The notes under the pieces were generated by a model. It searched no databases and was not told where the DNA came from. It worked only from the letters and a program-made list of their open reading frames with translations. A DNA stretch of 64,000 bases from Lachnospiraceae bacterium. GTDB taxonomy: Bacteria; Bacillota; Clostridia; Lachnospirales; Lachnospiraceae. Location of the stretch: positions 1-64,000 of the forward strand of contig JAJQDE010000027.1 of the NCBI GenBank assembly GCA_021202335.1, given 5' to 3'. Below, piece after piece: positions 1-64,000 of this stretch. A program made the translations under genes and the position numbers. Within the stretch, counting starts at the first letter, position 1; the number at the start of each line of letters is the position of its first letter.

Positions 1-4970
<4,970 letters not shown>

Positions 4971-5124
4971 CTCACATCTCCTCCTTGTTAAGCTCATTCT
5001 CCGCAGCCTGATTTTATTGTGCGCTGCGGTTCTATATGGTCTGCGTTTCCAGTATATCCGTATCCATAAGATTTTTCAAGGCAATTCCTGATTTTTGCAT
5101 GAATTTTTTCGCCCGAAACAGAAA

Positions 5125-5152
5125 TTGCGGAATGCATAATTGCACTCCGCAA
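5125..5152. promoter_or_regulatory. Inverted repeat upstream of the BspA-like gene and of the holin-like toxin
   Basis: TTGCGGA-a-TGCA-taat-TGCA-c-TCCGCAA. Confidence 0.45.
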
Positions 5153-5257
5153 AAATTTCCGGTAAACTTTATTTATGGTGTTGTCGTAACGGCAGGCGGT
5201 TGTCCCTCCACACGGAGGGTTATGCCCTCCGTTCTGTAAAGAAAGGGGGGATAGCCA

Positions 5258-5344
5258 ATGGTTACATATGCTGATTTATTTCAGTTCTGTTTACTAATTG
5301 TTGCTATTGTAAGTCTTGTTTACAAGATTTCACATAAAAAATAA
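5258..5344 (+). CDS. Holin-like type I toxin (28 aa): MVTYADLFQFCLLIVAIVSLVYKISHKK
   Basis: ATG at 5258 with G-rich RBS (aaagaaaGGGGGGa, 5241-5251). The peptide matches the remembered pattern of putative holin-like toxins (short N-terminus, one TM helix, Lys-rich tail) and ends in a hairpin terminator. It is below the ORF-track size cutoff. Confidence 0.72.
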   Translation: MVTYADLFQFCLLIVAIVSLVYKISHKK

Positions 5345-5421
5345 CCGCCCAGTCTCCAGCTTCGCGGTTATTTTTTAACTGACAAATCGGGACAGCCGTC
5401 TATCGGCAACACCTCTTTATA
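5336..5421 (-). ncRNA. Putative antisense RNA antitoxin overlapping the 3' end of the holin-like toxin
   Basis: Minus-strand TTGACA (5455-5450), 17-nt spacer, TATTAT (5432-5427); the predicted transcript ends at the shared terminator hairpin 5338-5374. Confidence 0.55.
5338..5376. terminator. Bidirectional Rho-independent terminator
   Basis: AAAATAACCGC (5338-5348) pairs with GCGGTTATTTT (5364-5374), with A/T runs on both sides. Confidence 0.75.
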
Positions 5422-5426
5422 TACTC

Positions 5427-5455
5427 ATAATATACCCGTCAGCCCTTTATGTCAA
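5427..5455 (-). promoter_or_regulatory. Sigma70-type promoter for the antisense RNA
   Basis: TTGACA-N17-TATTAT on the minus strand. Confidence 0.6.
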
Positions 5456-5546
5456 GGATTCCGGTAAACAAGATTTTTTCATTCACTCACCTCCCCCTCT
5501 TATCCCGCATATTTTAAAGCAGAATAGTCCGGGAGGATTTTCGGCT

Positions 5547-7400
5547 ATGTGTGGTATAGCAGGCTTTTGCAGCTTTAACGTAAACTTTCGTGAGGAACCC
5601 GCAAGATGGTATGGCGTACTTCAGAAAATGAACCGGTGTCAGAAGCACAGAGGCCCTGACGGCGACGGGCTTTTCCTCGAGCGAAGCTGCGGGCTTGCCC
5701 ACACCCGGCTGTCTGTTTTGGATATCGGGCTTGGCGCTCAGCCCATGACAAGGCAGCTTGGCAGCCGGAAAGCTGCCATTGTCTATAACGGGGAAATATA
5801 TAATATGCCGGCGCTGCGCCGGGAGCTTGAGCAGGAAGGCATGCTGTTCGAAACGAGGTGCGACACGGAGGTTATTCTGATCGGCTGGCTCCTGCACGGC
5901 ACGGATTATGTAAAGAAATTAAACGGCATTTTTTCTTTTGCCATATGGGACGAAACAGTGCGCAGGCTTTATCTGTTTCGTGACAGGCTTGGGGTGAAGC
6001 CGCTGTTTTTCACCCAAAAAGGCAGCACCCTTATCTTTTCCTCCGAGCCAAAGGGTATTCTTGCCTTTCCTGACGTTAAGGCAAGGGTTGACCGCGAGGG
6101 CTTGTGCGAGGTGTTTGGCCTTGGGCCTGCAAGGACCTGCGGAAAGGGTGTTTTTAAGGATATATCAGAGCTGCTGCCGGGACATTATCTTGAATACTAT
6201 GGCTCGGATTTTCACATCCGCCCGTACTGGAGGCTGGAAAGCCGCCCGCACACGGACTCGTGGGAGCAGACCGTCGAAAGGACGCGCAGCCTTGTGACGG
6301 ATGCCATCAGGCTGCAAATGCTCTCCGACGTGCCAATCTGCACCTTTTTGTCGGGCGGCATCGACAGCAGCCTTGTGACGGCGGTGTGCAGCAGCGAGCT
6401 GCAAAAGCAGGGTAAGCGGCTCGACACCTACTCCTTTGATTTCAAGGACAACGACAGGAATTTCCGCGCCAACGCATTTCAGCCCTCGCAGGACAGACCG
6501 TGGGTGGATTTAATGATCGCGCACTGCCGCACCTGCCATCAATACCTTGAATGCGGCAGCGCAGAGCTTTTCGATTATCTTTTCGAGGCTGTTGACGCAA
6601 GGGATTTGCCGTGCATGGCTGACGTGGAGGCGTCAATGCTCTACTTCTGCAAACGGGTTGCCGCAAACCATAAGGTAGCGCTGACCGGCGAATGTGCCGA
6701 TGAGATATTCGGCGGATACCCGTGGTTTCACAAAAAGGAATGTCTTGAAGCCGACTGCTTTCCGTGGTCTATGGATTTTGCGCCGCGCACCATGCTCCTA
6801 AAGGACAGCGTAAAGGCGCTGCTGCCCTTGGAGGACTACGCCCGCGCCGCTTATGAAAAAACGATTGACGAAACGCCGCGCCTGTATGGCGAAAACGCCA
6901 CGGAGCGCCGCAGGCGTGAAATTTCTTATCTGAATATAAAGTGGTTCATGCAGACGCTGCTTGACCGCATGGACCGCGCAGGCATGCACGCCGGACTTGA
7001 GGCGCGCGTCCCGTTTGCGGACCATCGGATTGTGGAATATTTATGGAACGTACCTTGGGAAATGAAATGTAAGGACGGCGTTGTGAAGGGGCTTCTGCGC
7101 GCCGCCGCCGAGGGGCTTTTGCCGGCAAAAACGCTCCGCCGCAAAAAAAGCCCCTATCCGAAAACCTATGACCCTGCCTATGAAAATCTCCTCCGCACCG
7201 CACTGATAGAAACGCTCTCAGATACACGCTCGCCGCTTCGTGAGCTTATCAGCCTTGACAAGACTCTTGAGCTGATGCAGCGCCCCTCAGACTACGGCAG
7301 ACCCTTCTACGGTCAGCTCATGGCAGGCCCGCAGCTTTTCGCGTACCTGCTGCAGGTAAATTACTGGCTGAAAAAATATGATGTCGAGCTGCTGCTGTAA
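5547..7400 (+). CDS. asnB: Asparagine synthase (glutamine-hydrolysing)
   Basis: MCGIAGF N-terminal Ntn GATase motif, HRGPDG, and LSGGIDSSLV PP-loop. Confidence 0.93.
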   Translation: MCGIAGFCSFNVNFREEPARWYGVLQKMNRCQKHRGPDGDGLFLERSCGLAHTRLSVLDIGLGAQPMTRQLGSRKAAIVYNGEIYNMPALRRELEQEGMLFETRCDTEVILIGWLLHGTDYVKKLNGIFSFAIWDETVRRLYLFRDRLGVKPLFFTQKGSTLIFSSEPKGILAFPDVKARVDREGLCEVFGLGPARTCGKGVFKDISELLPGHYLEYYGSDFHIRPYWRLESRPHTDSWEQTVERTRSLVTDAIRLQMLSDVPICTFLSGGIDSSLVTAVCSSELQKQGKRLDTYSFDFKDNDRNFRANAFQPSQDRPWVDLMIAHCRTCHQYLECGSAELFDYLFEAVDARDLPCMADVEASMLYFCKRVAANHKVALTGECADEIFGGYPWFHKKECLEADCFPWSMDFAPRTMLLKDSVKALLPLEDYARAAYEKTIDETPRLYGENATERRRREISYLNIKWFMQTLLDRMDRAGMHAGLEARVPFADHRIVEYLWNVPWEMKCKDGVVKGLLRAAAEGLLPAKTLRRKKSPYPKTYDPAYENLLRTALIETLSDTRSPLRELISLDKTLELMQRPSDYGRPFYGQLMAGPQLFAYLLQVNYWLKKYDVELLL

Positions 7401-7422
7401 AAGGCGGCAGCTTCCCATACGC

Positions 7423-10116
7423 TTAATCTGCCGCCAGCTCTTCCTCCCACTCGGCGATAATCTCCTCGCAGGCATCCACGTCAATCTCGTCCACCCCGTT
7501 TCTAAGGCGGACAAAAAGCTCCTTCTGCCTATCGTCGTAGCGGTACTCGTCCAGCCTGCCTATCGCCGCCTCCATGCCGTCAATGTCGAGCGCGTCCATA
7601 GCCTCGCGCATTTGTGCAAAAAGCCCGCTCAAAATCTGCCTGGAAGCCTCCTGCCTGTCGGCGTCATCCCTTTCCGACTGCTCGAAAAACGGCGCAAGCA
7701 CGGGAATGTATGCGCGGTACTGCTCGAGCATCGCGTCCGTATCGCGGTAAATGATGTTGGATTCACGCGCGTTGCCCGCCTCTTCCATGGCGGCTGCCTT
7801 TTCGGACAGCGACATTGCCCCTATCTGCTTAGAGGAGCTTTTCAGCGCGTGAACCTCTATGGTATAGCCCGCCCAATCTCTTTTTTCCAGCTTTTCCTGA
7901 ATGAGCGCGGATTTTTTCTCAATCACCTTATAATAATCCTTCAGCACGGACCAAAACAGCTTTTCGCTTCCGAGCATACCGATTGCCGCCCTTGTGTCCA
8001 GATCGCCGACCACAATATCCGCAGCAGGCTCCTGCTTTTTCTCCACATTGTAAAAGCCCTTTATATGCCTGATTTTTTCTACCGGAAGCCACTGCTTTAC
8101 CTTCGATATCAGCGCCCTGAACTCAATCGGCTTCGCGATAAAATCATTCATTCCCTCCTTAAGGAATAATTCCTTTACACCGTCCACCGCGTTTGCGGTC
8201 AGAGCGATAATCGGCACATCATTGTATTCCCTGTGGAAGCGCCTGATAATATGCATCGTTTCAATGCCGTCAAGCTCCGGCATCATGTGGTCCATAAAAA
8301 CGATATCATAGTGATGCTCGGATATTTTCCCGATTGCCTCCTTGCCGCTAAGCGCCGTTTCGATTTTCATTTTCAGCGGCTCCAAAAGTCCCTCAGCCAC
8401 GGTCAGGTTGATTGCGTTGTCGTCGACAATCAGCACCTCCGCGTCAGGCGCCGTGAAATTAATGTCGGCATCGTCGGCGGCTTCTTCATAATAGTGCAGG
8501 CTTTCCCTGTTAAAAATCATCGCAAGGTTCAGCGTGTAGAGCGGCTTCTTCACAAACAGCACATTAGAGAACGCAAGCTCGGAGGCGTCGTTCCAATCCA
8601 TGATGAGCACAGTCGTAATCAGAGGGTGCGCGCTGATATAGTCCTCAAGCTCGGCGGTGTAGATGCTTTTCTCCACAAACATAAATATCTGCCTGTCGTC
8701 CGAGGCGTCCGGAAGCTGCGTGTCAAACTGAAACTCATGATAATCCACGCCCAATGCAGCGCAGTCCCTTTCAAGCTGCTGCCCGACAATCATGCCGGAG
8801 GTCAGCGCATAGACCGTAATCCGGTCCGCATCCCGCACCTGAATACATTTTTCATGCTCCACAACCCTTTGCGGCAGGCTGAAGGAAAAGGTGCTCCCCT
8901 TTCCGTACTCGCTCTCCACGGACAGCTGCCCGCCCATCAGCGACACAAGCTGCTTTGAAATGGCAAGTCCCAGCCCGGTTCCCTCAATGTTTCTGTTGCG
9001 CTTGCTGTCAAGCTGCTGGAAGGACTTAAACAGCTTTCCCAAATCCTCCTTCTTAATACCGATGCCTGTGTCCTCCACGGACATGCACAGCTCGATTTCA
9101 CTGCCTGACAGCTCCCTGTGGTACATATGTATGGCAACCTTGCCCTGCCCGGTGAATTTCACCGCGTTGTTTGCGATGTTCAAAAGAACCTGCTTGATGC
9201 GGATATTGTCGCCAAACAGCTTATGGGGAATATCGGGCGAGATGTCCAAAATAAGCTCCACATCCTTATCCTGCAGGCGCGTCACCAAAATATTGCTCAC
9301 ATCGTTCACGATGGACATCGGCTCATACTCCACGGGAATGATATCCATTTTGCCCGATTCGATTTTGGAAAAGTCCAGTATATCGTTAATAATCGTCAGA
9401 AGCGCCCTGCCCGATGCCTTAATCTGATTGACGTAATCCCTCGCCGCAGGCGGCAGCTCCTCGCGCAGCGCCATCTCAGCCATGCCGATTACCGCATTCA
9501 TGGGGGTGCGGATTTCATGGCTCATATTTGCAAGGAAGTCCGATTTCATGTTGGCGGCCTTCTCAAGCTCCTTATTTGCCTGCAGCACAAGATATTTTCC
9601 GTATGCCATATCGGACAGCACATTGGAGATGGTGAACAAAAACTGCGCCGCGTGCTCGATGTTATCCTTGCTGAGGATATGCACCTTCTTTGCCGCATCA
9701 AAAAGGACGTCGGGGTCTACACCGATTTCCTCCGCCGTTTTTTTCATCTGCTCGTACTTCGGCTCCCTGTCGAGCGCCTGACCGCCGATAAAGCAGCCAA
9801 CACGCTCTCCGCCCGCAAGAATGGGCGCGGCATAGTCAATCAGCCCCGCATGGCAGTAATACAGCGCGGGCTTTCCGTTTTCAAGCGTTTCATGCGCGCC
9901 GAATTTGTCACACTGCTCGCAGCGGACACAGCCGACAGGCGATTTTCGCGTATATTCCATGCAAAATTCCGTAAAATTCGAGCCTTGCGTCACGGGTCTG
10001 CCGTCGGCGTCCGTCGTAAGCGCAGCCATGCCGGTCATCGCCGCAAACGCGTCCTGAATACGCTGCAGCACCTCCACATCCAGCAAATCCGTTAAATATA
10101 ATTCCTTTTCTTCCAT
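7423..10116 (-). CDS. Hybrid sensor histidine kinase: PocR sensory domain, HisKA, HATPase, receiver, Hpt
   Basis: N-terminal CVRCEQCDKFGA...CHAGLIDYAAPI (PocR-like), NMSHEIRTPMNAVIGM, VEDTGIGIKKEDLGKLFKSFQQ, VDDNAINLTVAEGLL, HALKSSSKQIGA (Hpt). Confidence 0.9.
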   Translation of the reverse strand: MEEKELYLTDLLDVEVLQRIQDAFAAMTGMAALTTDADGRPVTQGSNFTEFCMEYTRKSPVGCVRCEQCDKFGAHETLENGKPALYYCHAGLIDYAAPILAGGERVGCFIGGQALDREPKYEQMKKTAEEIGVDPDVLFDAAKKVHILSKDNIEHAAQFLFTISNVLSDMAYGKYLVLQANKELEKAANMKSDFLANMSHEIRTPMNAVIGMAEMALREELPPAARDYVNQIKASGRALLTIINDILDFSKIESGKMDIIPVEYEPMSIVNDVSNILVTRLQDKDVELILDISPDIPHKLFGDNIRIKQVLLNIANNAVKFTGQGKVAIHMYHRELSGSEIELCMSVEDTGIGIKKEDLGKLFKSFQQLDSKRNRNIEGTGLGLAISKQLVSLMGGQLSVESEYGKGSTFSFSLPQRVVEHEKCIQVRDADRITVYALTSGMIVGQQLERDCAALGVDYHEFQFDTQLPDASDDRQIFMFVEKSIYTAELEDYISAHPLITTVLIMDWNDASELAFSNVLFVKKPLYTLNLAMIFNRESLHYYEEAADDADINFTAPDAEVLIVDDNAINLTVAEGLLEPLKMKIETALSGKEAIGKISEHHYDIVFMDHMMPELDGIETMHIIRRFHREYNDVPIIALTANAVDGVKELFLKEGMNDFIAKPIEFRALISKVKQWLPVEKIRHIKGFYNVEKKQEPAADIVVGDLDTRAAIGMLGSEKLFWSVLKDYYKVIEKKSALIQEKLEKRDWAGYTIEVHALKSSSKQIGAMSLSEKAAAMEEAGNARESNIIYRDTDAMLEQYRAYIPVLAPFFEQSERDDADRQEASRQILSGLFAQMREAMDALDIDGMEAAIGRLDEYRYDDRQKELFVRLRNGVDEIDVDACEEIIAEWEEELAAD

Positions 10117-10133
10117 ATCCGCCCGGCTCCTTT

Positions 10134-10973
10134 TTATCCGATGAGCTTATTTATGGTTTCAAGCAGCTTATCGCGCGAAATGGGTTTGAGCAGATATCCC
10201 TGCGGCTTCTGCACGAGCGCCTGCGTGATTTTATCCCGCTGTGTAATACCTGTCAGGAATACAACGGGTATGTCCTTCGTCGCCCGGTTTGCGTGAAGCT
10301 TCTCCAAAACCTCGGGACCGTTCTCCTGCGGCATCTCATAGTCAAGCAAAATCAAATCCGTCGTGCGCTTCTCGAGGAATTTAAGCGCCGTCTTTCCGCT
10401 CGTCGCCGTCGCCACGTCATATGTATCGCGCAGATGCTCCTTAATCATTTTGAGCATCAGCGCGTCGTCGTCCACCACAAGAATATGCTTTCTGGCGGGC
10501 ATGGCTTCATCCAAAAGCGCCTGCGTTATTTCCGATATCGAGGGCTGCACGATGCCTGTCTGAGTCTGATGCGGGGGGGGGGTATTCTTAGCCTTTGCGT
10601 TCTCATTCATAAAGTCCGTAATTTTGCGGACAATGACGCTTACCGAAGCGGGCTTTCTCACAATCAAATCCGCAACGTTAACCGCATACCGCGAAAATTC
10701 CCGGCAGTCCTCCTCCGAAGCTATCAGCGCCACGGGAATACGGTTCTCCTCCTGGCGCCGCACCAGGAAAATGATGGACTCCATATCGCTGTTTGTCACG
10801 CCGTTCGGGCAATACACAAAAAGCTCCGGCTTAAAATATTTCATGTGGTTCCAAATGTCCTCGTATCGGCACGATGTCGTCATACATTCAAATTCGGAGC
10901 TCATATGCGCAAAAAAATCATTAATCACCGAATCGCTTTTCCCTGCCAGCAGTACCTTGTATTTCATAAACAA
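10134..10973 (-). CDS. Two-domain response regulator (N-terminal receiver-like plus C-terminal REC), linker encoded by a C10 tract
   Basis: KHILVVDDDALMLKMIKEHLRDTYDVATATSGKTALKFLEKRTTDLILLDYEMP; linker NTPPPHQTQTG. Confidence 0.85.
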   Translation of the reverse strand: MFMKYKVLLAGKSDSVINDFFAHMSSEFECMTTSCRYEDIWNHMKYFKPELFVYCPNGVTNSDMESIIFLVRRQEENRIPVALIASEEDCREFSRYAVNVADLIVRKPASVSVIVRKITDFMNENAKAKNTPPPHQTQTGIVQPSISEITQALLDEAMPARKHILVVDDDALMLKMIKEHLRDTYDVATATSGKTALKFLEKRTTDLILLDYEMPQENGPEVLEKLHANRATKDIPVVFLTGITQRDKITQALVQKPQGYLLKPISRDKLLETINKLIG

Positions 10974-10991
10974 TCCCCCACTTCCATTTAA

Positions 10992-11426
10992 TCAGCGCGA
11001 AGCCTTTTCCCTCTCAATGTCGAGCAAGTCCTGCAGCGTCATGTTGTCTATTACGGAATTTACCGCGTCATAGATGCGCTTATACACCTCTACGGTCGCA
11101 CATCTGCCGTTGCGCTCGCACGGCAGCGCGTTCTCCGCCACACAGTCCACAGGCGCAAGCGACCCCTCCGTAAGCCGCAAAATCATACCCACCGTATACT
11201 CCGCGGGCGTCCTCACAAGCCGGTACCCGCCCTGCGCGCCTCTTGTGCTGCGCACATAGCCCGCCTTGTTGAGCACCGCTATAATCTGTTCCATATATTT
11301 CTCTGAAATCTGCTGTCTTGCCGCAATATCCTTAAGCTTAACCGTTTCCTCCATGCGCGCCCCCAAATCCAGCATAATCCGCAAGGCGTAACGGCCCTTC
11401 GTAGATATGGTCATAGAAACCTCCAT
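10992..11426 (-). CDS. Rrf2 family transcriptional regulator
   Basis: MTISTKGRYALRIMLDL...YMEQIIAVLNKAGYVRSTRGAQGGY. Confidence 0.9.
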   Translation of the reverse strand: MEVSMTISTKGRYALRIMLDLGARMEETVKLKDIAARQQISEKYMEQIIAVLNKAGYVRSTRGAQGGYRLVRTPAEYTVGMILRLTEGSLAPVDCVAENALPCERNGRCATVEVYKRIYDAVNSVIDNMTLQDLLDIEREKASR

Positions 11427-11474
11427 TTAACCTGATACTTCTAAATTAATATATAGCATTTATTCTCCTTAATG

Positions 11475-13532
11475 TCAATGTGAATTGTATGTATTCCAAA
11501 GCAGCGCAGCCCCTGCCGCCGCGGCGGCAAGCATCGGCAAGAGCACCGTGAGCAGCAAAACCGCCGCCCTGCCCTTTTTGCGGAAGCTCCCTTTCCTGCA
11601 ATCCGCCAGCGCAGTCAAAAGCCCCTGCGCTCCGCACAGGATAACCGCCGCAATAACCACCGCTTCCACGGGATAGGTCTGTTTCTCCTCCGCGGCCTCA
11701 ACCGCGGCGCTTCCCTCTCCAAGCGTCACAAATTCAAGCCCAAAGGTTCTGCCGGACGCAAGCTGCCCGGTAAGAGTCCCCTGCACAAGCTTAGCGTCCC
11801 CGCAAAGGCGCGACATATAATCCGTATACCAATCCGACGACGCCTTGCAAAAGACAATGCCAAAAACGACCTCGTTCACAAGCGGCACGCACACGCTATC
11901 GACAGGCTTATACACTGTAACGCTGCGGCTTGCGCGCATTGCGGCGACATTCTCCGGCAAATCGCCGGGCAGAACATAGGCGCACTCCGCCTCGCCCCGC
12001 AGCACAAGCTCCTTCGCCTCCTCCTCGCTTTTGCAGGGACAAAAGCTCACAAGCCCTTCATGTGCCAAAAGAAGCTCTCCGTACTCGCCGCTTTCGTCAA
12101 ACACTGCCGCCGTAAAAGCCGTGTCGGACTGCCGCTCAAGCCGGACAATCAGCAGGGACGCCGCAGCCATAAGCACAAGCGTTGCCAATATCCCCTTTTT
12201 AAAAAGCATGCGCCGCAAAACCACGCCCGCCCGTGACGGCAGACGCACCCTTCCCGGCATAAAAGCGGCTTCCTGCCCGTGAAAGCCTTTTTCTCCCCAG
12301 CCCGCGCTCCTCCAAAAGGCAGCCGCCCAATTCAGCAAAAGCAGCAAAAGCCCCCATGCAAAAAGCCCCGCTGCTGCCGTCCTAAGCCGCCTCTCATCGC
12401 CCGAAAGCATGAACGTAAACGCCTGCTTTATATACGAAGCGGGAAGATATTTCCCCACGCTATAAACCAAATCCGGCAAAAGCGCGGACGGCACAAAACA
12501 CCCCGACAGCCAGCCCTGTATAAGAGCCAAAACGCCGATTGCCGCATGCGCCTTGCGCTTTTCCCCAAAAAGCCCGTATATCAGCATAAAGTACAACGTG
12601 CCGACCGCCGCAGCCAAAAGCGCGGGCGCCAATACACGCCAATCCGCGCAGAGCCAAAAAGACTGCCCGCACACGTTCAGCCTGCTGACCGCAAATATCA
12701 GCAAAAGCGGCAAAAGCTCCATCGCCGCCACAAGCCAAAGCCCCGCCAAAAATCCGCACGGCACCTGTATGCGCCATGATACGCCAAGCCGCTTCTCAAG
12801 CACGGCGCGCCACTGCTGCCTGTGGCAGAAAAATCCGCCCAAAAACACTCCCGCCGCAAGCAGATACAACGTCAGCAGCGCGCTCCCGTAATAAGTGACA
12901 TACGTGTCATTTTCTGTCGCAGATACGCTCTTTTCCTTAAAAAGGCTTTCCCTGACTGACACCAAATTCAGGTTAAAGCGGTTAATATCATTATAAACGC
13001 CGCTTAAAAGCTCCTCATCGGAGGCGGAAACGCCCATCAGATACTCCGCCGCGTAAATCTCTGCCTGCGCAGCTTGGAGCATCCCGACCGCCGCGTCCGC
13101 AAGCTCCCTGAAAACAAGCTGCCCGACGCCCCCCGGCGCGCTGTCCGCAGTCGTATATACCGTCACCGGAGCATTGCTTCCGGAGATGATTTCCTCCACA
13201 ATATCCTCAGGCAGAACCAAAAGCATGTCAAGCCCGCCCTCACGCAAAAGCCTGAAAGCGTCCTCCTCTTCCACGCGCTCAATGCTGCAAAACCGCTTCA
13301 CCGACTCCATATCCTGCACGTAGGAAACAAGCATATCCGTAAGCGCATCATTTGGAGCCACGCAGCCAATCCGCACGCGCTCTGCCGCATCGTCCGACAG
13401 GCATTTAGCGCAAAGGGCAATCCCTCCCGCCGCCGCAGCGCAGACAAAAAGCAGCAGCGCGGCACGCCCGATAATCCCCGGCAGAAACGCTGCCGCCCTC
13501 TTAAATTCTGTTTTTAGCCATTCTCTATTCAT
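11475..13532 (-). CDS. ABC-2 type transporter permease with two ABC-2-like extracellular segments
   Basis: Multi-TM protein; two segments of the same type (…DMLLVLPEDIVEEI… and …AECAYVLPGDLPENV…). Confidence 0.7.
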   Translation of the reverse strand: MNREWLKTEFKRAAAFLPGIIGRAALLLFVCAAAAGGIALCAKCLSDDAAERVRIGCVAPNDALTDMLVSYVQDMESVKRFCSIERVEEEDAFRLLREGGLDMLLVLPEDIVEEIISGSNAPVTVYTTADSAPGGVGQLVFRELADAAVGMLQAAQAEIYAAEYLMGVSASDEELLSGVYNDINRFNLNLVSVRESLFKEKSVSATENDTYVTYYGSALLTLYLLAAGVFLGGFFCHRQQWRAVLEKRLGVSWRIQVPCGFLAGLWLVAAMELLPLLLIFAVSRLNVCGQSFWLCADWRVLAPALLAAAVGTLYFMLIYGLFGEKRKAHAAIGVLALIQGWLSGCFVPSALLPDLVYSVGKYLPASYIKQAFTFMLSGDERRLRTAAAGLFAWGLLLLLLNWAAAFWRSAGWGEKGFHGQEAAFMPGRVRLPSRAGVVLRRMLFKKGILATLVLMAAASLLIVRLERQSDTAFTAAVFDESGEYGELLLAHEGLVSFCPCKSEEEAKELVLRGEAECAYVLPGDLPENVAAMRASRSVTVYKPVDSVCVPLVNEVVFGIVFCKASSDWYTDYMSRLCGDAKLVQGTLTGQLASGRTFGLEFVTLGEGSAAVEAAEEKQTYPVEAVVIAAVILCGAQGLLTALADCRKGSFRKKGRAAVLLLTVLLPMLAAAAAGAALLWNTYNSH

Positions 13533-14862
13533 AATTCATTCGGATTGAGCCGATCGCTTCATAAAGCAGCATGTAAATCCCATTCTCATCAAGCCCGAGC
13601 AGATTGACGGCATTTTCGGGAAGCTCCGGACTTTCCCCGGAAGGCTCGAGCGCAACCGACGCGCTCAGATAGCACAGCTCATCGCCGTCTTTGCTGACGC
13701 TCGCATTATCCACCCTGAAAGTAAATCCCTCTCCCTTCACGACATCCGAAAGCTCCCCTCGCGCCGCAAGGCAAAGCTCCCGGCTGTCCGTCTGAAGCAG
13801 AATGTTAATGTCCTCGCCGTAAACCTCATCAGACAAATCTGCCGTCCGGCAAAGCCCCAGCCTGACAAGCTCATCGCCGGTCTTTATATAAATGCTTCCT
13901 TCAATCACGTCAAGCGCGCGCTCCTCACCCAAAAAGCCAAAATCCGCCGAATAGGCGCTGCCGTCCGACAGCTCCACGTCATTTGGGGTTTCCAGATATA
14001 CGATGCGCCCCTTTTTGTCAAAATAAAAATCAAGCACAACGTCGGTCGTGTGTGTGACCGTTTTCAGCCCCGCAATCACTGCAGCCGCGTCCTCACCTGC
14101 TTTGGTATTGCCGGCAAGCTCCTCATAAAGGCTGCTTTCGCCGATATCCTCCGCCAGGCTGCCCATGCACTTGTTTACGGCATCCTTATCGATTGTAAGC
14201 CTCACTCCCGCATATCCGTCCTTCTTTTCCTTTATCCTCTCACAGGTAATATTTTCCAATATGATTTCACAGTCGCCGCGAAGCTGTTCGATAAGCCCGT
14301 CCAAAGCGTCCCCGTCCGTTTCCTCCCTGAAAAGCTCAATGGAACAATCATCGGGAAGCTTTGTGTCAAAAATGTCAGCCCATGCCGAGCTGTTAAATTC
14401 CCTGCCAAGGTCGGACAGCCCCACACTGTATGTGTCGTCGAAAATCAACGGCAGGCTCACATAAATCGTGTCGGACGAAGCCGCAAGCTTCGCGACGGAA
14501 ACGTCAAAGCCGTACATTCCCGCGCTGATATCGTACTCTGCAGCCCTTTCGCTCCGGTTGGTCAGCGCATCGATGCCAAAGCTGAAATTGCTTATTTTTC
14601 CGTCGGGGATTGTCACCGACACATCCGTGTTGGTATGGATTGCCCCGTCGTCCGCCGCTGCCTTTAGCGCTTCAAAATCCGTTTTCTCCGAAAGCATGCT
14701 TCCATATTGCGAAAGCTCCTGCGCCATATTTGCAAGCCCAAGCTTTACCCTCATCTCAGGCGCAGCGCCAATCAGCCGCCATGCCGCAAACGCCGCCGCT
14801 CCGAGCAAAATCACAAGCGCCGCGGCTGCGATTATCACGCCGGGCTTCCATCTTTTCTTCAT
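13525..14862 (-). CDS. Membrane-anchored hypothetical protein of the ABC exporter operon
   Basis: Single N-terminal TM helix and large extracellular domain; overlaps the permease gene. Confidence 0.6.
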   Translation of the reverse strand: MKKRWKPGVIIAAAALVILLGAAAFAAWRLIGAAPEMRVKLGLANMAQELSQYGSMLSEKTDFEALKAAADDGAIHTNTDVSVTIPDGKISNFSFGIDALTNRSERAAEYDISAGMYGFDVSVAKLAASSDTIYVSLPLIFDDTYSVGLSDLGREFNSSAWADIFDTKLPDDCSIELFREETDGDALDGLIEQLRGDCEIILENITCERIKEKKDGYAGVRLTIDKDAVNKCMGSLAEDIGESSLYEELAGNTKAGEDAAAVIAGLKTVTHTTDVVLDFYFDKKGRIVYLETPNDVELSDGSAYSADFGFLGEERALDVIEGSIYIKTGDELVRLGLCRTADLSDEVYGEDINILLQTDSRELCLAARGELSDVVKGEGFTFRVDNASVSKDGDELCYLSASVALEPSGESPELPENAVNLLGLDENGIYMLLYEAIGSIRMNYE

Positions 14863-14875
14863 ATCCTTTTCTCCT

Positions 14876-15550
14876 TCACCACGATAAATTTTTTACCAGC
14901 TCCTCACCGCGCAGCAGACGGTCTATCTCTCTGCTCTTTCCGCCGCACAGGGCATAAAGCTTATCGCACAGCTCCAAATCGCCCTCCTCGTGAGTCGCAA
15001 TCAAAATCGTGCCGCCATGCCCCTTGTATCCGGCAAGGTAACGCCTAAGCTGCGCCTTTCCCGTCAGGTCGAGCGCCGCTCCCGGCTCGTCTAAAATTAA
15101 AATTGGCGGATTTCCCGCCAATGCGCAGCCTATGCTGACGCGTTTTTTCATACCGCCCGAAAGCTTTCCCACCCGCGTGCGGCATATCCCGGCGGCTCCA
15201 AGCCCGCCCGGAAAGTCCTGTTCCAGCAAACGCCTAAGCTCCGCCCTGTCACGGTACCAAAGGCGCAGATTGTCAAGCACGCTAAGCTCATCAAGCAGAC
15301 AGCTCTCCTGCGGCACATAACCCACGCACTCCGCCGGGGATTTCCCCGTATCAAGCCAAAGCTCCCCGCCGTCCGCTTTTTTTAAGCCCGCAAGAATGTC
15401 AAAAAGTGTGGACTTTCCGCATCCGTTCCGACCGACAATGCCAACGCACTGCCCCGCGCCCGCAGAAATATCCACACCCTTCAGCACCTGCAGCCTTCCA
15501 TAAGAGCTTACAATATTTTTCGCTGCTATCCGCTCCATTATTCTCTCCAA
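14876..15550 (-). CDS. ABC transporter ATP-binding protein
   Basis: GRNGCGKSTLFDIL, LSGGMKKRVSIGCAL, LILDEPGAALD. Confidence 0.92.
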   Translation of the reverse strand: MERIMERIAAKNIVSSYGRLQVLKGVDISAGAGQCVGIVGRNGCGKSTLFDILAGLKKADGGELWLDTGKSPAECVGYVPQESCLLDELSVLDNLRLWYRDRAELRRLLEQDFPGGLGAAGICRTRVGKLSGGMKKRVSIGCALAGNPPILILDEPGAALDLTGKAQLRRYLAGYKGHGGTILIATHEEGDLELCDKLYALCGGKSREIDRLLRGEELVKNLSW

Positions 15551-15556
15551 AATCCA

Positions 15557-16648
15557 TCAGTTAGCCAATATCTGCTCCTCAATATCCGCCATGTTGACCT
15601 GTCTGTAACTGCTCAGCTCCTCATTTTTCCAGCCCGGGCCCGCCCGTCTGCTGCTAAACACCGTCGGCTCATTGTAGCCGTTTTTGAGAATGGTCAGCGC
15701 ATACCCGACCTTATTCTCAACCGATGGCTGATTCAGCGTGCGCGTAAGCACCTCTATAAGCTGCTCATGCGTGCGGTTGTTTGCATTCGCCGTGCGGAGA
15801 ATATCCTTTGCCTCCTTTAACGAGCAGCCGAACAGATTGATAACCTCCTGCTCCTCGTCCGTGGCTATTATCACGCCGCCGCTCTTTTCCGCGTTTTCGA
15901 CAATCTCCACCACGGTACGGTTTTTCCTGACCCGCTTTATCTTAAACCGGACAGCTCCAAGCCCCATCTGACCGCTCGGAAGCTTTTCCTGTATCAGCTC
16001 ATACTCAAAGGAAATGTCCGTGTTCCCGTTGATTTCCTCGTGCGGCTTCTCCAAAATTTCGCGCTTGACATTTCCGTTTGCATAAGATTCGGGAATTTTC
16101 ATCATTTTGCGCAGCTCCTCAAACGTGACCTGATATACGCCGTTATTGAAGGTTTCATGCTCCTTGAGGAGATAATAGAGTCTTTTGGAATACTTCTTCG
16201 TCAGGTTTAACGGGTACTCAATCCGATAGTACGCGCCCTGCTTTGCCTCCATGATCATCTGCTTCACCTCGGGATGCAGGTCAAGCACAATCTTGCTTTT
16301 TCCCTCATCGCCGCGCTTTTTCTGATATTTAATTTTGCTGAACCACGGGTAATAAATGTCCGTGCCCTCGTCCTCCTTAAGGCGGAAGCCCAAGCCCTCG
16401 AACTTTTTTACCGCCTTTTGCAGATATGAATATGCGTTCGACTCATCCTGCAAATTATAAAGGTGCTTCACATCGGCAATGTTGATTTCATACCGGGTGT
16501 TCTCCTCCGTGTCGTTCCCCTCGCCCACAATTCCAAGCAGAATGTCCAAAATATCGTTCTGCCTTCTGTCTAAGTCATACCGCGCTTCAATAATTGTTTT
16601 GGGTCGGAAGGCTACCTCCGAGCCACCCTTTTTCGGTTTGCGATTCAT
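15557..16648 (-). CDS. Plasmid-type replication initiator, RepB / Rep_3 family
   Basis: RQNDILDILL...YSYLQKAVKKF...YPLNLTKKYSKRLYYLLKEHE...FEELRKMM winged-helix initiator pattern. Confidence 0.78.
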   Translation of the reverse strand: MNRKPKKGGSEVAFRPKTIIEARYDLDRRQNDILDILLGIVGEGNDTEENTRYEINIADVKHLYNLQDESNAYSYLQKAVKKFEGLGFRLKEDEGTDIYYPWFSKIKYQKKRGDEGKSKIVLDLHPEVKQMIMEAKQGAYYRIEYPLNLTKKYSKRLYYLLKEHETFNNGVYQVTFEELRKMMKIPESYANGNVKREILEKPHEEINGNTDISFEYELIQEKLPSGQMGLGAVRFKIKRVRKNRTVVEIVENAEKSGGVIIATDEEQEVINLFGCSLKEAKDILRTANANNRTHEQLIEVLTRTLNQPSVENKVGYALTILKNGYNEPTVFSSRRAGPGWKNEELSSYRQVNMADIEEQILAN

Positions 16649-16758
16649 GAAAAAACCTCCCTGTCATACGCTCCAAAAAGCTATGAAAAAACATATGCCC
16701 TTATCATATCTATAATAAAGCAAATCGCAGGTTTACGCAAGCACAAATTCGTGATTTG

Positions 16759-16781
16759 TGAATTTATTCATGAATTTATTC
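16759..16781. repeat. Two iteron-like direct repeats TGAATTTATTC (12-bp period) upstream of the Rep_3 gene
   Basis: TGAATTTATTC-A-TGAATTTATTC, preceded by the hairpin CACAAATtcgtgATTTGTG. Confidence 0.5.
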
Positions 16782-17978
16782 CGCACATTTTCCATATCGC
16801 ACGTTCTCATATTGAACATGCAGCGCTTCCATTGCCGCGTCGCCGGAAAGTCCCGCGTTTTCCTCAAGCTCCGCCGGGGATTCGTATGGCGCAGGAGCTT
16901 CCTTCCTGTGTCTGCGTATCGTTTTTTTGTATAACCGCCTGACGCGCGCCGCTTCGCTGCCTTCTCTCCGCCGACGTTTTTGCCCCAGCCCTTCCGTTTT
17001 ATCCTCAGGCCCGCCGTCAATCTCCTCCACCCTGTCGCCGTTCTCATCGAAGCTGCTCCTGAAATCCCTGAAGAACTGCCTGAGCACGTAAAACCCGGCA
17101 TAGGCGCCCGCACCGGCAATCGCCGCGACCAGCGCACGCCAAAAATATTCCCAAAATTTGGAAGGCTCGGACACAGGCTCGCCGTCATTCATCACCTCAA
17201 GCCAATTTGTCCCGACGGCTTCGCCGTCCGTCTGCACGTCATACGCCGCTGCATACGGCGCAGGCTCCACCTCATCAAACCATGTCCTGATATCCGTGTA
17301 CCTGCGCTGCCCTGCCAAAAAGACCGACGGAAGCATCGCAATCAGCACAAGCCCCGCAAACGCGCCCGTCATAGCCGCTCCGACCGCATAAAGGCGCTTT
17401 CCCGGAATGTTTTTCGTCCGGCTGTTCAAATCAAAATACTGCTTTGTGGAAGCCAAAAAGCCATGCGCTAACGCCACAAAAAAATACACGCCGGCGTTAA
17501 AAAACGCAATGTCGCAAAGCGCCGCCGAATTAAAGGCAATTCCCAGCAGATACATCACCGCAAAATACCACATAAAGGCAAACGACGGCTTGTTTATCAT
17601 GCTTATTTCGGGCGCGGCATAAATGTCGTTTTCCTTCTCCTGCGCCGCAAGCCTCATTCGCTCGCGCAGTCTGATAAGCACAATCAAAACGCTTTCCGCC
17701 GGCATCACGCAGGTATAGCAAGCGCCGCTTTCCCCAAAAAACAGCTCCATTATCCCATAAAGCGCCGCAGTCGCAGCCGCGCCCGCAAGCAGATAAAGCC
17801 CGAGCCGCCTGATTTTGCGCACCGCAAGCTCCGTTACGGCAACCGGAATGATAATAATAAAGCATTTGATATAGAGCATCAACGCGCCGCCCGCGTCCTC
17901 AAGCTCCGCCAGCGCGTACAGCAACGGTATGACAAGCATCGCAATCAGCGTGGCATGTAAATATTCACAAGCTTTCAT
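16776..17978 (-). CDS. Membrane protein with DUF4129-like C-terminus
   Basis: Multiple TM helices, then VRRLYKKTIRRHRKEAPAPYESPAELEENAGL. Confidence 0.6.
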   Translation of the reverse strand: MKACEYLHATLIAMLVIPLLYALAELEDAGGALMLYIKCFIIIIPVAVTELAVRKIRRLGLYLLAGAAATAALYGIMELFFGESGACYTCVMPAESVLIVLIRLRERMRLAAQEKENDIYAAPEISMINKPSFAFMWYFAVMYLLGIAFNSAALCDIAFFNAGVYFFVALAHGFLASTKQYFDLNSRTKNIPGKRLYAVGAAMTGAFAGLVLIAMLPSVFLAGQRRYTDIRTWFDEVEPAPYAAAYDVQTDGEAVGTNWLEVMNDGEPVSEPSKFWEYFWRALVAAIAGAGAYAGFYVLRQFFRDFRSSFDENGDRVEEIDGGPEDKTEGLGQKRRRREGSEAARVRRLYKKTIRRHRKEAPAPYESPAELEENAGLSGDAAMEALHVQYENVRYGKCAE

Positions 17979-19068
17979 AAGCAGCCTCCCCGCCCTGCAC
18001 CAGCCTTATCGCCTCTACCAGCCGCACATTGTCCTCATGCTTTCGCACGGCAATGCGCCGGTAGCCGGTTTTTAGTCCGCGAAAGTTGCCGCAGTCCCGA
18101 ATTAAAAAGCCCTTTTTTGCAAGCTCCTCATTAAAATCACAGCAGGAGTCTTCAAGATAAAAGAGAATAAAGTTTGCCTTTCCCTCAAATACCCTTGCGC
18201 CAAGCAGGCGAAGCTCACGTTCAAGATACGCCCGCTCCCTTTGCAGATATTCCCGTGAGGATTTTGCAAACGCGCTCTGTCCCAGCGCGGCAATTCCTGC
18301 TCTCTGCGCAAGCGTTGACACCGCCCACGGCTGTCTTTGGCTGTATATTTTTTCAAAAAGCTCATGGTCTGCCGAAACGGCATAACCGAGCCTGAGTCCC
18401 GCAAGCGCAAACATTTTTGTAAACGACCTGATTATCACAAGCCGGCGTCTGCCCGCTATCCGGTCAAGCATCGAATACTCCTCCGGCTTGTCCAAAAAAT
18501 CATTAAAGCACTCGTCGAGGACAAGCAGAATATCATTCTTTCCGCAGATATCCGCAATTTTTTCAAGGCGGGCTTTCTCAATGACCATTCCTGTCGGATT
18601 GTTCGGCACGCACAGAAAGACGATGTCCAAGTCACCGTTTAGCCGGGCTTCAAAATCATCCGTCAGCGCAAAGCCGTTATCTGCCGACAGCTCATGATAT
18701 ACAAGCTGCGCCCCTGCCGCCCTCAGCGCCGCCTCGTATTCCGTAAAGCAGGGGGACAGCAGCAGCGCCTTTTTGGGGCGGCGCGCATATACAATGGAAT
18801 AAATCAGCTCCGCCGCGCCGTTTCCGCACAATATATCCTCTTCGGTGCAGCCGACCGCACGGGCAAGCCTCTTGCGAAGCTCACGGCAATAACAGTCGGG
18901 ATATGCCGCAAGCCCGGAAATGCCCGCCGCCACCGCATCGGCAATTTCCTGCGGCATGGGAAACGGATTAATGTTTGCGGAAAAATCCGTTATGTCCGTT
19001 CCGGGCAGATGCGTATAGGCGTATATGTCGCCTCCGTGTCCGTTATTCATGGGCAGCCTCCGTTTCAA
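17965..19068 (-). CDS. cobD: Threonine-phosphate decarboxylase-like PLP enzyme (CobD)
   Basis: HGGDIYAY...DFSANINPF...CVPNNPTGMVI...IRSFTKMFALAGLRLGY; adjacent to cbiE/T. Confidence 0.82.
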   Translation of the reverse strand: MKRRLPMNNGHGGDIYAYTHLPGTDITDFSANINPFPMPQEIADAVAAGISGLAAYPDCYCRELRKRLARAVGCTEEDILCGNGAAELIYSIVYARRPKKALLLSPCFTEYEAALRAAGAQLVYHELSADNGFALTDDFEARLNGDLDIVFLCVPNNPTGMVIEKARLEKIADICGKNDILLVLDECFNDFLDKPEEYSMLDRIAGRRRLVIIRSFTKMFALAGLRLGYAVSADHELFEKIYSQRQPWAVSTLAQRAGIAALGQSAFAKSSREYLQRERAYLERELRLLGARVFEGKANFILFYLEDSCCDFNEELAKKGFLIRDCGNFRGLKTGYRRIAVRKHEDNVRLVEAIRLVQGGEAAYESL

Positions 19069-20248
19069 GCTTTATCAGCATCACCGGGTTTTGCGCCAGC
19101 ATCAGCCGGCTCTTGCCCGCCTTTTTTGCCTTTGACACGCTAAGCTGCACAACCTCAGGCTCAATGCCGTATTCCTCCGCAAGCGTAAGCGTCTCCGACA
19201 GCGTTTCCAGCGTAATCATGCTGATCAGCACTACCGTGCGCGGATTTTTCTCCCACAGCCGCCGCAGAATTTCCCGCATCCTCCCTCCGCTTCCGCCGAT
19301 AAACGCGTGTGTTGGCGCAGGAATGTCCAAAAACGCCTCGGGCGCTTTTCCCGCAACAATCGTCACATTGTCAGCCCTGAACTTCCTTTTGTTTTCCTCA
19401 ATCAGCCTCAGCGCTTCCTCCTTGCACTCAATCGCATACACGCTGCTCTCCGGATAGCACAGCGCCGCCTGCACTGCCACCGAGCCTGTGCCCGCGCCGA
19501 TATCATACAGCACGGAGCTTTTGGAAAGTCCGAGCTTTTGTATTGCGACGCAGCGCACCTCCGCCTTTGTCATCGGCACGTCTGAGCGTATCAGCTCCTC
19601 ATCGGCAAGCTCAGGGAAAACGCGCTCCCTCGGCGTCGGATTTTCTATCACTGCCGCCACGGGACCGGCGCAGTCAAACGCTGCCGCCTCCTTTAGACGC
19701 ATGTGATAAATTTTTTCATCGGAATATCCTATGCGCCCGCCGATATGCAAAATCACATTGTCAAACGCATAATACAAAAGCCTGTCCGCAAGCTTTCTTA
19801 CTCCCCCGGCTCCGTCCAGGAGGCAGAAGGTATATCGGGAGCAATCCGCAATGCCGACTGCGTTCATCTGCCTGCCATGCAGGCTTACCACGGAAACCTC
19901 GTCCCATGAAAGCCCCAGCGCCGCACAGAACGCCGATACGGTGGAAATGCCCGGCACAAGCTCCGGCTGATACTCCTCAAGCGCTGTCATAAGCTTTTTG
20001 GCGCCGCTGTAAAAGCCCACATCCCCGGAGAGGAGGACGCCTGCTTTTTCCCACTCACTGTCTTTAAGGAAATCCGATATCTCATCAGGCTTGTAGGTGT
20101 TTATTTTTTTCCCCGGATACTGCGCAGCCGCTTCAAGCATTCTGTCCGCGCCAAACAGCAAATCGCAGGAGCTTATTATGCCTGATGCCTTTCCGGTAAG
20201 TCCCTCGTGCGTGCCCGTTCCGATTCCGATTAAATATACTTTTTTCAT
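19043..20248 (-). CDS. cbiET: Bifunctional precorrin-6Y C5,15-methyltransferase / decarboxylase (CbiE-CbiT fusion)
   Basis: N-terminal tetrapyrrole methylase (LLSGDVGFYSGAK...ELVPGISTVSAFCAALG) and C-terminal SAM fold (LYDIGAGTGSVAVQAAL, FIGGSGG). Confidence 0.85.
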   Translation of the reverse strand: MKKVYLIGIGTGTHEGLTGKASGIISSCDLLFGADRMLEAAAQYPGKKINTYKPDEISDFLKDSEWEKAGVLLSGDVGFYSGAKKLMTALEEYQPELVPGISTVSAFCAALGLSWDEVSVVSLHGRQMNAVGIADCSRYTFCLLDGAGGVRKLADRLLYYAFDNVILHIGGRIGYSDEKIYHMRLKEAAAFDCAGPVAAVIENPTPRERVFPELADEELIRSDVPMTKAEVRCVAIQKLGLSKSSVLYDIGAGTGSVAVQAALCYPESSVYAIECKEEALRLIEENKRKFRADNVTIVAGKAPEAFLDIPAPTHAFIGGSGGRMREILRRLWEKNPRTVVLISMITLETLSETLTLAEEYGIEPEVVQLSVSKAKKAGKSRLMLAQNPVMLIKLETEAAHE

Positions 20249-20976
20249 CCCGTTTCCTTTATTGTCTTATTGCATGCGGCTGCAAACGCAGCAAAAATCT
20301 TCCTCGCGGCTTCATCCTTTTCATAGGAAAATTCCGGGTGCCACTGCACTGCCCACACAAAGCGTTTATCCGGCATATAGACGGCCTCCGCCAGCCCGTC
20401 CTCCGAAATCGCCATCACGCTCAGGCGCGAAGCGGGCTTTCGGACTGCCTGATGGTGATAGCTGTTCACCGCAAGCTCTTTTGTCCGCAAAAGCTCAAAC
20501 AGCGGCGTATTCTCCAAAATGCTGACGCGGTGCACGGGAACATCGTAAGGCGCGCACTGATGATGCTCCGTTTCCGACGGGTGCATTGAGGGCAAATCCT
20601 GATACAGCGTACCGCCCAGCGCCGCGTTGATAAACTGTATTCCTCTGCATATTCCCAAAATCGGCTTATCAAGCTTAAGCGCCTCCGATAAAAGAAGCTG
20701 CTCCATCATATCCCTTTCCCGGCAGGGAGCGCCGCACTCCGGTATTGCAGCCTCCCCGTATATTTCCGGCGAAACATCCTGACCGCCCGTAAACAAAAAT
20801 CCGTCCATGGTACGGGCAAGCTGCCCGAGCGCATCCCCGTCCACTGTCAGCGGCAGCATGACAGGGATTGCCCCCGCCTGCTCAAGCGCCTTCATGTAGC
20901 CCGGCAGCATCCAGTAGCTTTCCCGCTCCTCGTCCACAAGCGGAATAACTCCAATCATCGGTCTTTTTATTTCCAT
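20245..20976 (-). CDS. Class I glutamine amidotransferase, gamma-glutamyl-GABA hydrolase-like
   Basis: LFTGGQDVSPEIYGE, ILGICRGIQFINAALGGTLYQDL, AVQWHPEF. Confidence 0.85.
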   Translation of the reverse strand: MEIKRPMIGVIPLVDEERESYWMLPGYMKALEQAGAIPVMLPLTVDGDALGQLARTMDGFLFTGGQDVSPEIYGEAAIPECGAPCRERDMMEQLLLSEALKLDKPILGICRGIQFINAALGGTLYQDLPSMHPSETEHHQCAPYDVPVHRVSILENTPLFELLRTKELAVNSYHHQAVRKPASRLSVMAISEDGLAEAVYMPDKRFVWAVQWHPEFSYEKDEAARKIFAAFAAACNKTIKETG

Positions 20977-21034
20977 ATCGGTTTTGCCTTCCTTCCATGC
21001 TCTCCAATTATCTTTTTCATGTTAAATCCGCCAT

Positions 21035-22024
21035 TCATACATGCTCGCACCGGCAGGGCGTTACATCCCTCCCAAGCCTTTCCAGCATTTGTTTATCGCT
21101 TTTGATGGTCGCGCACGCTGCTGTCGTAAGCATATTTCCCGTGATGGTCGCCGAAGCCCCGGAGGAAAAGGCGCGCTCGCCGTCGTTTGCCATAAGCGCC
21201 CTGCCCGCCGCAAGCCGTATGTCCGCCTTAGGATTAATATATCTGAACATCGCAATCGTCCTTAAAATTTCATCCTCCGACAACTGCTCCAAATGCTCAA
21301 GCGGCGTTCCCTTAATCGGCATCAGAGCGTTAATTGGAATGGAATCGACCTCAAGCTCGGAAAGGTCAAGCGCCATATCCAGCCTGTCCTCCCATGTTTC
21401 TCCCATTCCTATAATGCCGCCGGAGCACACCCACATTCCTTCCGCCTTTACCATTTTCAAGGTTTCGATTTTTTGGTCGTAGGTGTGAGTTGTGCAGATA
21501 TTAGGAAAATTGCGCCTTGAGGTTTCGATATTATGATGATAGCTGCTCACCCCCGCCTCATGCAGTCTGTGAAGCTGCTCACCGTCCAAAAATCCCATCG
21601 ACGCGCACAGGTCGATTTTACATTCCCTGTGCATAGTTTCATATGCGTGAACCGCCTTCTCAAATTCCTCTCCCGTAAGCGCCCTTCCCGCCGTTACAAT
21701 GGAAAAGCGGTCGACGCCCTGCCCCTCGTTCAGTCTGCACGCGCCGACAATGTCCTCCTCGGGCAAAAAATCATATATCTCACAGTCCGTATGGTTGTAC
21801 GCCGACTGCGCACAATATTTGCAGTCCTCGGGGCATTTCCCGCTCCTGCAGTTGATTATGGAGCATAAATCCACCTTGTCACCGACAAAATGCGCCCTGA
21901 TTTTGTCCGCGCCCTCGCAAAGCTCCGTCAGGCTGCAATCAAAGAAAAACGAAAGCTCGTTCTCCCTTCCAAGTCTTCTTCCCTCTATAATCTGTTGTGC
22001 AAGCGCTAAAATATCTGTCATCAA
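21035..22024 (-). CDS. bioB: Biotin synthase
   Basis: SGKCPEDCKYCAQS radical SAM motif; YHHNIETSRRNFPNICTTHTY. Confidence 0.93.
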   Translation of the reverse strand: MMTDILALAQQIIEGRRLGRENELSFFFDCSLTELCEGADKIRAHFVGDKVDLCSIINCRSGKCPEDCKYCAQSAYNHTDCEIYDFLPEEDIVGACRLNEGQGVDRFSIVTAGRALTGEEFEKAVHAYETMHRECKIDLCASMGFLDGEQLHRLHEAGVSSYHHNIETSRRNFPNICTTHTYDQKIETLKMVKAEGMWVCSGGIIGMGETWEDRLDMALDLSELEVDSIPINALMPIKGTPLEHLEQLSEDEILRTIAMFRYINPKADIRLAAGRALMANDGERAFSSGASATITGNMLTTAACATIKSDKQMLERLGRDVTPCRCEHV

Positions 22025-22033
22025 ACTTCACCT

Positions 22034-23002
22034 CTATGTTTCTTCCGTTTTTCGCGGTGTGCCTGCCAAATCGTACCCGTCCAAAAAGTGGTGCCGCACC
22101 CCGTCCTTTTTATATCCGATTACCGTATCAAGCATTACATTCTCCACACTTTTAAAAATATTCCCCTCCACAAACGGATTGGTTTTCTTAAGCTGCGCAA
22201 TCAGCTCCTTAACCTCTAATCTCTTTGAATTGCTCTGTCCGTCGTCCCGGCATGAGGAACAGTTATCCGTAAATCTGCACGCGCATTGCAGAAACTGCAG
22301 TCCGTTGAAATCCCGCCATTCCTTGATATTGTGCTCCCGGATAAGGTACATCGGGCGGATAATCTCCATCCCTTCAAAATTCGTGCCGTGAAGCTTCGGC
22401 ATCATCGTCTGAATCTGCGCGCCATAGAGCATTCCCATCAGAATGGTTTCAATCACATCGTCGTAGTGGTGACCGAGCGCAATCTTGTTGCAGCCAAGCT
22501 CCTGCGCCTTTTGATACAGGTACCCCCGGCGCATCCTTGCGCACAGATAGCACGGCGATTTTTCTATTTGGTACACAGCGCCAAAAATATCCGATTCAAA
22601 CACCGTAATCGGAATTTCAAGCCTTTTTGCGTTATTTTCAATCATCCGCAGGTTCTCCGGGCTGTAACCGGGGTTCATCACCAAAAACACAAGCTCAAAG
22701 TCAAATTTGTTGTGCCTTTTTAATTCCTGAAAGAGCTTTGCCATCAGCATGGAATCCTTGCCGCCCGATATGCATACCGCGATTTTATCTCCCTCATGCA
22801 CCAGATCATACTCCCGGATTGCCCTTGTAAAGCGCGACCATATTTTCTTGCGGAACCGCTTGCGGATACTCTGCTCCACATCCGCGCAGAAGGTATTGCC
22901 GCCCGGCTCCCGCACCGGTATATCCTTTAAGCCCTCCATAATCAGTCCTTTCCTCCCACAACATATATCACGTTTCCATTGCCCGATTATAGTAAACGGC
23001 AA
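22034..23002 (-). CDS. TtcA-like tRNA 2-thiocytidine / PP-loop ATPase
   Basis: AVCISGGKDSMLMAKLF PP-loop; CYLCARMRRGYLY; CACRFTDNCSSCRDD. Confidence 0.82.
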   Translation of the reverse strand: MPFTIIGQWKRDICCGRKGLIMEGLKDIPVREPGGNTFCADVEQSIRKRFRKKIWSRFTRAIREYDLVHEGDKIAVCISGGKDSMLMAKLFQELKRHNKFDFELVFLVMNPGYSPENLRMIENNAKRLEIPITVFESDIFGAVYQIEKSPCYLCARMRRGYLYQKAQELGCNKIALGHHYDDVIETILMGMLYGAQIQTMMPKLHGTNFEGMEIIRPMYLIREHNIKEWRDFNGLQFLQCACRFTDNCSSCRDDGQSNSKRLEVKELIAQLKKTNPFVEGNIFKSVENVMLDTVIGYKKDGVRHHFLDGYDLAGTPRKTEET

Positions 23003-23057
23003 ATATTTTCATCGTTCACTATAGATTATAATAATATTGCCGTAATTGTCAATTCTT

Positions 23058-24827
23058 CTATTCAAATTGCGCGTTGTACAGCTTACAGTAAAACCCGCCC
23101 TTTTTCATCAGGCTCTCATGCGTTCCCTGCTCCACCACATCCCCGTGGTCAACCACCAAAATTTGGTCGGCATTTTGAATGGTGGAAAGCCGATGGGCAA
23201 TCACAAAGCATGTTTTATCCTTCATCAACCGCCGCATGGCGGTCTGTATCTCCCTCTCGGTGCCGGTGTCCACATTGGAGGTCGCCTCATCCAAAATCAG
23301 CATTTTGCAGTCAAACAGCATGGCGCGTGCAATGGTAAGAAGCTGCTTTTGCCCCTTTGAGATATTGCCGCCGTCCTCGCTGATGACCGTTTGGTAGCCC
23401 TCCGGCAGACGCATGATAAACGGATGTATATGCGCCGCCTTAGCCGCCGCCTCGACTTCCTCCTCAGTAGCGTTCTCTTTCCCATAGGCAATGTTGTCAA
23501 AAATAGTCCCGTGAAACACCCACGTATCCTGAAGCACCATGGCGTAGGCGCCGCGAAGCCCTGAACGGGTGTAATCGCGAATATCCCCTCCGTCCACGGT
23601 AATAGAGCCGCTGTCCACATCATAAAAGCGCATCAGCAGATTTATTACAGTCGTTTTTCCCGCGCCCGTCGGACCCACAATCGCAATCAGCCTCCCGGCG
23701 TCCGCCCGCAAATTCAAGTCATGCAGAATGGTTTTTCCCGGCTCATAGCCGAAGCTTACATGCTCAAGCGTCACATTGCCCTTCACGTCGGTCAGCTGCC
23801 GCGCGCCCGGTCTGTCGGCAAGCTCCTCGGCTTCATCCAGCAGCCTGAACACCCTCTCTGCGGCAGCCAAAGCTGAAAACAGCTCGTTGATTATGTTTGC
23901 GATCTCGTTTATGGGACCTGAGAACTTACGCGAATAAAGCACAAAGGACGAAATCTGCCCCAGCGACACTATGCCGGTCATGTACAGGCACGACCCCAGC
24001 ATGGCAATCAGCGCCAGCGACATATTGTTGATGGAGCCCATGGTCGGCCCTATGGTGACTCCGTAATAATCCGCCTGATAATAGGCATCGGCGGCGTCCT
24101 CGTTTACCCTTGCAAACTGCTCCCCCACCTGACTCTCATATGCGTATGCCTGAATCGTTTTCTGTCCCGTGAGCATTTCCTCTACGAAGCCGTTCATCCT
24201 GCCATAGCTTGCGGACCTGCGGCTGTAACGGGGCTGCGTCTTGTTTCTCATATACACCGTATACGCCACCGACACGGGAATGGTAACGATTACCACAAGC
24301 GACAAAACCGGCGATATATACAGCATCATGGCAAGCGAGCCGACGACTGTCACCATGGAGGTCAGTATCGAAACCACATCCGTGGAAATGCAGGTACACA
24401 CCACGTCGGTATCGTAACTTACGCGGCTTATAATGTCGCCTGCCTGATTGCGGTCAAAATACCCGACGGGCAGGCGCATCAGCTTATCGAAAATATCCTT
24501 GCGCATCTTTCCCGCAATCCATTTGCTGACATACATCATCACCACATTGATGGCTATGGTCAGCAGCGAGGATATAACATAGCATATCAGCATCCGCTGC
24601 GCATAGTAAAAGACTCTTTGGAAGTTCACCTTCCCTGCTCCTGCCGCAGCCTCGTTGATGGCTGCGCCCGCAAGGCTCGGTCCCAAAAGTGACAGGACAT
24701 TTGACGTAAGGCACAAAATCAGCACTGTCAGCAAAATCCATTTGTACTCTGCAAGATATTTTATCAGGCGTCGGAGCGTCCCGCCCGTGTCCTTTGGTTT
24801 TTTCATCACTGTAATATTAACCGGCAT
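23058..24827 (-). CDS. ABC exporter half-transporter (TM plus ATPase)
   Basis: IVGPTGAGKTTVINLLMRFYD; ISKGQKQLLTIARAML. Confidence 0.92.
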   Translation of the reverse strand: MPVNITVMKKPKDTGGTLRRLIKYLAEYKWILLTVLILCLTSNVLSLLGPSLAGAAINEAAAGAGKVNFQRVFYYAQRMLICYVISSLLTIAINVVMMYVSKWIAGKMRKDIFDKLMRLPVGYFDRNQAGDIISRVSYDTDVVCTCISTDVVSILTSMVTVVGSLAMMLYISPVLSLVVIVTIPVSVAYTVYMRNKTQPRYSRRSASYGRMNGFVEEMLTGQKTIQAYAYESQVGEQFARVNEDAADAYYQADYYGVTIGPTMGSINNMSLALIAMLGSCLYMTGIVSLGQISSFVLYSRKFSGPINEIANIINELFSALAAAERVFRLLDEAEELADRPGARQLTDVKGNVTLEHVSFGYEPGKTILHDLNLRADAGRLIAIVGPTGAGKTTVINLLMRFYDVDSGSITVDGGDIRDYTRSGLRGAYAMVLQDTWVFHGTIFDNIAYGKENATEEEVEAAAKAAHIHPFIMRLPEGYQTVISEDGGNISKGQKQLLTIARAMLFDCKMLILDEATSNVDTGTEREIQTAMRRLMKDKTCFVIAHRLSTIQNADQILVVDHGDVVEQGTHESLMKKGGFYCKLYNAQFE

Positions 24828-26568
24828 TGCTTACTCCCTCCCCCATCTGCGTATGGTAAATTTCCCGGTACTGCGGACAGGCTGCCATCAGCTCCTCATG
24901 CGTGCCGTGTCCGATTACAGCCCCCTCCTCAAGCATAATGATATCGTCCAAATTCATGATCGAGCTTATCCGCTGCGCCACCACGATTGTAGTCGTGTCC
25001 CGGTATTCATTCCGGATAACGCTGCGCAGCGCGGCGTCCGTCTTATAGTCAAGGGCGCTTGAAGCGTCGTCCAGCACCAAAATCTCCGGGCGGGCGGCAA
25101 GCGCGCGCGCCACCAAAACCCTCTGACGCTGACCTCCGGACAGATTTGCCCCGTGAATGGCTGCCTGATGCTGATATGTGTCGTCGTAGGCTTCTATGAA
25201 ATCTCGGGCGCGGGCATTATCCGCCGCCGTACGTATTCCCTGCTCGTCCACCCCCCTGCCAAAGTCTATGTTCTCCGCCAGCGACTCCGCAAAAATCACG
25301 TCGTTTTGGAACACTGTCCCGAATTTCCGCCGCAGGCTGTCCTTATCATAGGTGCGCACGTCACGTCCGTCCACAAAGACATTGCCGTCCGTCGCGTCAT
25401 AAAAGCGCATCAGCAGATTGATGATTGTCGTCTTTCCGCAGCCCGTTGCGCCGATGATACCCAATGAACCGCCCTTTTTTATCTCAAAGCATATGTCCTG
25501 CAGCGACATCTGCACGCCTTCCCGGACATTTGGCTGCTCCCCATATCTAAACGATACATGGTCAAAAATAATATATCCGTCGCGGTCTGTACGGGCTGCC
25601 TGTTCCTCCGGAATCGGCTCAAGACCCTCAGGCTGCGAAATCACGGCTGCAATACGGTTGGCTGACGCGTTTGCCTTCGACATCATCATAAACAGACGAT
25701 TCAGGCTCATAACGCCCATAAGTATCATATTAAAATATGTAAGGAACGCCAAAATCACCCCGGGCTTGGTAAGGCCGTTGTTTACCCGGACAGCGCCAAT
25801 GATTACCACAAGCGTCAGCCCGATATTCAACGCCAGCGTCATCAAAGGTCCCGGCAGCGCCATGACCACCCCCGCTTTGCGGTCACGGCGTGTCATCGTT
25901 TCGTTGGCTGCGCCAAAGCGCCGGCGCTCATAGCTCTCCTTGGACAGCGCCTTGATCACGCGGATGCCCGTGATATTTTCCCGCATGATGCGGACAATCT
26001 CATCCACGCTCTGCTGTACCTTGTCATACAGCGGAATCCCCTTTAACGACACGGAAACCACCACAATCAGCATGATGGGCGCCATGACGCACAAAACGGC
26101 TGCAAGCCCCACATCCATCGTCAGCGTAATGACAATGCCGCCGATAAGCATAATCGGGGCGCGGATGCCCATTGCCTGCCCGGACTGAAGAAAGCTTTGG
26201 ACATTGTATGAGTCCGAGGTCATCCGGCTTGTCAGCGAGGGCAGCCCGAACGCATCCGTCTGATTGCCCGAAAGGTTCAGCGAATGCCAAAACAAATCCC
26301 TGCGTATTTCATAGGTCGCGCATTTTGCGCTTTTGACGCTCATGCGGTTTGCGGAAACATTCACGAAGCGCACGAGCGCCGCCAGCGCCAGCATGGCAAA
26401 GCCCCAAAGGATTACACGGTACGGATTTTTCAACGGAGCGACCTCGTCAATCATATACTCCAGCACATATGGTATCAGAAGCTCAAGTATGGTTCCCGAC
26501 ATTTTCAAAAATACACATACGGCTACCTGATATTTGTAGCGTTTTAGATAGGAAAGCATAAATTTCAT
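24817..26568 (-). CDS. ABC exporter half-transporter (TM plus ATPase), partner of the preceding gene
   Basis: IIGATGCGKTTIINLLMRFYD; LSGGQRQRVLVARALAARPEILVLDDASSALD; 11-bp overlap with its partner. Confidence 0.92.
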   Translation of the reverse strand: MKFMLSYLKRYKYQVAVCVFLKMSGTILELLIPYVLEYMIDEVAPLKNPYRVILWGFAMLALAALVRFVNVSANRMSVKSAKCATYEIRRDLFWHSLNLSGNQTDAFGLPSLTSRMTSDSYNVQSFLQSGQAMGIRAPIMLIGGIVITLTMDVGLAAVLCVMAPIMLIVVVSVSLKGIPLYDKVQQSVDEIVRIMRENITGIRVIKALSKESYERRRFGAANETMTRRDRKAGVVMALPGPLMTLALNIGLTLVVIIGAVRVNNGLTKPGVILAFLTYFNMILMGVMSLNRLFMMMSKANASANRIAAVISQPEGLEPIPEEQAARTDRDGYIIFDHVSFRYGEQPNVREGVQMSLQDICFEIKKGGSLGIIGATGCGKTTIINLLMRFYDATDGNVFVDGRDVRTYDKDSLRRKFGTVFQNDVIFAESLAENIDFGRGVDEQGIRTAADNARARDFIEAYDDTYQHQAAIHGANLSGGQRQRVLVARALAARPEILVLDDASSALDYKTDAALRSVIRNEYRDTTTIVVAQRISSIMNLDDIIMLEEGAVIGHGTHEELMAACPQYREIYHTQMGEGVSNAG

Positions 26569-26943
26569 TCAAATCCCCCTTACAAGCTTTCTCAAATCAT
26601 TTTCCCAATCCGTGCGCTGTGAGTAGTGCACCGCACCCAAAATTCCCGGAATTTTTAATTCCACGGAGGAGCATACCACAATCGGAATGGCGCAGTTCAT
26701 TTCCTTTACCTTCTCTATCAGCAGCATACCTGCCCGGGCTTCGCTTCCTCCCGGCGACAGCGGATAATACATATCCGTGACAATCAGGTCATATGGCTTT
26801 TCCTGACTGACAGACCGGCCAAGCATCCCAAGACCCTCCTCCAAATTTCCTGCCCTGTCAATCTGTTTTACCCCGCAGCTTTCCAGCACCTTACATATAT
26901 CGCGGTGCTTCCACGCATCGTCCTCCACATTTAATACATACAT
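26569..26943 (-). CDS. Stand-alone receiver-like regulator
   Basis: MYVLNVEDDAWKHRDICKVLESCGV...YDLIVTDMYYPL...IPIVVCSS. Confidence 0.7.
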   Translation of the reverse strand: MYVLNVEDDAWKHRDICKVLESCGVKQIDRAGNLEEGLGMLGRSVSQEKPYDLIVTDMYYPLSPGGSEARAGMLLIEKVKEMNCAIPIVVCSSVELKIPGILGAVHYSQRTDWENDLRKLVRGI

Positions 26944-27051
26944 TTCACACCCGCCCCTCTTCTGCGCCAAAGCGCCGTATTGCTAAACGCCGCGGTTTGG
27001 CAAGTCCCGCGTTTCCATCACTGCCTTATAATATGTCGCAATCGGGATAAA

Positions 27052-29241
27052 TCACTGCCCGAAATTTTTAGGGCTTCCGCTTCCTGCCACGACCGCATCT
27101 CCATAAACTGCCTTTTTGCCGAGCGCACCCCCGGACTGCTCCCGTATCGCACGCTTAAAGGTCTGCTCTCCATAGCTTAAATACGCCGCATCGCCCGTAA
27201 GCTCATATGCGATGGTAAGCGATTCCAGCAAAAGCGTGTTGATGCCCGAGCGCGCAAGGCTTGGCAGCTCCTTATAATAAAACAGCCCCGTGCGTTCCAT
27301 ATAACAGCTTCTGATTAAATCGTCAACGGCATTCAGCATCATCTCCTTCAGCTCATCGCTCGGGAACACGCGGTAATAGCGCATCAGGCTTCCCACCGCC
27401 ACCGAAATCATGAAGCCCACGCGGATTACCGTGTTATCCGTGTACGGCGCAAGCCAGTTTCCGCCGTAGCGGTCGCCCCACACCTTAAAATCACGGATGA
27501 TATTGTCCGCCTTTGCAAGCCATTTTTTATCATTGGTTTCCACATAGAGCGCCGTCAGTGAACGCAGCTCCCACCCCGTTTCGCGCGCGTTTACCTCGCC
27601 AGGGTCAGCGTACATGGGGGTGTCCAAAAGCCGCAGCACATTTTCTCCGATTCCGACAGCCGTTTCCAACCCGCGCGCATCTCCCGTGAAATGATAGTAG
27701 TCCAAAAGCCCCTCCACCCACTGATGCGAGCCGACCATAAGCTTTTTTCTCTCTATGACGTTCCCCCGGCAGTGACCGTTCGTATGCTCCCACTGACCGC
27801 CCAAAAACAGCGGGTCGTTGCTGAAATGGCACACGTCCACGTCCATCCAATGGCTTACCGCCGCAATATTGTAATCGAGAAAGCGCCGCGTGGCATTCCT
27901 CACATACAGGAGCGCGCACGCATGCGGGTAATCATATTCATTATTGCACCACACCAAATCTCCGCCGCCTCTGCCCTGCGTCGTATAATTCATGTCCGGC
28001 GCGTCGCCGAAATTGAGCATTCCGTATGCGCGCGCATGTCCGTCCGCCTTCGCAATCAGCGCCTGCTCCACCTCCACATCATATTTATCGGTGAAAACAT
28101 CCAAATAACAGCCGGAAGCCCTGTGAACCTCGGGCTGCACATAAGGTCTGTCAGGCATCTGATAAATAAGGCTCCTGTTGTTAAGCTCCTCAAGCGTTTC
28201 GTCAGCCCCGTGGAAATGAAGCAAAATCCTCTGCTCACGCGACATGCCGGACTCCATCACAACCTTATCCGCTCCCTCGGGGACAAGCATCACGCAAACG
28301 CCCTCACTGTCCGCCCTCACTGCCTTAGGGTAATTTTGCTGCGCCTGAAAAACCGTCGCGCACACTCCGCCGCTCTCGTCCGTGCTGTCAGCAAAAAACG
28401 TGCCGTAAAATACCTCGGCAAAGTGCTCGTTCGATTCATACACAAGGCTTTTTGCGTCCACACACTTCGAAACCGGCTCGCCGTTTTCCCCAATCGAAAA
28501 GTCAGTCTGATAATTCGACGATGCCGCGCAGGTTCTTATTTGTGACATTGGTGTCATATTTTTACCAAACTTAATGTCAAACACAAGCAACGCCACATGA
28601 AGCTGCCTTAAGGTGGTATTGATGATGCGGTAGGACAGCTCCACCCATGGCTTGCCCGCATATGCCGTAAGCTTAAGCTCAAAGTCAACGCTGTCCGTTC
28701 CCTCGCACACGTTAGAGCCTTGCGCCTTTAATATCACGCAGACCTCGCCGCTTTCCACAATGCTCCAGCTTCCGGTTTTTATCCGGTAGCTGTTTCCTTC
28801 TCCGTCGCAAAGCACGGGGCCCAAAAGCTGCTCCTTTCCGTAGCGTCTGCCCTGCGCCTCGACAAATTCAAAAACGCTGTCGCTGTTGTCCGAAACCGCA
28901 AACGAAACCGCGCCCGTATCGACGCTTATCCCTTTGGCGTCCCGCACAACCCTTATGCCGTCGGCTTCCCGCGCCAAATCCTCCGGAGCGTTAGTGTCGC
29001 ACTGTAAAACCACGCCCTGATTTGCCGGTAAATCGGCAAGCAAACGCAGAAACATGAATTTCACGCTTCCATCATCATGCCTTGCCGTTACCCGTTTTTG
29101 AATCGGGAGCCTTCTGCCGTCCTGCGTAAGCGCTGTCCTGTCAAGCTTGTAAAGCTCCCCCTTCTTCACCGGAATACCGATAAAGCACGGCTCCGCCTTT
29201 CTCTCATAGCGGTACAGCTTATCAATATAAATGTCAATCAT
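27052..29241 (-). CDS. PcRGLX/YetA-like protein (rhamnogalacturonan lyase-related RIFT barrel plus alpha/alpha toroid)
   Basis: KGELYKLDRTALTQDGRRLPIQKRVTARHDDGSVKFMFLRLLADLPAN N-terminus and HQWVEGLLDYYHFTGDARGLETAVGIGENVL C-terminal repeats. Confidence 0.55.
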   Translation of the reverse strand: MIDIYIDKLYRYERKAEPCFIGIPVKKGELYKLDRTALTQDGRRLPIQKRVTARHDDGSVKFMFLRLLADLPANQGVVLQCDTNAPEDLAREADGIRVVRDAKGISVDTGAVSFAVSDNSDSVFEFVEAQGRRYGKEQLLGPVLCDGEGNSYRIKTGSWSIVESGEVCVILKAQGSNVCEGTDSVDFELKLTAYAGKPWVELSYRIINTTLRQLHVALLVFDIKFGKNMTPMSQIRTCAASSNYQTDFSIGENGEPVSKCVDAKSLVYESNEHFAEVFYGTFFADSTDESGGVCATVFQAQQNYPKAVRADSEGVCVMLVPEGADKVVMESGMSREQRILLHFHGADETLEELNNRSLIYQMPDRPYVQPEVHRASGCYLDVFTDKYDVEVEQALIAKADGHARAYGMLNFGDAPDMNYTTQGRGGGDLVWCNNEYDYPHACALLYVRNATRRFLDYNIAAVSHWMDVDVCHFSNDPLFLGGQWEHTNGHCRGNVIERKKLMVGSHQWVEGLLDYYHFTGDARGLETAVGIGENVLRLLDTPMYADPGEVNARETGWELRSLTALYVETNDKKWLAKADNIIRDFKVWGDRYGGNWLAPYTDNTVIRVGFMISVAVGSLMRYYRVFPSDELKEMMLNAVDDLIRSCYMERTGLFYYKELPSLARSGINTLLLESLTIAYELTGDAAYLSYGEQTFKRAIREQSGGALGKKAVYGDAVVAGSGSPKNFGQ

Positions 29242-29242
29242 A

Positions 29243-31036
29243 CTAATCCACCTTCTCTTTCCCCAATTCTTTTTCAAACTCTCTTTCCAAAAAATCCACG
29301 CGCCTTTGCATGAAATCCTTTAAATCATCGAGCTTCTGCGCATAACATTCAAGCTTATCGTCAAGCGCGCTGTACCCCGAAAAGGTATTCCATCTGACCA
29401 TATCGCAGGTGTTCGACGCCTCGATATGGCTGCTGTATTTGTCCACCATGCCGTCAAAGCTCTGCCTGATAAACGGCGCAAGCTCATCCAAAAATATCTG
29501 CGCGGCAAGCTCCCTGAAATCCTCATGGCTGTACAGCGCATACCAGATATCTGAGTCCTTTTTCTGCACATTGGCGTAAAAGCCCTCCGCATCGTGCAGA
29601 TTTATACCGGTATCGGTGACTCCGGACGCCGCAATCGATTTGTCGTAATCCCACGCGGGACCCGCAAAAAGCTTAGTGCTTACCGCATCGGCAGGCTTAT
29701 AAATATACTGGCTGGTATAGGACGCGTCCAGATTTTTCACAAGCTCCTCAAGCAGGTACTTCCTTGCAAAGGACTGCATGTCGATATAGCTGCCGTAATA
29801 TTCGCCCGTATAGGGGCTGTAACCGTCCTCGGAAAACACGGCGTCCTCAAAATCCTGATACAGCGCCGCGACGTAGGACACCTGATCATATGAGGCATAC
29901 TTAGGGCTTGCAAACACCACCGGCTGCATCCTCGACGTCAGAAAGCCGCTCTCCTCAAGCCCGTACCTGTCGCTTGTTTCCAGCTCCAAAAGATAGCCGC
30001 CCGAGATATCCTCCGGCTCATTCTCAATCATATATCCCTTAGTGCTGAAAAGCCTGCCCTGCTGCTCCATGAAAAACGCGTAATCCGCCAGCTGCGCGGG
30101 AGCGTTCATTTCCCTTACGCTCTTTTCCAAATCCGTAATGTTCACACGGCTTTTGCCGATTTCAACCTTTTCCGAAAGAAGATAATTGCCCACGTAATCG
30201 CCGTTGACATACACGTCCGTATACTGAACCTCCGGAGTGTATGAAAGCTTCAGGCTCCTTGCTATGTCAAAGGCAAGGACGTTGCGAAGAAGCGTGTCGT
30301 CAAACGCGTTTGCAGTCAATATCCAGTCCTCGGCTTCTCCCATTCCAAATAAATCGCAGTCGTCCGCAAGCGATATCAGATAGGATTTTTTATCCGTTTC
30401 ATCATAGGAGGAATTTCCCCGGCAGTGAATGTCGTCGATTCGCCCGGCATAGCACGGTCGTCCCTTCTCGTCCAAAAAAAGGTAGCTGCCGCCCTCAAAG
30501 TTATCCTTTGATTCGTGGATATAAGAGAGCGACCCCGAGTCGGTTTCCAAAAACAGGGCAGTAATCGGAGAGGTATAATAAATGTCAAGCGTGCAGTGCT
30601 TTTCTTCGCCATCCTCGCAATACACAAGCTCATGCTGACCGCCTTCGCACGCAAACACATCTCCGCTTTTGATTTCCACATCGTCAAGGAGCATTTTGCT
30701 TTGACTTCCGAGAAGCCAATACAGTCTGCGGCCGCGCATGCCTTCAGGCACAAACAGCACGTAGCTGCTGTCCTTTTTCCGGCACCACCAGTTAATGCAT
30801 ATTTTATAATTCCCGACAGACTCGTCAGTCACGCCGTTCCAAAGGGAGATTGTGAATGCTTCCCCATCGTTTTCATAGGCTTCTATAAAATTAATGCTTT
30901 TGACGAAATTCGCCACACTTTCCCTTTCCAGCATAAAAACCGTAAATGCCGTAATCAAAAGTATGCCCGCTATATTCCGAAGCTTCCTGTTGTAGATTCT
31001 CAAGCCTTCAATACGCCTCCCCTGACGCGCAAACAA
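29243..31036 (-). CDS. CotH family protein
   Basis: YAGRIDDIHCRGNSSYDETDKKSYLISL, NGDYVGNYLLSEKVEIGKSRVNITDLE, AGPAWDYDKSIAASG. Confidence 0.82.
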   Translation of the reverse strand: MFARQGRRIEGLRIYNRKLRNIAGILLITAFTVFMLERESVANFVKSINFIEAYENDGEAFTISLWNGVTDESVGNYKICINWWCRKKDSSYVLFVPEGMRGRRLYWLLGSQSKMLLDDVEIKSGDVFACEGGQHELVYCEDGEEKHCTLDIYYTSPITALFLETDSGSLSYIHESKDNFEGGSYLFLDEKGRPCYAGRIDDIHCRGNSSYDETDKKSYLISLADDCDLFGMGEAEDWILTANAFDDTLLRNVLAFDIARSLKLSYTPEVQYTDVYVNGDYVGNYLLSEKVEIGKSRVNITDLEKSVREMNAPAQLADYAFFMEQQGRLFSTKGYMIENEPEDISGGYLLELETSDRYGLEESGFLTSRMQPVVFASPKYASYDQVSYVAALYQDFEDAVFSEDGYSPYTGEYYGSYIDMQSFARKYLLEELVKNLDASYTSQYIYKPADAVSTKLFAGPAWDYDKSIAASGVTDTGINLHDAEGFYANVQKKDSDIWYALYSHEDFRELAAQIFLDELAPFIRQSFDGMVDKYSSHIEASNTCDMVRWNTFSGYSALDDKLECYAQKLDDLKDFMQRRVDFLEREFEKELGKEKVD

Positions 31037-31235
31037 TCCATGTCTGCCCCAAATGATGTCTTTACCTTCATAATTATAAAGCTACGGAAAATATTTCTCA
31101 ACTGTTTTTCGTGTTCCGAAACTGTCCTTTAAAAAAATGTTAAAATTGTATATTTTTTTTAATGACATTTGTGTATTATAGTTATATGAAGTTCAGCCAT
31201 GGCAATGAATTTATTATCAAATAACGAAAGGCAGC

Positions 31236-32111
31236 ATGAGGACAATGAAAAAAATTGCGCTGGTCAACGACCTTTCAGGCTTTGGAAAATGCTCGCTCAC
31301 TGCGGCGATTTCCGTAGTGTCCGTCATGGGCATACAGGCGGTGCCGCTGCCCACGGCTGTTTTGTCGGCGCAAACAGGCTTTCCGAGCTTTTATTGCGAC
31401 GACTTTACGGACAGAATGGACTTTTTTACCGACGAATGGGAAAAAATGAACGAGCATTTTGACGGAATACATTCCGGCTACCTTGCAGGACCCAAACAAA
31501 TCCAAAAGGTTTTCCATCTGCTTGACACGTTCCAAACGGAAAATACCGTCTGCCTCGCAGACCCCGTGATGGGCGACAACGGCAGATATATCAAGGTATT
31601 CAGCGACGAGCTTTTGGACGGAATGAGGCAGCTTTGCACACGCGCAAGCATCACCACGCCAAATCTCACGGAGCTTTGTCTTTTGACGGGCGACGACTAT
31701 GGAACGCTTACCGCCCTATCCGGAAGCGGCAGCTACCTTGACTGCATTGAGGCTGTGGCGCAAAAGCTTTTATACCGGATGCCCAAAAACGCCTGCGTCC
31801 TTGTGACCGGCATTGTCCGAAGGACTGCTTCCGGCTCCTATATGGGAAATATGGCGGTCACGTCCCAAAGCCGCTTTTATCATGAAACGCCCTGCGCACC
31901 GCGCAGCTTTTCCGGAACCGGCGATCTCTTTGCGGCAGTGATATGCGCTTCACTCGTAAACGGGCTTTCCGTTGAGGAGGCGATAAAAAAGGCGGCAGGA
32001 TTTTTGCAGCCTGCCATCGAGGAGGCGGCAGCTCTGAATATTGAAAGCAATCACGGCGTGTGCTTTGAAAAGTATTTAGGGAGATTGATTGAAGGAATGG
32101 AGGAGAATTGA
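31236..32111 (+). CDS. Pyridoxal / pyridoxamine kinase
   Basis: VNDLSGFGKCSLTAAISVVSVMGIQAVPLPTAVLSAQTGFPSF; DPVMGDNGRYI; SGTGDLFAAVICASL. Confidence 0.88.
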   Translation: MRTMKKIALVNDLSGFGKCSLTAAISVVSVMGIQAVPLPTAVLSAQTGFPSFYCDDFTDRMDFFTDEWEKMNEHFDGIHSGYLAGPKQIQKVFHLLDTFQTENTVCLADPVMGDNGRYIKVFSDELLDGMRQLCTRASITTPNLTELCLLTGDDYGTLTALSGSGSYLDCIEAVAQKLLYRMPKNACVLVTGIVRRTASGSYMGNMAVTSQSRFYHETPCAPRSFSGTGDLFAAVICASLVNGLSVEEAIKKAAGFLQPAIEEAAALNIESNHGVCFEKYLGRLIEGMEEN

Positions 32112-32665
32112 AAAATATGACAACAAAAACAACGGCAAAAACAAAAGTAAACCGGTCGGCAAAAATGAAATACATCTCGCTCACGGGACTCATGGCGGCG
32201 ATGATTGCAATTATGACAGCGTATATCTGCCATATTCCGACGGGCGTAAACGGAGGCTATATCCACTTTGGCGACTCGCTGATCTACATAGCGGCTGCCA
32301 TTCTTCCCACACCCTACGCGCTTGCGGCGGCTGCCATCGGCGGCGGGCTTGCGGATTTAATGACAGCTCCCATGTGGGCGCCCGCAACCATCATCATAAA
32401 AATGCTGATTACCATTCCTTTCACGAACAGGCCGGCAAAAATCATCACGCCGCGCAACGTGATTGCGACCGTGATTGCATATCTTATTTCCGGTGTGAGT
32501 TATTTCTTTGCGGAATACATTATTTTCGGCTCCTTTGGCAGCGCGTTCCTCGCTTCAATGTCGGGAAGCCTGATTCAATCGGGCGGCAGCGCCGTATTCT
32601 TTATCATATTCGGGCTTGCGCTTGATAAGGTACACATTAAGAGCATATTAAACAGTCAGCTTTAA
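32108..32665 (+). CDS. ECF transporter S component (probable vitamin B6 substrate)
   Basis: ISLTGLMAAMIAIMTAY...GYIHFGDSLIYIAAAILPTPYALAAAAIGGGLADLMTAP; 4-bp overlap with the kinase gene. Confidence 0.82.
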   Translation: MKNMTTKTTAKTKVNRSAKMKYISLTGLMAAMIAIMTAYICHIPTGVNGGYIHFGDSLIYIAAAILPTPYALAAAAIGGGLADLMTAPMWAPATIIIKMLITIPFTNRPAKIITPRNVIATVIAYLISGVSYFFAEYIIFGSFGSAFLASMSGSLIQSGGSAVFFIIFGLALDKVHIKSILNSQL

Positions 32666-32704
32666 GCATCAGCGCTACAGCAGCGCAGAAATGAGAGGAG
32701 AAAT

Positions 32705-33301
32705 ATGGCGGATATTTTATATACATACAAAAATCAGGTTTACGCAAACATTACAAACAAGTGCGACTGCAGCTGCACCTTCTGCATACGCTCGCTCAAG
32801 GACTCCGTGGGGGACGCCCAAACGCTTTGGCACCAAAAGGATCCTTCTCTTTCACAGATTAAGGCTGCCATGGACAGCTTCGACTTTACGGGCTATGACG
32901 AGCTTGTGTTCTGCGGCTACGGCGAGCCGACCTGCGCGCTCGATATCCTGCTTGAGAGCGCCAAATACGCGAAGGAAAAATACGGCGTGAAAATCCGCCT
33001 CAACACCAACGGGCTTGGCAATCTGTACCATAAGCGCAACATTGTTCCCGAGCTTGCGTCGGTAATCGACAGCGTTTCCATCAGCTTAAACGCTCCCACG
33101 AGCGAGAAATATGACGCCGTGACAAGACCTCAGTTTGAGAACGCCTTTGAGGGACTGCTGGAATTTGCATCGCTTTCTCAGACGGCATTTGCGCACACTC
33201 AGCTTTCAATCGTGGATGTCCTGCCGGAGGATGAAATCGCCCAATGCCGGCGCATCGCCGACGAACGCGGGATATACCTTAAGATAAGGAAGTATGCGTA
33301 G
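32705..33301 (+). CDS. TatD-linked radical SAM protein
   Basis: YANITNKCDCSCTFCIRS (CxxxCxxC), VFCGYGEPT, VSISLNAPTSEKYDAVTRP. Confidence 0.82.
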   Translation: MADILYTYKNQVYANITNKCDCSCTFCIRSLKDSVGDAQTLWHQKDPSLSQIKAAMDSFDFTGYDELVFCGYGEPTCALDILLESAKYAKEKYGVKIRLNTNGLGNLYHKRNIVPELASVIDSVSISLNAPTSEKYDAVTRPQFENAFEGLLEFASLSQTAFAHTQLSIVDVLPEDEIAQCRRIADERGIYLKIRKYA

Positions 33302-33331
33302 CGTTGGCACATTCTCGTCCTATACGACAAA

Positions 33332-33360
33332 AAAACGGCCGCCTCACAGGCGACCGTTTT
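33332..33360. terminator. Bidirectional terminator between convergent radical SAM and GH53 genes
   Basis: AAAACGG-c-CGCCT-cac-AGGCG-a-CCGTTTT followed by T. Confidence 0.82.
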
Positions 33361-33372
33361 TTATGTCTGTAT

Positions 33373-36300
33373 TTATTTGATTACAAATGTCTTTGTCACT
33401 GTTCCGGAATAGCTGCCGATTCCCGTAATTACAGCGGTCGCCGTTCCGCGCAGGTCGTTATTGGTATATACCACCGTATAATCTTTGTTGAGCTTCAGGC
33501 TCCTGCCGTTCACCTTAACTGTCAGCTTCGGCGTCAGCGCCTTGCCCTTATAGGTCTGCACCTTAATGTCCGCCACGCATGAAGCGTCAAGCTTCGCTTG
33601 CGTAATGCAGAAGGTCTTTGTGACCGTCGCTTTCGATGTGCCATCGGCATAGCCAAGCCCCGTCGCCGTAATTTCAGCCGTTGGAACTGCTGCCGAATTT
33701 TCATTCGCGACATTCTTTGCGTTGGTATATTTCACCTTGTATGCCGTGCCCTGCTTAAGCGTAAGCTCCTTGCCTGTTGCCTTAAGCGTAAATGTGACAG
33801 TGGGCTTAAGATTGCTTCCCGTATAAGCCGCGTTTTCAACCTTCACCGCAAAATCGCTAAGCGAGGTCGGATGTATTTCAAACGTCGTTTCGTATTTGCC
33901 GGTATAGTTGCCCTTGCCCTTGATTACTGCCGTGGCAAGCCAGGTTCCGTCTGAGGACTGCTTACCCTTCACATTATCCTTGAAGCTTACCGTATAATCC
34001 TTGCCGCTTACAAGGCTGATTAAGTTTGAAGCATCCGCCTGCACACCGTTATTCTTTGCCGCAACCGTCGCGTTTACGGTAAAGTCAGGCTTAAGCGCAT
34101 ATCCGGTATAATAGAGCACCGTTTCTTCATTGTTCGTCTTTGCAAGATATACCGTCGAAGCCGATAATCCGCAGTTTTCAATATCCGCCTTTGTAATCTT
34201 GAAGTAAACAATCTTTTCTCCCGCGTAATCTCCGTCGCCGGTAATTATCAGCTTCGCTCTGCTGCCTACATTTATGTTGTCCTCATACTCAAGCTCATAG
34301 CTTCCCGAGCTTGAAGTCAGCGGCTCCGTCGCCCCATAAGGAGTGATTGTCAATCCGCACGGCGTGCCGGCGTCTGTATATTCGGTCAGCTCCACCTTAC
34401 TGCCCGTAAACTGCGCCGCCTCCGTCTTGACCTTAGCGTAAGAAAGATTGTGCGCCTTGTCAGTCACCTTAAGAGTAACCGTCGTCGTTCCGCCGTAGTT
34501 GCCTATGCCCGTAAGCAGCAGAGAGTAGGTGCCCATATCCGTGGCGAATTTCTCCTTGCTGTTTGCAAGCGCCGTATAACCGATATCCTTTTCGGAAGAC
34601 TCCGACGATGTAAAGGTATATCCCGTAATCTCAAAATCGCGTCCGAGCGTTAATGTCCCCGAGGTATCGGAGGTTATTGTAACCGTCGCCTTCTGCGCCT
34701 TTCCCGTATATACGAGCGCCTTCGCCTTCGCCTCAATCTGCGTGCCGCTTATCTTCTGCGTTGATATTGAAAAGGTTTTCGTAACAGTTCCCGCAAAGCC
34801 GCCCTTTCCTTTAATTATCATTGTCGCAGGTTGTTCGGTTCCGGTGGCTTTTTTGTTATTCTTATAGCTTACGGTGTAATCCGTGCCCTTCTTTAATGTA
34901 TAAGAGCCGTATTTAAGCGTAACATTCGGCTTGATTGCCTTGCCCGTGTAAGAGCCGCCCGCAATCGAGGATACCGTAATATCGCCCGCCTCCTCAAGCT
35001 CGTTAATATCCGCCTTTACAACCTTAAAAGTTTTAGTCACCGAGCCGGTATAGTACGCGTTGCTCTCCTCAGCCACCACATGCACCTTCGCCGTGCCGAC
35101 CTTAATATTCTTTTCGTACTCTACGGTGTAATCCGTGCCCTCCGTAAGGTATGTTTCGCCATTATCAAAGGTTACGGCTACCGTACCGTATTCAACCTCC
35201 TCGCCGCCAAGGTAAGCAAGGTCGCCGGGCACCGCGCTGCCGTCATACGTAATCACCGCGTCCGCAAGCGATTTCGCTTTCACTATCGCAAAGCTAAGCG
35301 TCGCCGTTCCCGTAAAGGCGCCTGTTCCCGTTATGGTCGCCGCGGCTACGCTCGCATCGGTCGTGCATTCGGTATTATTGCTGTATTCCACGGTATAATC
35401 CTTACCCTCCGAAAGCGTATATCCGAGGTAGGTTCCCGTAATCTCAGGCTCAATCGCCGACCCCGTGTAAATCTGATTTCTAATCGATGCGAAGGTTACA
35501 TCGCCAATGCTCACAGCACCGTCCGCAAGCTCACTTGCCGCCTTTATATCAGCCGACACCCTGACAGGGTACTTCGGCATCAGAAACCATGCGTTTCCGG
35601 CACTGTCAATGTTTTCTTTGATGCTTATTTTCGCGCTCTCCGCTTCTTCGTCCGTAAGCGTTGTGTTGTACAAATAAATATCATTTACAAAATATCCGTC
35701 GTCCGGTGTTACCGCGACCGTTACCTTCTCGCCTGACTGCGCATAGGCTTCGCTCACGCTGATGTCTGCATGGTCGTTCGTATCGGCAGTCACCGCGAAG
35801 GTTCCGTACAGATATGTATCGTCGATGCTTCCCCATGAGCCTGTCGCCGTGCTGTTGATTTCAAAGCCGACCGTCACCGCATCGCCGTCCTCCACAGTAA
35901 AGCCTGACACCTCGGGCTGCGCCCAGTTGAGCCATCCCGAAAATTCAAATTCGGTTTTCATCGTATATGATGAGGTGTTACCGTCGTCGTCCGTCGACGT
36001 TATCGTGACATAAGCATATGAAATATTGTCCGCGCCGAACGAGCCGCCCTGCGCATATCCGCCAAAGGTGTATGTTCCTGCCGGAAGCCCCGTCACCGCC
36101 TGCGATATCGTCATGTCAAAGCCCGCATCGTCGCGCCAAAAATTCATTCCATAGCTGCCTGAACGGGGATTTTCCGTTGTCGGAGCCACCGCGTAATGCT
36201 CGGAATCCGGAGTCGACGTATCCACGCTTCCGTCTGAGCTGTAATTAGTTACTACCCACGGATCCTGACCATCCTCAAAGCCCGGGTTATCCAGCAGATT

Positions 36301-39300
36301 ATACTCGTCGCCCGTCACGACCTTTATTGTCAGATACACATCGTATTTTTCCACGACGTTCTTCTCGCCGTTGTTATATGAGCACGTAACAACGCCGTCA
36401 ACAGTATATTCGCCCTCCTTGTCCGTGGAAACAAGCTTCTGCTGATCCTCGTCCCACTTTACGGGGAACTCCTGCGTGCTCTTGTCGTTGAATTTTGCCG
36501 TAACCGTGGACGGCCATTCAATCTCATCGCCGATACCGACCTCAAGCTCCGTGTTCTTCGTCATATATGAAATGCTTGTCGTCGCCGACGACGCGCCCGT
36601 CCTTATATAGCTGTATGAGTTCAGCGACTCAAGCGCAATTCCTTCAAAATCAAACCACGACTGATTGTCGACCGCGCTGCCGCCGTACCAAAGCCCGGCA
36701 TCCTCAGGGTCATACTCCGCGGAGTAGCTTGAAGCCCAGCCCGAGCCATACTTTTCCCAAAGAGCCTTGTTTTGGCTGTACTGTGAGCTGTTGATCGTAC
36801 CGTCGTCATTATATGCGTAAGCTACGGGAATCCACGCCGGCTCCCAATAGAACACGCCTATTCCGTTCGTGACTCCGTTCACTGCCGCAACAACCGCGCG
36901 CAGCTCGTCAACCTGCCCCTGCACGGAAATATCGTACTGCAAATTCTGTCCGCTGGTCTTTGGCGCGGAATTATCGTGTCCATCGCCGTCGTCCCATGAC
37001 CACGCCCATGAGGTTTCCGCTACCATAACCTGTTTGCCGTAGGTAGACGCGACATACTCAAGCGCGCTTGTAAGCGATGATGTGTCCGACTCTGTCGTTG
37101 ATGTTTCATGCCAGTACGGATAGTATGAGGTCGCGAATACATCATAATCCACCCCATAGGTATCCAGCCTTGCCGCAATGCTGCTAAAGCCGTCCTCCGG
37201 GTCCGTATAGTGCAGCGCAACCTTTACCGCTGTCTTATCACCCAAATATTTCTCACTGTACTCTCTTACCGCCTTGCTGCCCGCATTGAAAAGGGCTGCC
37301 ACATTTGCTGCCGCCGTTTCACCCGCAACACCGGTGTTTGTTTCGTTTCCTACCTGGACCATGCCTACGTCAACGCCGTTTTTATAGAGCGTTTCAAGGC
37401 TGCTGTATGTAAAGTCATAAAGCGCCTCGACCTTCTCATCAACACTCATGCTCTCCCATGCCTTCGGCGCAGTGTATTTAGACGGATCCGCCCAAAAGTC
37501 CGAATAGTGGAAGTCAATCAGCACCCGAAGCCCCGCCGCTGTCGCAAGCTTACCGAGCTTCACGGCTGTTTCAAGGTCGTTATGCCCGCCGCCGTAGCTG
37601 TTTCCGCTTGAATCATACGGATTGTTCCAAACACGGATGCGCACCCAGTTCGTGCCGCCATTTTTCAAAGCCTCAAAAAATTCAGCGTCGCTTAAAGCGT
37701 TTCCGTCCGCGTCCTTAAATACCGCGCCGCTCTCAATAATCGAGATGTACGACGACACGTCCGCGCCTGTGATGAAGTCGTCCGAGAGCGCAACCTTTTC
37801 TACGTTTACGGAGGCCTCTGTAGCATACTTTAACGCCTCGATTGCCGCCGTAAGCGCTTCAATGGCTCCGTCAATCTCTTCGTCTGTCGTTTCTTCGTTT
37901 TCCGCGACCTCTTTTGCGGATTTCAGCGCCGACTCAAGCGCTTCCCATGTCGCCACCGTATAGTCCGCTTCCACAAGGCTCTCAGCCTCCGCAATCAGCG
38001 CCTGAAGCTGCGCCAGCTTGCTGATAGTGTCGGAAAGCACACCGTCCTTATAATATATATAACCCGAGAACACGGGCGTAATGTCCACGTTCCAATCATC
38101 AGCTGTCCCACCGTTGATGAAATTCATCTGCCATGTGTATGAACCGTCATTATCCGTATATAATTGGAATACCTGCTCTCCATCATCCGCATCCGGCACG
38201 GCAAAGGTCAGATAATACCAGTTTGACGCCGACTCATCGGCTGTCATATCGTAATAGAGATTGCCCCACTCGTCCGTACCATCCGCCGTCAGTGCCGCAG
38301 CCGTGCCCGTAGTGGAGTCAAGGGTTTTTATCTCCTCTCCGCTCATGATTGCGGGCGTTCCCGTATTGTCATACACATACAGTGTCACATTTCTGAGCGC
38401 TGCCGTCGCATCATCGCCGGCATAGGCTACGGAATCCTTAACCGCATACTGCTCTGCATCGCCTGAAACAAGCGCGGCATAAATCTCCGTATAATTCCAC
38501 TGCTGAGAGCATGACCATATTGAACTGCCATCCACATAGTCGCCGTTCTCATCAACAGACGCGGTGTAAATTTCAAAGCCCTCGGATGTGTTGGCAGTAT
38601 CTCCAAACTCCATATCAATACTGTACCAGCCCGAATATGCCGTTTCGTTCATGAGATAAAAGGTTGTTCCGCTCCACGGCGTCCAGCTTGCTGCTTCGGC
38701 ATCGCCCCAAGTGATGGTTTTCTGCCATGAATACACGCCCACCGCATAATCCGTTTCGCCCACATAATAGTATAAGGTAATCGCGGCATTGCTGACCACC
38801 ATCGCATCCACGGCTTCCTTGAGTGCCGTATACGCATCCGTGATGTCGTCGCCTGTCGTCGTTTCGGCATCGTCGTCGCTTACGTCCGCGTAGGTTCCGT
38901 CTATCAGCGTGTTTGCCGCCTCTAAAGCACTGCTGAATGTGCTCCACAGCTCCTCATCGTAGCTGGTCTCGCCGTTTTCCGTAATCGCCGTTACATCATC
39001 CGATGCGACAAGCTCCTTTAGCATTGCAAGCGTGATGCCCTCCGCAAGCTCAATTGATGAATAGAAGGTTCCGCCCTTATAATATACATCTCCGTCAAAT
39101 ACGGGGGAGATGTCAGTATTGTAATCATCAGCCGTTCCGCCGTTGATAAAATTTGTTACCCAGCCTGACGAATCCTCCGAATAGAGCTGGCATACTGTAT
39201 CACCCTCGTCCCCCGCGGGAACAGAGAAGGTAAGATAATACCAGCTTTCCTCATCCTCAACTGCCGTCATGGAATAGAAATTTCCCCAGTCCTCAGTGTA

Positions 39301-40899
39301 GGATGCCGTAAGCGCCGTGACCGTTCCCTCATCCTCATCAACATATGAAAGCTCTGTGTCGGAACCGACTTCAATCGCTGGCGTTCCCGCGGCATCGTAC
39401 ACATACAATGTCACGTTTCTCATCAGTGCCGTTATATTGTCGCTTCCCGTGTAAAGCACGGAATTTTTTACCGCATAGTCAGTATCATCGCCGGAAATCA
39501 ATGCGGCGTAGACGTCTGTATTGTTCCATTGCGGGTCGCATTGATATACCATGCTGACTGTATAATTTCCATCCGTATCGCTTGAAGCCGTATAAACATT
39601 AAATCCCGTACTTGTGTCCGTCACATCTTCAAATGTAAGCTCAATGCTGTACCAGCCCGTATAATCATTCTCCGTCATCAAACGGCAATCCGCACTTTCC
39701 CAGTCCGACGGTGTCCAATCCGCCTCTTCTGCGCTGTCAGCCGTTATAGATGTATCCCAAGCGGCAATTCCTACCTCATAATCCGTTTCACCAACGTAAT
39801 AGTAGAATGTTACTTCAATTGCCTCAAGCTCCAGCCCTTCAGCCGCCGCTTCCAGCGCCTCATATGCTTCGGTAATCTCACTCGCGCTGTTGTCGTCAGT
39901 TTTGTCGCTGTCTTCCAAAATTGTCTTGGCATCGCTCAATGCCGTTGACATTGCCGACCATGAAGCCGATGTGTATTTTGACTCATCATAATCTTTATAA
40001 GTATCATACAGGGTCTGAAGCTGCTCTTTTGTATAATAGTCGGCAACAGCCTCAAGCACGATGTTATCTATATGAATATCCTCTCCATCGGTATTGCTTG
40101 TACCTGATGGATAAAGCGTGCCCGAAACCTTAACTGTCACACTCGAATTATTGTCACCTGTTATTTCAAAGCTGTCCGTTGTCAGCGTACTCCATGTTCC
40201 CCACGCCGATGAAGCCGAGCTTAAATCCATTGACGCAAGCGTGGTATCATCACCCGAAGTCACAGTCAGAGTAAAGCTGTCGGAGCTGTACACGCCGCCA
40301 ACATCCACTGACGCCTTATACGTGCCCTCATCAACACTTTCCAGTGTCTGACTTGCAGATACTGATGTTTCAGAGTTTGCCCACTTATATAAATAAGTTG
40401 TAGTATTAGCGGTATTATATTCGTCTGTCGTATAAGTTAAATTTGTTATCTCCCACGATTCATCAGTCGAATCCTCAAAATCCCCGTTCGTCAGCAGATT
40501 GCCGTCCGTCGTTTCCTCGTCTGTTGTATCTTCATCCGAGTCCGACTCCTCTTCCAAAAGCTCCTCTTCTGAATCTGACTCCTCTTCCGAGTCCGACTCC
40601 TCTTCCGAATCCGACTCCTCTTCTGAGCCTGACTCCTCTTCCAAAAGCTCCTCTTCTGAGTCTGACTCCTCCTCCAAAAGCTCCTCCTCTGAGCCTGACT
40701 CCTCCTCTGAGTCTGATTCCTCCTCCAAAAGCTCCTCCTCCGAAGCTTTTACTTCTGTTTCCTCTGAAGCTTCTGCTTCTACTTCTGCTTCTTCAGTCTG
40801 TTCAGCCGCGCTGACCCCAAATCCCGGGACAGTGCTTCCCGTAAAGACCAGTGTCGCCGTAAGCAGCCAGCACAGGAATTTTTCTGTTACCTTTTTCAT
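33373..40899 (-). CDS. Giant multidomain secreted arabinogalactan endo-beta-1,4-galactanase (GH53) with acidic N-terminal repeats, CBM-like modules, FIVAR-like linkers, an X-domain duplication and Ig-like stalk repeats
   Basis: GADVSSYISIIESGAVF...GTNWVRIRVWNNPYDSSGNSYGGGHNDLETAVKLGK...LIDFHYSDFWADPSK...VQVGNETNTG; start reassigned to ATG 40899 (MKKVTEKFLCWLLTATLVFTGSTVPG) behind RBS GGAGAGG. Confidence 0.9.
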   Translation of the reverse strand: MKKVTEKFLCWLLTATLVFTGSTVPGFGVSAAEQTEEAEVEAEASEETEVKASEEELLEEESDSEEESGSEEELLEEESDSEEELLEEESGSEEESDSEEESDSEEESDSEEELLEEESDSDEDTTDEETTDGNLLTNGDFEDSTDESWEITNLTYTTDEYNTANTTTYLYKWANSETSVSASQTLESVDEGTYKASVDVGGVYSSDSFTLTVTSGDDTTLASMDLSSASSAWGTWSTLTTDSFEITGDNNSSVTVKVSGTLYPSGTSNTDGEDIHIDNIVLEAVADYYTKEQLQTLYDTYKDYDESKYTSASWSAMSTALSDAKTILEDSDKTDDNSASEITEAYEALEAAAEGLELEAIEVTFYYYVGETDYEVGIAAWDTSITADSAEEADWTPSDWESADCRLMTENDYTGWYSIELTFEDVTDTSTGFNVYTASSDTDGNYTVSMVYQCDPQWNNTDVYAALISGDDTDYAVKNSVLYTGSDNITALMRNVTLYVYDAAGTPAIEVGSDTELSYVDEDEGTVTALTASYTEDWGNFYSMTAVEDEESWYYLTFSVPAGDEGDTVCQLYSEDSSGWVTNFINGGTADDYNTDISPVFDGDVYYKGGTFYSSIELAEGITLAMLKELVASDDVTAITENGETSYDEELWSTFSSALEAANTLIDGTYADVSDDDAETTTGDDITDAYTALKEAVDAMVVSNAAITLYYYVGETDYAVGVYSWQKTITWGDAEAASWTPWSGTTFYLMNETAYSGWYSIDMEFGDTANTSEGFEIYTASVDENGDYVDGSSIWSCSQQWNYTEIYAALVSGDAEQYAVKDSVAYAGDDATAALRNVTLYVYDNTGTPAIMSGEEIKTLDSTTGTAAALTADGTDEWGNLYYDMTADESASNWYYLTFAVPDADDGEQVFQLYTDNDGSYTWQMNFINGGTADDWNVDITPVFSGYIYYKDGVLSDTISKLAQLQALIAEAESLVEADYTVATWEALESALKSAKEVAENEETTDEEIDGAIEALTAAIEALKYATEASVNVEKVALSDDFITGADVSSYISIIESGAVFKDADGNALSDAEFFEALKNGGTNWVRIRVWNNPYDSSGNSYGGGHNDLETAVKLGKLATAAGLRVLIDFHYSDFWADPSKYTAPKAWESMSVDEKVEALYDFTYSSLETLYKNGVDVGMVQVGNETNTGVAGETAAANVAALFNAGSKAVREYSEKYLGDKTAVKVALHYTDPEDGFSSIAARLDTYGVDYDVFATSYYPYWHETSTTESDTSSLTSALEYVASTYGKQVMVAETSWAWSWDDGDGHDNSAPKTSGQNLQYDISVQGQVDELRAVVAAVNGVTNGIGVFYWEPAWIPVAYAYNDDGTINSSQYSQNKALWEKYGSGWASSYSAEYDPEDAGLWYGGSAVDNQSWFDFEGIALESLNSYSYIRTGASSATTSISYMTKNTELEVGIGDEIEWPSTVTAKFNDKSTQEFPVKWDEDQQKLVSTDKEGEYTVDGVVTCSYNNGEKNVVEKYDVYLTIKVVTGDEYNLLDNPGFEDGQDPWVVTNYSSDGSVDTSTPDSEHYAVAPTTENPRSGSYGMNFWRDDAGFDMTISQAVTGLPAGTYTFGGYAQGGSFGADNISYAYVTITSTDDDGNTSSYTMKTEFEFSGWLNWAQPEVSGFTVEDGDAVTVGFEINSTATGSWGSIDDTYLYGTFAVTADTNDHADISVSEAYAQSGEKVTVAVTPDDGYFVNDIYLYNTTLTDEEAESAKISIKENIDSAGNAWFLMPKYPVRVSADIKAASELADGAVSIGDVTFASIRNQIYTGSAIEPEITGTYLGYTLSEGKDYTVEYSNNTECTTDASVAAATITGTGAFTGTATLSFAIVKAKSLADAVITYDGSAVPGDLAYLGGEEVEYGTVAVTFDNGETYLTEGTDYTVEYEKNIKVGTAKVHVVAEESNAYYTGSVTKTFKVVKADINELEEAGDITVSSIAGGSYTGKAIKPNVTLKYGSYTLKKGTDYTVSYKNNKKATGTEQPATMIIKGKGGFAGTVTKTFSISTQKISGTQIEAKAKALVYTGKAQKATVTITSDTSGTLTLGRDFEITGYTFTSSESSEKDIGYTALANSKEKFATDMGTYSLLLTGIGNYGGTTTVTLKVTDKAHNLSYAKVKTEAAQFTGSKVELTEYTDAGTPCGLTITPYGATEPLTSSSGSYELEYEDNINVGSRAKLIITGDGDYAGEKIVYFKITKADIENCGLSASTVYLAKTNNEETVLYYTGYALKPDFTVNATVAAKNNGVQADASNLISLVSGKDYTVSFKDNVKGKQSSDGTWLATAVIKGKGNYTGKYETTFEIHPTSLSDFAVKVENAAYTGSNLKPTVTFTLKATGKELTLKQGTAYKVKYTNAKNVANENSAAVPTAEITATGLGYADGTSKATVTKTFCITQAKLDASCVADIKVQTYKGKALTPKLTVKVNGRSLKLNKDYTVVYTNNDLRGTATAVITGIGSYSGTVTKTFVIK
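40500..40765 (-). repeat. Low-complexity tandem repeat encoding (E)EESDSEEELLEEESGS
   Basis: Repeated 'gagtctgactcctcctccaaaagctcctcctc'-type units. Confidence 0.85.
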
Positions 40900-40967
40900 A
40901 AGTTCAACCTCTCCTTTCCACAAAACAAGCAATTTCTTTTTGTTAATTTTGAACAATTATAACACGT

Positions 40968-40980
40968 AAAAAAAAAAAAA
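40968..40980. promoter_or_regulatory. 13-bp A/T homopolymer in the upstream region of the GH53 gene
   Basis: cgt-A13-ttgtgg about 70 bp upstream of ATG 40899 (T13 on the gene's sense strand). Confidence 0.6.
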
Positions 40981-41067
40981 TTGTGGATTTTTACCAAGGT
41001 TGAACTATTTTGCGCCAAATAGCGTCGAAAATGGGCACAACTTTTCCCGCCATAAAATGGCATAAGT

Positions 41068-41397
41068 TCAACAGACCGTCAAACGCTTTATCCGGCGGAT
41101 ATACGCCTCAAGTCTGCCGAAGAAATTCCCCGGCTGTGACCAATGCACAATCCGGATTCTATCATCCCTTTGAATAAGCATATCTTCCATATGAAGTCCG
41201 AGCATTTGGCTCAAAATGAAAAGATTATCAATTGACGGCATGCTCTGACCCTTATACCAGCGGTAAATCGGCTGCGGGCACGAAAGCCCCAGCGCCTGCT
41301 GCACCTCGCCGACGGAATATCCGCCCTCCTGCACAAGGCGCTTAATCAGCCCGCCCGTCATCAGCATGTCAGTTGAAGTACATTTAGGTTTACTCAT
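41068..41397 (-). CDS. Small XRE-type HTH regulator
   Basis: MSKPKCTSTDMLMTGGLIKRLVQEGGYSVGEVQQALGLSCPQPIYRWYKGQSMPSIDNLFILSQML. Confidence 0.75.
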   Translation of the reverse strand: MSKPKCTSTDMLMTGGLIKRLVQEGGYSVGEVQQALGLSCPQPIYRWYKGQSMPSIDNLFILSQMLGLHMEDMLIQRDDRIRIVHWSQPGNFFGRLEAYIRRIKRLTVC

Positions 41398-41609
41398 AGT
41401 TTTCCTCATTTCCACGAACATATTTTCACTTTTATTATAAATGAGAAGCTTCTGTGAGTAAATATTTTTTAAAATTTTCCATTGGACATTTAATCCAAAT
41501 TGTTCCGAACCAAACAGAAAATTCCAATTTCCAAAGAACCTGACCTTCGAAAAAGAAATCACAGAGCTGTTATGAATTTTTAACAATTCAAGCATTAAAA
41601 TTATTCCCC

Positions 41610-41638
41610 TTGACAATTTATTGCGTCAAATCCATAAT
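41610..41638 (+). promoter_or_regulatory. Promoter of the decayed dinJ with embedded TTGAC-N10-GTCAA inverted repeat
   Basis: TTGACA (41610-41615), 17-nt spacer, CATAAT (41633-41638). Confidence 0.6.
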
Positions 41639-41659
41639 AAGCATAAGGATGCGGAGCGT

Positions 41660-41920
41660 ATGGGTAAGAATGTTACATTACAAGTGCGTATGGATGCTGA
41701 TGTTAAAGAGAAAGCGGAGCTTTTATATAAACGTTTGGGAACATCCTTGGAAGAAGCAGTAAGAATGTTTGCTGTTCAGAGCTTGGAGGATAATACCCTG
41801 CCATTGGCGTTATATAAAAATAAAAGATGTGAAAGGATTTGAATCGCTGCCGGTGAAATTAATGTGCCTGATGAAATTGATTTTTGCAACGATGAGATAG
41901 AGAATTTATTTAATATGTGA
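41660..41920 (+). pseudogene. RelB/DinJ-family antitoxin with an in-frame TGA; no partner toxin recognised
   Basis: MGKNVTLQVRMDADVKEKAELLYKRLGTSLEEAVRMFAVQSLEDNTLPLALYKNKRCERI-*-IAAGEINVPDEIDFCNDEIENLFNM; stop at 41840-41842 with the same frame continuing to TGA at 41918-41920. Confidence 0.72.
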
Positions 41921-42074
41921 TAGAGGAATATAGCATGAAATGTATGTATAGTCTAAACACTTTGATATACGGCAATCAGATAAAACACACTTTTTTCACA
42001 AAATAAACTTGTTTTGGACACAATTGTCTTGTATCATAATAATTGTTAACAGAAACACCCTTTCCCTTTTTAGA

Positions 42075-42101
42075 CCCCGGTTCCCCGCCGGGGCCTTTTT
42101 T
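42075..42101 (+). terminator. Rho-independent terminator
   Basis: CCCCGG (42075-42080) pairs with CCGGGG (42088-42093), followed by ccTTTTTTT. Confidence 0.6.
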
Positions 42102-42134
42102 ATCGTATATGTGCCAACGGCACATTCTTTATCC

Positions 42135-43247
42135 CTATCCCTCCAGCGCCGCAATGTCGCGCAGATACCCGGGAACCTGCAAATGCTGCGGGCAGTTTTT
42201 CACGCATTTTCCGCAGGCAATGCAGTCTGACGCGCGCCCCTTGCCAAAGGTAATGCGCTCGTGATACATTTTTGAAAAGTTCCCGTTTATTTTATAATTG
42301 TTATAAAGCCCGAAAAGCCCCGGAATGGCAATATTTTTAGGGCATACCTCCATGCAGTAGCCGCACGAGGTGCAGGGAATTGACGTCCTTTGATTTATAA
42401 GCTCCACAATCTCCGCCAAAAGCTCCCTTTCCTTCCCGTCCAAGGGCTGCGGGTCGTCCATCGTCCTGATATTTTCCGCCACCTGCGCCGCGCTGCTCAT
42501 TCCGCTCAGCACCATCATCACGTTGTCAAGCCCCGCCGCAAACCTAAGCGCATACGAAGCGGCGGACACGCCCGGTCCGTGCTGCTCCAAAAGCGCCTGT
42601 GCCGCCTCGGGAAGCGCCGCGAGGGTTCCGCCCTTTACAGGCTCCATGACAATCACCGGCTTTTTGTGCGCCGCCGCTGTTTCATAGCATTTTCGCGACT
42701 GTATAATCTCGTTTTCCCAGTCAAGATAATTAATCTGGAGCTGCACAAAATCCACCTCGGGGTGCGCAGTCAATATCCCGTCAAGCGTTTCGGCATCGTC
42801 GTGGAAGGAAAAGCCAAAGTTCCTGATTTTCCCCTCCTCCTTCTTTTTCATCGCAAATGTAAAGCCGTCAAGCTCCTTCGTCTTTTTGTATCTGTCCTTA
42901 CCCATATTGTGCATGAGATAATAGTCGAAATATTCCACACCGGTGCGCTCAAGCTGCCTCTCAAAATACACCGGGTACTCGTCCGCCGACTTGACAATCA
43001 CCGTCGGCATCTTATCCGCAAGGATATAGCTGTCCCTGTCGTATCTCTCCACGAGCGCCTTTTTAAGCGCGCCCTCCGAACATTCATTATGATACAGATA
43101 CGCGGTGTCAAAATAGCAAAAGCCCGCCTGCATGAACAAATCCACCATTTTATTCAGTTCTTCATAATCAATCGATGTCTTATCCTCCGGATTGGTAAGC
43201 GGCAGACGCATCGCCCCAAAGCCCAGTTTTTTTATTTTTCCAGCCAA
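42135..43247 (-). CDS. Aldo/keto reductase with C-terminal 4Fe-4S ferredoxin-type domain
   Basis: LGFGAMRLPL; CTSCGYCMEVCPKNI; CIACGKCVKNCPQHL. Confidence 0.9.
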   Translation of the reverse strand: MAGKIKKLGFGAMRLPLTNPEDKTSIDYEELNKMVDLFMQAGFCYFDTAYLYHNECSEGALKKALVERYDRDSYILADKMPTVIVKSADEYPVYFERQLERTGVEYFDYYLMHNMGKDRYKKTKELDGFTFAMKKKEEGKIRNFGFSFHDDAETLDGILTAHPEVDFVQLQINYLDWENEIIQSRKCYETAAAHKKPVIVMEPVKGGTLAALPEAAQALLEQHGPGVSAASYALRFAAGLDNVMMVLSGMSSAAQVAENIRTMDDPQPLDGKERELLAEIVELINQRTSIPCTSCGYCMEVCPKNIAIPGLFGLYNNYKINGNFSKMYHERITFGKGRASDCIACGKCVKNCPQHLQVPGYLRDIAALEG

Positions 43248-44632
43248 GCCACAACCTCCTCAAAATGCATCCCGTGCGATGCCTTAACAAGCACCGTGTC
43301 TTTTTCGTTTAAAATGCCTTCAAACCCGTCAAGCGCAGACTCCTTATCCTCGAAGTAATACACGCTCATGCCCTCATTTTTCGCGCTAAGCGCAGCCTCG
43401 TACATGCTTCTGCACAAATCCCCCACGCAGATAAGAACCTGTATTTCAAGCCCCGCCGCATAGCTTCCCACCTGAGCGTGGAGCTGACGCTCATTTTCCC
43501 CAAGCTCAAACATATCGCCCAAAACCGCCACCCGGCGCGGGCTTACTGCCAAATCCGACAGGTTGAGTAAATCCAGCGCCGCCTTCACCGACACCGGATT
43601 TGCGTTGTAGCAGTCGTCAATCACGGTAAATCGCTCCCCATGTATAATATTGCTCCTGCCTCCAACAGACTGCACAGCTTCAATTCCCCGCCTTATCTGC
43701 TCCGCATCCAGCCCGAGCAGCGCACCGACTGCTGCCGCCGCAAGCGCATTGTAAACCATATGCGCGCCCGGAATTGGAATTTCCGCCCGAAAATCACTTT
43801 TTAGCTGCGGCGTGTTGATATGTATTGCCACGCTGCTGCCGTCAAGCCCTCTATTTTCGTATCCATCCGCATAAACGGCGCACCTGCTGCCGTCAAGCCC
43901 GAAAAACAGCGGCTCCCCGCCGCGCACCTGCGTCACCGACGCAAGCCTGTCGTCGTCGCCGTTCAGGCAGACGCGCCCGTTTTCTTTCATAAAATCAAAA
44001 ATTTCCGTCTTTGCCTTCAATATCCCGTCGCGCGTGCCCAATTTTTCAAGATGGCACTGACCGATATTGGTTATGACACAGATGTCAGGCTTTGCGATTT
44101 TGCTGAGCCTGTGCATCTCGCCGAAATCGCTTATCCCCATCTCAAGCACCGCCGCCTCGCAGTCCTGCGAAAGTCCCAGCACCGTAAGCGGAAGCCCTAC
44201 CTCATTGTTGAAATTGCCTTCCGTTTTCTGCACCCGATAGCCCTGCGCAAGCACTGACGCCGTAAATTCCTTTGTGCCTGTCTTGCCGACGCTCCCCGTG
44301 ATGCCGACCACCCTCGTGTCAAGTCCGCTCAGATAAAACTCCGCCATGTCCTTCAGCGCCTGAAAGCTGTCCTTCACAAGAATATACGCGCCCTTTGGAT
44401 TTTCCGGAGCCTTTTCGCACACCACGCCAAGCGCTCCCTTCTCAAAAGCGCTGTCTATGAAGCTGTGCCCGTCCACGCGCGCACCCGGCGCGGCGATAAA
44501 CACAAAGCCCTTTTGCACCTTCCTTGAATCAATCGTCACGCCGAGCGCTTCCGGCGCGTCGGATGCCGCGGCTTCCATATAGAGCGTGCCGCCCACAGCC
44601 TCCGCAATATTTTTAAGCGTCATGTTCTTCAT
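43232..44632 (-). CDS. murF: UDP-N-acetylmuramoyl-tripeptide-D-alanyl-D-alanine ligase
   Basis: GITGSVGKTGTKEF; EMGISDFGEMHRLS; VIDDCYNANPVSVKAAL. Confidence 0.92.
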   Translation of the reverse strand: MKNMTLKNIAEAVGGTLYMEAAASDAPEALGVTIDSRKVQKGFVFIAAPGARVDGHSFIDSAFEKGALGVVCEKAPENPKGAYILVKDSFQALKDMAEFYLSGLDTRVVGITGSVGKTGTKEFTASVLAQGYRVQKTEGNFNNEVGLPLTVLGLSQDCEAAVLEMGISDFGEMHRLSKIAKPDICVITNIGQCHLEKLGTRDGILKAKTEIFDFMKENGRVCLNGDDDRLASVTQVRGGEPLFFGLDGSRCAVYADGYENRGLDGSSVAIHINTPQLKSDFRAEIPIPGAHMVYNALAAAAVGALLGLDAEQIRRGIEAVQSVGGRSNIIHGERFTVIDDCYNANPVSVKAALDLLNLSDLAVSPRRVAVLGDMFELGENERQLHAQVGSYAAGLEIQVLICVGDLCRSMYEAALSAKNEGMSVYYFEDKESALDGFEGILNEKDTVLVKASHGMHFEEVVAWLEK

Positions 44633-45717
44633 AGCTGCTCCATTTCCGATGCCCTTTGCGCACCCTCATATTTTTTCATCGAAATATCAATAATCCTTTG
44701 GCAGAGCGCGGGGAAATCAATTCCTACGGCAGCCGCCTCCTGCGGCAGAAGCGACGTGGGCGTCATCCCGGGCAGTGTGTTTGCCTCAAGACAATAGAAA
44801 TTTAAGCTTTTATCCATGCGGAAGTCCATGCGCGCGTAGGTTTTCAGGCGCAGCGCCCTGTAAACGGATTCCGCGCACGACTGCATCGCTCCCGCCACGT
44901 TTGCGTCCAACTGCGCGGGGCAGGTTTCCACGGTGGAGCCCGCCTGATATTTATTTTTGTAGTCATAAAAGCCGACCTTAGGCGCTATCTCTATAATCGG
45001 AAGCGCCTTGCCGTCCATCACGCCGATGGAAAATTCCCGCCCCTCTATGTACTGCTCGATAATCACCCTGTTTTCAAGCTCAAACGCCTTATCGAGCGCG
45101 GCTTCAAGCTCCTTCCTGTCATGCGCGATATACACGCCCACGCTGGAGCCGCCGCGGCTTACCTTCGCGATGCACGGATAAATGTTCCACATATCCGCCA
45201 TGCCCCTTTCGCTTCGCGTAACGACAATTCCCTTCGGCGTGGGAATTTTAAATCTTTCAAACAGCTCCTTTGAAATTGCCTTATCCATGGCGAGCGCGCT
45301 CGAAAGATAATCCGTGCCCGTGTACTTAATATCGAGAAGGTCAAACATTGCCTGCACCTTTCCGTCCTCGCCGTTCTCGCCGTGGAGCGCCAAAAAGACG
45401 ATGTCCGCCTGTCTGCATATTTCTATAACGTTCGGTCCGACCGCAACGTTCACCCCGAACGCGCACTCAGGATTTTCCCCTCGCATAGCCTTAACCGCGC
45501 TGATATCCGGATTGACTTCCGAAATGGCGCCAAAGCCCTCTCCCCAGTCGCGCTCCGTTTCAAATATATTGTCCGCTCTGCCCAGACAGCCCATGTACAT
45601 ATCCAAAAGCACAAGACGATGCCCTTTCCCCAAAAGCGCCTGATAAATCATTTTTCCCGTCACAAGGGAAACATCCCTCTCCGTGCTTATTCCGCCTGCC
45701 AATATCACAATATTCAT
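44629..45717 (-). CDS. ddl: D-alanine-D-alanine ligase
   Basis: ILAGGISTERDVSL; LALHGENGEDGKVQAMFDLL; LEANTLPGMTPTSLLPQEA. Confidence 0.92.
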   Translation of the reverse strand: MNIVILAGGISTERDVSLVTGKMIYQALLGKGHRLVLLDMYMGCLGRADNIFETERDWGEGFGAISEVNPDISAVKAMRGENPECAFGVNVAVGPNVIEICRQADIVFLALHGENGEDGKVQAMFDLLDIKYTGTDYLSSALAMDKAISKELFERFKIPTPKGIVVTRSERGMADMWNIYPCIAKVSRGGSSVGVYIAHDRKELEAALDKAFELENRVIIEQYIEGREFSIGVMDGKALPIIEIAPKVGFYDYKNKYQAGSTVETCPAQLDANVAGAMQSCAESVYRALRLKTYARMDFRMDKSLNFYCLEANTLPGMTPTSLLPQEAAAVGIDFPALCQRIIDISMKKYEGAQRASEMEQL

Positions 45718-45759
45718 AATAATCCTCATTTCTATTCATTCCTGCTCAAACCCGTGAAT

Positions 45760-47172
45760 TCAGTATGAGCTGCTTTCCATATCAGTTAAGTTGTTGAGCT
45801 TGTCGCTCATTCCAAAAATCAAAATCGCGTTCCACTCAAGGCTTCTCTTTGACGTGTCCGGAAGCTCCGCCCATGCGCCGCTCCCGTCGATATAGCCTGT
45901 GCCGCTCTCGTTAAGCCCGCCCATATATTGTATGGTATTCTCAATCAGCTCCGTGTATTCCTTGCTCGGAGTGATATAATTTACAAAGCTTAAAAGCAGC
46001 AGCATATCCAAGCTGCCGGAAACGGTGCGCTCTCCGGTTCCGAAAAATACATCGTTTTTTGCTTCCCCGCAAAGCCCCTCGTCATAATCCGTCAAATCCT
46101 TCATAATATATGTACACAAATCCCTGTCCGCATTCCGCTCCGCGTTCAAATACGCAAGCACGCCGTAAAACACAAAACGGCTGTCGGAATAGCCGCCGGT
46201 TTTCCCCGTCAGAAATTCCTCCGCAAGCTGTTTATATTCCTCGCCTGACTCCGCCTTAAAAAGCTGCGCGGCAGCATAAAAGCGGGCGCAGCCTTTAGCG
46301 TCCGTGTCACATTCCTGACACTCGAGCCACTCCCACGCCCTGTAAGACGCCTCCCGGTATTCCTTCGCCACACTCTCCTCATACTTTCCAAAGGTGTCCC
46401 TGCTCATCATCATAATGCCGCAAAAGGCTGCCGTCGCCTCATAATCGCCGTAAAGGCTCCCGTCCTCGCCCTGCTGCGCCAAAAGCAGGCTTGCAAAATA
46501 CAAAAGCTGCGTCACAAGCTGCTTATCGCCGTCGTCAAAATGCAGATACGCCTCCTCAAAAAGCGAGCCGCTGCACTGCATCGCATACATGAGCACATGC
46601 ATACCAAAGCTCGTGCTGCATACCCACTCCGCGTCCTGCGCAATCGGCACCTCACCCACGTTTTTAAGCAGACCGATAAACATTTTCTCGTAGCCGTCCT
46701 GCAAAATCTCAAACGGATATGACTGCCCGATAATATCCGTTTCTATGTAATAAGTCCCCGGCTCCGTCAGCCTTGAAAAGTCGCCCTTGCTCAGATAATT
46801 TCCGCTTAACGCGTCGACGCTCCCCTTCTCAATCCTTCCCGTGTACACGATTTCCCCGTCCGATTGGCGGATTACATGAAATTCGCTCCCGATGCGCTCA
46901 CCCAAAAACACCGCGCTCTTATCCCGGTCGGAAATATAACCTGCCCTGTTTACAAAAACCTTAGAATCGCTCACGGGCAATTCAACTCCCGCGCTCGTCA
47001 AAACAGCGCCAAAGGCTTCCTCGCGCCCTAAAAGCGACTGCCCGGCGTAAGTCTGCTCCTGCCGGGCAGCGCTCTGCGCGTTATCCTGTTCCGCCGCTTT
47101 GCTGCAGCCTTCAAGCGCCGTCACCAAAGCCATACACACAGCCATAAGCCTTATTTGATATCGTTTTTTCAT
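45760..47172 (-). CDS. Lipoprotein with GH9-type Ig-like N-domain and degenerate GH9-like barrel
   Basis: Lipobox LEGC; VFVNRAGYISDRDKSAVFLGERIGSEFHVIRQSDGEIVYTGRI...FSRLTEPGTYYIETDIIGQSYPFEI; YREASYRAWEWL. Confidence 0.6.
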   Translation of the reverse strand: MKKRYQIRLMAVCMALVTALEGCSKAAEQDNAQSAARQEQTYAGQSLLGREEAFGAVLTSAGVELPVSDSKVFVNRAGYISDRDKSAVFLGERIGSEFHVIRQSDGEIVYTGRIEKGSVDALSGNYLSKGDFSRLTEPGTYYIETDIIGQSYPFEILQDGYEKMFIGLLKNVGEVPIAQDAEWVCSTSFGMHVLMYAMQCSGSLFEEAYLHFDDGDKQLVTQLLYFASLLLAQQGEDGSLYGDYEATAAFCGIMMMSRDTFGKYEESVAKEYREASYRAWEWLECQECDTDAKGCARFYAAAQLFKAESGEEYKQLAEEFLTGKTGGYSDSRFVFYGVLAYLNAERNADRDLCTYIMKDLTDYDEGLCGEAKNDVFFGTGERTVSGSLDMLLLLSFVNYITPSKEYTELIENTIQYMGGLNESGTGYIDGSGAWAELPDTSKRSLEWNAILIFGMSDKLNNLTDMESSSY

Positions 47173-47214
47173 CCCTGCCCCCGATTTTCAGCCGTAAAAA
47201 TTTTCACTACTATT

Positions 47215-48372
47215 TTACACGCATTTCCCCGCCCTGTAAACCACTTTTCCGTCTATAATTGTCATAAGCGTTTTAGTAAAGGTTTCCATGGGGTTGCCGT
47301 CAAATATGGCGATATCCGCGTCCTTTCCCGGCTCAATCGTGCCGACCCTGTCCGCCGTGCCGCATATCTTTGCCGCATGTATGGTCATTGCCCGATATCC
47401 GTCCTCCAATGAAAGCCCCTGCTTTACCGACAGCCCGACGCACAGCGGCAGCGATTGAATGAGGGAAACGGGGTGGTCCGTCGTAATCGCCACCATAACG
47501 CCCGCATCCGCCAAAATCCCCGCTGTCTTAAACGCAACGTTCTGCACTTCGATTTTATTCCTTGTGGTAAGGTCAGGACCCACGACCGCAGGGTACCCTT
47601 CACGCGCCAGCTCCCTGGCAATCAGATGCCCCTCGCTGCAATGGTCAATCGTCATATTTAAATCAAATTCCCTGGCAATACGGATTGCCGTGAAAATATC
47701 ATCGACGCGGTGCGCGTGTGCCTTTAATGGGATTTTTTTGTCAAAAACAGGCCGCCACGCCTCATAGTGCAGGCTGTACGCCGCCTTCCCCTGCTCATAA
47801 TCCGAAAGGTACTGCCTTGCGCTCACAAGCTCGCTGCGGAGCATCCCCGCTATTGCCATGCGGGTCGCGGGAGAGGTGTTCATTCCCGCATAATTTGTTT
47901 TCGGATTTTCTCCAAAAGCCACCTTCATAGCGGAGGGCGACTTAACTATCAAATCGTCTATACGCCTCCCGCAGGTCTTTACCACGGCAAATTGGCCTCC
48001 GACAACATTAGAGCTGCCGGGACCGATATTTGCCGACGTAATACCTGCCCGCACCGCATCGGAAAATGCCGCGTCCATCGTGTTTATGGCGTCTATCGCG
48101 CGCAGCATCGGGGTGACGGGGCGCACTGTTTCGTTGCAGTCGTCGCCCTCCTTCCCCTTTTTTTCCTCCGTGATGCCCATATGGCAATGAGCCTCAATAA
48201 GTCCGGGCATCAGCAAATGCCGGTTTACATCTATTATTTCGCAATCCGCAGACTCGGGAAGCTTAATTTCTCTTGACACCTCTGCTATTTTACCGTCCCT
48301 TATAAGTACACAGCCCTCAAAGGTGCCCGCTTTAACCATGCTGCGGATTGTCGCATTTTTCAATAAAAGCAT
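47215..48372 (-). CDS. Amidohydrolase (imidazolonepropionase-like)
   Basis: LLMPGLIEAHCHMGI; NLTIDHCSEGHLIA; GTIEPGKDADIAIFDGNP. Confidence 0.87.
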   Translation of the reverse strand: MLLLKNATIRSMVKAGTFEGCVLIRDGKIAEVSREIKLPESADCEIIDVNRHLLMPGLIEAHCHMGITEEKKGKEGDDCNETVRPVTPMLRAIDAINTMDAAFSDAVRAGITSANIGPGSSNVVGGQFAVVKTCGRRIDDLIVKSPSAMKVAFGENPKTNYAGMNTSPATRMAIAGMLRSELVSARQYLSDYEQGKAAYSLHYEAWRPVFDKKIPLKAHAHRVDDIFTAIRIAREFDLNMTIDHCSEGHLIARELAREGYPAVVGPDLTTRNKIEVQNVAFKTAGILADAGVMVAITTDHPVSLIQSLPLCVGLSVKQGLSLEDGYRAMTIHAAKICGTADRVGTIEPGKDADIAIFDGNPMETFTKTLMTIIDGKVVYRAGKCV

Positions 48373-48379
48373 GTGACTG

Positions 48380-49264
48380 CTAATCCTCCTGTCCGACCGA
48401 TAAAGGATTTATCGGCGTCCCGTCCTTTGTCAGCTTGAAGTAGACATTAGAGCCTTCCTCGGAATAGTAAACGGTAGGCGCAGCCACCTTTCCCACCATA
48501 TCTCCCTCAGACACTCTGTCCCCTGTTTCAACCGCTATATCGGTAAGCTGCCCGTAGGTAAGCTCATAGCCGTTACCCAAATCAAATACAACAGTGTTTC
48601 CCGTCCGGGCATCATAGTAGACGTCCGTGACAATTCCTTCCGCCGCAGCCGTAATGACCGTTCCCTCCGCTGCCGCAAGGACAAGTGCCGGGCTGTATCG
48701 GTACTGCTGCATCGTTTCATAATATACAGCCTTGTCCATGCTGTAATCAATCAGCACCTCGCCGACTACGGGCAGCGTAAGCGCCTTATCTCCGCTAAAC
48801 GACACCGGCTCCTCCCGGGCTTCCTCACTCATATACACCGCCGCCTTGTCGGTGCCCTCAAGCGTGGTATTTTCGGTCAGAACGCTTGTCACGTTTCCCG
48901 AATTAACCTCCTTAAAGCCCGGTTCAACGTCCATATCATTGTTATCGCTTAAATCATACATGTCCTCCTTTGTGTCCGAAGCATTCTCAAACCGCGAATC
49001 CGCAAGCGATGTACTGCCTGACGGCTGCTCTGATGTCGCTTTTCCCGACACAAACCGCGTATCATCCGTTTCCTCCTGCGTGTCACTGTCATTTTCCTGC
49101 TCAAGCTTGGCAAAATCTATTTTGTTATCCTCAGCTTTTGTGCCGTTCCCCGCCGACAGGTATACGCCTGTAAGCGTAAGCGCAGACAGCACAAACACGG
49201 ATGCAGCAATAATACTTAACCTTTCCTTCTGCAGGGCAGGACGCTTTTTATTACGTCTGTTCAT
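48380..49264 (-). CDS. M23-family (LytM/SpoIIQ-like) membrane-anchored peptidase-like protein
   Basis: N-terminal TM helix; VLAAAEGTVITAAAEGIVTDVYYDARTGNTVVFDLGNGYELTYGQLTDIAVETGDRVSEGDMVG. Confidence 0.75.
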   Translation of the reverse strand: MNRRNKKRPALQKERLSIIAASVFVLSALTLTGVYLSAGNGTKAEDNKIDFAKLEQENDSDTQEETDDTRFVSGKATSEQPSGSTSLADSRFENASDTKEDMYDLSDNNDMDVEPGFKEVNSGNVTSVLTENTTLEGTDKAAVYMSEEAREEPVSFSGDKALTLPVVGEVLIDYSMDKAVYYETMQQYRYSPALVLAAAEGTVITAAAEGIVTDVYYDARTGNTVVFDLGNGYELTYGQLTDIAVETGDRVSEGDMVGKVAAPTVYYSEEGSNVYFKLTKDGTPINPLSVGQED

Positions 49265-49345
49265 CCTCTACCTCCATTTCCGGCAAGCCGCGACTGCCTT
49301 TTCGGTCTGCCTGGAAATAGCATTGCCTCATTAGGAGGAGTTTAT

Positions 49346-50071
49346 TCACCTAATATTTGCCTGAAAAATCTTCCTTGCGGCGTCACTCTGACGCGTTTCA
49401 TATATCTCTATTGATATATCCGTGGATGTTTCAACATAAAAATATTTTAAAATTTCATAAAAATCCATGCCGTCCTTGGCCAAAAGGTATGCAAAATTAA
49501 GCGAAAATCCGACGCCCTCGCCTGCCTCACCTACAAACATGCTGCTCTGCGAGGAGGTAAAAAACGGAGCCGCGATTACCTTCTTCTCATTCGTAATCAC
49601 AGCTCCATATGTATATTTTACGGCTTCCTCTATTTCGCTCTTTTTTGCGCTGTCCTCCTCCGCGTCAGTCAGATACCTGACTTGAAGCCCCGTATCGTCA
49701 AAATCAAGGCTTTCGGGGCAGCCCTCGGATTCCCACACATATACCAGATTGGTTCTGAGCACAATCGCCAGCGCCCTTAAATATTCCTGCCTGAAATCAT
49801 GCGCCAAGCCGGACGAAGCCTCCGCAAGGGCGCCGCCCCCGATAAAATCAATCTCCTCCGGAAGCTGCGCCGCAGCCATAAGCTCCACAGCCTCCTCAGG
49901 TGAGTATCGGAAATCGCCTCTGCTCTCATGAACGATTACCGTAAATCCCCAATCCGGGATATCCTCGTCATTTTCCGCCCCACGGCGCCAAATATCGGTC
50001 GGCTTCACCAAAAGCGCCGCTGTTATCGGCAGGGCAAGCACGATAATAAACACCATTAAAAACCTTTTCAT
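49346..50071 (-). CDS. SpoIID-like protein
   Basis: EYLRALAIVLRTNLVYVWES...YGAVITNEKKVIAAPFFTSSQSSM; upstream of the SpoIIQ/M23-like gene. Confidence 0.6.
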   Translation of the reverse strand: MKRFLMVFIIVLALPITAALLVKPTDIWRRGAENDEDIPDWGFTVIVHESRGDFRYSPEEAVELMAAAQLPEEIDFIGGGALAEASSGLAHDFRQEYLRALAIVLRTNLVYVWESEGCPESLDFDDTGLQVRYLTDAEEDSAKKSEIEEAVKYTYGAVITNEKKVIAAPFFTSSQSSMFVGEAGEGVGFSLNFAYLLAKDGMDFYEILKYFYVETSTDISIEIYETRQSDAARKIFQANIR

Positions 50072-51825
50072 ATATTATTATATGCGCCGGCTTTTTTATT
50101 CATGGCAATTTTTACGATTTTGTCAAAAATCGCATTGCACACAATAACCACGGTATTGTCAAACACAATCGCCATGCCAAGGCAGATTAAAAAGGTCAGC
50201 GCCACCGTCGCGGCAATCCCGCCAAATACGCCAAAGCGGAGCGCCGTGATGTGAAGGCGCCCCTCCACCACGACAAACAGCACATACCAATGTATCAGTA
50301 TGATTGAATAGCTGTACTTTGCACACATCCTCACAATCAGCGACCATGCCGCGCCGATGCGCGAAGCACGCTTTGAAACAAATTTATCCTTGTATTTTAA
50401 AAATAATGCAAAAATCGCGCACGACATAAACATCATCGGCGGCGTGCTACCATACACATAGTTCATCTGCGAGGAATCCGCAAACACCACCGCCACGGCA
50501 GCAGCAAACGCAGCCGCGCCCACAGGCAGTATGTATTTTTTCCATTTAAAGATTTCATACTGCCGCGTCAGGATAAACCCCAGCAAAAACACGCCCTCCC
50601 AGCCTGCAAGAAACGTGGACGCGCCAAAGGTCATTCCAAATATCGGCAGATAATTGGTCAGCGCATTTAATACAAAAATGACCGCCGCAAGCGACAAGAG
50701 CATCCTATCGCTCAGGTGTGCCGCCATTACCCTGAAAAACGGCGTCGCAAGATAGAGCGCCGCAATCGTGTAGATCAGCCAAAGATGCGGCGCGGCGTCA
50801 GGCGCGCCCGACACAATCCGTTTCAGGGCGGAGCCGATATTGCGTGGCGGCAAAAAGCCCACCTCATCGTTTAACGACAGTAAAAGCAGGTAATAGGCTG
50901 CAAGCGGTATCACAACCCTCGACACCCTTCTTATATAAAAGGCAGCCGTGCTTTCCACGCTTTCATCCGGGCCCTTCGGTGTAAGAAGCAGTGCGCCCGA
51001 AAGCATCACATACAAAAGATTGCAGGTAAGCCCAAGAGTAAGGCCGCACACCATCACCAGCCGTTTCCAATCCGCGCCCCCCGTTTCCTCAAGCTCCGTC
51101 ACCATAGGCGAACAGGCATGCGCGAGTATGACCAGCACGGCGGCAAGAATACGCATATAATCCCAATGCAATTTCCTGCCTGCCGCCGGCTTCACGCCAA
51201 AGAGTATCGCATCGCCCCTCTTTGCGCGCTGTCCGTGCGCCCAATAAATAAGCGGAAAGCCAATCAGCACGGCAGGAAAGCACCAAAGGCATCGGTTGAG
51301 TGTTTCATCGGAAATATAGAGCGTTTGGGACATTTCCTCCGTGCAGGCATAAAGCCCGCAAAGCTCAAACGCGCCGTCTATGTCAAGGCGCAGCACGGCA
51401 TATTCCCCAAGCGGCAGAGGAATACGCAGGCGTTCCTCCTGCGCCGCAAGCTTGACCGTCACGGAGCGCCGCTCCGAAAATCCCTCTCCTGCCCCTGCGT
51501 AAAAGACCTGCGCCTTTATCTCTTCATTCGCATCCGATGCTCCCGAAATCACAAGCTCCAGCCCGCCTATCTGCCCAAGGCTCTCTGTATTCAGATACAT
51601 CTGCGGGTCGCTGTCTGTCGGCTCAAAATACACGCCGCTGTCAAGCTCCGTCACCGCGTACCCCGACACTCCCCCGTAACATTCCGTAGGAACGCAGAGC
51701 ACATCGCCCGAAAGCGCATACTCACAGGACAGATTGCGGTAAAAAATAATCGCAAGGGCAAGCACGACAGCCGCCGCAAGCACAAGCCTTTTATGCCCCG
51801 ATATCTGCTTCAATATATATTTCAT
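50068..51825 (-). CDS. Acyltransferase 3 family membrane protein
   Basis: LHWDYMRILAAVLVILAHACSP; LWLIYTIAALYLATPFFR; multi-TM. Confidence 0.85.
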   Translation of the reverse strand: MKYILKQISGHKRLVLAAAVVLALAIIFYRNLSCEYALSGDVLCVPTECYGGVSGYAVTELDSGVYFEPTDSDPQMYLNTESLGQIGGLELVISGASDANEEIKAQVFYAGAGEGFSERRSVTVKLAAQEERLRIPLPLGEYAVLRLDIDGAFELCGLYACTEEMSQTLYISDETLNRCLWCFPAVLIGFPLIYWAHGQRAKRGDAILFGVKPAAGRKLHWDYMRILAAVLVILAHACSPMVTELEETGGADWKRLVMVCGLTLGLTCNLLYVMLSGALLLTPKGPDESVESTAAFYIRRVSRVVIPLAAYYLLLLSLNDEVGFLPPRNIGSALKRIVSGAPDAAPHLWLIYTIAALYLATPFFRVMAAHLSDRMLLSLAAVIFVLNALTNYLPIFGMTFGASTFLAGWEGVFLLGFILTRQYEIFKWKKYILPVGAAAFAAAVAVVFADSSQMNYVYGSTPPMMFMSCAIFALFLKYKDKFVSKRASRIGAAWSLIVRMCAKYSYSIILIHWYVLFVVVEGRLHITALRFGVFGGIAATVALTFLICLGMAIVFDNTVVIVCNAIFDKIVKIAMNKKAGAYNNI

Positions 51826-52496
51826 TCCTGCGTTTCCTCTGTGCGGCTCTCAATCAGCGCCGCGTAAATGCCGCCAAGCCCGCGCAGCCCCTCCGCGATA
51901 AAGCCCGCATACATCAGAGCGCCGTCGTATCTAAGATGCGTATTGTCCTTCTTCTCGCCAAAGAACATATACCATTTGCGGCTTTTCTCCTCACCTGCCC
52001 GCTCAAGCACGGCGCGGCTCTCTGAAAACAGGTCAACAAGCGGCACGTTATTTTTCTTAGCAGTCTGCTTCATGGCATCCACGTAATCCGTATGCGCGCT
52101 CTCAATCAACATTCCTTTTTCATCGAACAGCCTGCGTTCAATCGGCGTAATCAGCACCGGATATGCGCCATGCCTTCTTGCCGTGTCAATGTATGTTTCC
52201 AGATTTTTAACGTATGTGGAAAACGGCTCCGTGTAACGCGCCAGATCCTGCACCTTCTCATCATTATGCCCAAACTGAATGAATAAAAAATCGCCCTCGC
52301 CAAGCTCCCTGTCAATCGCATCAAGCCTGCCCTCATCCATAAAGCTTTTCGTGCTTCTGCCGTTTTTTGCGTAATTTAAAACAAACACGCCCTCTCTGAC
52401 ATACATGGGGAAAACCTGCCCTATTCCCGTCTGCGGGTATGTCGCCAGGGTGTTGTTCTGCACTGTTGAATCCCCTGCCCAAAATATTTTATTCAT
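51822..52496 (-). CDS. SGNH/GDSL hydrolase, rhamnogalacturonan acetylesterase-like
   Basis: IFWAGDSTVQNN; NYAKNGRSTKSF; FIQFGHNDEK; DNTHLRYDGALMYAGF. Confidence 0.85.
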   Translation of the reverse strand: MNKIFWAGDSTVQNNTLATYPQTGIGQVFPMYVREGVFVLNYAKNGRSTKSFMDEGRLDAIDRELGEGDFLFIQFGHNDEKVQDLARYTEPFSTYVKNLETYIDTARRHGAYPVLITPIERRLFDEKGMLIESAHTDYVDAMKQTAKKNNVPLVDLFSESRAVLERAGEEKSRKWYMFFGEKKDNTHLRYDGALMYAGFIAEGLRGLGGIYAALIESRTEETQE

Positions 52497-52586
52497 ATGC
52501 TTTAATCTCCCAATATCAATTCCTGGAAAAAAGAAGCTGCCGCCCCACGATTTTTCAATCGTTAAAGCGACAGCCCCTCATTTTCA

Positions 52587-54225
52587 CTATTCGTTTAACT
52601 CTGCAAGACACTGGTCGATGATTGAGCCTACAGATGCAACATATGTTTCCATAGCCGCATCCACATCGCCGCCCTCAACAACCACGCTTGTGATTACTGC
52701 AAGCTTCGCGTCGTAAATCGTACCTGACTCGTTCGTGTAGGTTTCCGATACGGGCGAAACAGGAGCATCCACGCAGTTCTCCGTGAAGAATGTGTTGCCT
52801 GAAGCCGCCAGCTCTGTCTGTGCCGCATAACCGTTTGTCAGCTCACATACCGAAAGAGCCGGGTCAATGAGGTTCTTCTTCCATACCGAGTTAGGGTCGT
52901 TAGGCGACTGCTTTAAGTGGAACTCACCGTCAGCATATTCATAGGTCTTTTCGCTGTCCTTACCCGCGTTTGTCGTGAAGGTTTCAGCCTCTGTTGACCA
53001 GTGAACACCCTCCGCGCCATATGTCCAAAGCGTCTGAACAACATCGCCGTCCATCATGGTTTCGATAAACGCATCAAACACTGCCTGATTGCGCGTATCG
53101 TCGCCTGAATCGATGATACACCATACAGGAGCTTCACGGTTAATATAACCGCCCACCGTGCTTGTAATCTCCTCAATGGGAGCAAGCTGTACAAGCTCCT
53201 CATCAACCTCATTCTTAATCAGATTGTCGGTCAATGTCTGATACCATGAGCCTGCCCAATATGTGAACACGCCTGACGAACCTGTCTGGTCGTTTGAGAA
53301 CCACTTCTCACGCGCAATCTTTGTAGATGCCGTAAGTGTTTCAGGGTCGATGCAGCCGTCAACATATGCCTGCTGCAATCTCAAAAGAGCTGCCTTTGTT
53401 TCCTCTGTCTGGAAGCCGTCATACCATACGCCGTCGTCCCCCTGAAGGATTGCGGGGTATGAGTCCTGCCAGAACTCAGGCAGATAATTGATATAAGGAG
53501 CCTCGTTTCCTACAAAGCCCGAAGCCACAACGCCGTAGGTGTCGCCGTTTACGCCGTTTCCGTCAGGGTCTCCCTCATGGAAAGCAAGGAGCATGTTGTA
53601 GTAATCGTCATAGGTCTTAACATCATCCGCGTTAATTCCCACTGCGTCAAGCCATGCCTTCTTCACATAGGTAACGCAGCCGTTTCCGTATGTCGGTGCA
53701 AAGCCATATAAAGAACCGTCGTCCTCCTTCAAAGCCTCATTAATTCCGGGAAGCGTCATTCGCTCCTGGAAATCAGCGTTCTCATAAGCCTCTGACAAAT
53801 CCCAAAGAAGACCTGTCGGAGCATACTGCTTGAACATATCCGCAGACATGATGATTACATCAGGGTAATCACCGCCGGCAAAAAGGCGTCCTACTGCGTC
53901 CGTATATCCCGAATGGTCAAGCTGCTGAATGTTCAGGGGAATACCCTACCGCTTCCTCCCATTGCTCCTTAAACTCAGCCTGTCCGTTATCTGTCGTCGC
54001 CGTGAGCGTACCGTTTACCACCATGGTAATTCCGGTATCGCCTAAAATGTCATGATAATCAACATCTTCTGTTGAAGCGTCCGCTGACGCACTGCTGTCC
54101 GCCGCATTGCTGTCTGATGTGCTGCTGTCCGTTGTGCTGCCCGAGTCAGACGAGCTGCTGCCGCATGCTGCAAGCGATACTGTCATCACAGATGCGAGAA
54201 GCAATGATAATGCTTTCTTTTTCAT
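52587..54225 (-). pseudogene. Extracellular oligosaccharide-binding lipoprotein (copy 2), frameshifted at ~53944-53946
   Basis: N-terminal ORF 53917..54225 ends AVGYSPEHSAA*; paralogue 56573..58237 reads AVGIPLDIQQLDHSGY. Copy 2 has an extra C (plus strand CCC vs CC). Confidence 0.82.
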
Positions 54226-54299
54226 TTTTTTCTTTCCTCCCTATAAAATAAATCCTAATGCTTCAGATATGCGTCCCATTCAGACGCACACCTGTATAA

Positions 54300-54328
54300 A
54301 TATTAACATTGCAAAGCCTCTAACGCAA
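54300..54328 (-). promoter_or_regulatory. Promoter of binding-protein copy 2
   Basis: TTGCGT-N17-TAATAT on the minus strand with upstream TG; same architecture as copy 1. Confidence 0.6.
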
Positions 54329-54375
54329 GCATAAATTGTGACATTTGCAGAAAAATTTGTTATATACGCAAAAAT

Positions 54376-54557
54376 AGAATGTGCCGAAAGCACATTCTCG
54401 CGCCGAAGCGCAGTCGCGTCAGCGACTGGTTTCCTAAGCGCGAAGTGCGCATCCTCGCGGAGCGTTTTGTCGTATAGGATGAACTTTCCTATACGACAAA
54501 AAGAGAATGTGCCGAAAGCTCATTCTCCTTGCTGATGAACGCAGGCACTGCGTTCAT
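54376..54557. repeat. Array of consecutive perfect or near-perfect inverted repeats (structured intergenic element)
   Basis: AGAATGTGC/GCACATTCT; GCGC/GCGC; CAGTCGC/GCGACTG; GCGC/GCGC; TTTTGTCGTATAGGA/TCCTATACGACAAAA (15 bp); GAGAATGtGC/GCtCATTCTC; ATGAACGCAG/CTGCGTTCAT. Confidence 0.88.
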
Positions 54558-54562
54558 TATTT

Positions 54563-55432
54563 TTATTCCTTAACAGCTCCGATATTAACACCTGTCACGA
54601 AATACTTCTGCAGGAACGGATACAATAACATGAATGGCAGAATTGCCGCAATGATACCTGCGTTAAACAGCGTATTTTGGGACACATTATACGATGTCGT
54701 AGGCGTATCGCCGTCCATGATCATGTTTCTCAGCTTATACTGGAAGTTTACCTGGTTCGGGTCAGTTATGTAAATCTTAACCGTTGAGTAATCGTTCCAT
54801 ACCGTCACGGCAAACATCAGACCGATGGATGCCAGCGCCGCCTTTGAAAGCGGAAGCACAATCGTAAAGAAAATTCTCATGGGAGAGCATCCGTCAATTC
54901 TTGCCGCCTCATAAAGCGACTCAGGTATTCCCTCAAAGAAGTTCCTCATAAGCACCAAATTGTAAACATTGATACCATGCTTTACAACCAAAATCCACAT
55001 GCTGTTTACAAGACCCAACTTCTTCATTACCAAATACTCAGGAATCATACCGCCCGAGAAAATCATGGTAAACAGTAAGAAATATGCGAAGAAGTTACGA
55101 CCCGGCATATCAAACTGTATAAGCACATATCCGCCAAGTGTTGAAAGCAGCAGACCAAGCAATGTTCCGAGCACTGTCGTAATAATCGAATTTATGAATG
55201 GTCTGTACAACGCCTGTGTTTCAATAATGGTCTTATAACCTTCAATCGTAAACTTGCTGGGCCAAAGCTGGAACTGATAAACGCCTACTCTGTTTAACGA
55301 GTCCACAAGCACCTTCCAAATCGGTATCAGGATAATTAAACCTATGATAATAAACACAATGTAATTGACAATGTCGAACAATTGAAGCCTGTCTCCGGGC
55401 TTTTTTGTTTTCATTTCCTTTTCCTTTGCCAT
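54563..55432 (-). CDS. ABC sugar transporter permease (LplC/YtcP-type)
   Basis: YEAARIDGCSPMRIFFTIVLPLSKAALASI EAA motif; 6 TM helices. Confidence 0.9.
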   Translation of the reverse strand: MAKEKEMKTKKPGDRLQLFDIVNYIVFIIIGLIILIPIWKVLVDSLNRVGVYQFQLWPSKFTIEGYKTIIETQALYRPFINSIITTVLGTLLGLLLSTLGGYVLIQFDMPGRNFFAYFLLFTMIFSGGMIPEYLVMKKLGLVNSMWILVVKHGINVYNLVLMRNFFEGIPESLYEAARIDGCSPMRIFFTIVLPLSKAALASIGLMFAVTVWNDYSTVKIYITDPNQVNFQYKLRNMIMDGDTPTTSYNVSQNTLFNAGIIAAILPFMLLYPFLQKYFVTGVNIGAVKE

Positions 55433-55443
55433 ATCCGCACCCC

Positions 55444-56397
55444 CTATACAATTCCGCGTCCGCGGGTCTTTTTACTTGCCCAGTTACATGCAAGGACAAG
55501 AATACATCCTACGGCGGACTTAAAAAGACCGACTGCCGTCGAGTAACCGTAATTCGGCAACGCAATAGCGAATGTCTGACGATAGATGTATGTAGAAATA
55601 ACGTCCGATACATCATAAACCGCATTGTTGTAAAGTACGAATACGGACTCAAACATGTTCATAACCTTAGCAAGGTTAAGGATAAGCACGGTAATAATGG
55701 TATTTGCAATCGCGGGAAGCGTTATGAAACGCATCTTCTGCATACGCGTCGCACCATCAATGTCCGCTGCCTCATACTGCTCCGGGTTAATTCCGGAAAG
55801 AGTGGCAAGGAATACAATTGTTCCGTAACCTGTTTCCTTCCAAATATTAATCACGTAGAAAAGCGGACGCCACCATGTCTTGCTCGCAAGGAAGTAAATG
55901 TACTTCGTTGTATCTCCGTTAAAGAGAATACCGTTCACCAAACCTGTTGATGAAGGTGAGAAGAGCAAACTGAAGATAGATGCAGTTACTGCCCAAGACA
56001 TAAAGTGCGGCAAATATATAATTGTCTGCAAGGTTTTCTTTGCAAGCAGATTTTTCATTTCATTCAGGAAAAGCGATACCACAACAGATGCAAGTGTCGT
56101 GATTATCAGCTTTATGATACTCAGCTCAAGAGTATTTTTAAAGGCGGTCCAAAACGCCGTCGTTGAAAACATCTTAGAGAAGTTTTCAAATCCCACGAAT
56201 TTCGGAGTTCCTACCGGCTTATATTCATAGAGCGACCAGCGCACACCGAGCATGGGCCAATAATAAATCAACAGCACAAAGATAAACACGGGGAGGAACA
56301 TAATGTAATATCCCCTATTGTTCCATATACGAAGGCTAAGCGGCTTTTTGTGAACTTCCACGCCACCGGAAGTCATAACAGGTTGTTTTTTTGCCAT
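55444..56397 (-). CDS. ABC sugar transporter permease (LplB/YteP-type)
   Basis: YEAADIDGATRMQKMRFITLPAIANTI; YIYRQTFAIALPNYGYSTAVGLFKSAVG. Confidence 0.9.
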   Translation of the reverse strand: MAKKQPVMTSGGVEVHKKPLSLRIWNNRGYYIMFLPVFIFVLLIYYWPMLGVRWSLYEYKPVGTPKFVGFENFSKMFSTTAFWTAFKNTLELSIIKLIITTLASVVVSLFLNEMKNLLAKKTLQTIIYLPHFMSWAVTASIFSLLFSPSSTGLVNGILFNGDTTKYIYFLASKTWWRPLFYVINIWKETGYGTIVFLATLSGINPEQYEAADIDGATRMQKMRFITLPAIANTIITVLILNLAKVMNMFESVFVLYNNAVYDVSDVISTYIYRQTFAIALPNYGYSTAVGLFKSAVGCILVLACNWASKKTRGRGIV

Positions 56398-56507
56398 ACC
56401 GTTCTCATCCTTTCTTCCATTTCATCATACTGAAAATTTCCTCATATCACTATGCGGCCGGACGGAACGGCCACGCGTTAATAATATCGGTTGTTTTGGA
56501 ATAAGCC

Positions 56508-56527
56508 CCCTCCCTTAACAGGGAGGG
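56508..56527 (-). promoter_or_regulatory. Intercistronic stem-loop between binding protein and permease genes
   Basis: CCCTCCC-ttaaca-GGGAGGG. Confidence 0.65.
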
Positions 56528-56572
56528 ATGCTTTAATTCTTAAATTATGAAATTATGTCAATGACGCTTTTA

Positions 56573-58237
56573 CTACTCGTTTAACTCTGCAAGGCACTGG
56601 TCGATGATTGAACCTACCGTTGCAACATATGTTTCCATAGCTGCGTCTACGTCGCCGCCCTCAACAACCACGCTCGTAACTGCCGCAAGCTTAGCATCGT
56701 AAATCGTACCTGACTCGTTTGTATATGTTTCTGATGAAGGTGATGTAGGAGCATCCACACAGTTCTCCGTGAAGAACTCGTTACCTGCTGCCTGAAGCTC
56801 TGTCTGTGATACATAGCCGTTTGTAAGCTCGCATACCATAAGAGCAGGGTCAATCAGGTTCTTTGACCATACAGTGTTAGAGTCCGTAGGAGACTGCTTT
56901 AAGTGGAACTCACCGTCAGCATACTCATATACCGTCTCGTTTTCCGTACCCGGGTTTGTCGTGAAGCTCTCTGCCTCTGTTGACCAGTGAACGCCCTCTG
57001 CGCCGTATACCCAAAGTGTCTGAACAACATCGCCGTCCATCATGGTCTCGATGAATGCGTCGAACACTGCCTGATTACGTGTTTCATCACCTGAATCAAT
57101 GATAACCCAAACGGGAGCCTCACGGTTAAGGTAGCCGCCCCAAGAGCTTGTAATCTCTTCAATCGGAGCAAGCTGTACAAGGTCTGAATCAACCTCATTC
57201 TTTATAAGATTGTTTGTAAGCGTCTGATACCATGTACCTGCCCAGTATGTTAACACGCCTGACGAACCTGTCTGGTCGTTTGAGAACCACTTCTCACGCG
57301 CAATCTTTGTAGATGCAGTAAGTGTCTCAGGGTCGATGCAGCCGTCCTGATATGCCTGCTGCAATCTTAACAGGGCTGCCTTTGTTTCCTCCGTCTGGAA
57401 GCCGTCATACCATACGCCGTCTTCATCCTGAAGAATTGCGGGGTATGCATCCTGCCAAAACTCGGGCAGATAGTTGATGTAAGGAGCCTCGCTGCCTACA
57501 AAGCCTGCTGCCACAACGCCGTATGTATCGCCGTTTACGCCGTTTCCGTCAGGATCGCCCTCATGGAATGCAAGGAGCATGTTATAGTAGTCGTCATACG
57601 TCTTGATATCATCCGCATTGATGCCTACCGCGTCAAGCCAGCTCTGCTTTACATAGCTGACGCAGCCGTTGCCGTATGCAGGAGAGAAGCCGTAAAGCGC
57701 TCCGTCGTCCGTATAAAGGTTGGCATTGATTGCAGGAAGCGTCATTCTTGACTGGAAGTCAGCGTTCTCATATGCGTCTGACATGTCCCAAAGAAGACCT
57801 GTCTGCTCATACTGCTTGAACATATCCGCTGACATGATCATTACGTCAGGGTAATCTCCACTGGCAAACAGACGTCCCACTGCGTCAGCATAGCCTGAAT
57901 GGTCAAGCTGCTGAATGTCAAGGGGAATACCTACTGCCGCCTCCCACTGCTCAACAAGCTCTGCCTGTCCGCTGTCAGTGGTTGCCGTAAGGGTACCATC
58001 TACTACCATCGTAATACCCGTATCGCCTAAAATGTCGTGATAATCAGCCTTTTCCGCTGACGTGTCTGCCGATGCGCTTTCTGACGCGCTGCTGTCCGAA
58101 GAGCTGCTGCTTGAATCGGAAGCGCTGCTGCTCGAATCTGAAGAGCTGCTGCTTGAATCAGAAGAGCTGCTGCCGCATGCTGCTAAGGAAACTACCATCG
58201 CAGATGCGAGAAGTAAAGATATTGCTTTCTTTTTCAT
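56573..58237 (-). CDS. Extracellular oligosaccharide-binding lipoprotein (copy 1, intact)
   Basis: Lipobox VSLAACGSSSSDSSSSSS; full-length, close paralogue of copy 2. Confidence 0.9.
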   Translation of the reverse strand: MKKKAISLLLASAMVVSLAACGSSSSDSSSSSSDSSSSASDSSSSSSDSSASESASADTSAEKADYHDILGDTGITMVVDGTLTATTDSGQAELVEQWEAAVGIPLDIQQLDHSGYADAVGRLFASGDYPDVMIMSADMFKQYEQTGLLWDMSDAYENADFQSRMTLPAINANLYTDDGALYGFSPAYGNGCVSYVKQSWLDAVGINADDIKTYDDYYNMLLAFHEGDPDGNGVNGDTYGVVAAGFVGSEAPYINYLPEFWQDAYPAILQDEDGVWYDGFQTEETKAALLRLQQAYQDGCIDPETLTASTKIAREKWFSNDQTGSSGVLTYWAGTWYQTLTNNLIKNEVDSDLVQLAPIEEITSSWGGYLNREAPVWVIIDSGDETRNQAVFDAFIETMMDGDVVQTLWVYGAEGVHWSTEAESFTTNPGTENETVYEYADGEFHLKQSPTDSNTVWSKNLIDPALMVCELTNGYVSQTELQAAGNEFFTENCVDAPTSPSSETYTNESGTIYDAKLAAVTSVVVEGGDVDAAMETYVATVGSIIDQCLAELNE

Positions 58238-58337
58238 TTTTCTTTCCTTTCCTCCCTAAAAATAAAAAATAAATAAAAGATTAACAGTTCAGGCAGGATG
58301 TTTTCCGATTGAAAATCATGCCATATGCCTACTTAAG

Positions 58338-58366
58338 ATTTTACCATTGTAACAGCTTTCATGCAA
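58338..58366 (-). promoter_or_regulatory. Promoter of binding-protein copy 1
   Basis: TTGCAT-N17-TAAAAT on the minus strand with upstream TG. Confidence 0.6.
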
Positions 58367-58638
58367 GCAAGAATTTTTGTAAAGCGTTGCCAATTTGACG
58401 TAATTTCTCCAAAAAGTCCTTGATTTTTCAGCGTTTTGCGCACTTTGCGCTTTCTAAAATTTTTTTTTATTTTTTTTTATGCAGATTAAATTTTACTTAA
58501 ATATTGCCGAATTTTTGCAAGCATTTTTGTGCAAATCGGATCATCCTAAATTCTCCGGGCAAAAATGCCATGTACATTCCGACAATAATTTAACACTTTT
58601 TTAATACAAATTGACATAATTTGCCTTGCCGCTGCCGG

Positions 58639-59940
58639 CTACCCCCGGTATACGATTTCACCGGACACAATTGTATATTTCACCACGCCCTGCAGCCTTT
58701 CTCCCGTAAACGGGGAGTTTGAAGCCTTTGACACATAATCCCCCGCAGTCATGCTTTCCTCGGGATTATAGATTACGATATCGGCAGGCGCTCCGGGCGC
58801 GAGCGTCCCCACATTCAAGCCGTACAATTTCGCCGGATTGACGCTCATGCACCTTATAAGCTGCTCATGTGTAATCCCCTCCTTGCAAACGAGCACGGTC
58901 ACACCGAGCGCAAGAGCCGTTTCCAGCCCTATGATGCCGCTCGGCGCTTCCGTAAGCGGCTTTTCCTTCTCCTCTCTGCCCTGCGGGGCGTGGTCGGTGG
59001 CAATGATATCAATTGTGCCGTCGCGCAGCCCCTCCACGATTGCAAGCCTGTCTGCCTCCTCACGCAGCGGCGGATTCATCTTCGCAAGCGCTCCGTGCCG
59101 TATTGCGGCCTCCTCCGTAAGGGAAAAGTGATGCGGCGTCGCCTCGGCGTGGATATTCCCGCACCCGTTTTCTGCCGCACGCTTCTTCGCCTCACGCACG
59201 AGCGCCACGCCCTCTTTTGTACTGATGTGCTGAATATTTAAAATCGCACCCGTTTTTAATGCCAATTCCAAATCACGCGTTATTAATGAAATTTCCGCCT
59301 CGCGCGGGGAACCGCCTATCCCGAAATACTCAGACGCCTTTCCTTTGTTAATGCCGTTATTTATAATAAGGGTCGGATTTTCCTCATGCAGGCTTATGGG
59401 AACGCCAAGCTCCTTTGATTTCAGAAACGCCTTCTCCAAAAGCGTTTCGTCCATAATCGGAATGCCGTCGTCGGTAAATCCGACCGCGCCGCACCCAATA
59501 AGCGCATCCATGTCCGTAATTTCATGTCCCGCCATCGCTTTCGTGACAGTGGCGCCGGTATAAACGTTAAGCTTGGTTTTTTTTCCTTTTTGAATAACAT
59601 ACGATACGGTTTCGGCATTATCCACGGGAGGCTTCGTGTTTGCCATGAGCACCACGCTCGTAAAGCCCCCCTTGAGCGCCGCCCTTGCGCCGCTTTCAAT
59701 GTCCTCCTTATAGGTGAAGCCCGGGTCTCTGAAATGCACATGCACATCCACCAGCCCCGGCGCGACAATACAGCCGGCCGCGTCAATAATGCGCCCGCCC
59801 TCGTCCTCCAAGTTTTTTTGTGTTTCGGGCGCAAGGCTCTCTGCAATTTTCTCTATTTTTCCGTCTTTTACAAAAACATTTGCTTTTTTATAAAAATTGC
59901 AGCCCGGATCAATCACCAGACCGTTTTTAATCAATAACAT
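58639..59940 (-). CDS. pyrC: Dihydroorotase
   Basis: VAPGLVDVHVHFRDPGFTYKEDI; GAVGFTDDGIPI; IATDHAPQGREEK. Confidence 0.92.
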   Translation of the reverse strand: MLLIKNGLVIDPGCNFYKKANVFVKDGKIEKIAESLAPETQKNLEDEGGRIIDAAGCIVAPGLVDVHVHFRDPGFTYKEDIESGARAALKGGFTSVVLMANTKPPVDNAETVSYVIQKGKKTKLNVYTGATVTKAMAGHEITDMDALIGCGAVGFTDDGIPIMDETLLEKAFLKSKELGVPISLHEENPTLIINNGINKGKASEYFGIGGSPREAEISLITRDLELALKTGAILNIQHISTKEGVALVREAKKRAAENGCGNIHAEATPHHFSLTEEAAIRHGALAKMNPPLREEADRLAIVEGLRDGTIDIIATDHAPQGREEKEKPLTEAPSGIIGLETALALGVTVLVCKEGITHEQLIRCMSVNPAKLYGLNVGTLAPGAPADIVIYNPEESMTAGDYVSKASNSPFTGERLQGVVKYTIVSGEIVYRG

Positions 59941-59994
59941 CAGTTATCCTCCTTTTGTGTTTTCTCTCCACATCAGTCTAGCATACTTTTGCAA

Positions 59995-60411
59995 TTATTG
60001 AAACTCTATCGGCTTATCTTCAATATTTTCCGTCTTAACGACAATATACGGTGTCGTCGGCGTGTCCGTCACGTTTTCCGCCGTCCCTGGTCCGATCAGC
60101 GTCGTATCTATGACAAGCGTTTCCTCCGTTTCATAGAAAGCGTTCACGCTGATGCTGTAACCCGCGCTTTGCTGCTCGCCATATCCGATTGCAATATACA
60201 AATCCTCACCGATTGTATAGCTTATCTGAAACGGCTTTCCCGACTTCTCCGCGATGATTTCCTTAAGCGCATCGGGCTGCTCCTCCTCCCCGACCACCGT
60301 AAAATCCAAATCCCGCAGCTTATCCTCCGCAGTTTCCACAGTTTCACATCCCGTAAGGGCAACAGCAAGAGCCGTAAGCAGCACTGCCGACAAAAGCCTT
60401 AAACCGCGCAT
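59995..60411 (-). CDS. Lipoprotein, PrcB-like C-terminal domain
   Basis: Lipobox ALTGC; GYSISVNAFYETEETLVIDTTLIGPG...TPYIVVKTE. Confidence 0.65.
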   Translation of the reverse strand: MRGLRLLSAVLLTALAVALTGCETVETAEDKLRDLDFTVVGEEEQPDALKEIIAEKSGKPFQISYTIGEDLYIAIGYGEQQSAGYSISVNAFYETEETLVIDTTLIGPGTAENVTDTPTTPYIVVKTENIEDKPIEFQ

Positions 60412-60512
60412 ACGTTGTCTCCTTGCAAATCAATCTGTATTTTCTGTACTAAGCTATGCCTGCGCGGACAAAAATATTCGCAGGAGTTCGGCACAGGTTG
60501 ACTTTTTGAAAA

Positions 60513-60541
60513 AAAATGTATAAGATAGCCTTATACATTTT
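60513..60541. promoter_or_regulatory. Perfect 12-bp inverted repeat upstream of plsC
   Basis: AAAATGTATAAG-atagc-CTTATACATTTT, just downstream of a TTGACT -35-like element. Confidence 0.6.
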
Positions 60542-60550
60542 ACGAAAGGG

Positions 60551-61291
60551 TTGATATTTTTTATGCTAAGACTGATTCTTGTGGGGGGCTTTGTTATTCT
60601 TTTTCTGATATTTACCATTCCCGTGATGCTTGCGGAATATATAATCGGTAAATTCAATCCGCGCTTAAAAAGCACGTCGAGCCTTGCCATCGTCAATTGG
60701 GCTTTCCGCGTGATACGCGTTCTTGCCGGCGCGACGGTCGATTATGTCGGGCTTGAAAATGTCCCGTCGGACACCCCGGTACTATATGTCGGCAACCACA
60801 GAAGCTATTTTGATATTGTGCTTACATACCCCAAGGTAGCGCGCCCGACGGGATATATAGCAAAGAAAAACATGGCTAAGGTGCCTCTTTTGAGCACATG
60901 GATGCGCAATCTCCACTGTCTTTTCCTCGACCGAAATGACATCAAGGCAGGCATGAAAACCATTCTGAAGGCGATTGATTACGTGCAAAGCGGCATCTCC
61001 ATCTGTATCTTTCCCGAGGGCACAAGGGGAAAGGCGGAAGGCGAGCTTCTGCCATTCCATGAGGCAAGCTTCAAAATTGCCGCAAAGTCGGGCTGTCCCA
61101 TTGTCCCGATTACGATTGTCAACAGCGCGGGGATTTGGGAAAACCACCTTCCGTTTATAAAAAAAGCGCATGTCGTCATCGAATACGGAAAGCCCGTTTT
61201 CATAAACGAGCTTCCAAAGGAGCAGCAAAAGCAGCTTGCCCCGTATTTCCAAAGCCTCATTAAGCAGACTCACGCAAAAATTTCCATATAA
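60551..61291 (+). CDS. plsC: 1-acyl-sn-glycerol-3-phosphate acyltransferase
   Basis: LYVGNHRSYFDIV (NHxxxxD), FLDRNDIKAG, ICIFPEGTRGK. Confidence 0.92.
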   Translation: MIFFMLRLILVGGFVILFLIFTIPVMLAEYIIGKFNPRLKSTSSLAIVNWAFRVIRVLAGATVDYVGLENVPSDTPVLYVGNHRSYFDIVLTYPKVARPTGYIAKKNMAKVPLLSTWMRNLHCLFLDRNDIKAGMKTILKAIDYVQSGISICIFPEGTRGKAEGELLPFHEASFKIAAKSGCPIVPITIVNSAGIWENHLPFIKKAHVVIEYGKPVFINELPKEQQKQLAPYFQSLIKQTHAKISI

Positions 61292-61301
61292 AGCACGCAA
61301 A

Positions 61302-61323
61302 AACGGGCTGTATTCAGCCCGTT
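61302..61323 (-). terminator. Hairpin terminator after the Amt-associated small ORF
   Basis: AACGGGCTG-aata-CAGCCCGTT then TTTG on the minus strand. Confidence 0.65.
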
Positions 61324-61325
61324 CT

Positions 61326-61469
61326 CTATGCTTGAGCGGCTCTTTTTGCCGCCTCAAGCCTTTCTTTCTCAGCCCCCAATGCTTTGAAGAATACCGCAGG
61401 CATTCTTCCCACATGAAGCTTTAGAGCTTCTTTGGCAGCGTTTTCTGCTGCCTTAGAAGCTCTCTTCAT
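61326..61469 (-). CDS. Un-annotated 47-aa Ala/Lys-rich microprotein: MKRASKAAENAAKEALKLHVGRMPAVFFKALGAEKERLEAAKRAAQA
   Basis: ATG 5 nt after the amt-glnB stop; uninterrupted to TAG at 61326-61328; terminator immediately downstream; below the ORF-track cutoff. Confidence 0.55.
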   Translation of the reverse strand: MKRASKAAENAAKEALKLHVGRMPAVFFKALGAEKERLEAAKRAAQA

Positions 61470-61474
61470 GTTGT

Positions 61475-63265
61475 TTATTCCACATCCGCCAATGCTGCCA
61501 CGTTCTCTTCACCTGTACGAATCTTGACAACCTTGTCAACATTGTATACAAATATCTTGCCATCGCCAATATGCCCCGTGTAGAGCGCCTTCTTAGCAGT
61601 TTCAATAACCTTGTCAACCGGAATGGTTGAAACGACAACCTCAACCTTCACCTTAGGAAGCAGCGTCGCGTCAATTTCCGCTCCGCGGTACTTCTCGCCC
61701 GCGCCCTTCTGAATACCGCAGCCCATTACCTGAGTTACCGTCATGCCGGTCACGCCAAGGTCGTTCATAGCCTTTCTCAGCTTATCATAGCGGCTCAGCT
61801 TCGCGATAATAACAACCTTGTAAATACCTGAGGCTGATGCAAACGGCACCTGAGATACCTTGACCGCCGCATTCTTCTGCGCATCGGAAGCCTCTGCGTA
61901 TTCTTCCGTGCCAAGCTGCGTATTCTCGTTCTCTTCCATAATCATGTTGTTTGATATATCCATCATTGCGAAGCCTGCATATGCGGAAGGAAGACCATGC
62001 TCCGTTGCGTCAAGACCGATAATCTCTTCCTCCTCCGTAACACGAAGCCCGAATATAGCCTTAATCACAAAGAAAGTAATTGTAATTGTCACAGCCGTCC
62101 ATGCAATGACGCAGAGCATACCGCCAAGCTGAATGCCCAACAGCTTCAAGCCGCCGCCATAGAAAAGGCCTGTGCCGCAAATCTGATTTGCGCCGTAGCT
62201 CACGCCGTCACCATAGCCTCTCGCAAAAGCGGGCGCCGTATCCGTTGCAAAAAGTCCTACCGCAATCGTACCCCAAATACCGTTAAGGCAGTGTACCGCC
62301 ACCGCGCCTACGGGGTCGTCAATATGTAATTTGTAATCCAAAAGCCATACGCCGAAGCATACCAAAAGCCCTGCCACCGCGCCGATAATAATCGCGCCGA
62401 ACGCGTCCGTCACATCGCAGCCTGCAGTAATTGCCACAAGACCTGCCAATGAAGCGTTGAGCGACATTGAAACATCAGGCTTGCCGTACTTAACCCATGT
62501 GAAAATCATGCATACTACCGTCGCAATTGCGGGAGATATGGTTGTTGTCAAAAAGATTGAGCCAAGCTCCGATACGGATGTCGCTGCCGCGCCGTTGAAG
62601 CCGTACCAGCCAATCCAAAGGATGAACACACCTAACGCGCCAATAGTAAGATTGTGTCCCGGAAACGCATTGACCTTAACGATGTTTCCGCTCTTATCCT
62701 TCGTGAACTTACCGATACGGGGTCCTAAAATCTTCGCGCCAATCAGAGCGCTGATACCGCCTACCATATGGATTGCGCATGAACCCGCAAAATCGTGGAA
62801 GCCTATCTGAGCAAGCCAGCCGCCGCCCCAAATCCAGTGCGCCTCAATAGGATAGATAATGGCTGAAATAACTGCCGAATATACACAGTATGAAAGGAAC
62901 TTAGTTCTCTCCGCCATTGCTCCCGAAACGATGGTCGCCGTCGTCGCGCAGAACACCAGGTTAAACACGAAATTCGACCAGTCGAAATCAGCATAGCTTG
63001 TGAAAATGTCAAAGCCGGGCTTTCCAATCAGCCCTACCAAATCCTCGCCAAGCAACAGGCTGAAACCGATCAAAATAAATGTACAAGTACCTATACAGAA
63101 ATCCATCAGGTTTTTCATAATGATGTTTCCCGTGTTCTTTGCTCTCGTGAAGCCTGCCTCCACCATCGCAAAGCCTGCCTGCATCCAAAATACCAGTGCA
63201 GCGCCGATCAGAAACCATACGCCATAAACCTCTCCGGATATAGCGCTCAAAATTTCCTCTGTCAT
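61475..63265 (-). CDS. amt: Ammonium transporter fused to a C-terminal P-II (GlnB/GlnK) domain
   Basis: FWMQAGFAMVEAGFTRAKN...HMVGGISALIGAKILGPR; C-terminal YKVVIIAKLSRYDKLRKAMNDLGVTGMTVTQVMGCGIQKG...KVKVEVVV...GHIGDGKIFVYNVDKVVKIRTGE. Confidence 0.92.
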   Translation of the reverse strand: MTEEILSAISGEVYGVWFLIGAALVFWMQAGFAMVEAGFTRAKNTGNIIMKNLMDFCIGTCTFILIGFSLLLGEDLVGLIGKPGFDIFTSYADFDWSNFVFNLVFCATTATIVSGAMAERTKFLSYCVYSAVISAIIYPIEAHWIWGGGWLAQIGFHDFAGSCAIHMVGGISALIGAKILGPRIGKFTKDKSGNIVKVNAFPGHNLTIGALGVFILWIGWYGFNGAAATSVSELGSIFLTTTISPAIATVVCMIFTWVKYGKPDVSMSLNASLAGLVAITAGCDVTDAFGAIIIGAVAGLLVCFGVWLLDYKLHIDDPVGAVAVHCLNGIWGTIAVGLFATDTAPAFARGYGDGVSYGANQICGTGLFYGGGLKLLGIQLGGMLCVIAWTAVTITITFFVIKAIFGLRVTEEEEIIGLDATEHGLPSAYAGFAMMDISNNMIMEENENTQLGTEEYAEASDAQKNAAVKVSQVPFASASGIYKVVIIAKLSRYDKLRKAMNDLGVTGMTVTQVMGCGIQKGAGEKYRGAEIDATLLPKVKVEVVVSTIPVDKVIETAKKALYTGHIGDGKIFVYNVDKVVKIRTGEENVAALADVE

Positions 63266-63350
63266 AACTTCTTCCTCCTCAGCTTTCTTTTTTAATATAT
63301 ACAGCTTTCCTTTTTTGTTCTTGCGCAGAACGTATTTTCTGTGTAAGGAC

Positions 63351-63383
63351 AAAAAAACGCTTTGGGAATTTCTTCCCAAAGCG
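63351..63383 (-). terminator. Rho-independent terminator of the acetyltransferase gene
   Basis: CGCTTTGGGAA-gaaa-TTCCCAAAGCG followed by TTTTTTT on the minus strand. Confidence 0.82.
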
Positions 63384-63482
63384 CCTTTGCTTTATGTGAC
63401 ATATATTACCACTGCTGTTTTTTATTGTCAAACAATTTTTAGTAAGTTTTTATTCTTTGTCTATTTTTGACTAATTTTTTGT

Positions 63483-64000
63483 CTAATCATGCACCATATT
63501 GTACATAATGACCATTCCCGTATCTGAGCATGTATTCATTTTAAAGCCCAACCGCTCGCAAAGCCGTATGGACGCTGTATTTTCACGATTGACAAGCGCA
63601 TAAAAGCGCTCCGCTCCAAGCTCCCTGCCCGCATATGCAAGCACCGCCCCGCACGCCTCGCGGGCATAACCCAAATGCTGATACTGCACCCCCAGCATGA
63701 AGCCAAGCTCAAGACCGTCCATGCCTTCCTTAGACTCAAGTCCCACGCGCCCGATTACCTCGCCGCTCTCTTTCAGCACAATCACCCACATTCCGTATCC
63801 GTAAAACTCATAAACATTCTTAATATACGCCCGGGTATATTCCAGCTCCTTCTCCTGCTCGGGAAAAAGCGGCTCCATGTAGCGGGTGACGCTCTCATCA
63901 GCATATAGCTCATACAGACGCGGCACATCCCCGACCGTTATCTCTCTTATTTTAAGCCGCGCTGTTTCCGTGATATCCCAGGGAATTCCTTTAAAGCGCC
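63483..64000 (-). CDS. GNAT family N-acetyltransferase domain; 5' end outside the window
   Basis: VIGRVGLESKEGMDGLELGFMLGVQYQHLGYAREACGAVLAYA; frame open through base 64000 (RFKGIPWDITETARLKIREITVGDVPRLYEL). Confidence 0.82.
   Translation of the reverse strand, partial: RFKGIPWDITETARLKIREITVGDVPRLYELYADESVTRYMEPLFPEQEKELEYTRAYIKNVYEFYGYGMWVIVLKESGEVIGRVGLESKEGMDGLELGFMLGVQYQHLGYAREACGAVLAYAGRELGAERFYALVNRENTASIRLCERLGFKMNTCSDTGMVIMYNMVHD

Follow-up and report, generated by a model that had tools for sequence, protein, structure and literature searches.

The 3'-overlap layout is common to the toxin-antitoxin systems txpA/RatA, bsrG/SR4, yonT/SR6 and Fst. In bsrG/SR4 of Bacillus subtilis, the two genes are convergent and SR4 base-pairs with the 3' portion of P1, the main helix of the bsrG mRNA. 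Thereby the sequestration of the Shine-Dalgarno (SD) sequence is extended from 4 to 8 bp and decay of the mRNA is promoted (PMC6562991). In contrast, RatA does not change the structure of the txpA ribosome-binding site (RBS), and SR5 likewise leaves the RBS unchanged (PMC6562991). According to the passages on txpA/RatA that we consulted, TxpA has 59 aa, the two RNAs overlap by 75-120 nt and RatA acts via RNase III decay (PMC4147584, PMC3531473, PMC6562991); a long-range helix is not found in these passages.

Long-distance interactions between the two ends of a toxin mRNA occur in hok/Sok and aapA/IsoA. There, the interaction keeps the full-length mRNA inert, and trimming of the 3' end activates it (PMC6733600). 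The par locus of pAD1 (RNA I/RNA II), which encodes Fst, has a bidirectional terminator, an SD within a leader stem and repeats in the 5' regions of both RNAs. These repeats are direct and make the par RNAs complementary, and a helix protects the 5' end of the mRNA (PMC7472228).

Here we compare these systems with a locus of a Lachnospiraceae bacterium from the gut. It lies in the window, the whole stretch of 64,000 nucleotides that was analysed, in an assembly of 2.74 Mb. Judging from its sequence and from its relatives, we give a probability of about 70% to the locus being a chromosomal type I toxin-antitoxin system of the Hol_Tox kind, in which a helix between the 5' and 3' ends of the toxin mRNA (5'-3' helix) and an antisense RNA compete for control of the SD.

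The closest known mechanism would be that of bsrG/SR4. The genes are convergent in both cases, and an antisense RNA directed against the 3' part of the main helix is also the mechanism we propose here. However, complementarity spans 100-140 bp in bsrG/SR4, compared to about 84 nt at most in our locus. The window locus scores 13.0 bits against the Rfam family BsrG (RF01412), below the cut-off of 55, and is thus no match to that family. In the parts of the bsrG/SR4 literature that we consulted, there is no mention of a copy of the bsrG leader at the 5' end of SR4.

The preliminary description of the window had labelled the locus TxpA/RatA-like. This label stands in part. A convergent 3' overlap, a hydrophobic toxin peptide and a strong SD are indeed shared with txpA/RatA. 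The toxin mRNA also has a conserved 5'-3' helix, of which the antisense RNA would bind the 3' strand. Since SR4 alters the RBS structure and RatA does not, bsrG/SR4 would be the better mechanistic match. In Rfam searches, no family reaches its gathering score in the window, RatA included. At the locus none comes close at E up to 10, and RatA is absent at that level from positions 5100-5520.

Putative toxin gene, promoters and predicted antisense RNA

An unannotated ORF of 28 codons with the hallmarks of holin-like toxins had been proposed at positions 5258-5344 of the plus strand. The ORF is present as quoted, from ATG through 28 codons to TAA. Its peptide, MVTYADLFQFCLLIVAIVSLVYKISHKK, passes the cut-off of the Pfam family Hol_Tox (PF16935) in an HMM search (26.1 vs 23.3 bits), and the match covers profile positions 1-33 of 34. 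A PHROG holin profile matches weakly (0.0066). Pfam describes the protein alone; the RNA architecture lies outside the family definition. The peptide contains no proline and hence not the PXXXG motif of Fst and Ldr, which sets it apart from par (PMC7472228).

Nine closely related loci show how the ORF evolves. Pairwise substitutions fall on codon positions 1, 2 and 3 in the ratio 190/54/337. Synonymous changes make up 230 of 422 codon differences, compared to 21% for random single mutations. Because this pattern is coding-like and so many differences are synonymous, we consider the ORF a real gene. It is preceded by the SD region GGGGGGATAGCC (5245-5256, plus strand), which contains GGGGGG at 5245-5250 and is conserved as GGRGGGATRGCC in close relatives.

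The best sense promoter match between 5131 and 5180 is TTGCAC-N17-TAAACT (5140-5168, plus strand), the predicted toxin promoter. By eye, promoters at the same position are TTGTCT-17-TAAACT in L054 and TTGTCA-17-TAAGCT in L052, two of the relatives. The sense promoter is weaker than the antisense promoter TTGACA-N17-TATTAT at 5455-5427 of the minus strand, where a near-consensus promoter had already been noticed; 11 of its 12 bases agree with the consensus. A scan of 1.8 kb found four promoter-like sites with at least 9 of 12 bases (1.1 expected), and this one is the best. Its -35 core TTGAC is invariant in the nine close loci while neighbouring bases have diverged. Across 84 loci, the best downstream promoter on the minus strand averages 11.9 bits; within that stretch the plus strand reaches 7.4 bits on average and shuffles reach 6.6 bits. 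The minus-strand promoter exceeds the 95th percentile of the shuffles in 73% of the loci, the plus strand in 10%. We rejected a chance origin of the antisense promoter on the basis of the invariant TTGAC in the nine loci and the enrichment across loci.

Around the stop codon lies a hairpin with a U-run on both strands (5335-5376), a predicted bidirectional terminator. On either strand the sequence folds into the hairpin (z -3.8 and -3.6), which is kept in the nine relatives. All nine retain the antisense U-run, as do 57 of 60 loci of the main subfamily. The sense U-run is also found in 9/9 loci of the close subfamily, but only in 8/60 of the main subfamily. Hence, termination of the antisense RNA is probably the conserved function of the hairpin. 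In the main subfamily, where the sense U-run is mostly absent, the toxin mRNA has to extend across the antisense gene. In the subfamily of the window, a strong sense U-run precedes the 3' element discussed below, so a long mRNA would need read-through.

Promoter and hairpin together predict an antisense RNA of about 84 nt (~5337-5420, minus strand) without annotated coding function. This is the putative antitoxin, and it agrees with the ~85 nt RNA ending in a shared terminator that had been suggested. The locus thus has the layout of a type I system: a gene for a small hydrophobic peptide, a promoter on the opposite strand and an overlapping predicted transcript, all conserved in relatives. 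The type I reading of the preliminary description is supported by the Hol_Tox match of the peptide, by the enrichment of the antisense promoter in about 84 loci and by the retention of the antisense U-run. Comparison with relatives makes it well supported, and the pair almost certainly is a toxin-antitoxin system that belongs to a known family. Both the peptide gene and the antisense RNA are easily overlooked, and finding them would improve annotation.

Predicted pairing between leader and 3' region

The most informative part of the locus is an inverted repeat of the leader and the 3' region, which the preliminary description had missed. Its 5' arm (5177-5206, plus strand; GGTGTTGTCG outer, GGCGGTTGTCCC inner) lies at the beginning of the mRNA predicted for the toxin. 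It pairs with the 3' arm GGGACAGCCGTCTATCGGCAACACC (5389-5413, plus strand). This 3' element lies beyond the terminator and is the complement of the 5' region of the antisense RNA, whose 5' half would target it. Because the leader start and the start region of the antisense gene form an inverted repeat, the two RNAs have near-identical 5' sequences: in its 5' region, the antisense RNA nearly copies the leader of the toxin mRNA. The repeats of par are direct and make its RNAs complementary (PMC7472228), whereas the outer repeats of our locus are inverted, and therefore the RNAs share 5' sequence. As for direct repeats of the DRa/DRb type, which cross both genes of par, a short direct similarity between the RBS GGGATAGCC and the 3' element GGGACAGCC is visible by eye only.

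The leader and the 3' region of the window form a duplex of -42.6 kcal/mol. Dinucleotide shuffles reach -28.9 +/- 3.9 kcal/mol, and none of 100 is as good. In 67 of 84 loci the duplex beats all shuffles. The stretch used in this test included promoter bases, so we tested the transcribed helix separately. Without being prompted, RNAalifold joins leader and 3' element of the nine close loci in a helix of 17 bp. The helix pairs in 95.4% of the cells, compared to 34-50% when the partner is slid by 1-3 columns. Three pairs have changed on both sides, and none of 500 shuffles reaches the covariation score. The window adds compensatory and wobble pairs of its own (GGUUGUCCC with GGGACAGCC). Sequence and comparison with relatives show to which family the peptide belongs, as well as the two promoters, the terminator and the conserved helix between leader and 3' element.

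Which strand is under selection to pair? We counted isolated mismatches between the arms in a DNA alignment that favours neither strand. There are 118 mismatches that form G-U pairs on the plus strand, 22 that do so on the minus strand and 54 transversions, numbers that are inflated by the shared descent of the loci, which are not independent. Counting distinct sequence contexts leaves 64, 20 and 50, respectively. Separate subfamilies agree in the direction of the bias: a distant PF16935 subfamily has 108 plus-strand and 19 minus-strand G-U mismatches, and in 18 of 29 loci there, leader-3' pairing is better than in each of 100 shuffles. Because the mismatches are biased towards plus-strand G-U, selection appears to act on the toxin mRNA and to maintain its pairing; the antisense RNA would compete for the 3' element without wobble pairs.

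Could the repeat arise without any pairing role? If it were left over from a duplicated promoter or from gene conversion, this would explain why the arms start near both transcription starts and why both promoters are consensus-like. Yet the arms vary between loci and remain complementary, their mismatches show the plus-strand G-U bias, and gene conversion would erase mismatches without a strand bias. We regard such an origin as very unlikely. That the repeat merely echoes consensus promoters was rejected as well, since the pairing columns are transcribed.

In the open papers that we searched, we found no description of this RNA architecture, a 5'-3' helix together with an antisense complement. 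Some relatives, among them L005 and L116, have a diverged or lost leader repeat with the toxin and antisense parts kept. Repeat scores are low in L062, L065, L088 and L091. Relatives of this sort may be decayed copies or may be regulated differently.

A predicted switch at the Shine-Dalgarno sequence

The leader of the window is predicted to hide the SD. An anti-SD segment, GGTTGTCCCTCC (5198-5209, plus strand), shares bases with the 5' arm of the inverted repeat and pairs with 5245-5256 in a helix of 12 pairs. In the leader and in the short mRNA, the predicted probability that the SD is unpaired is 0.000. Between anti-SD and SD lies a hairpin, CGGAGGG-TTATG-CCCTCCG (5212-5232, plus strand; leader fold z -5.1), which is kept with compensatory changes in close relatives.

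In silico, the 5'-3' helix competes with the SD-hiding helix, and the antisense RNA, a perfect complement of the 3' element, would displace the 5'-3' helix. In 68 relatives the median unpaired probability of the SD is 0.008 without the 3' element and 0.193 with the native 3' element. It is 0.018 when the 3' element is shuffled and 0.004 when the stretch covered by the antisense RNA is blocked. Native exposure is higher than the shuffled mean in 57 of the 68 relatives (Wilcoxon P 4e-10). For the window the effect is small: 0.000 in the short mRNA, 0.034 in the long mRNA and 0.016 with a shuffled 3' region. Two conformers of the window are near-equal in energy (-99.5 and -99.3 kcal/mol), and for some relatives, such as L054, the short form is the more open one. 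Since the opening predicted for the window is small, we infer the switch from the relatives. The SD switch is a family-level prediction and a weak one for the copy in the window.

Our model of the locus would work as follows. A weak promoter would produce the toxin mRNA for a 28-aa membrane peptide with a single helix, while a strong convergent promoter would produce the 84-nt antisense RNA that ends in the shared terminator. The leader would hide the SD. In a read-through mRNA, the 3' element would pair with the leader and compete with the SD-hiding helix. Being a perfect complement of the 3' element, the antisense RNA would displace the wobble-containing 5'-3' helix; this would bring back SD sequestration and create a duplex for RNase III. 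If the antisense RNA were lost, the peptide would be made and would damage the membrane.

Such a switch would have the opposite polarity of hok and aapA. Here the 5'-3' helix would open the SD instead of keeping the mRNA inert, and an mRNA trimmed of its 3' element would, according to the prediction, keep or regain a hidden SD. A family-wide switch of this kind, in which the antisense RNA as a leader copy without wobbles outcompetes the leader for the 3' element, is a tentative proposal that we consider possible but doubtful. Since the antisense gene, a covarying helix and the exact bases to mutate are all defined, the control mechanism is directly testable in a laboratory host.

There are other ways to read the same locus. 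The antisense RNA may act solely via the duplex at the 3' end and RNase III decay, as in txpA/RatA, with the 5'-3' helix stabilising the mRNA or protecting its 5' end. Gram-positive type I systems as a rule have the 3'-overlap layout (PMC8167048), the decay caused by RatA and SR5 involves no change at the RBS (PMC6562991), and in the window SD sequestration barely depends on the 3' element. However, in the relatives the native but not the shuffled 3' element alters SD exposure, and the anti-SD segment is part of the strand that the leader contributes to the 5'-3' helix. We consider decay alone somewhat unlikely. It is also conceivable, if improbable, that the 5' end of the antisense RNA pairs with the toxin RBS in trans. 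For the window this pairing reaches -20.5 kcal/mol (shuffles -13.0 +/- 3.1; 10 of 500 as good), and the antisense RNA of pAD1 also binds the initiation region via repeats (PMC7472228). Yet this pairing follows automatically from the leader copy, the repeats are inverted here unlike the direct repeats of par, and pairing with the 3' element gives a longer helix, which is backed by covariation.

Finally, the peptide could be a small membrane regulator, for example ComI-like, whose level is tuned by the antisense RNA. Regulators do exist among single-helix peptides, and the peptide has a weak match to the NCBIfam model of ComI (NF052249). This match reaches 20.7 bits with a cut-off of 55, and the cut-off of the NCBIfam model PepG1 is missed too, whereas that of Hol_Tox is passed. 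Furthermore, tight SD hiding and a strong antisense promoter are typical for toxins, and the loci are patchy and multi-copy, one of them with the toxin deleted and the antisense gene kept. A regulator is therefore a rather remote prospect, and a toxin under antisense control is the reading that we prefer.

Distribution and further copies

The layout is common to about 100 related Lachnospiraceae loci. The named set comprises eighty loci, nearly all from Lachnospiraceae, and a Hol_Tox locus is also present in another family of the order. The closest loci (L050-L056) share 79-86% of the residues over the peptide. Lachnospiraceae is a gut-dominated family, and PF16935 peptides occur in 96 of its 299 sampled genomes. 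In a limited search of the open literature we found no study of Hol_Tox antitoxin RNAs in Lachnospiraceae.

Within the genus, relatives of the peptide occur in 10 of 38 sampled genomes (E 0.01), our own included. Its distribution in the genus is thus patchy, although we see no mobile element beside the copy in the window. The plasmid collection contains no match, a search for Fst-like peptides in phages gave no match, and PADLOC reports none. The phage collections hold weak matches only, and five relatives lie in viral contigs; hence, we see no evidence for a phage-borne copy in the window.

The neighbouring gene (1555-4953, minus strand) encodes a leucine-rich-repeat protein of the DUF285/BspA type. 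Matches to BspA-like sequence occur in L043 and L014 too, close to other copies of Hol_Tox. Among the matches listed near the relatives' loci there are such BspA repeats but no asnB.

Besides this copy, the genome of the window carries three intact Hol_Tox-like loci that belong to another subfamily (MKNQFDFKDMMQFGLFLLALLTFIVLICK and kin), two in tandem (contig C51, L042, 100-189 and 829-918) and one on contig C43 (~47.04-47.12 kb, L044). They have the same layout of leader and 3' element, and the leader-3' duplexes of the C51 pair reach -46.0 and -40.1 kcal/mol. Between the tandem copies, at ~400-720 of L042, is a remnant toxin without its N-terminal half (ending in VALISLLYQIFKDKK and a stop codon). 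Its antisense RNA gene, promoter and 3' element look intact, and the remnant is possibly an orphan antitoxin.

What the first reader, a model, noticed from the sequence alone, without database searches (positions are those of the whole stretch)
54376..54557. Dense array of seven tandem stem-loops, including a perfect 15-bp and a perfect 10-bp stem
Reading 54376-54557 gives these inverted repeats back-to-back with almost no spacer: AGAATGTGC-cgaaa-GCACATTCT; GCGC-cgaa-GCGC; CAGTCGC-gtca-GCGACTG; GCGC-gaagt-GCGC; TTTTGTCGTATAGGA-tgaactt-TCCTATACGACAAAA; GAGAATGtGC-cgaaa-GCtCATTCTC; ATGAACGCAG-gca-CTGCGTTCAT. Two hairpins share the GAATGTGCcgaaaGC module. The array starts about 5 nt after the lplC-type permease stop and precedes the promoter of the second binding-protein gene. 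No terminator needs this structure. It could be a REP/MITE-like repeat, a 3'-end RNA stabiliser, or a structured ncRNA.
Basis: seen in the sequence. Interest (0 to 1): 0.82.

Follow-up and report, generated by a model that had tools for sequence, protein, structure and literature searches.

The report
Terminator-targeting hairpin repeat in gut Clostridia
The cluster of hairpins is mostly one copy of a small jumping DNA repeat, about 130 letters long and folded into several hairpins, which occurs in dozens of copies across the gut-bacterial family Lachnospiraceae and tends to insert right after the stop signals of transcription; what moves it is unknown.

Summary
The hairpins are real and far beyond chance (fold z = -10), but they are a composite, not one array. 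Window 54374-54502 is one copy of a ~130-bp interspersed repeat ("E") with about 35 copies in this genome and matches in 79 of 150 sampled Lachnospiraceae genera. Most copies have one polarity: gene, intrinsic terminator hairpin, T-run, then E; some sit directly behind T-box attenuators. Two [Clostridium] aminophilum genomes give filled/empty sites. The cleanest, with 97-99% identical flanks, shows insertion 3' of the terminator's TTTT with no target duplication. The target is complementary to a fixed sequence inside the element, and both change together between subfamilies (TTTT/AAAA; TTTAA/TTAAA). I read it as a non-autonomous mobile element that works like an IS200/IS605-type single-strand transposon. 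No mobilising enzyme was found: this genome and 10 of 25 other E-rich genomes lack a Y1 transposase. The remaining hairpins are the permease gene's likely terminator (54503-54527) and a fragment of a second repeat (54528-54560). No Rfam family matches; no description was found in the papers searched.

The parts
54374..54502 (-). One full-length copy of the E repeat. 'Forward' = minus strand, i.e. the direction permease gene -> terminator -> E. About 130 bp; its last 5 bases (54498-54502) are the A-run that is the terminator's T-run on the minus strand and are probably target-derived
   Evidence: Own-genome DNA search, alignment of copies, covariance-model hit E=9.9e-27 at C45:54374-54504
54376..54398 (.). 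Hairpin P1 AGAATGTGC-cgaaa-GCACATTCT, the outer hairpin at the far (right, in forward sense) end of E
   Evidence: covariation at 6 of 10 pairs
54400..54450 (.). Stem P2: GCGCC...GCGC (54400-54411) paired over long range with GCGC...GTGCGC (54438-54450), with a GAA/GAA internal loop, enclosing stem P2a 54411-54417/54422-54428
   Evidence: Structural alignment and counts
54456..54464 (.). Mini-stem P3 CGC-GGA-GCG; the GGA triloop is conserved and the arms co-change (CGC/GCG, CCC/GGG, GCC/GGC)
54465..54501 (.). Hairpin P4, 15-bp perfect stem next to the insertion site; inner TTTT (54465-54468) is the proposed guide, outer AAAA (54498-54501) the proposed target
54498..54527 (-). Likely intrinsic terminator of the permease transcript: hairpin 54527-54503 (7 bp, one mismatch, 2 bp) followed by T-run 54502-54498 on the minus strand; the hairpin is itself P1-like
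   Evidence: Sequence; parallel hairpin + T-run at most other copies. The consensus terminator scan did not list it
54528..54560 (.). Truncated copy (last hairpin only) of a second, unrelated multi-hairpin repeat of the same genome: CTTGCTGATGAACGCAGGcACTGCGTTCATTAT
   Evidence: 9 further copies at 8 loci
54563..55432 (-). ABC sugar transporter permease (carbohydrate-type; closest NCBIfam UgpE, below its cut-off) whose 3' end the element follows

Best explanation
SHOWN OR STRONGLY SUPPORTED: E is a ~130-bp (about 50-175 bp, modular) interspersed, non-coding, multi-hairpin repeat of Lachnospiraceae. Its stems are maintained by selection, it is variably present at orthologous sites, and it lies in one polarity directly 3' of the T-run of intrinsic terminators (one large subfamily instead uses TTTAA, often a gene's stop codon). 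INFERRED: it is a non-autonomous mobile element (MITE-like) that works like an IS200/IS605 single-strand transposon. A terminal hairpin (P4) places a short internal guide (inner T-run on the display strand, i.e. AAAA in the forward sense; TTAAA in the other subfamily) opposite the matching tetra/pentanucleotide of the target, the element joins 3' of it without target duplication, and P1 marks the other end. Intrinsic terminators are favoured because their T-run matches the guide; a hairpin exposed in single-stranded DNA may also help. In the window the element landed on the T-run of the permease terminator, and a fragment of a second repeat lies next to it. The mobilising enzyme is NOT identified. 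Effects on transcription are probably incidental.
For: Copies: 47 BLAST matches and 45 covariance-model matches in the own genome, some of them palindromic shadows; 14/38 genus genomes; 79/150 genera of the family, many at the scoring cap. A core-sequence scan of GTDB contigs returned Lachnospiraceae or broadly titled Clostridia records, among them Coprococcus comes, Lachnospira, Butyrivibrio and [C.] aminophilum. Structure: 96.5% paired cells, 22 pairs with double changes, 139 double-changed cells, 0/500 shuffles. Polarity and target: the 3' end of a gene faces the P4 side in 72/89 copies of the main subfamily. A strong hairpin starts at the P4 border in 57/94 copies against 10/94 on the other side and 2/94 shuffled, p ~ 4e-13. 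Two copies directly follow Rfam-confirmed T-boxes, L067 and L090. Mobility: L375 (filled) against L321 (empty), flanks 98.9%/97.4% identical, single ~174-bp difference. Empty AATCCAA|AAAAGAGAACTTCC; filled AATCCAA|[GAACAAAG...ATGAACC]|AAAAGAACTTCC. Less clean cases are L287/L355, L286/L321 and L377/L387. Guide/target: TTTAA target in 22/28 and TTAAA guide in 26/27 of subfamily 2. In G000 the inner run is constant and the outer run varies (0/33 against 8/33, counted by eye; p = 0.005). IS200/IS605 properties of comparison (no TIR, no TSD, insertion 3' of a tetra-/pentanucleotide read by a guide at a hairpin base): PMC7290912.
Against: No Y1 transposase in the own genome. Y1 presence is not significantly associated with E across 150 genera (p = 0.10), and 11 of 26 E-rich genomes, this one included, have none. 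Y1 loci are almost never next to E. Only one filled/empty pair is really clean, and it has a 2-nt deletion beside the junction; the other pairs have extra flank changes. The guide/target geometry differs from IS608: target and guide form the base of the P4 hairpin itself. About 40% of main-subfamily copies lack a detectable abutting terminator hairpin by the strict criterion. Presence/absence cannot tell insertion from precise loss at a single site.
Confidence: 0.72

Rival explanations
1. E is a functional RNA element (3'-UTR stabiliser, anti-terminator or regulatory ncRNA) retained at many operons, not a mobile element.
For: Deep covariation with conserved loops (GGA triloop, tandem G-A internal loop) and an excess of G-T over A-C mismatches on one strand, 73:30.
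Against: G-T wobble is only 2% of pairs, low for RNA. The RNA-favoured strand is antisense to the upstream gene. Copies follow terminators, where transcription should stop. Neighbouring genes are unrelated. Copies are homogenised within a genome and absent at orthologous sites in a close relative.
Confidence: 0.1
2. E is spread in trans by group IIC intron reverse transcriptases, which also insert just after intrinsic terminators.
For: Same target preference and polarity as bacterial-C introns (PMC8919778); this genome has one group II maturase.
Against: 6 of 11 E-rich, Y1-free genomes have no group II maturase match. No Rfam family, group II intron models included, matches the copies searched. 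Subfamily 2 uses TTTAA/stop codons rather than terminators.
Confidence: 0.07
3. E is a REP/REPIN-type element moved by a RAYT (REP-associated Y1 transposase) now lost from many genomes.
For: Short hairpin repeats, intergenic, non-autonomous. RAYT-like Y1 genes (245-310 aa) occur in several E-bearing Lachnospiraceae, and one lies ~440 bp from an E copy.
Against: No Y1 in this genome; only 2 of the Y1 loci examined have an E match nearby, one of them weak; no significant association over 150 genera.
Confidence: 0.12
4. Copies spread without any dedicated enzyme, by template switching between hairpins and A/T-runs during replication or repair.
For: Small deletions and replaced bases at several junctions, tandem and nested copies, P4-only copies.
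Against: Fixed polarity, a recurring far boundary (GAAYAAAG), full-length copies nearly identical across distinct genera in subfamily 2, and stems preserved across the whole family.
Confidence: 0.1

Closest known systems
IS200/IS605-derived MITEs (HUH Y1 single-strand transposition)
   Same: Subterminal hairpins, no terminal inverted repeats, no target duplication at the one clean site, insertion 3' of a fixed tetra-/pentanucleotide complementary to an element-borne guide at the base of a hairpin (properties from PMC7290912)
   Different: No Y1 gene in this or many E-rich genomes; target and guide extend the P4 stem itself; a conserved multi-branch core (P2/P3) not known to me from IS200/IS605 ends
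Pneumococcal BOX, RUP and SPRITE repeats (PMC3049150)
   Same: Small, multi-hairpin, intergenic families of many copies, judged parasitic, clustered and nested, BOX modular; SPRITE has AAAA/TTTT ends and lies near 3' ends of genes
   Different: BOX and RUP have TIRs and make TSDs; E has neither at the site examined. E is spread over a whole bacterial family and has filled/empty sites at terminators
Bacterial-C (group IIC) introns (PMC8919778)
   Same: Insertion immediately 3' of intrinsic terminators in one polarity
   Different: E is ~130 bp and has no Rfam group II match; many hosts lack a group II maturase
REP / REPIN elements with RAYT
   Same: Short palindromic intergenic repeats, non-autonomous, structure conserved
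   Different: No RAYT in this genome, RAYT loci generally not flanked by E, longer multi-helix core

Membership tests
IS200/IS605-derived MITE | Hairpins near both ends | tested here: met
   P4 and P1, both covarying
IS200/IS605-derived MITE | No target-site duplication; insertion 3' of a fixed short sequence | tested here: met
   L375/L321 junction; TTTAA in 22/28 of subfamily 2. One clean site only
IS200/IS605-derived MITE | Internal guide complementary to the target | tested here: inconclusive
   TTTT/AAAA and TTTAA/TTAAA pairs co-differ between subfamilies, but whether the outer bases are target-derived rests on one clean empty site plus variability of the outer run
IS200/IS605-derived MITE | Cognate Y1 TnpA in the genome or in a longer element with the same ends | tested here: not met
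   No PF01797 in own genome; no significant association over 150 genera; no E flanking the IS605-type loci examined apart from one weak match
REP/REPIN (RAYT-associated) | RAYT gene flanked by or co-occurring with the repeat | tested here: not met
   single adjacency at L230/L268
BOX element | boxA-boxB-boxC sequence modules with TIR and TSD | tested here: not met
   No TSD at the clean empty site; features of BOX from PMC3049150. Sequences were not compared directly
Classical DDE-transposase MITE | Terminal inverted repeats and target-site duplication | tested here: not met
   Ends differ (GAAYAAAG... and ...AAAA); no TSD at the site examined
Group II intron | Conserved catalytic RNA domain or intron-encoded RT | tested here: not met
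   No Rfam match; no room for an RT inside the ~130-bp element
Known Rfam RNA family | Match above gathering score | tested here: not met
   Best matches are far below the gathering score; copies elsewhere also none

The most novel reading that the evidence does not exclude
A family-wide class of small mobile hairpin elements that home to intrinsic terminators and T-box attenuators by pairing an internal guide with the T-run, spread by a mobilising activity that is neither a Y1 transposase nor a group II intron RT, since they are abundant in genomes where neither was detected (G124, G127, G152, G179, G048, G100).
Probability: 0.3. Interest if true: 0.8.

Novelty: new variant of a known kind. 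Interest (0 to 1): 0.57.

Why it matters
It identifies a repeat that has amplified in many genera of one of the main gut-bacterial families, which appears undescribed in the sources searched and would confuse terminator, small-RNA and riboswitch predictions there (copies sit against attenuators and 3' ends). It offers a testable case of target choice by base pairing that favours terminators and, in a subfamily, stop codons: near-harmless landing sites. It also leaves a sharp question: what moves it in genomes without the usual hairpin-recognising enzymes?

Tried and rejected
Single ncRNA or terminator array: rejected, since it is an interspersed repeat beside locus-specific terminators. Known Rfam family: none. 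RAYT/Y1 mobiliser: tested three ways, not supported. Group II intron RT as mobiliser: absent from 6 of 11 E-rich Y1-free genomes. Remnant of an IS605 element in E. oxidoreducens, suggested by a CCCCCACCT/AGGTGGGGG hairpin inside P4 of some subfamily 2 copies: no transposase ORF there. RNA strand test by G-T versus A-C mismatches: 73:30 favours the display strand, but G-T is only 2% of pairs and P1 leans the other way in the first set, so not decisive. Viral contigs: pattern absent. L295 and L301 as further empty sites: different or non-homologous inserts, not counted.

Full report
WHAT IS THERE. The 206-nt stretch folds at -97.9 kcal/mol against a shuffled mean of -55.5 (z = -10.1), and z = -8.6 on the other strand. 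Chance is excluded.

IT IS A REPEAT, AND A COMPOSITE. Searching the genome's own 2.74 Mb with 54340-54600 gave 47 matches on many contigs. Dissecting them shows separate modules. (1) 54374-54502 is a full copy of a ~130-bp repeat, here called E. (2) 54503-54527 is a P1-like hairpin directly followed, on the minus strand, by TTTTT: the likely terminator of the permease gene 54563-55432, although the simple consensus scan did not list it. (3) 54528-54560 is the last hairpin of another multi-hairpin repeat with 9 further copies.

STRUCTURE. Full-length E copies from this genome and relatives align over ~130 positions. In display (+) orientation the order is P1; P2, a long-range GCGCC...GTGCGC stem with a purine internal loop enclosing P2a (GTCGC-tt-GCGAC); ATCC; the mini-stem P3 NNN-GGA-NNN; and P4, a 13-18-bp A/T-rich stem with TAGGA/TCCTA at its top. 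Counting pairs on 38 distinct sequences gives 96.5% standard pairs against 86.5% after shuffling, 22 pairs with changes on both sides, 139 double-changed cells, and no shuffle out of 500 as high on any of five measures; sliding the partner by 1-3 columns destroys it. On 129 further matches 95% of cells are Watson-Crick and only 2% G-T. Selection on folded nucleic acid is clear; the rarity of wobble pairs suggests DNA rather than RNA, without proving it.

DISTRIBUTION. With DNA queries E occurs in 14/38 same-genus genomes and 43/150 genomes of the family taken one per genus. A scan of GTDB contigs with a 21-base core pattern stopped at its limit after 119 stretches; the titles shown are of Lachnospiraceae or broadly titled Clostridia records. 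Among 292 Clostridia genomes only family members match strongly, except one at 5e-14 and weak matches in a few other families. Viral contigs have none.

WHERE IT SITS. E has a strong polarity. In 72/89 copies of the main subfamily the gene on the P4 side points its 3' end at E. Immediately outside P4 lies a locus-specific hairpin whose T-run, on the other strand, is E's terminal A-run: a strong stem starts at that border in 57/94 copies, against 10/94 at the other border and 2/94 in shuffled flanks (p ~ 4e-13). Two copies directly follow T-box leaders that reach Rfam's gathering score (L067, L090), i.e. attenuator terminators upstream of genes; other T-box-like neighbours (L022, L085) were judged by eye only. 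In a second subfamily (Lachnospira, Butyrivibrio, E. oxidoreducens) E follows TTTAA in 22/28 sites, and in about 11 of the 28 sites the TAA is the stop codon of a long frame.

IT MOVES. Two [Clostridium] aminophilum genomes were compared at element sites. At L375 against L321 the flanks are 98.9% and 97.4% identical over ~1.9 kb each side and differ by a single ~174-bp insertion. Empty: AATCCAA|AAAAGAGAACTTCC (terminator stem). Filled: AATCCAA|GAACAAAG...CCTATGAACC|AAAAGAACTTCC. No target duplication is seen; two bases of the terminator foot are missing. Other sites (L287/L355, L286/L321, L377/L387) show the terminator retained without E in one genome, with more flank change; L374/L358 has a P4-only version in one genome. 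Within genomes copies are alike, and between genomes the stems differ by compensated changes, as expected for repeated amplification from lineage-specific masters.

HOW IT PROBABLY WORKS (INFERENCE). At the clean site the outer A-run of P4 comes from the target, while the inner T-run belongs to E. In this genome the inner run is constant and the outer varies (0/33 against 8/33, counted by eye). In subfamily 2 target TTTAA pairs with guide TTAAA (26/27). Target and guide thus change together between subfamilies. Insertion 3' of a tetra-/pentanucleotide recognised by a guide at a hairpin base, with terminal hairpins and no TSD, is the behaviour of IS200/IS605 transposons (PMC7290912). So E works like such an element. 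It is not filed as a member: no Y1 transposase exists in this genome, Y1 presence is not significantly linked to E over 150 genera (51/79 against 36/71; p = 0.10; 11 of 26 E-rich genomes lack it), and the Y1 loci examined are not flanked by E except one, plus one weak match. Group IIC introns share the landing site (PMC8919778), but 6 of 11 E-rich Y1-free genomes have no group II maturase match. The mobiliser is open.

CLOSEST KNOWN. The nearest described kinds are the pneumococcal BOX/RUP/SPRITE repeats (PMC3049150), REP/REPINs and IS200/IS605 MITEs. Literature searches found no description of this family in Lachnospiraceae; that library lacks most subscription papers, so novelty is provisional.

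VERDICT. The point of interest is the terminator/guide-directed insertion of a family-wide element with no identified mobiliser.

Noticed in passing
window 52587-54225 (minus): The substrate-binding protein gene next to the array is frameshifted: one extra G near codon 94 relative to the 82%-identical paralogue at 56573-58237, splitting it into 102-aa and 420-aa frames. Real pseudogene or assembly error not resolved.
   Followed up: partly
window 54528-54560; L009, L031, L032, L041-L045: A second multi-hairpin repeat in this genome, consensus ...GCGCTGTCCTTTGCGCATACCGCAAGTTTCGCAGAAACTTGCTGATGAACGCAGGTACTGCGTTCATTATATCAT, 9 copies at 8 other loci; the window holds only its last hairpin.
   Followed up: partly
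L161:1619-1814, L167:3510-3692: Some subfamily 2 copies carry an extra CCCCCACCT...AGGTGGGGG hairpin inside P4, which reminded me of IS605-type right ends, with no transposase ORF.
   Followed up: partly
L295:1331-1433 vs L323: A different ~100-bp hairpin insertion next to a terminator is present in one [C.] aminophilum genome and absent in the other; possibly a degenerate or related element.
   Followed up: no
L230/L268 (genome G187): A RAYT-like Y1 gene (258 aa) lies ~440 bp from an E copy at a contig end, the only close Y1-E adjacency with a strong E match.
   Followed up: partly
genomes G366, G430, G448 (other Clostridia families): Covariance-model matches outside Lachnospiraceae, one strong (5e-14) and several weak multi-copy ones, hint at related repeats elsewhere.
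   Followed up: no
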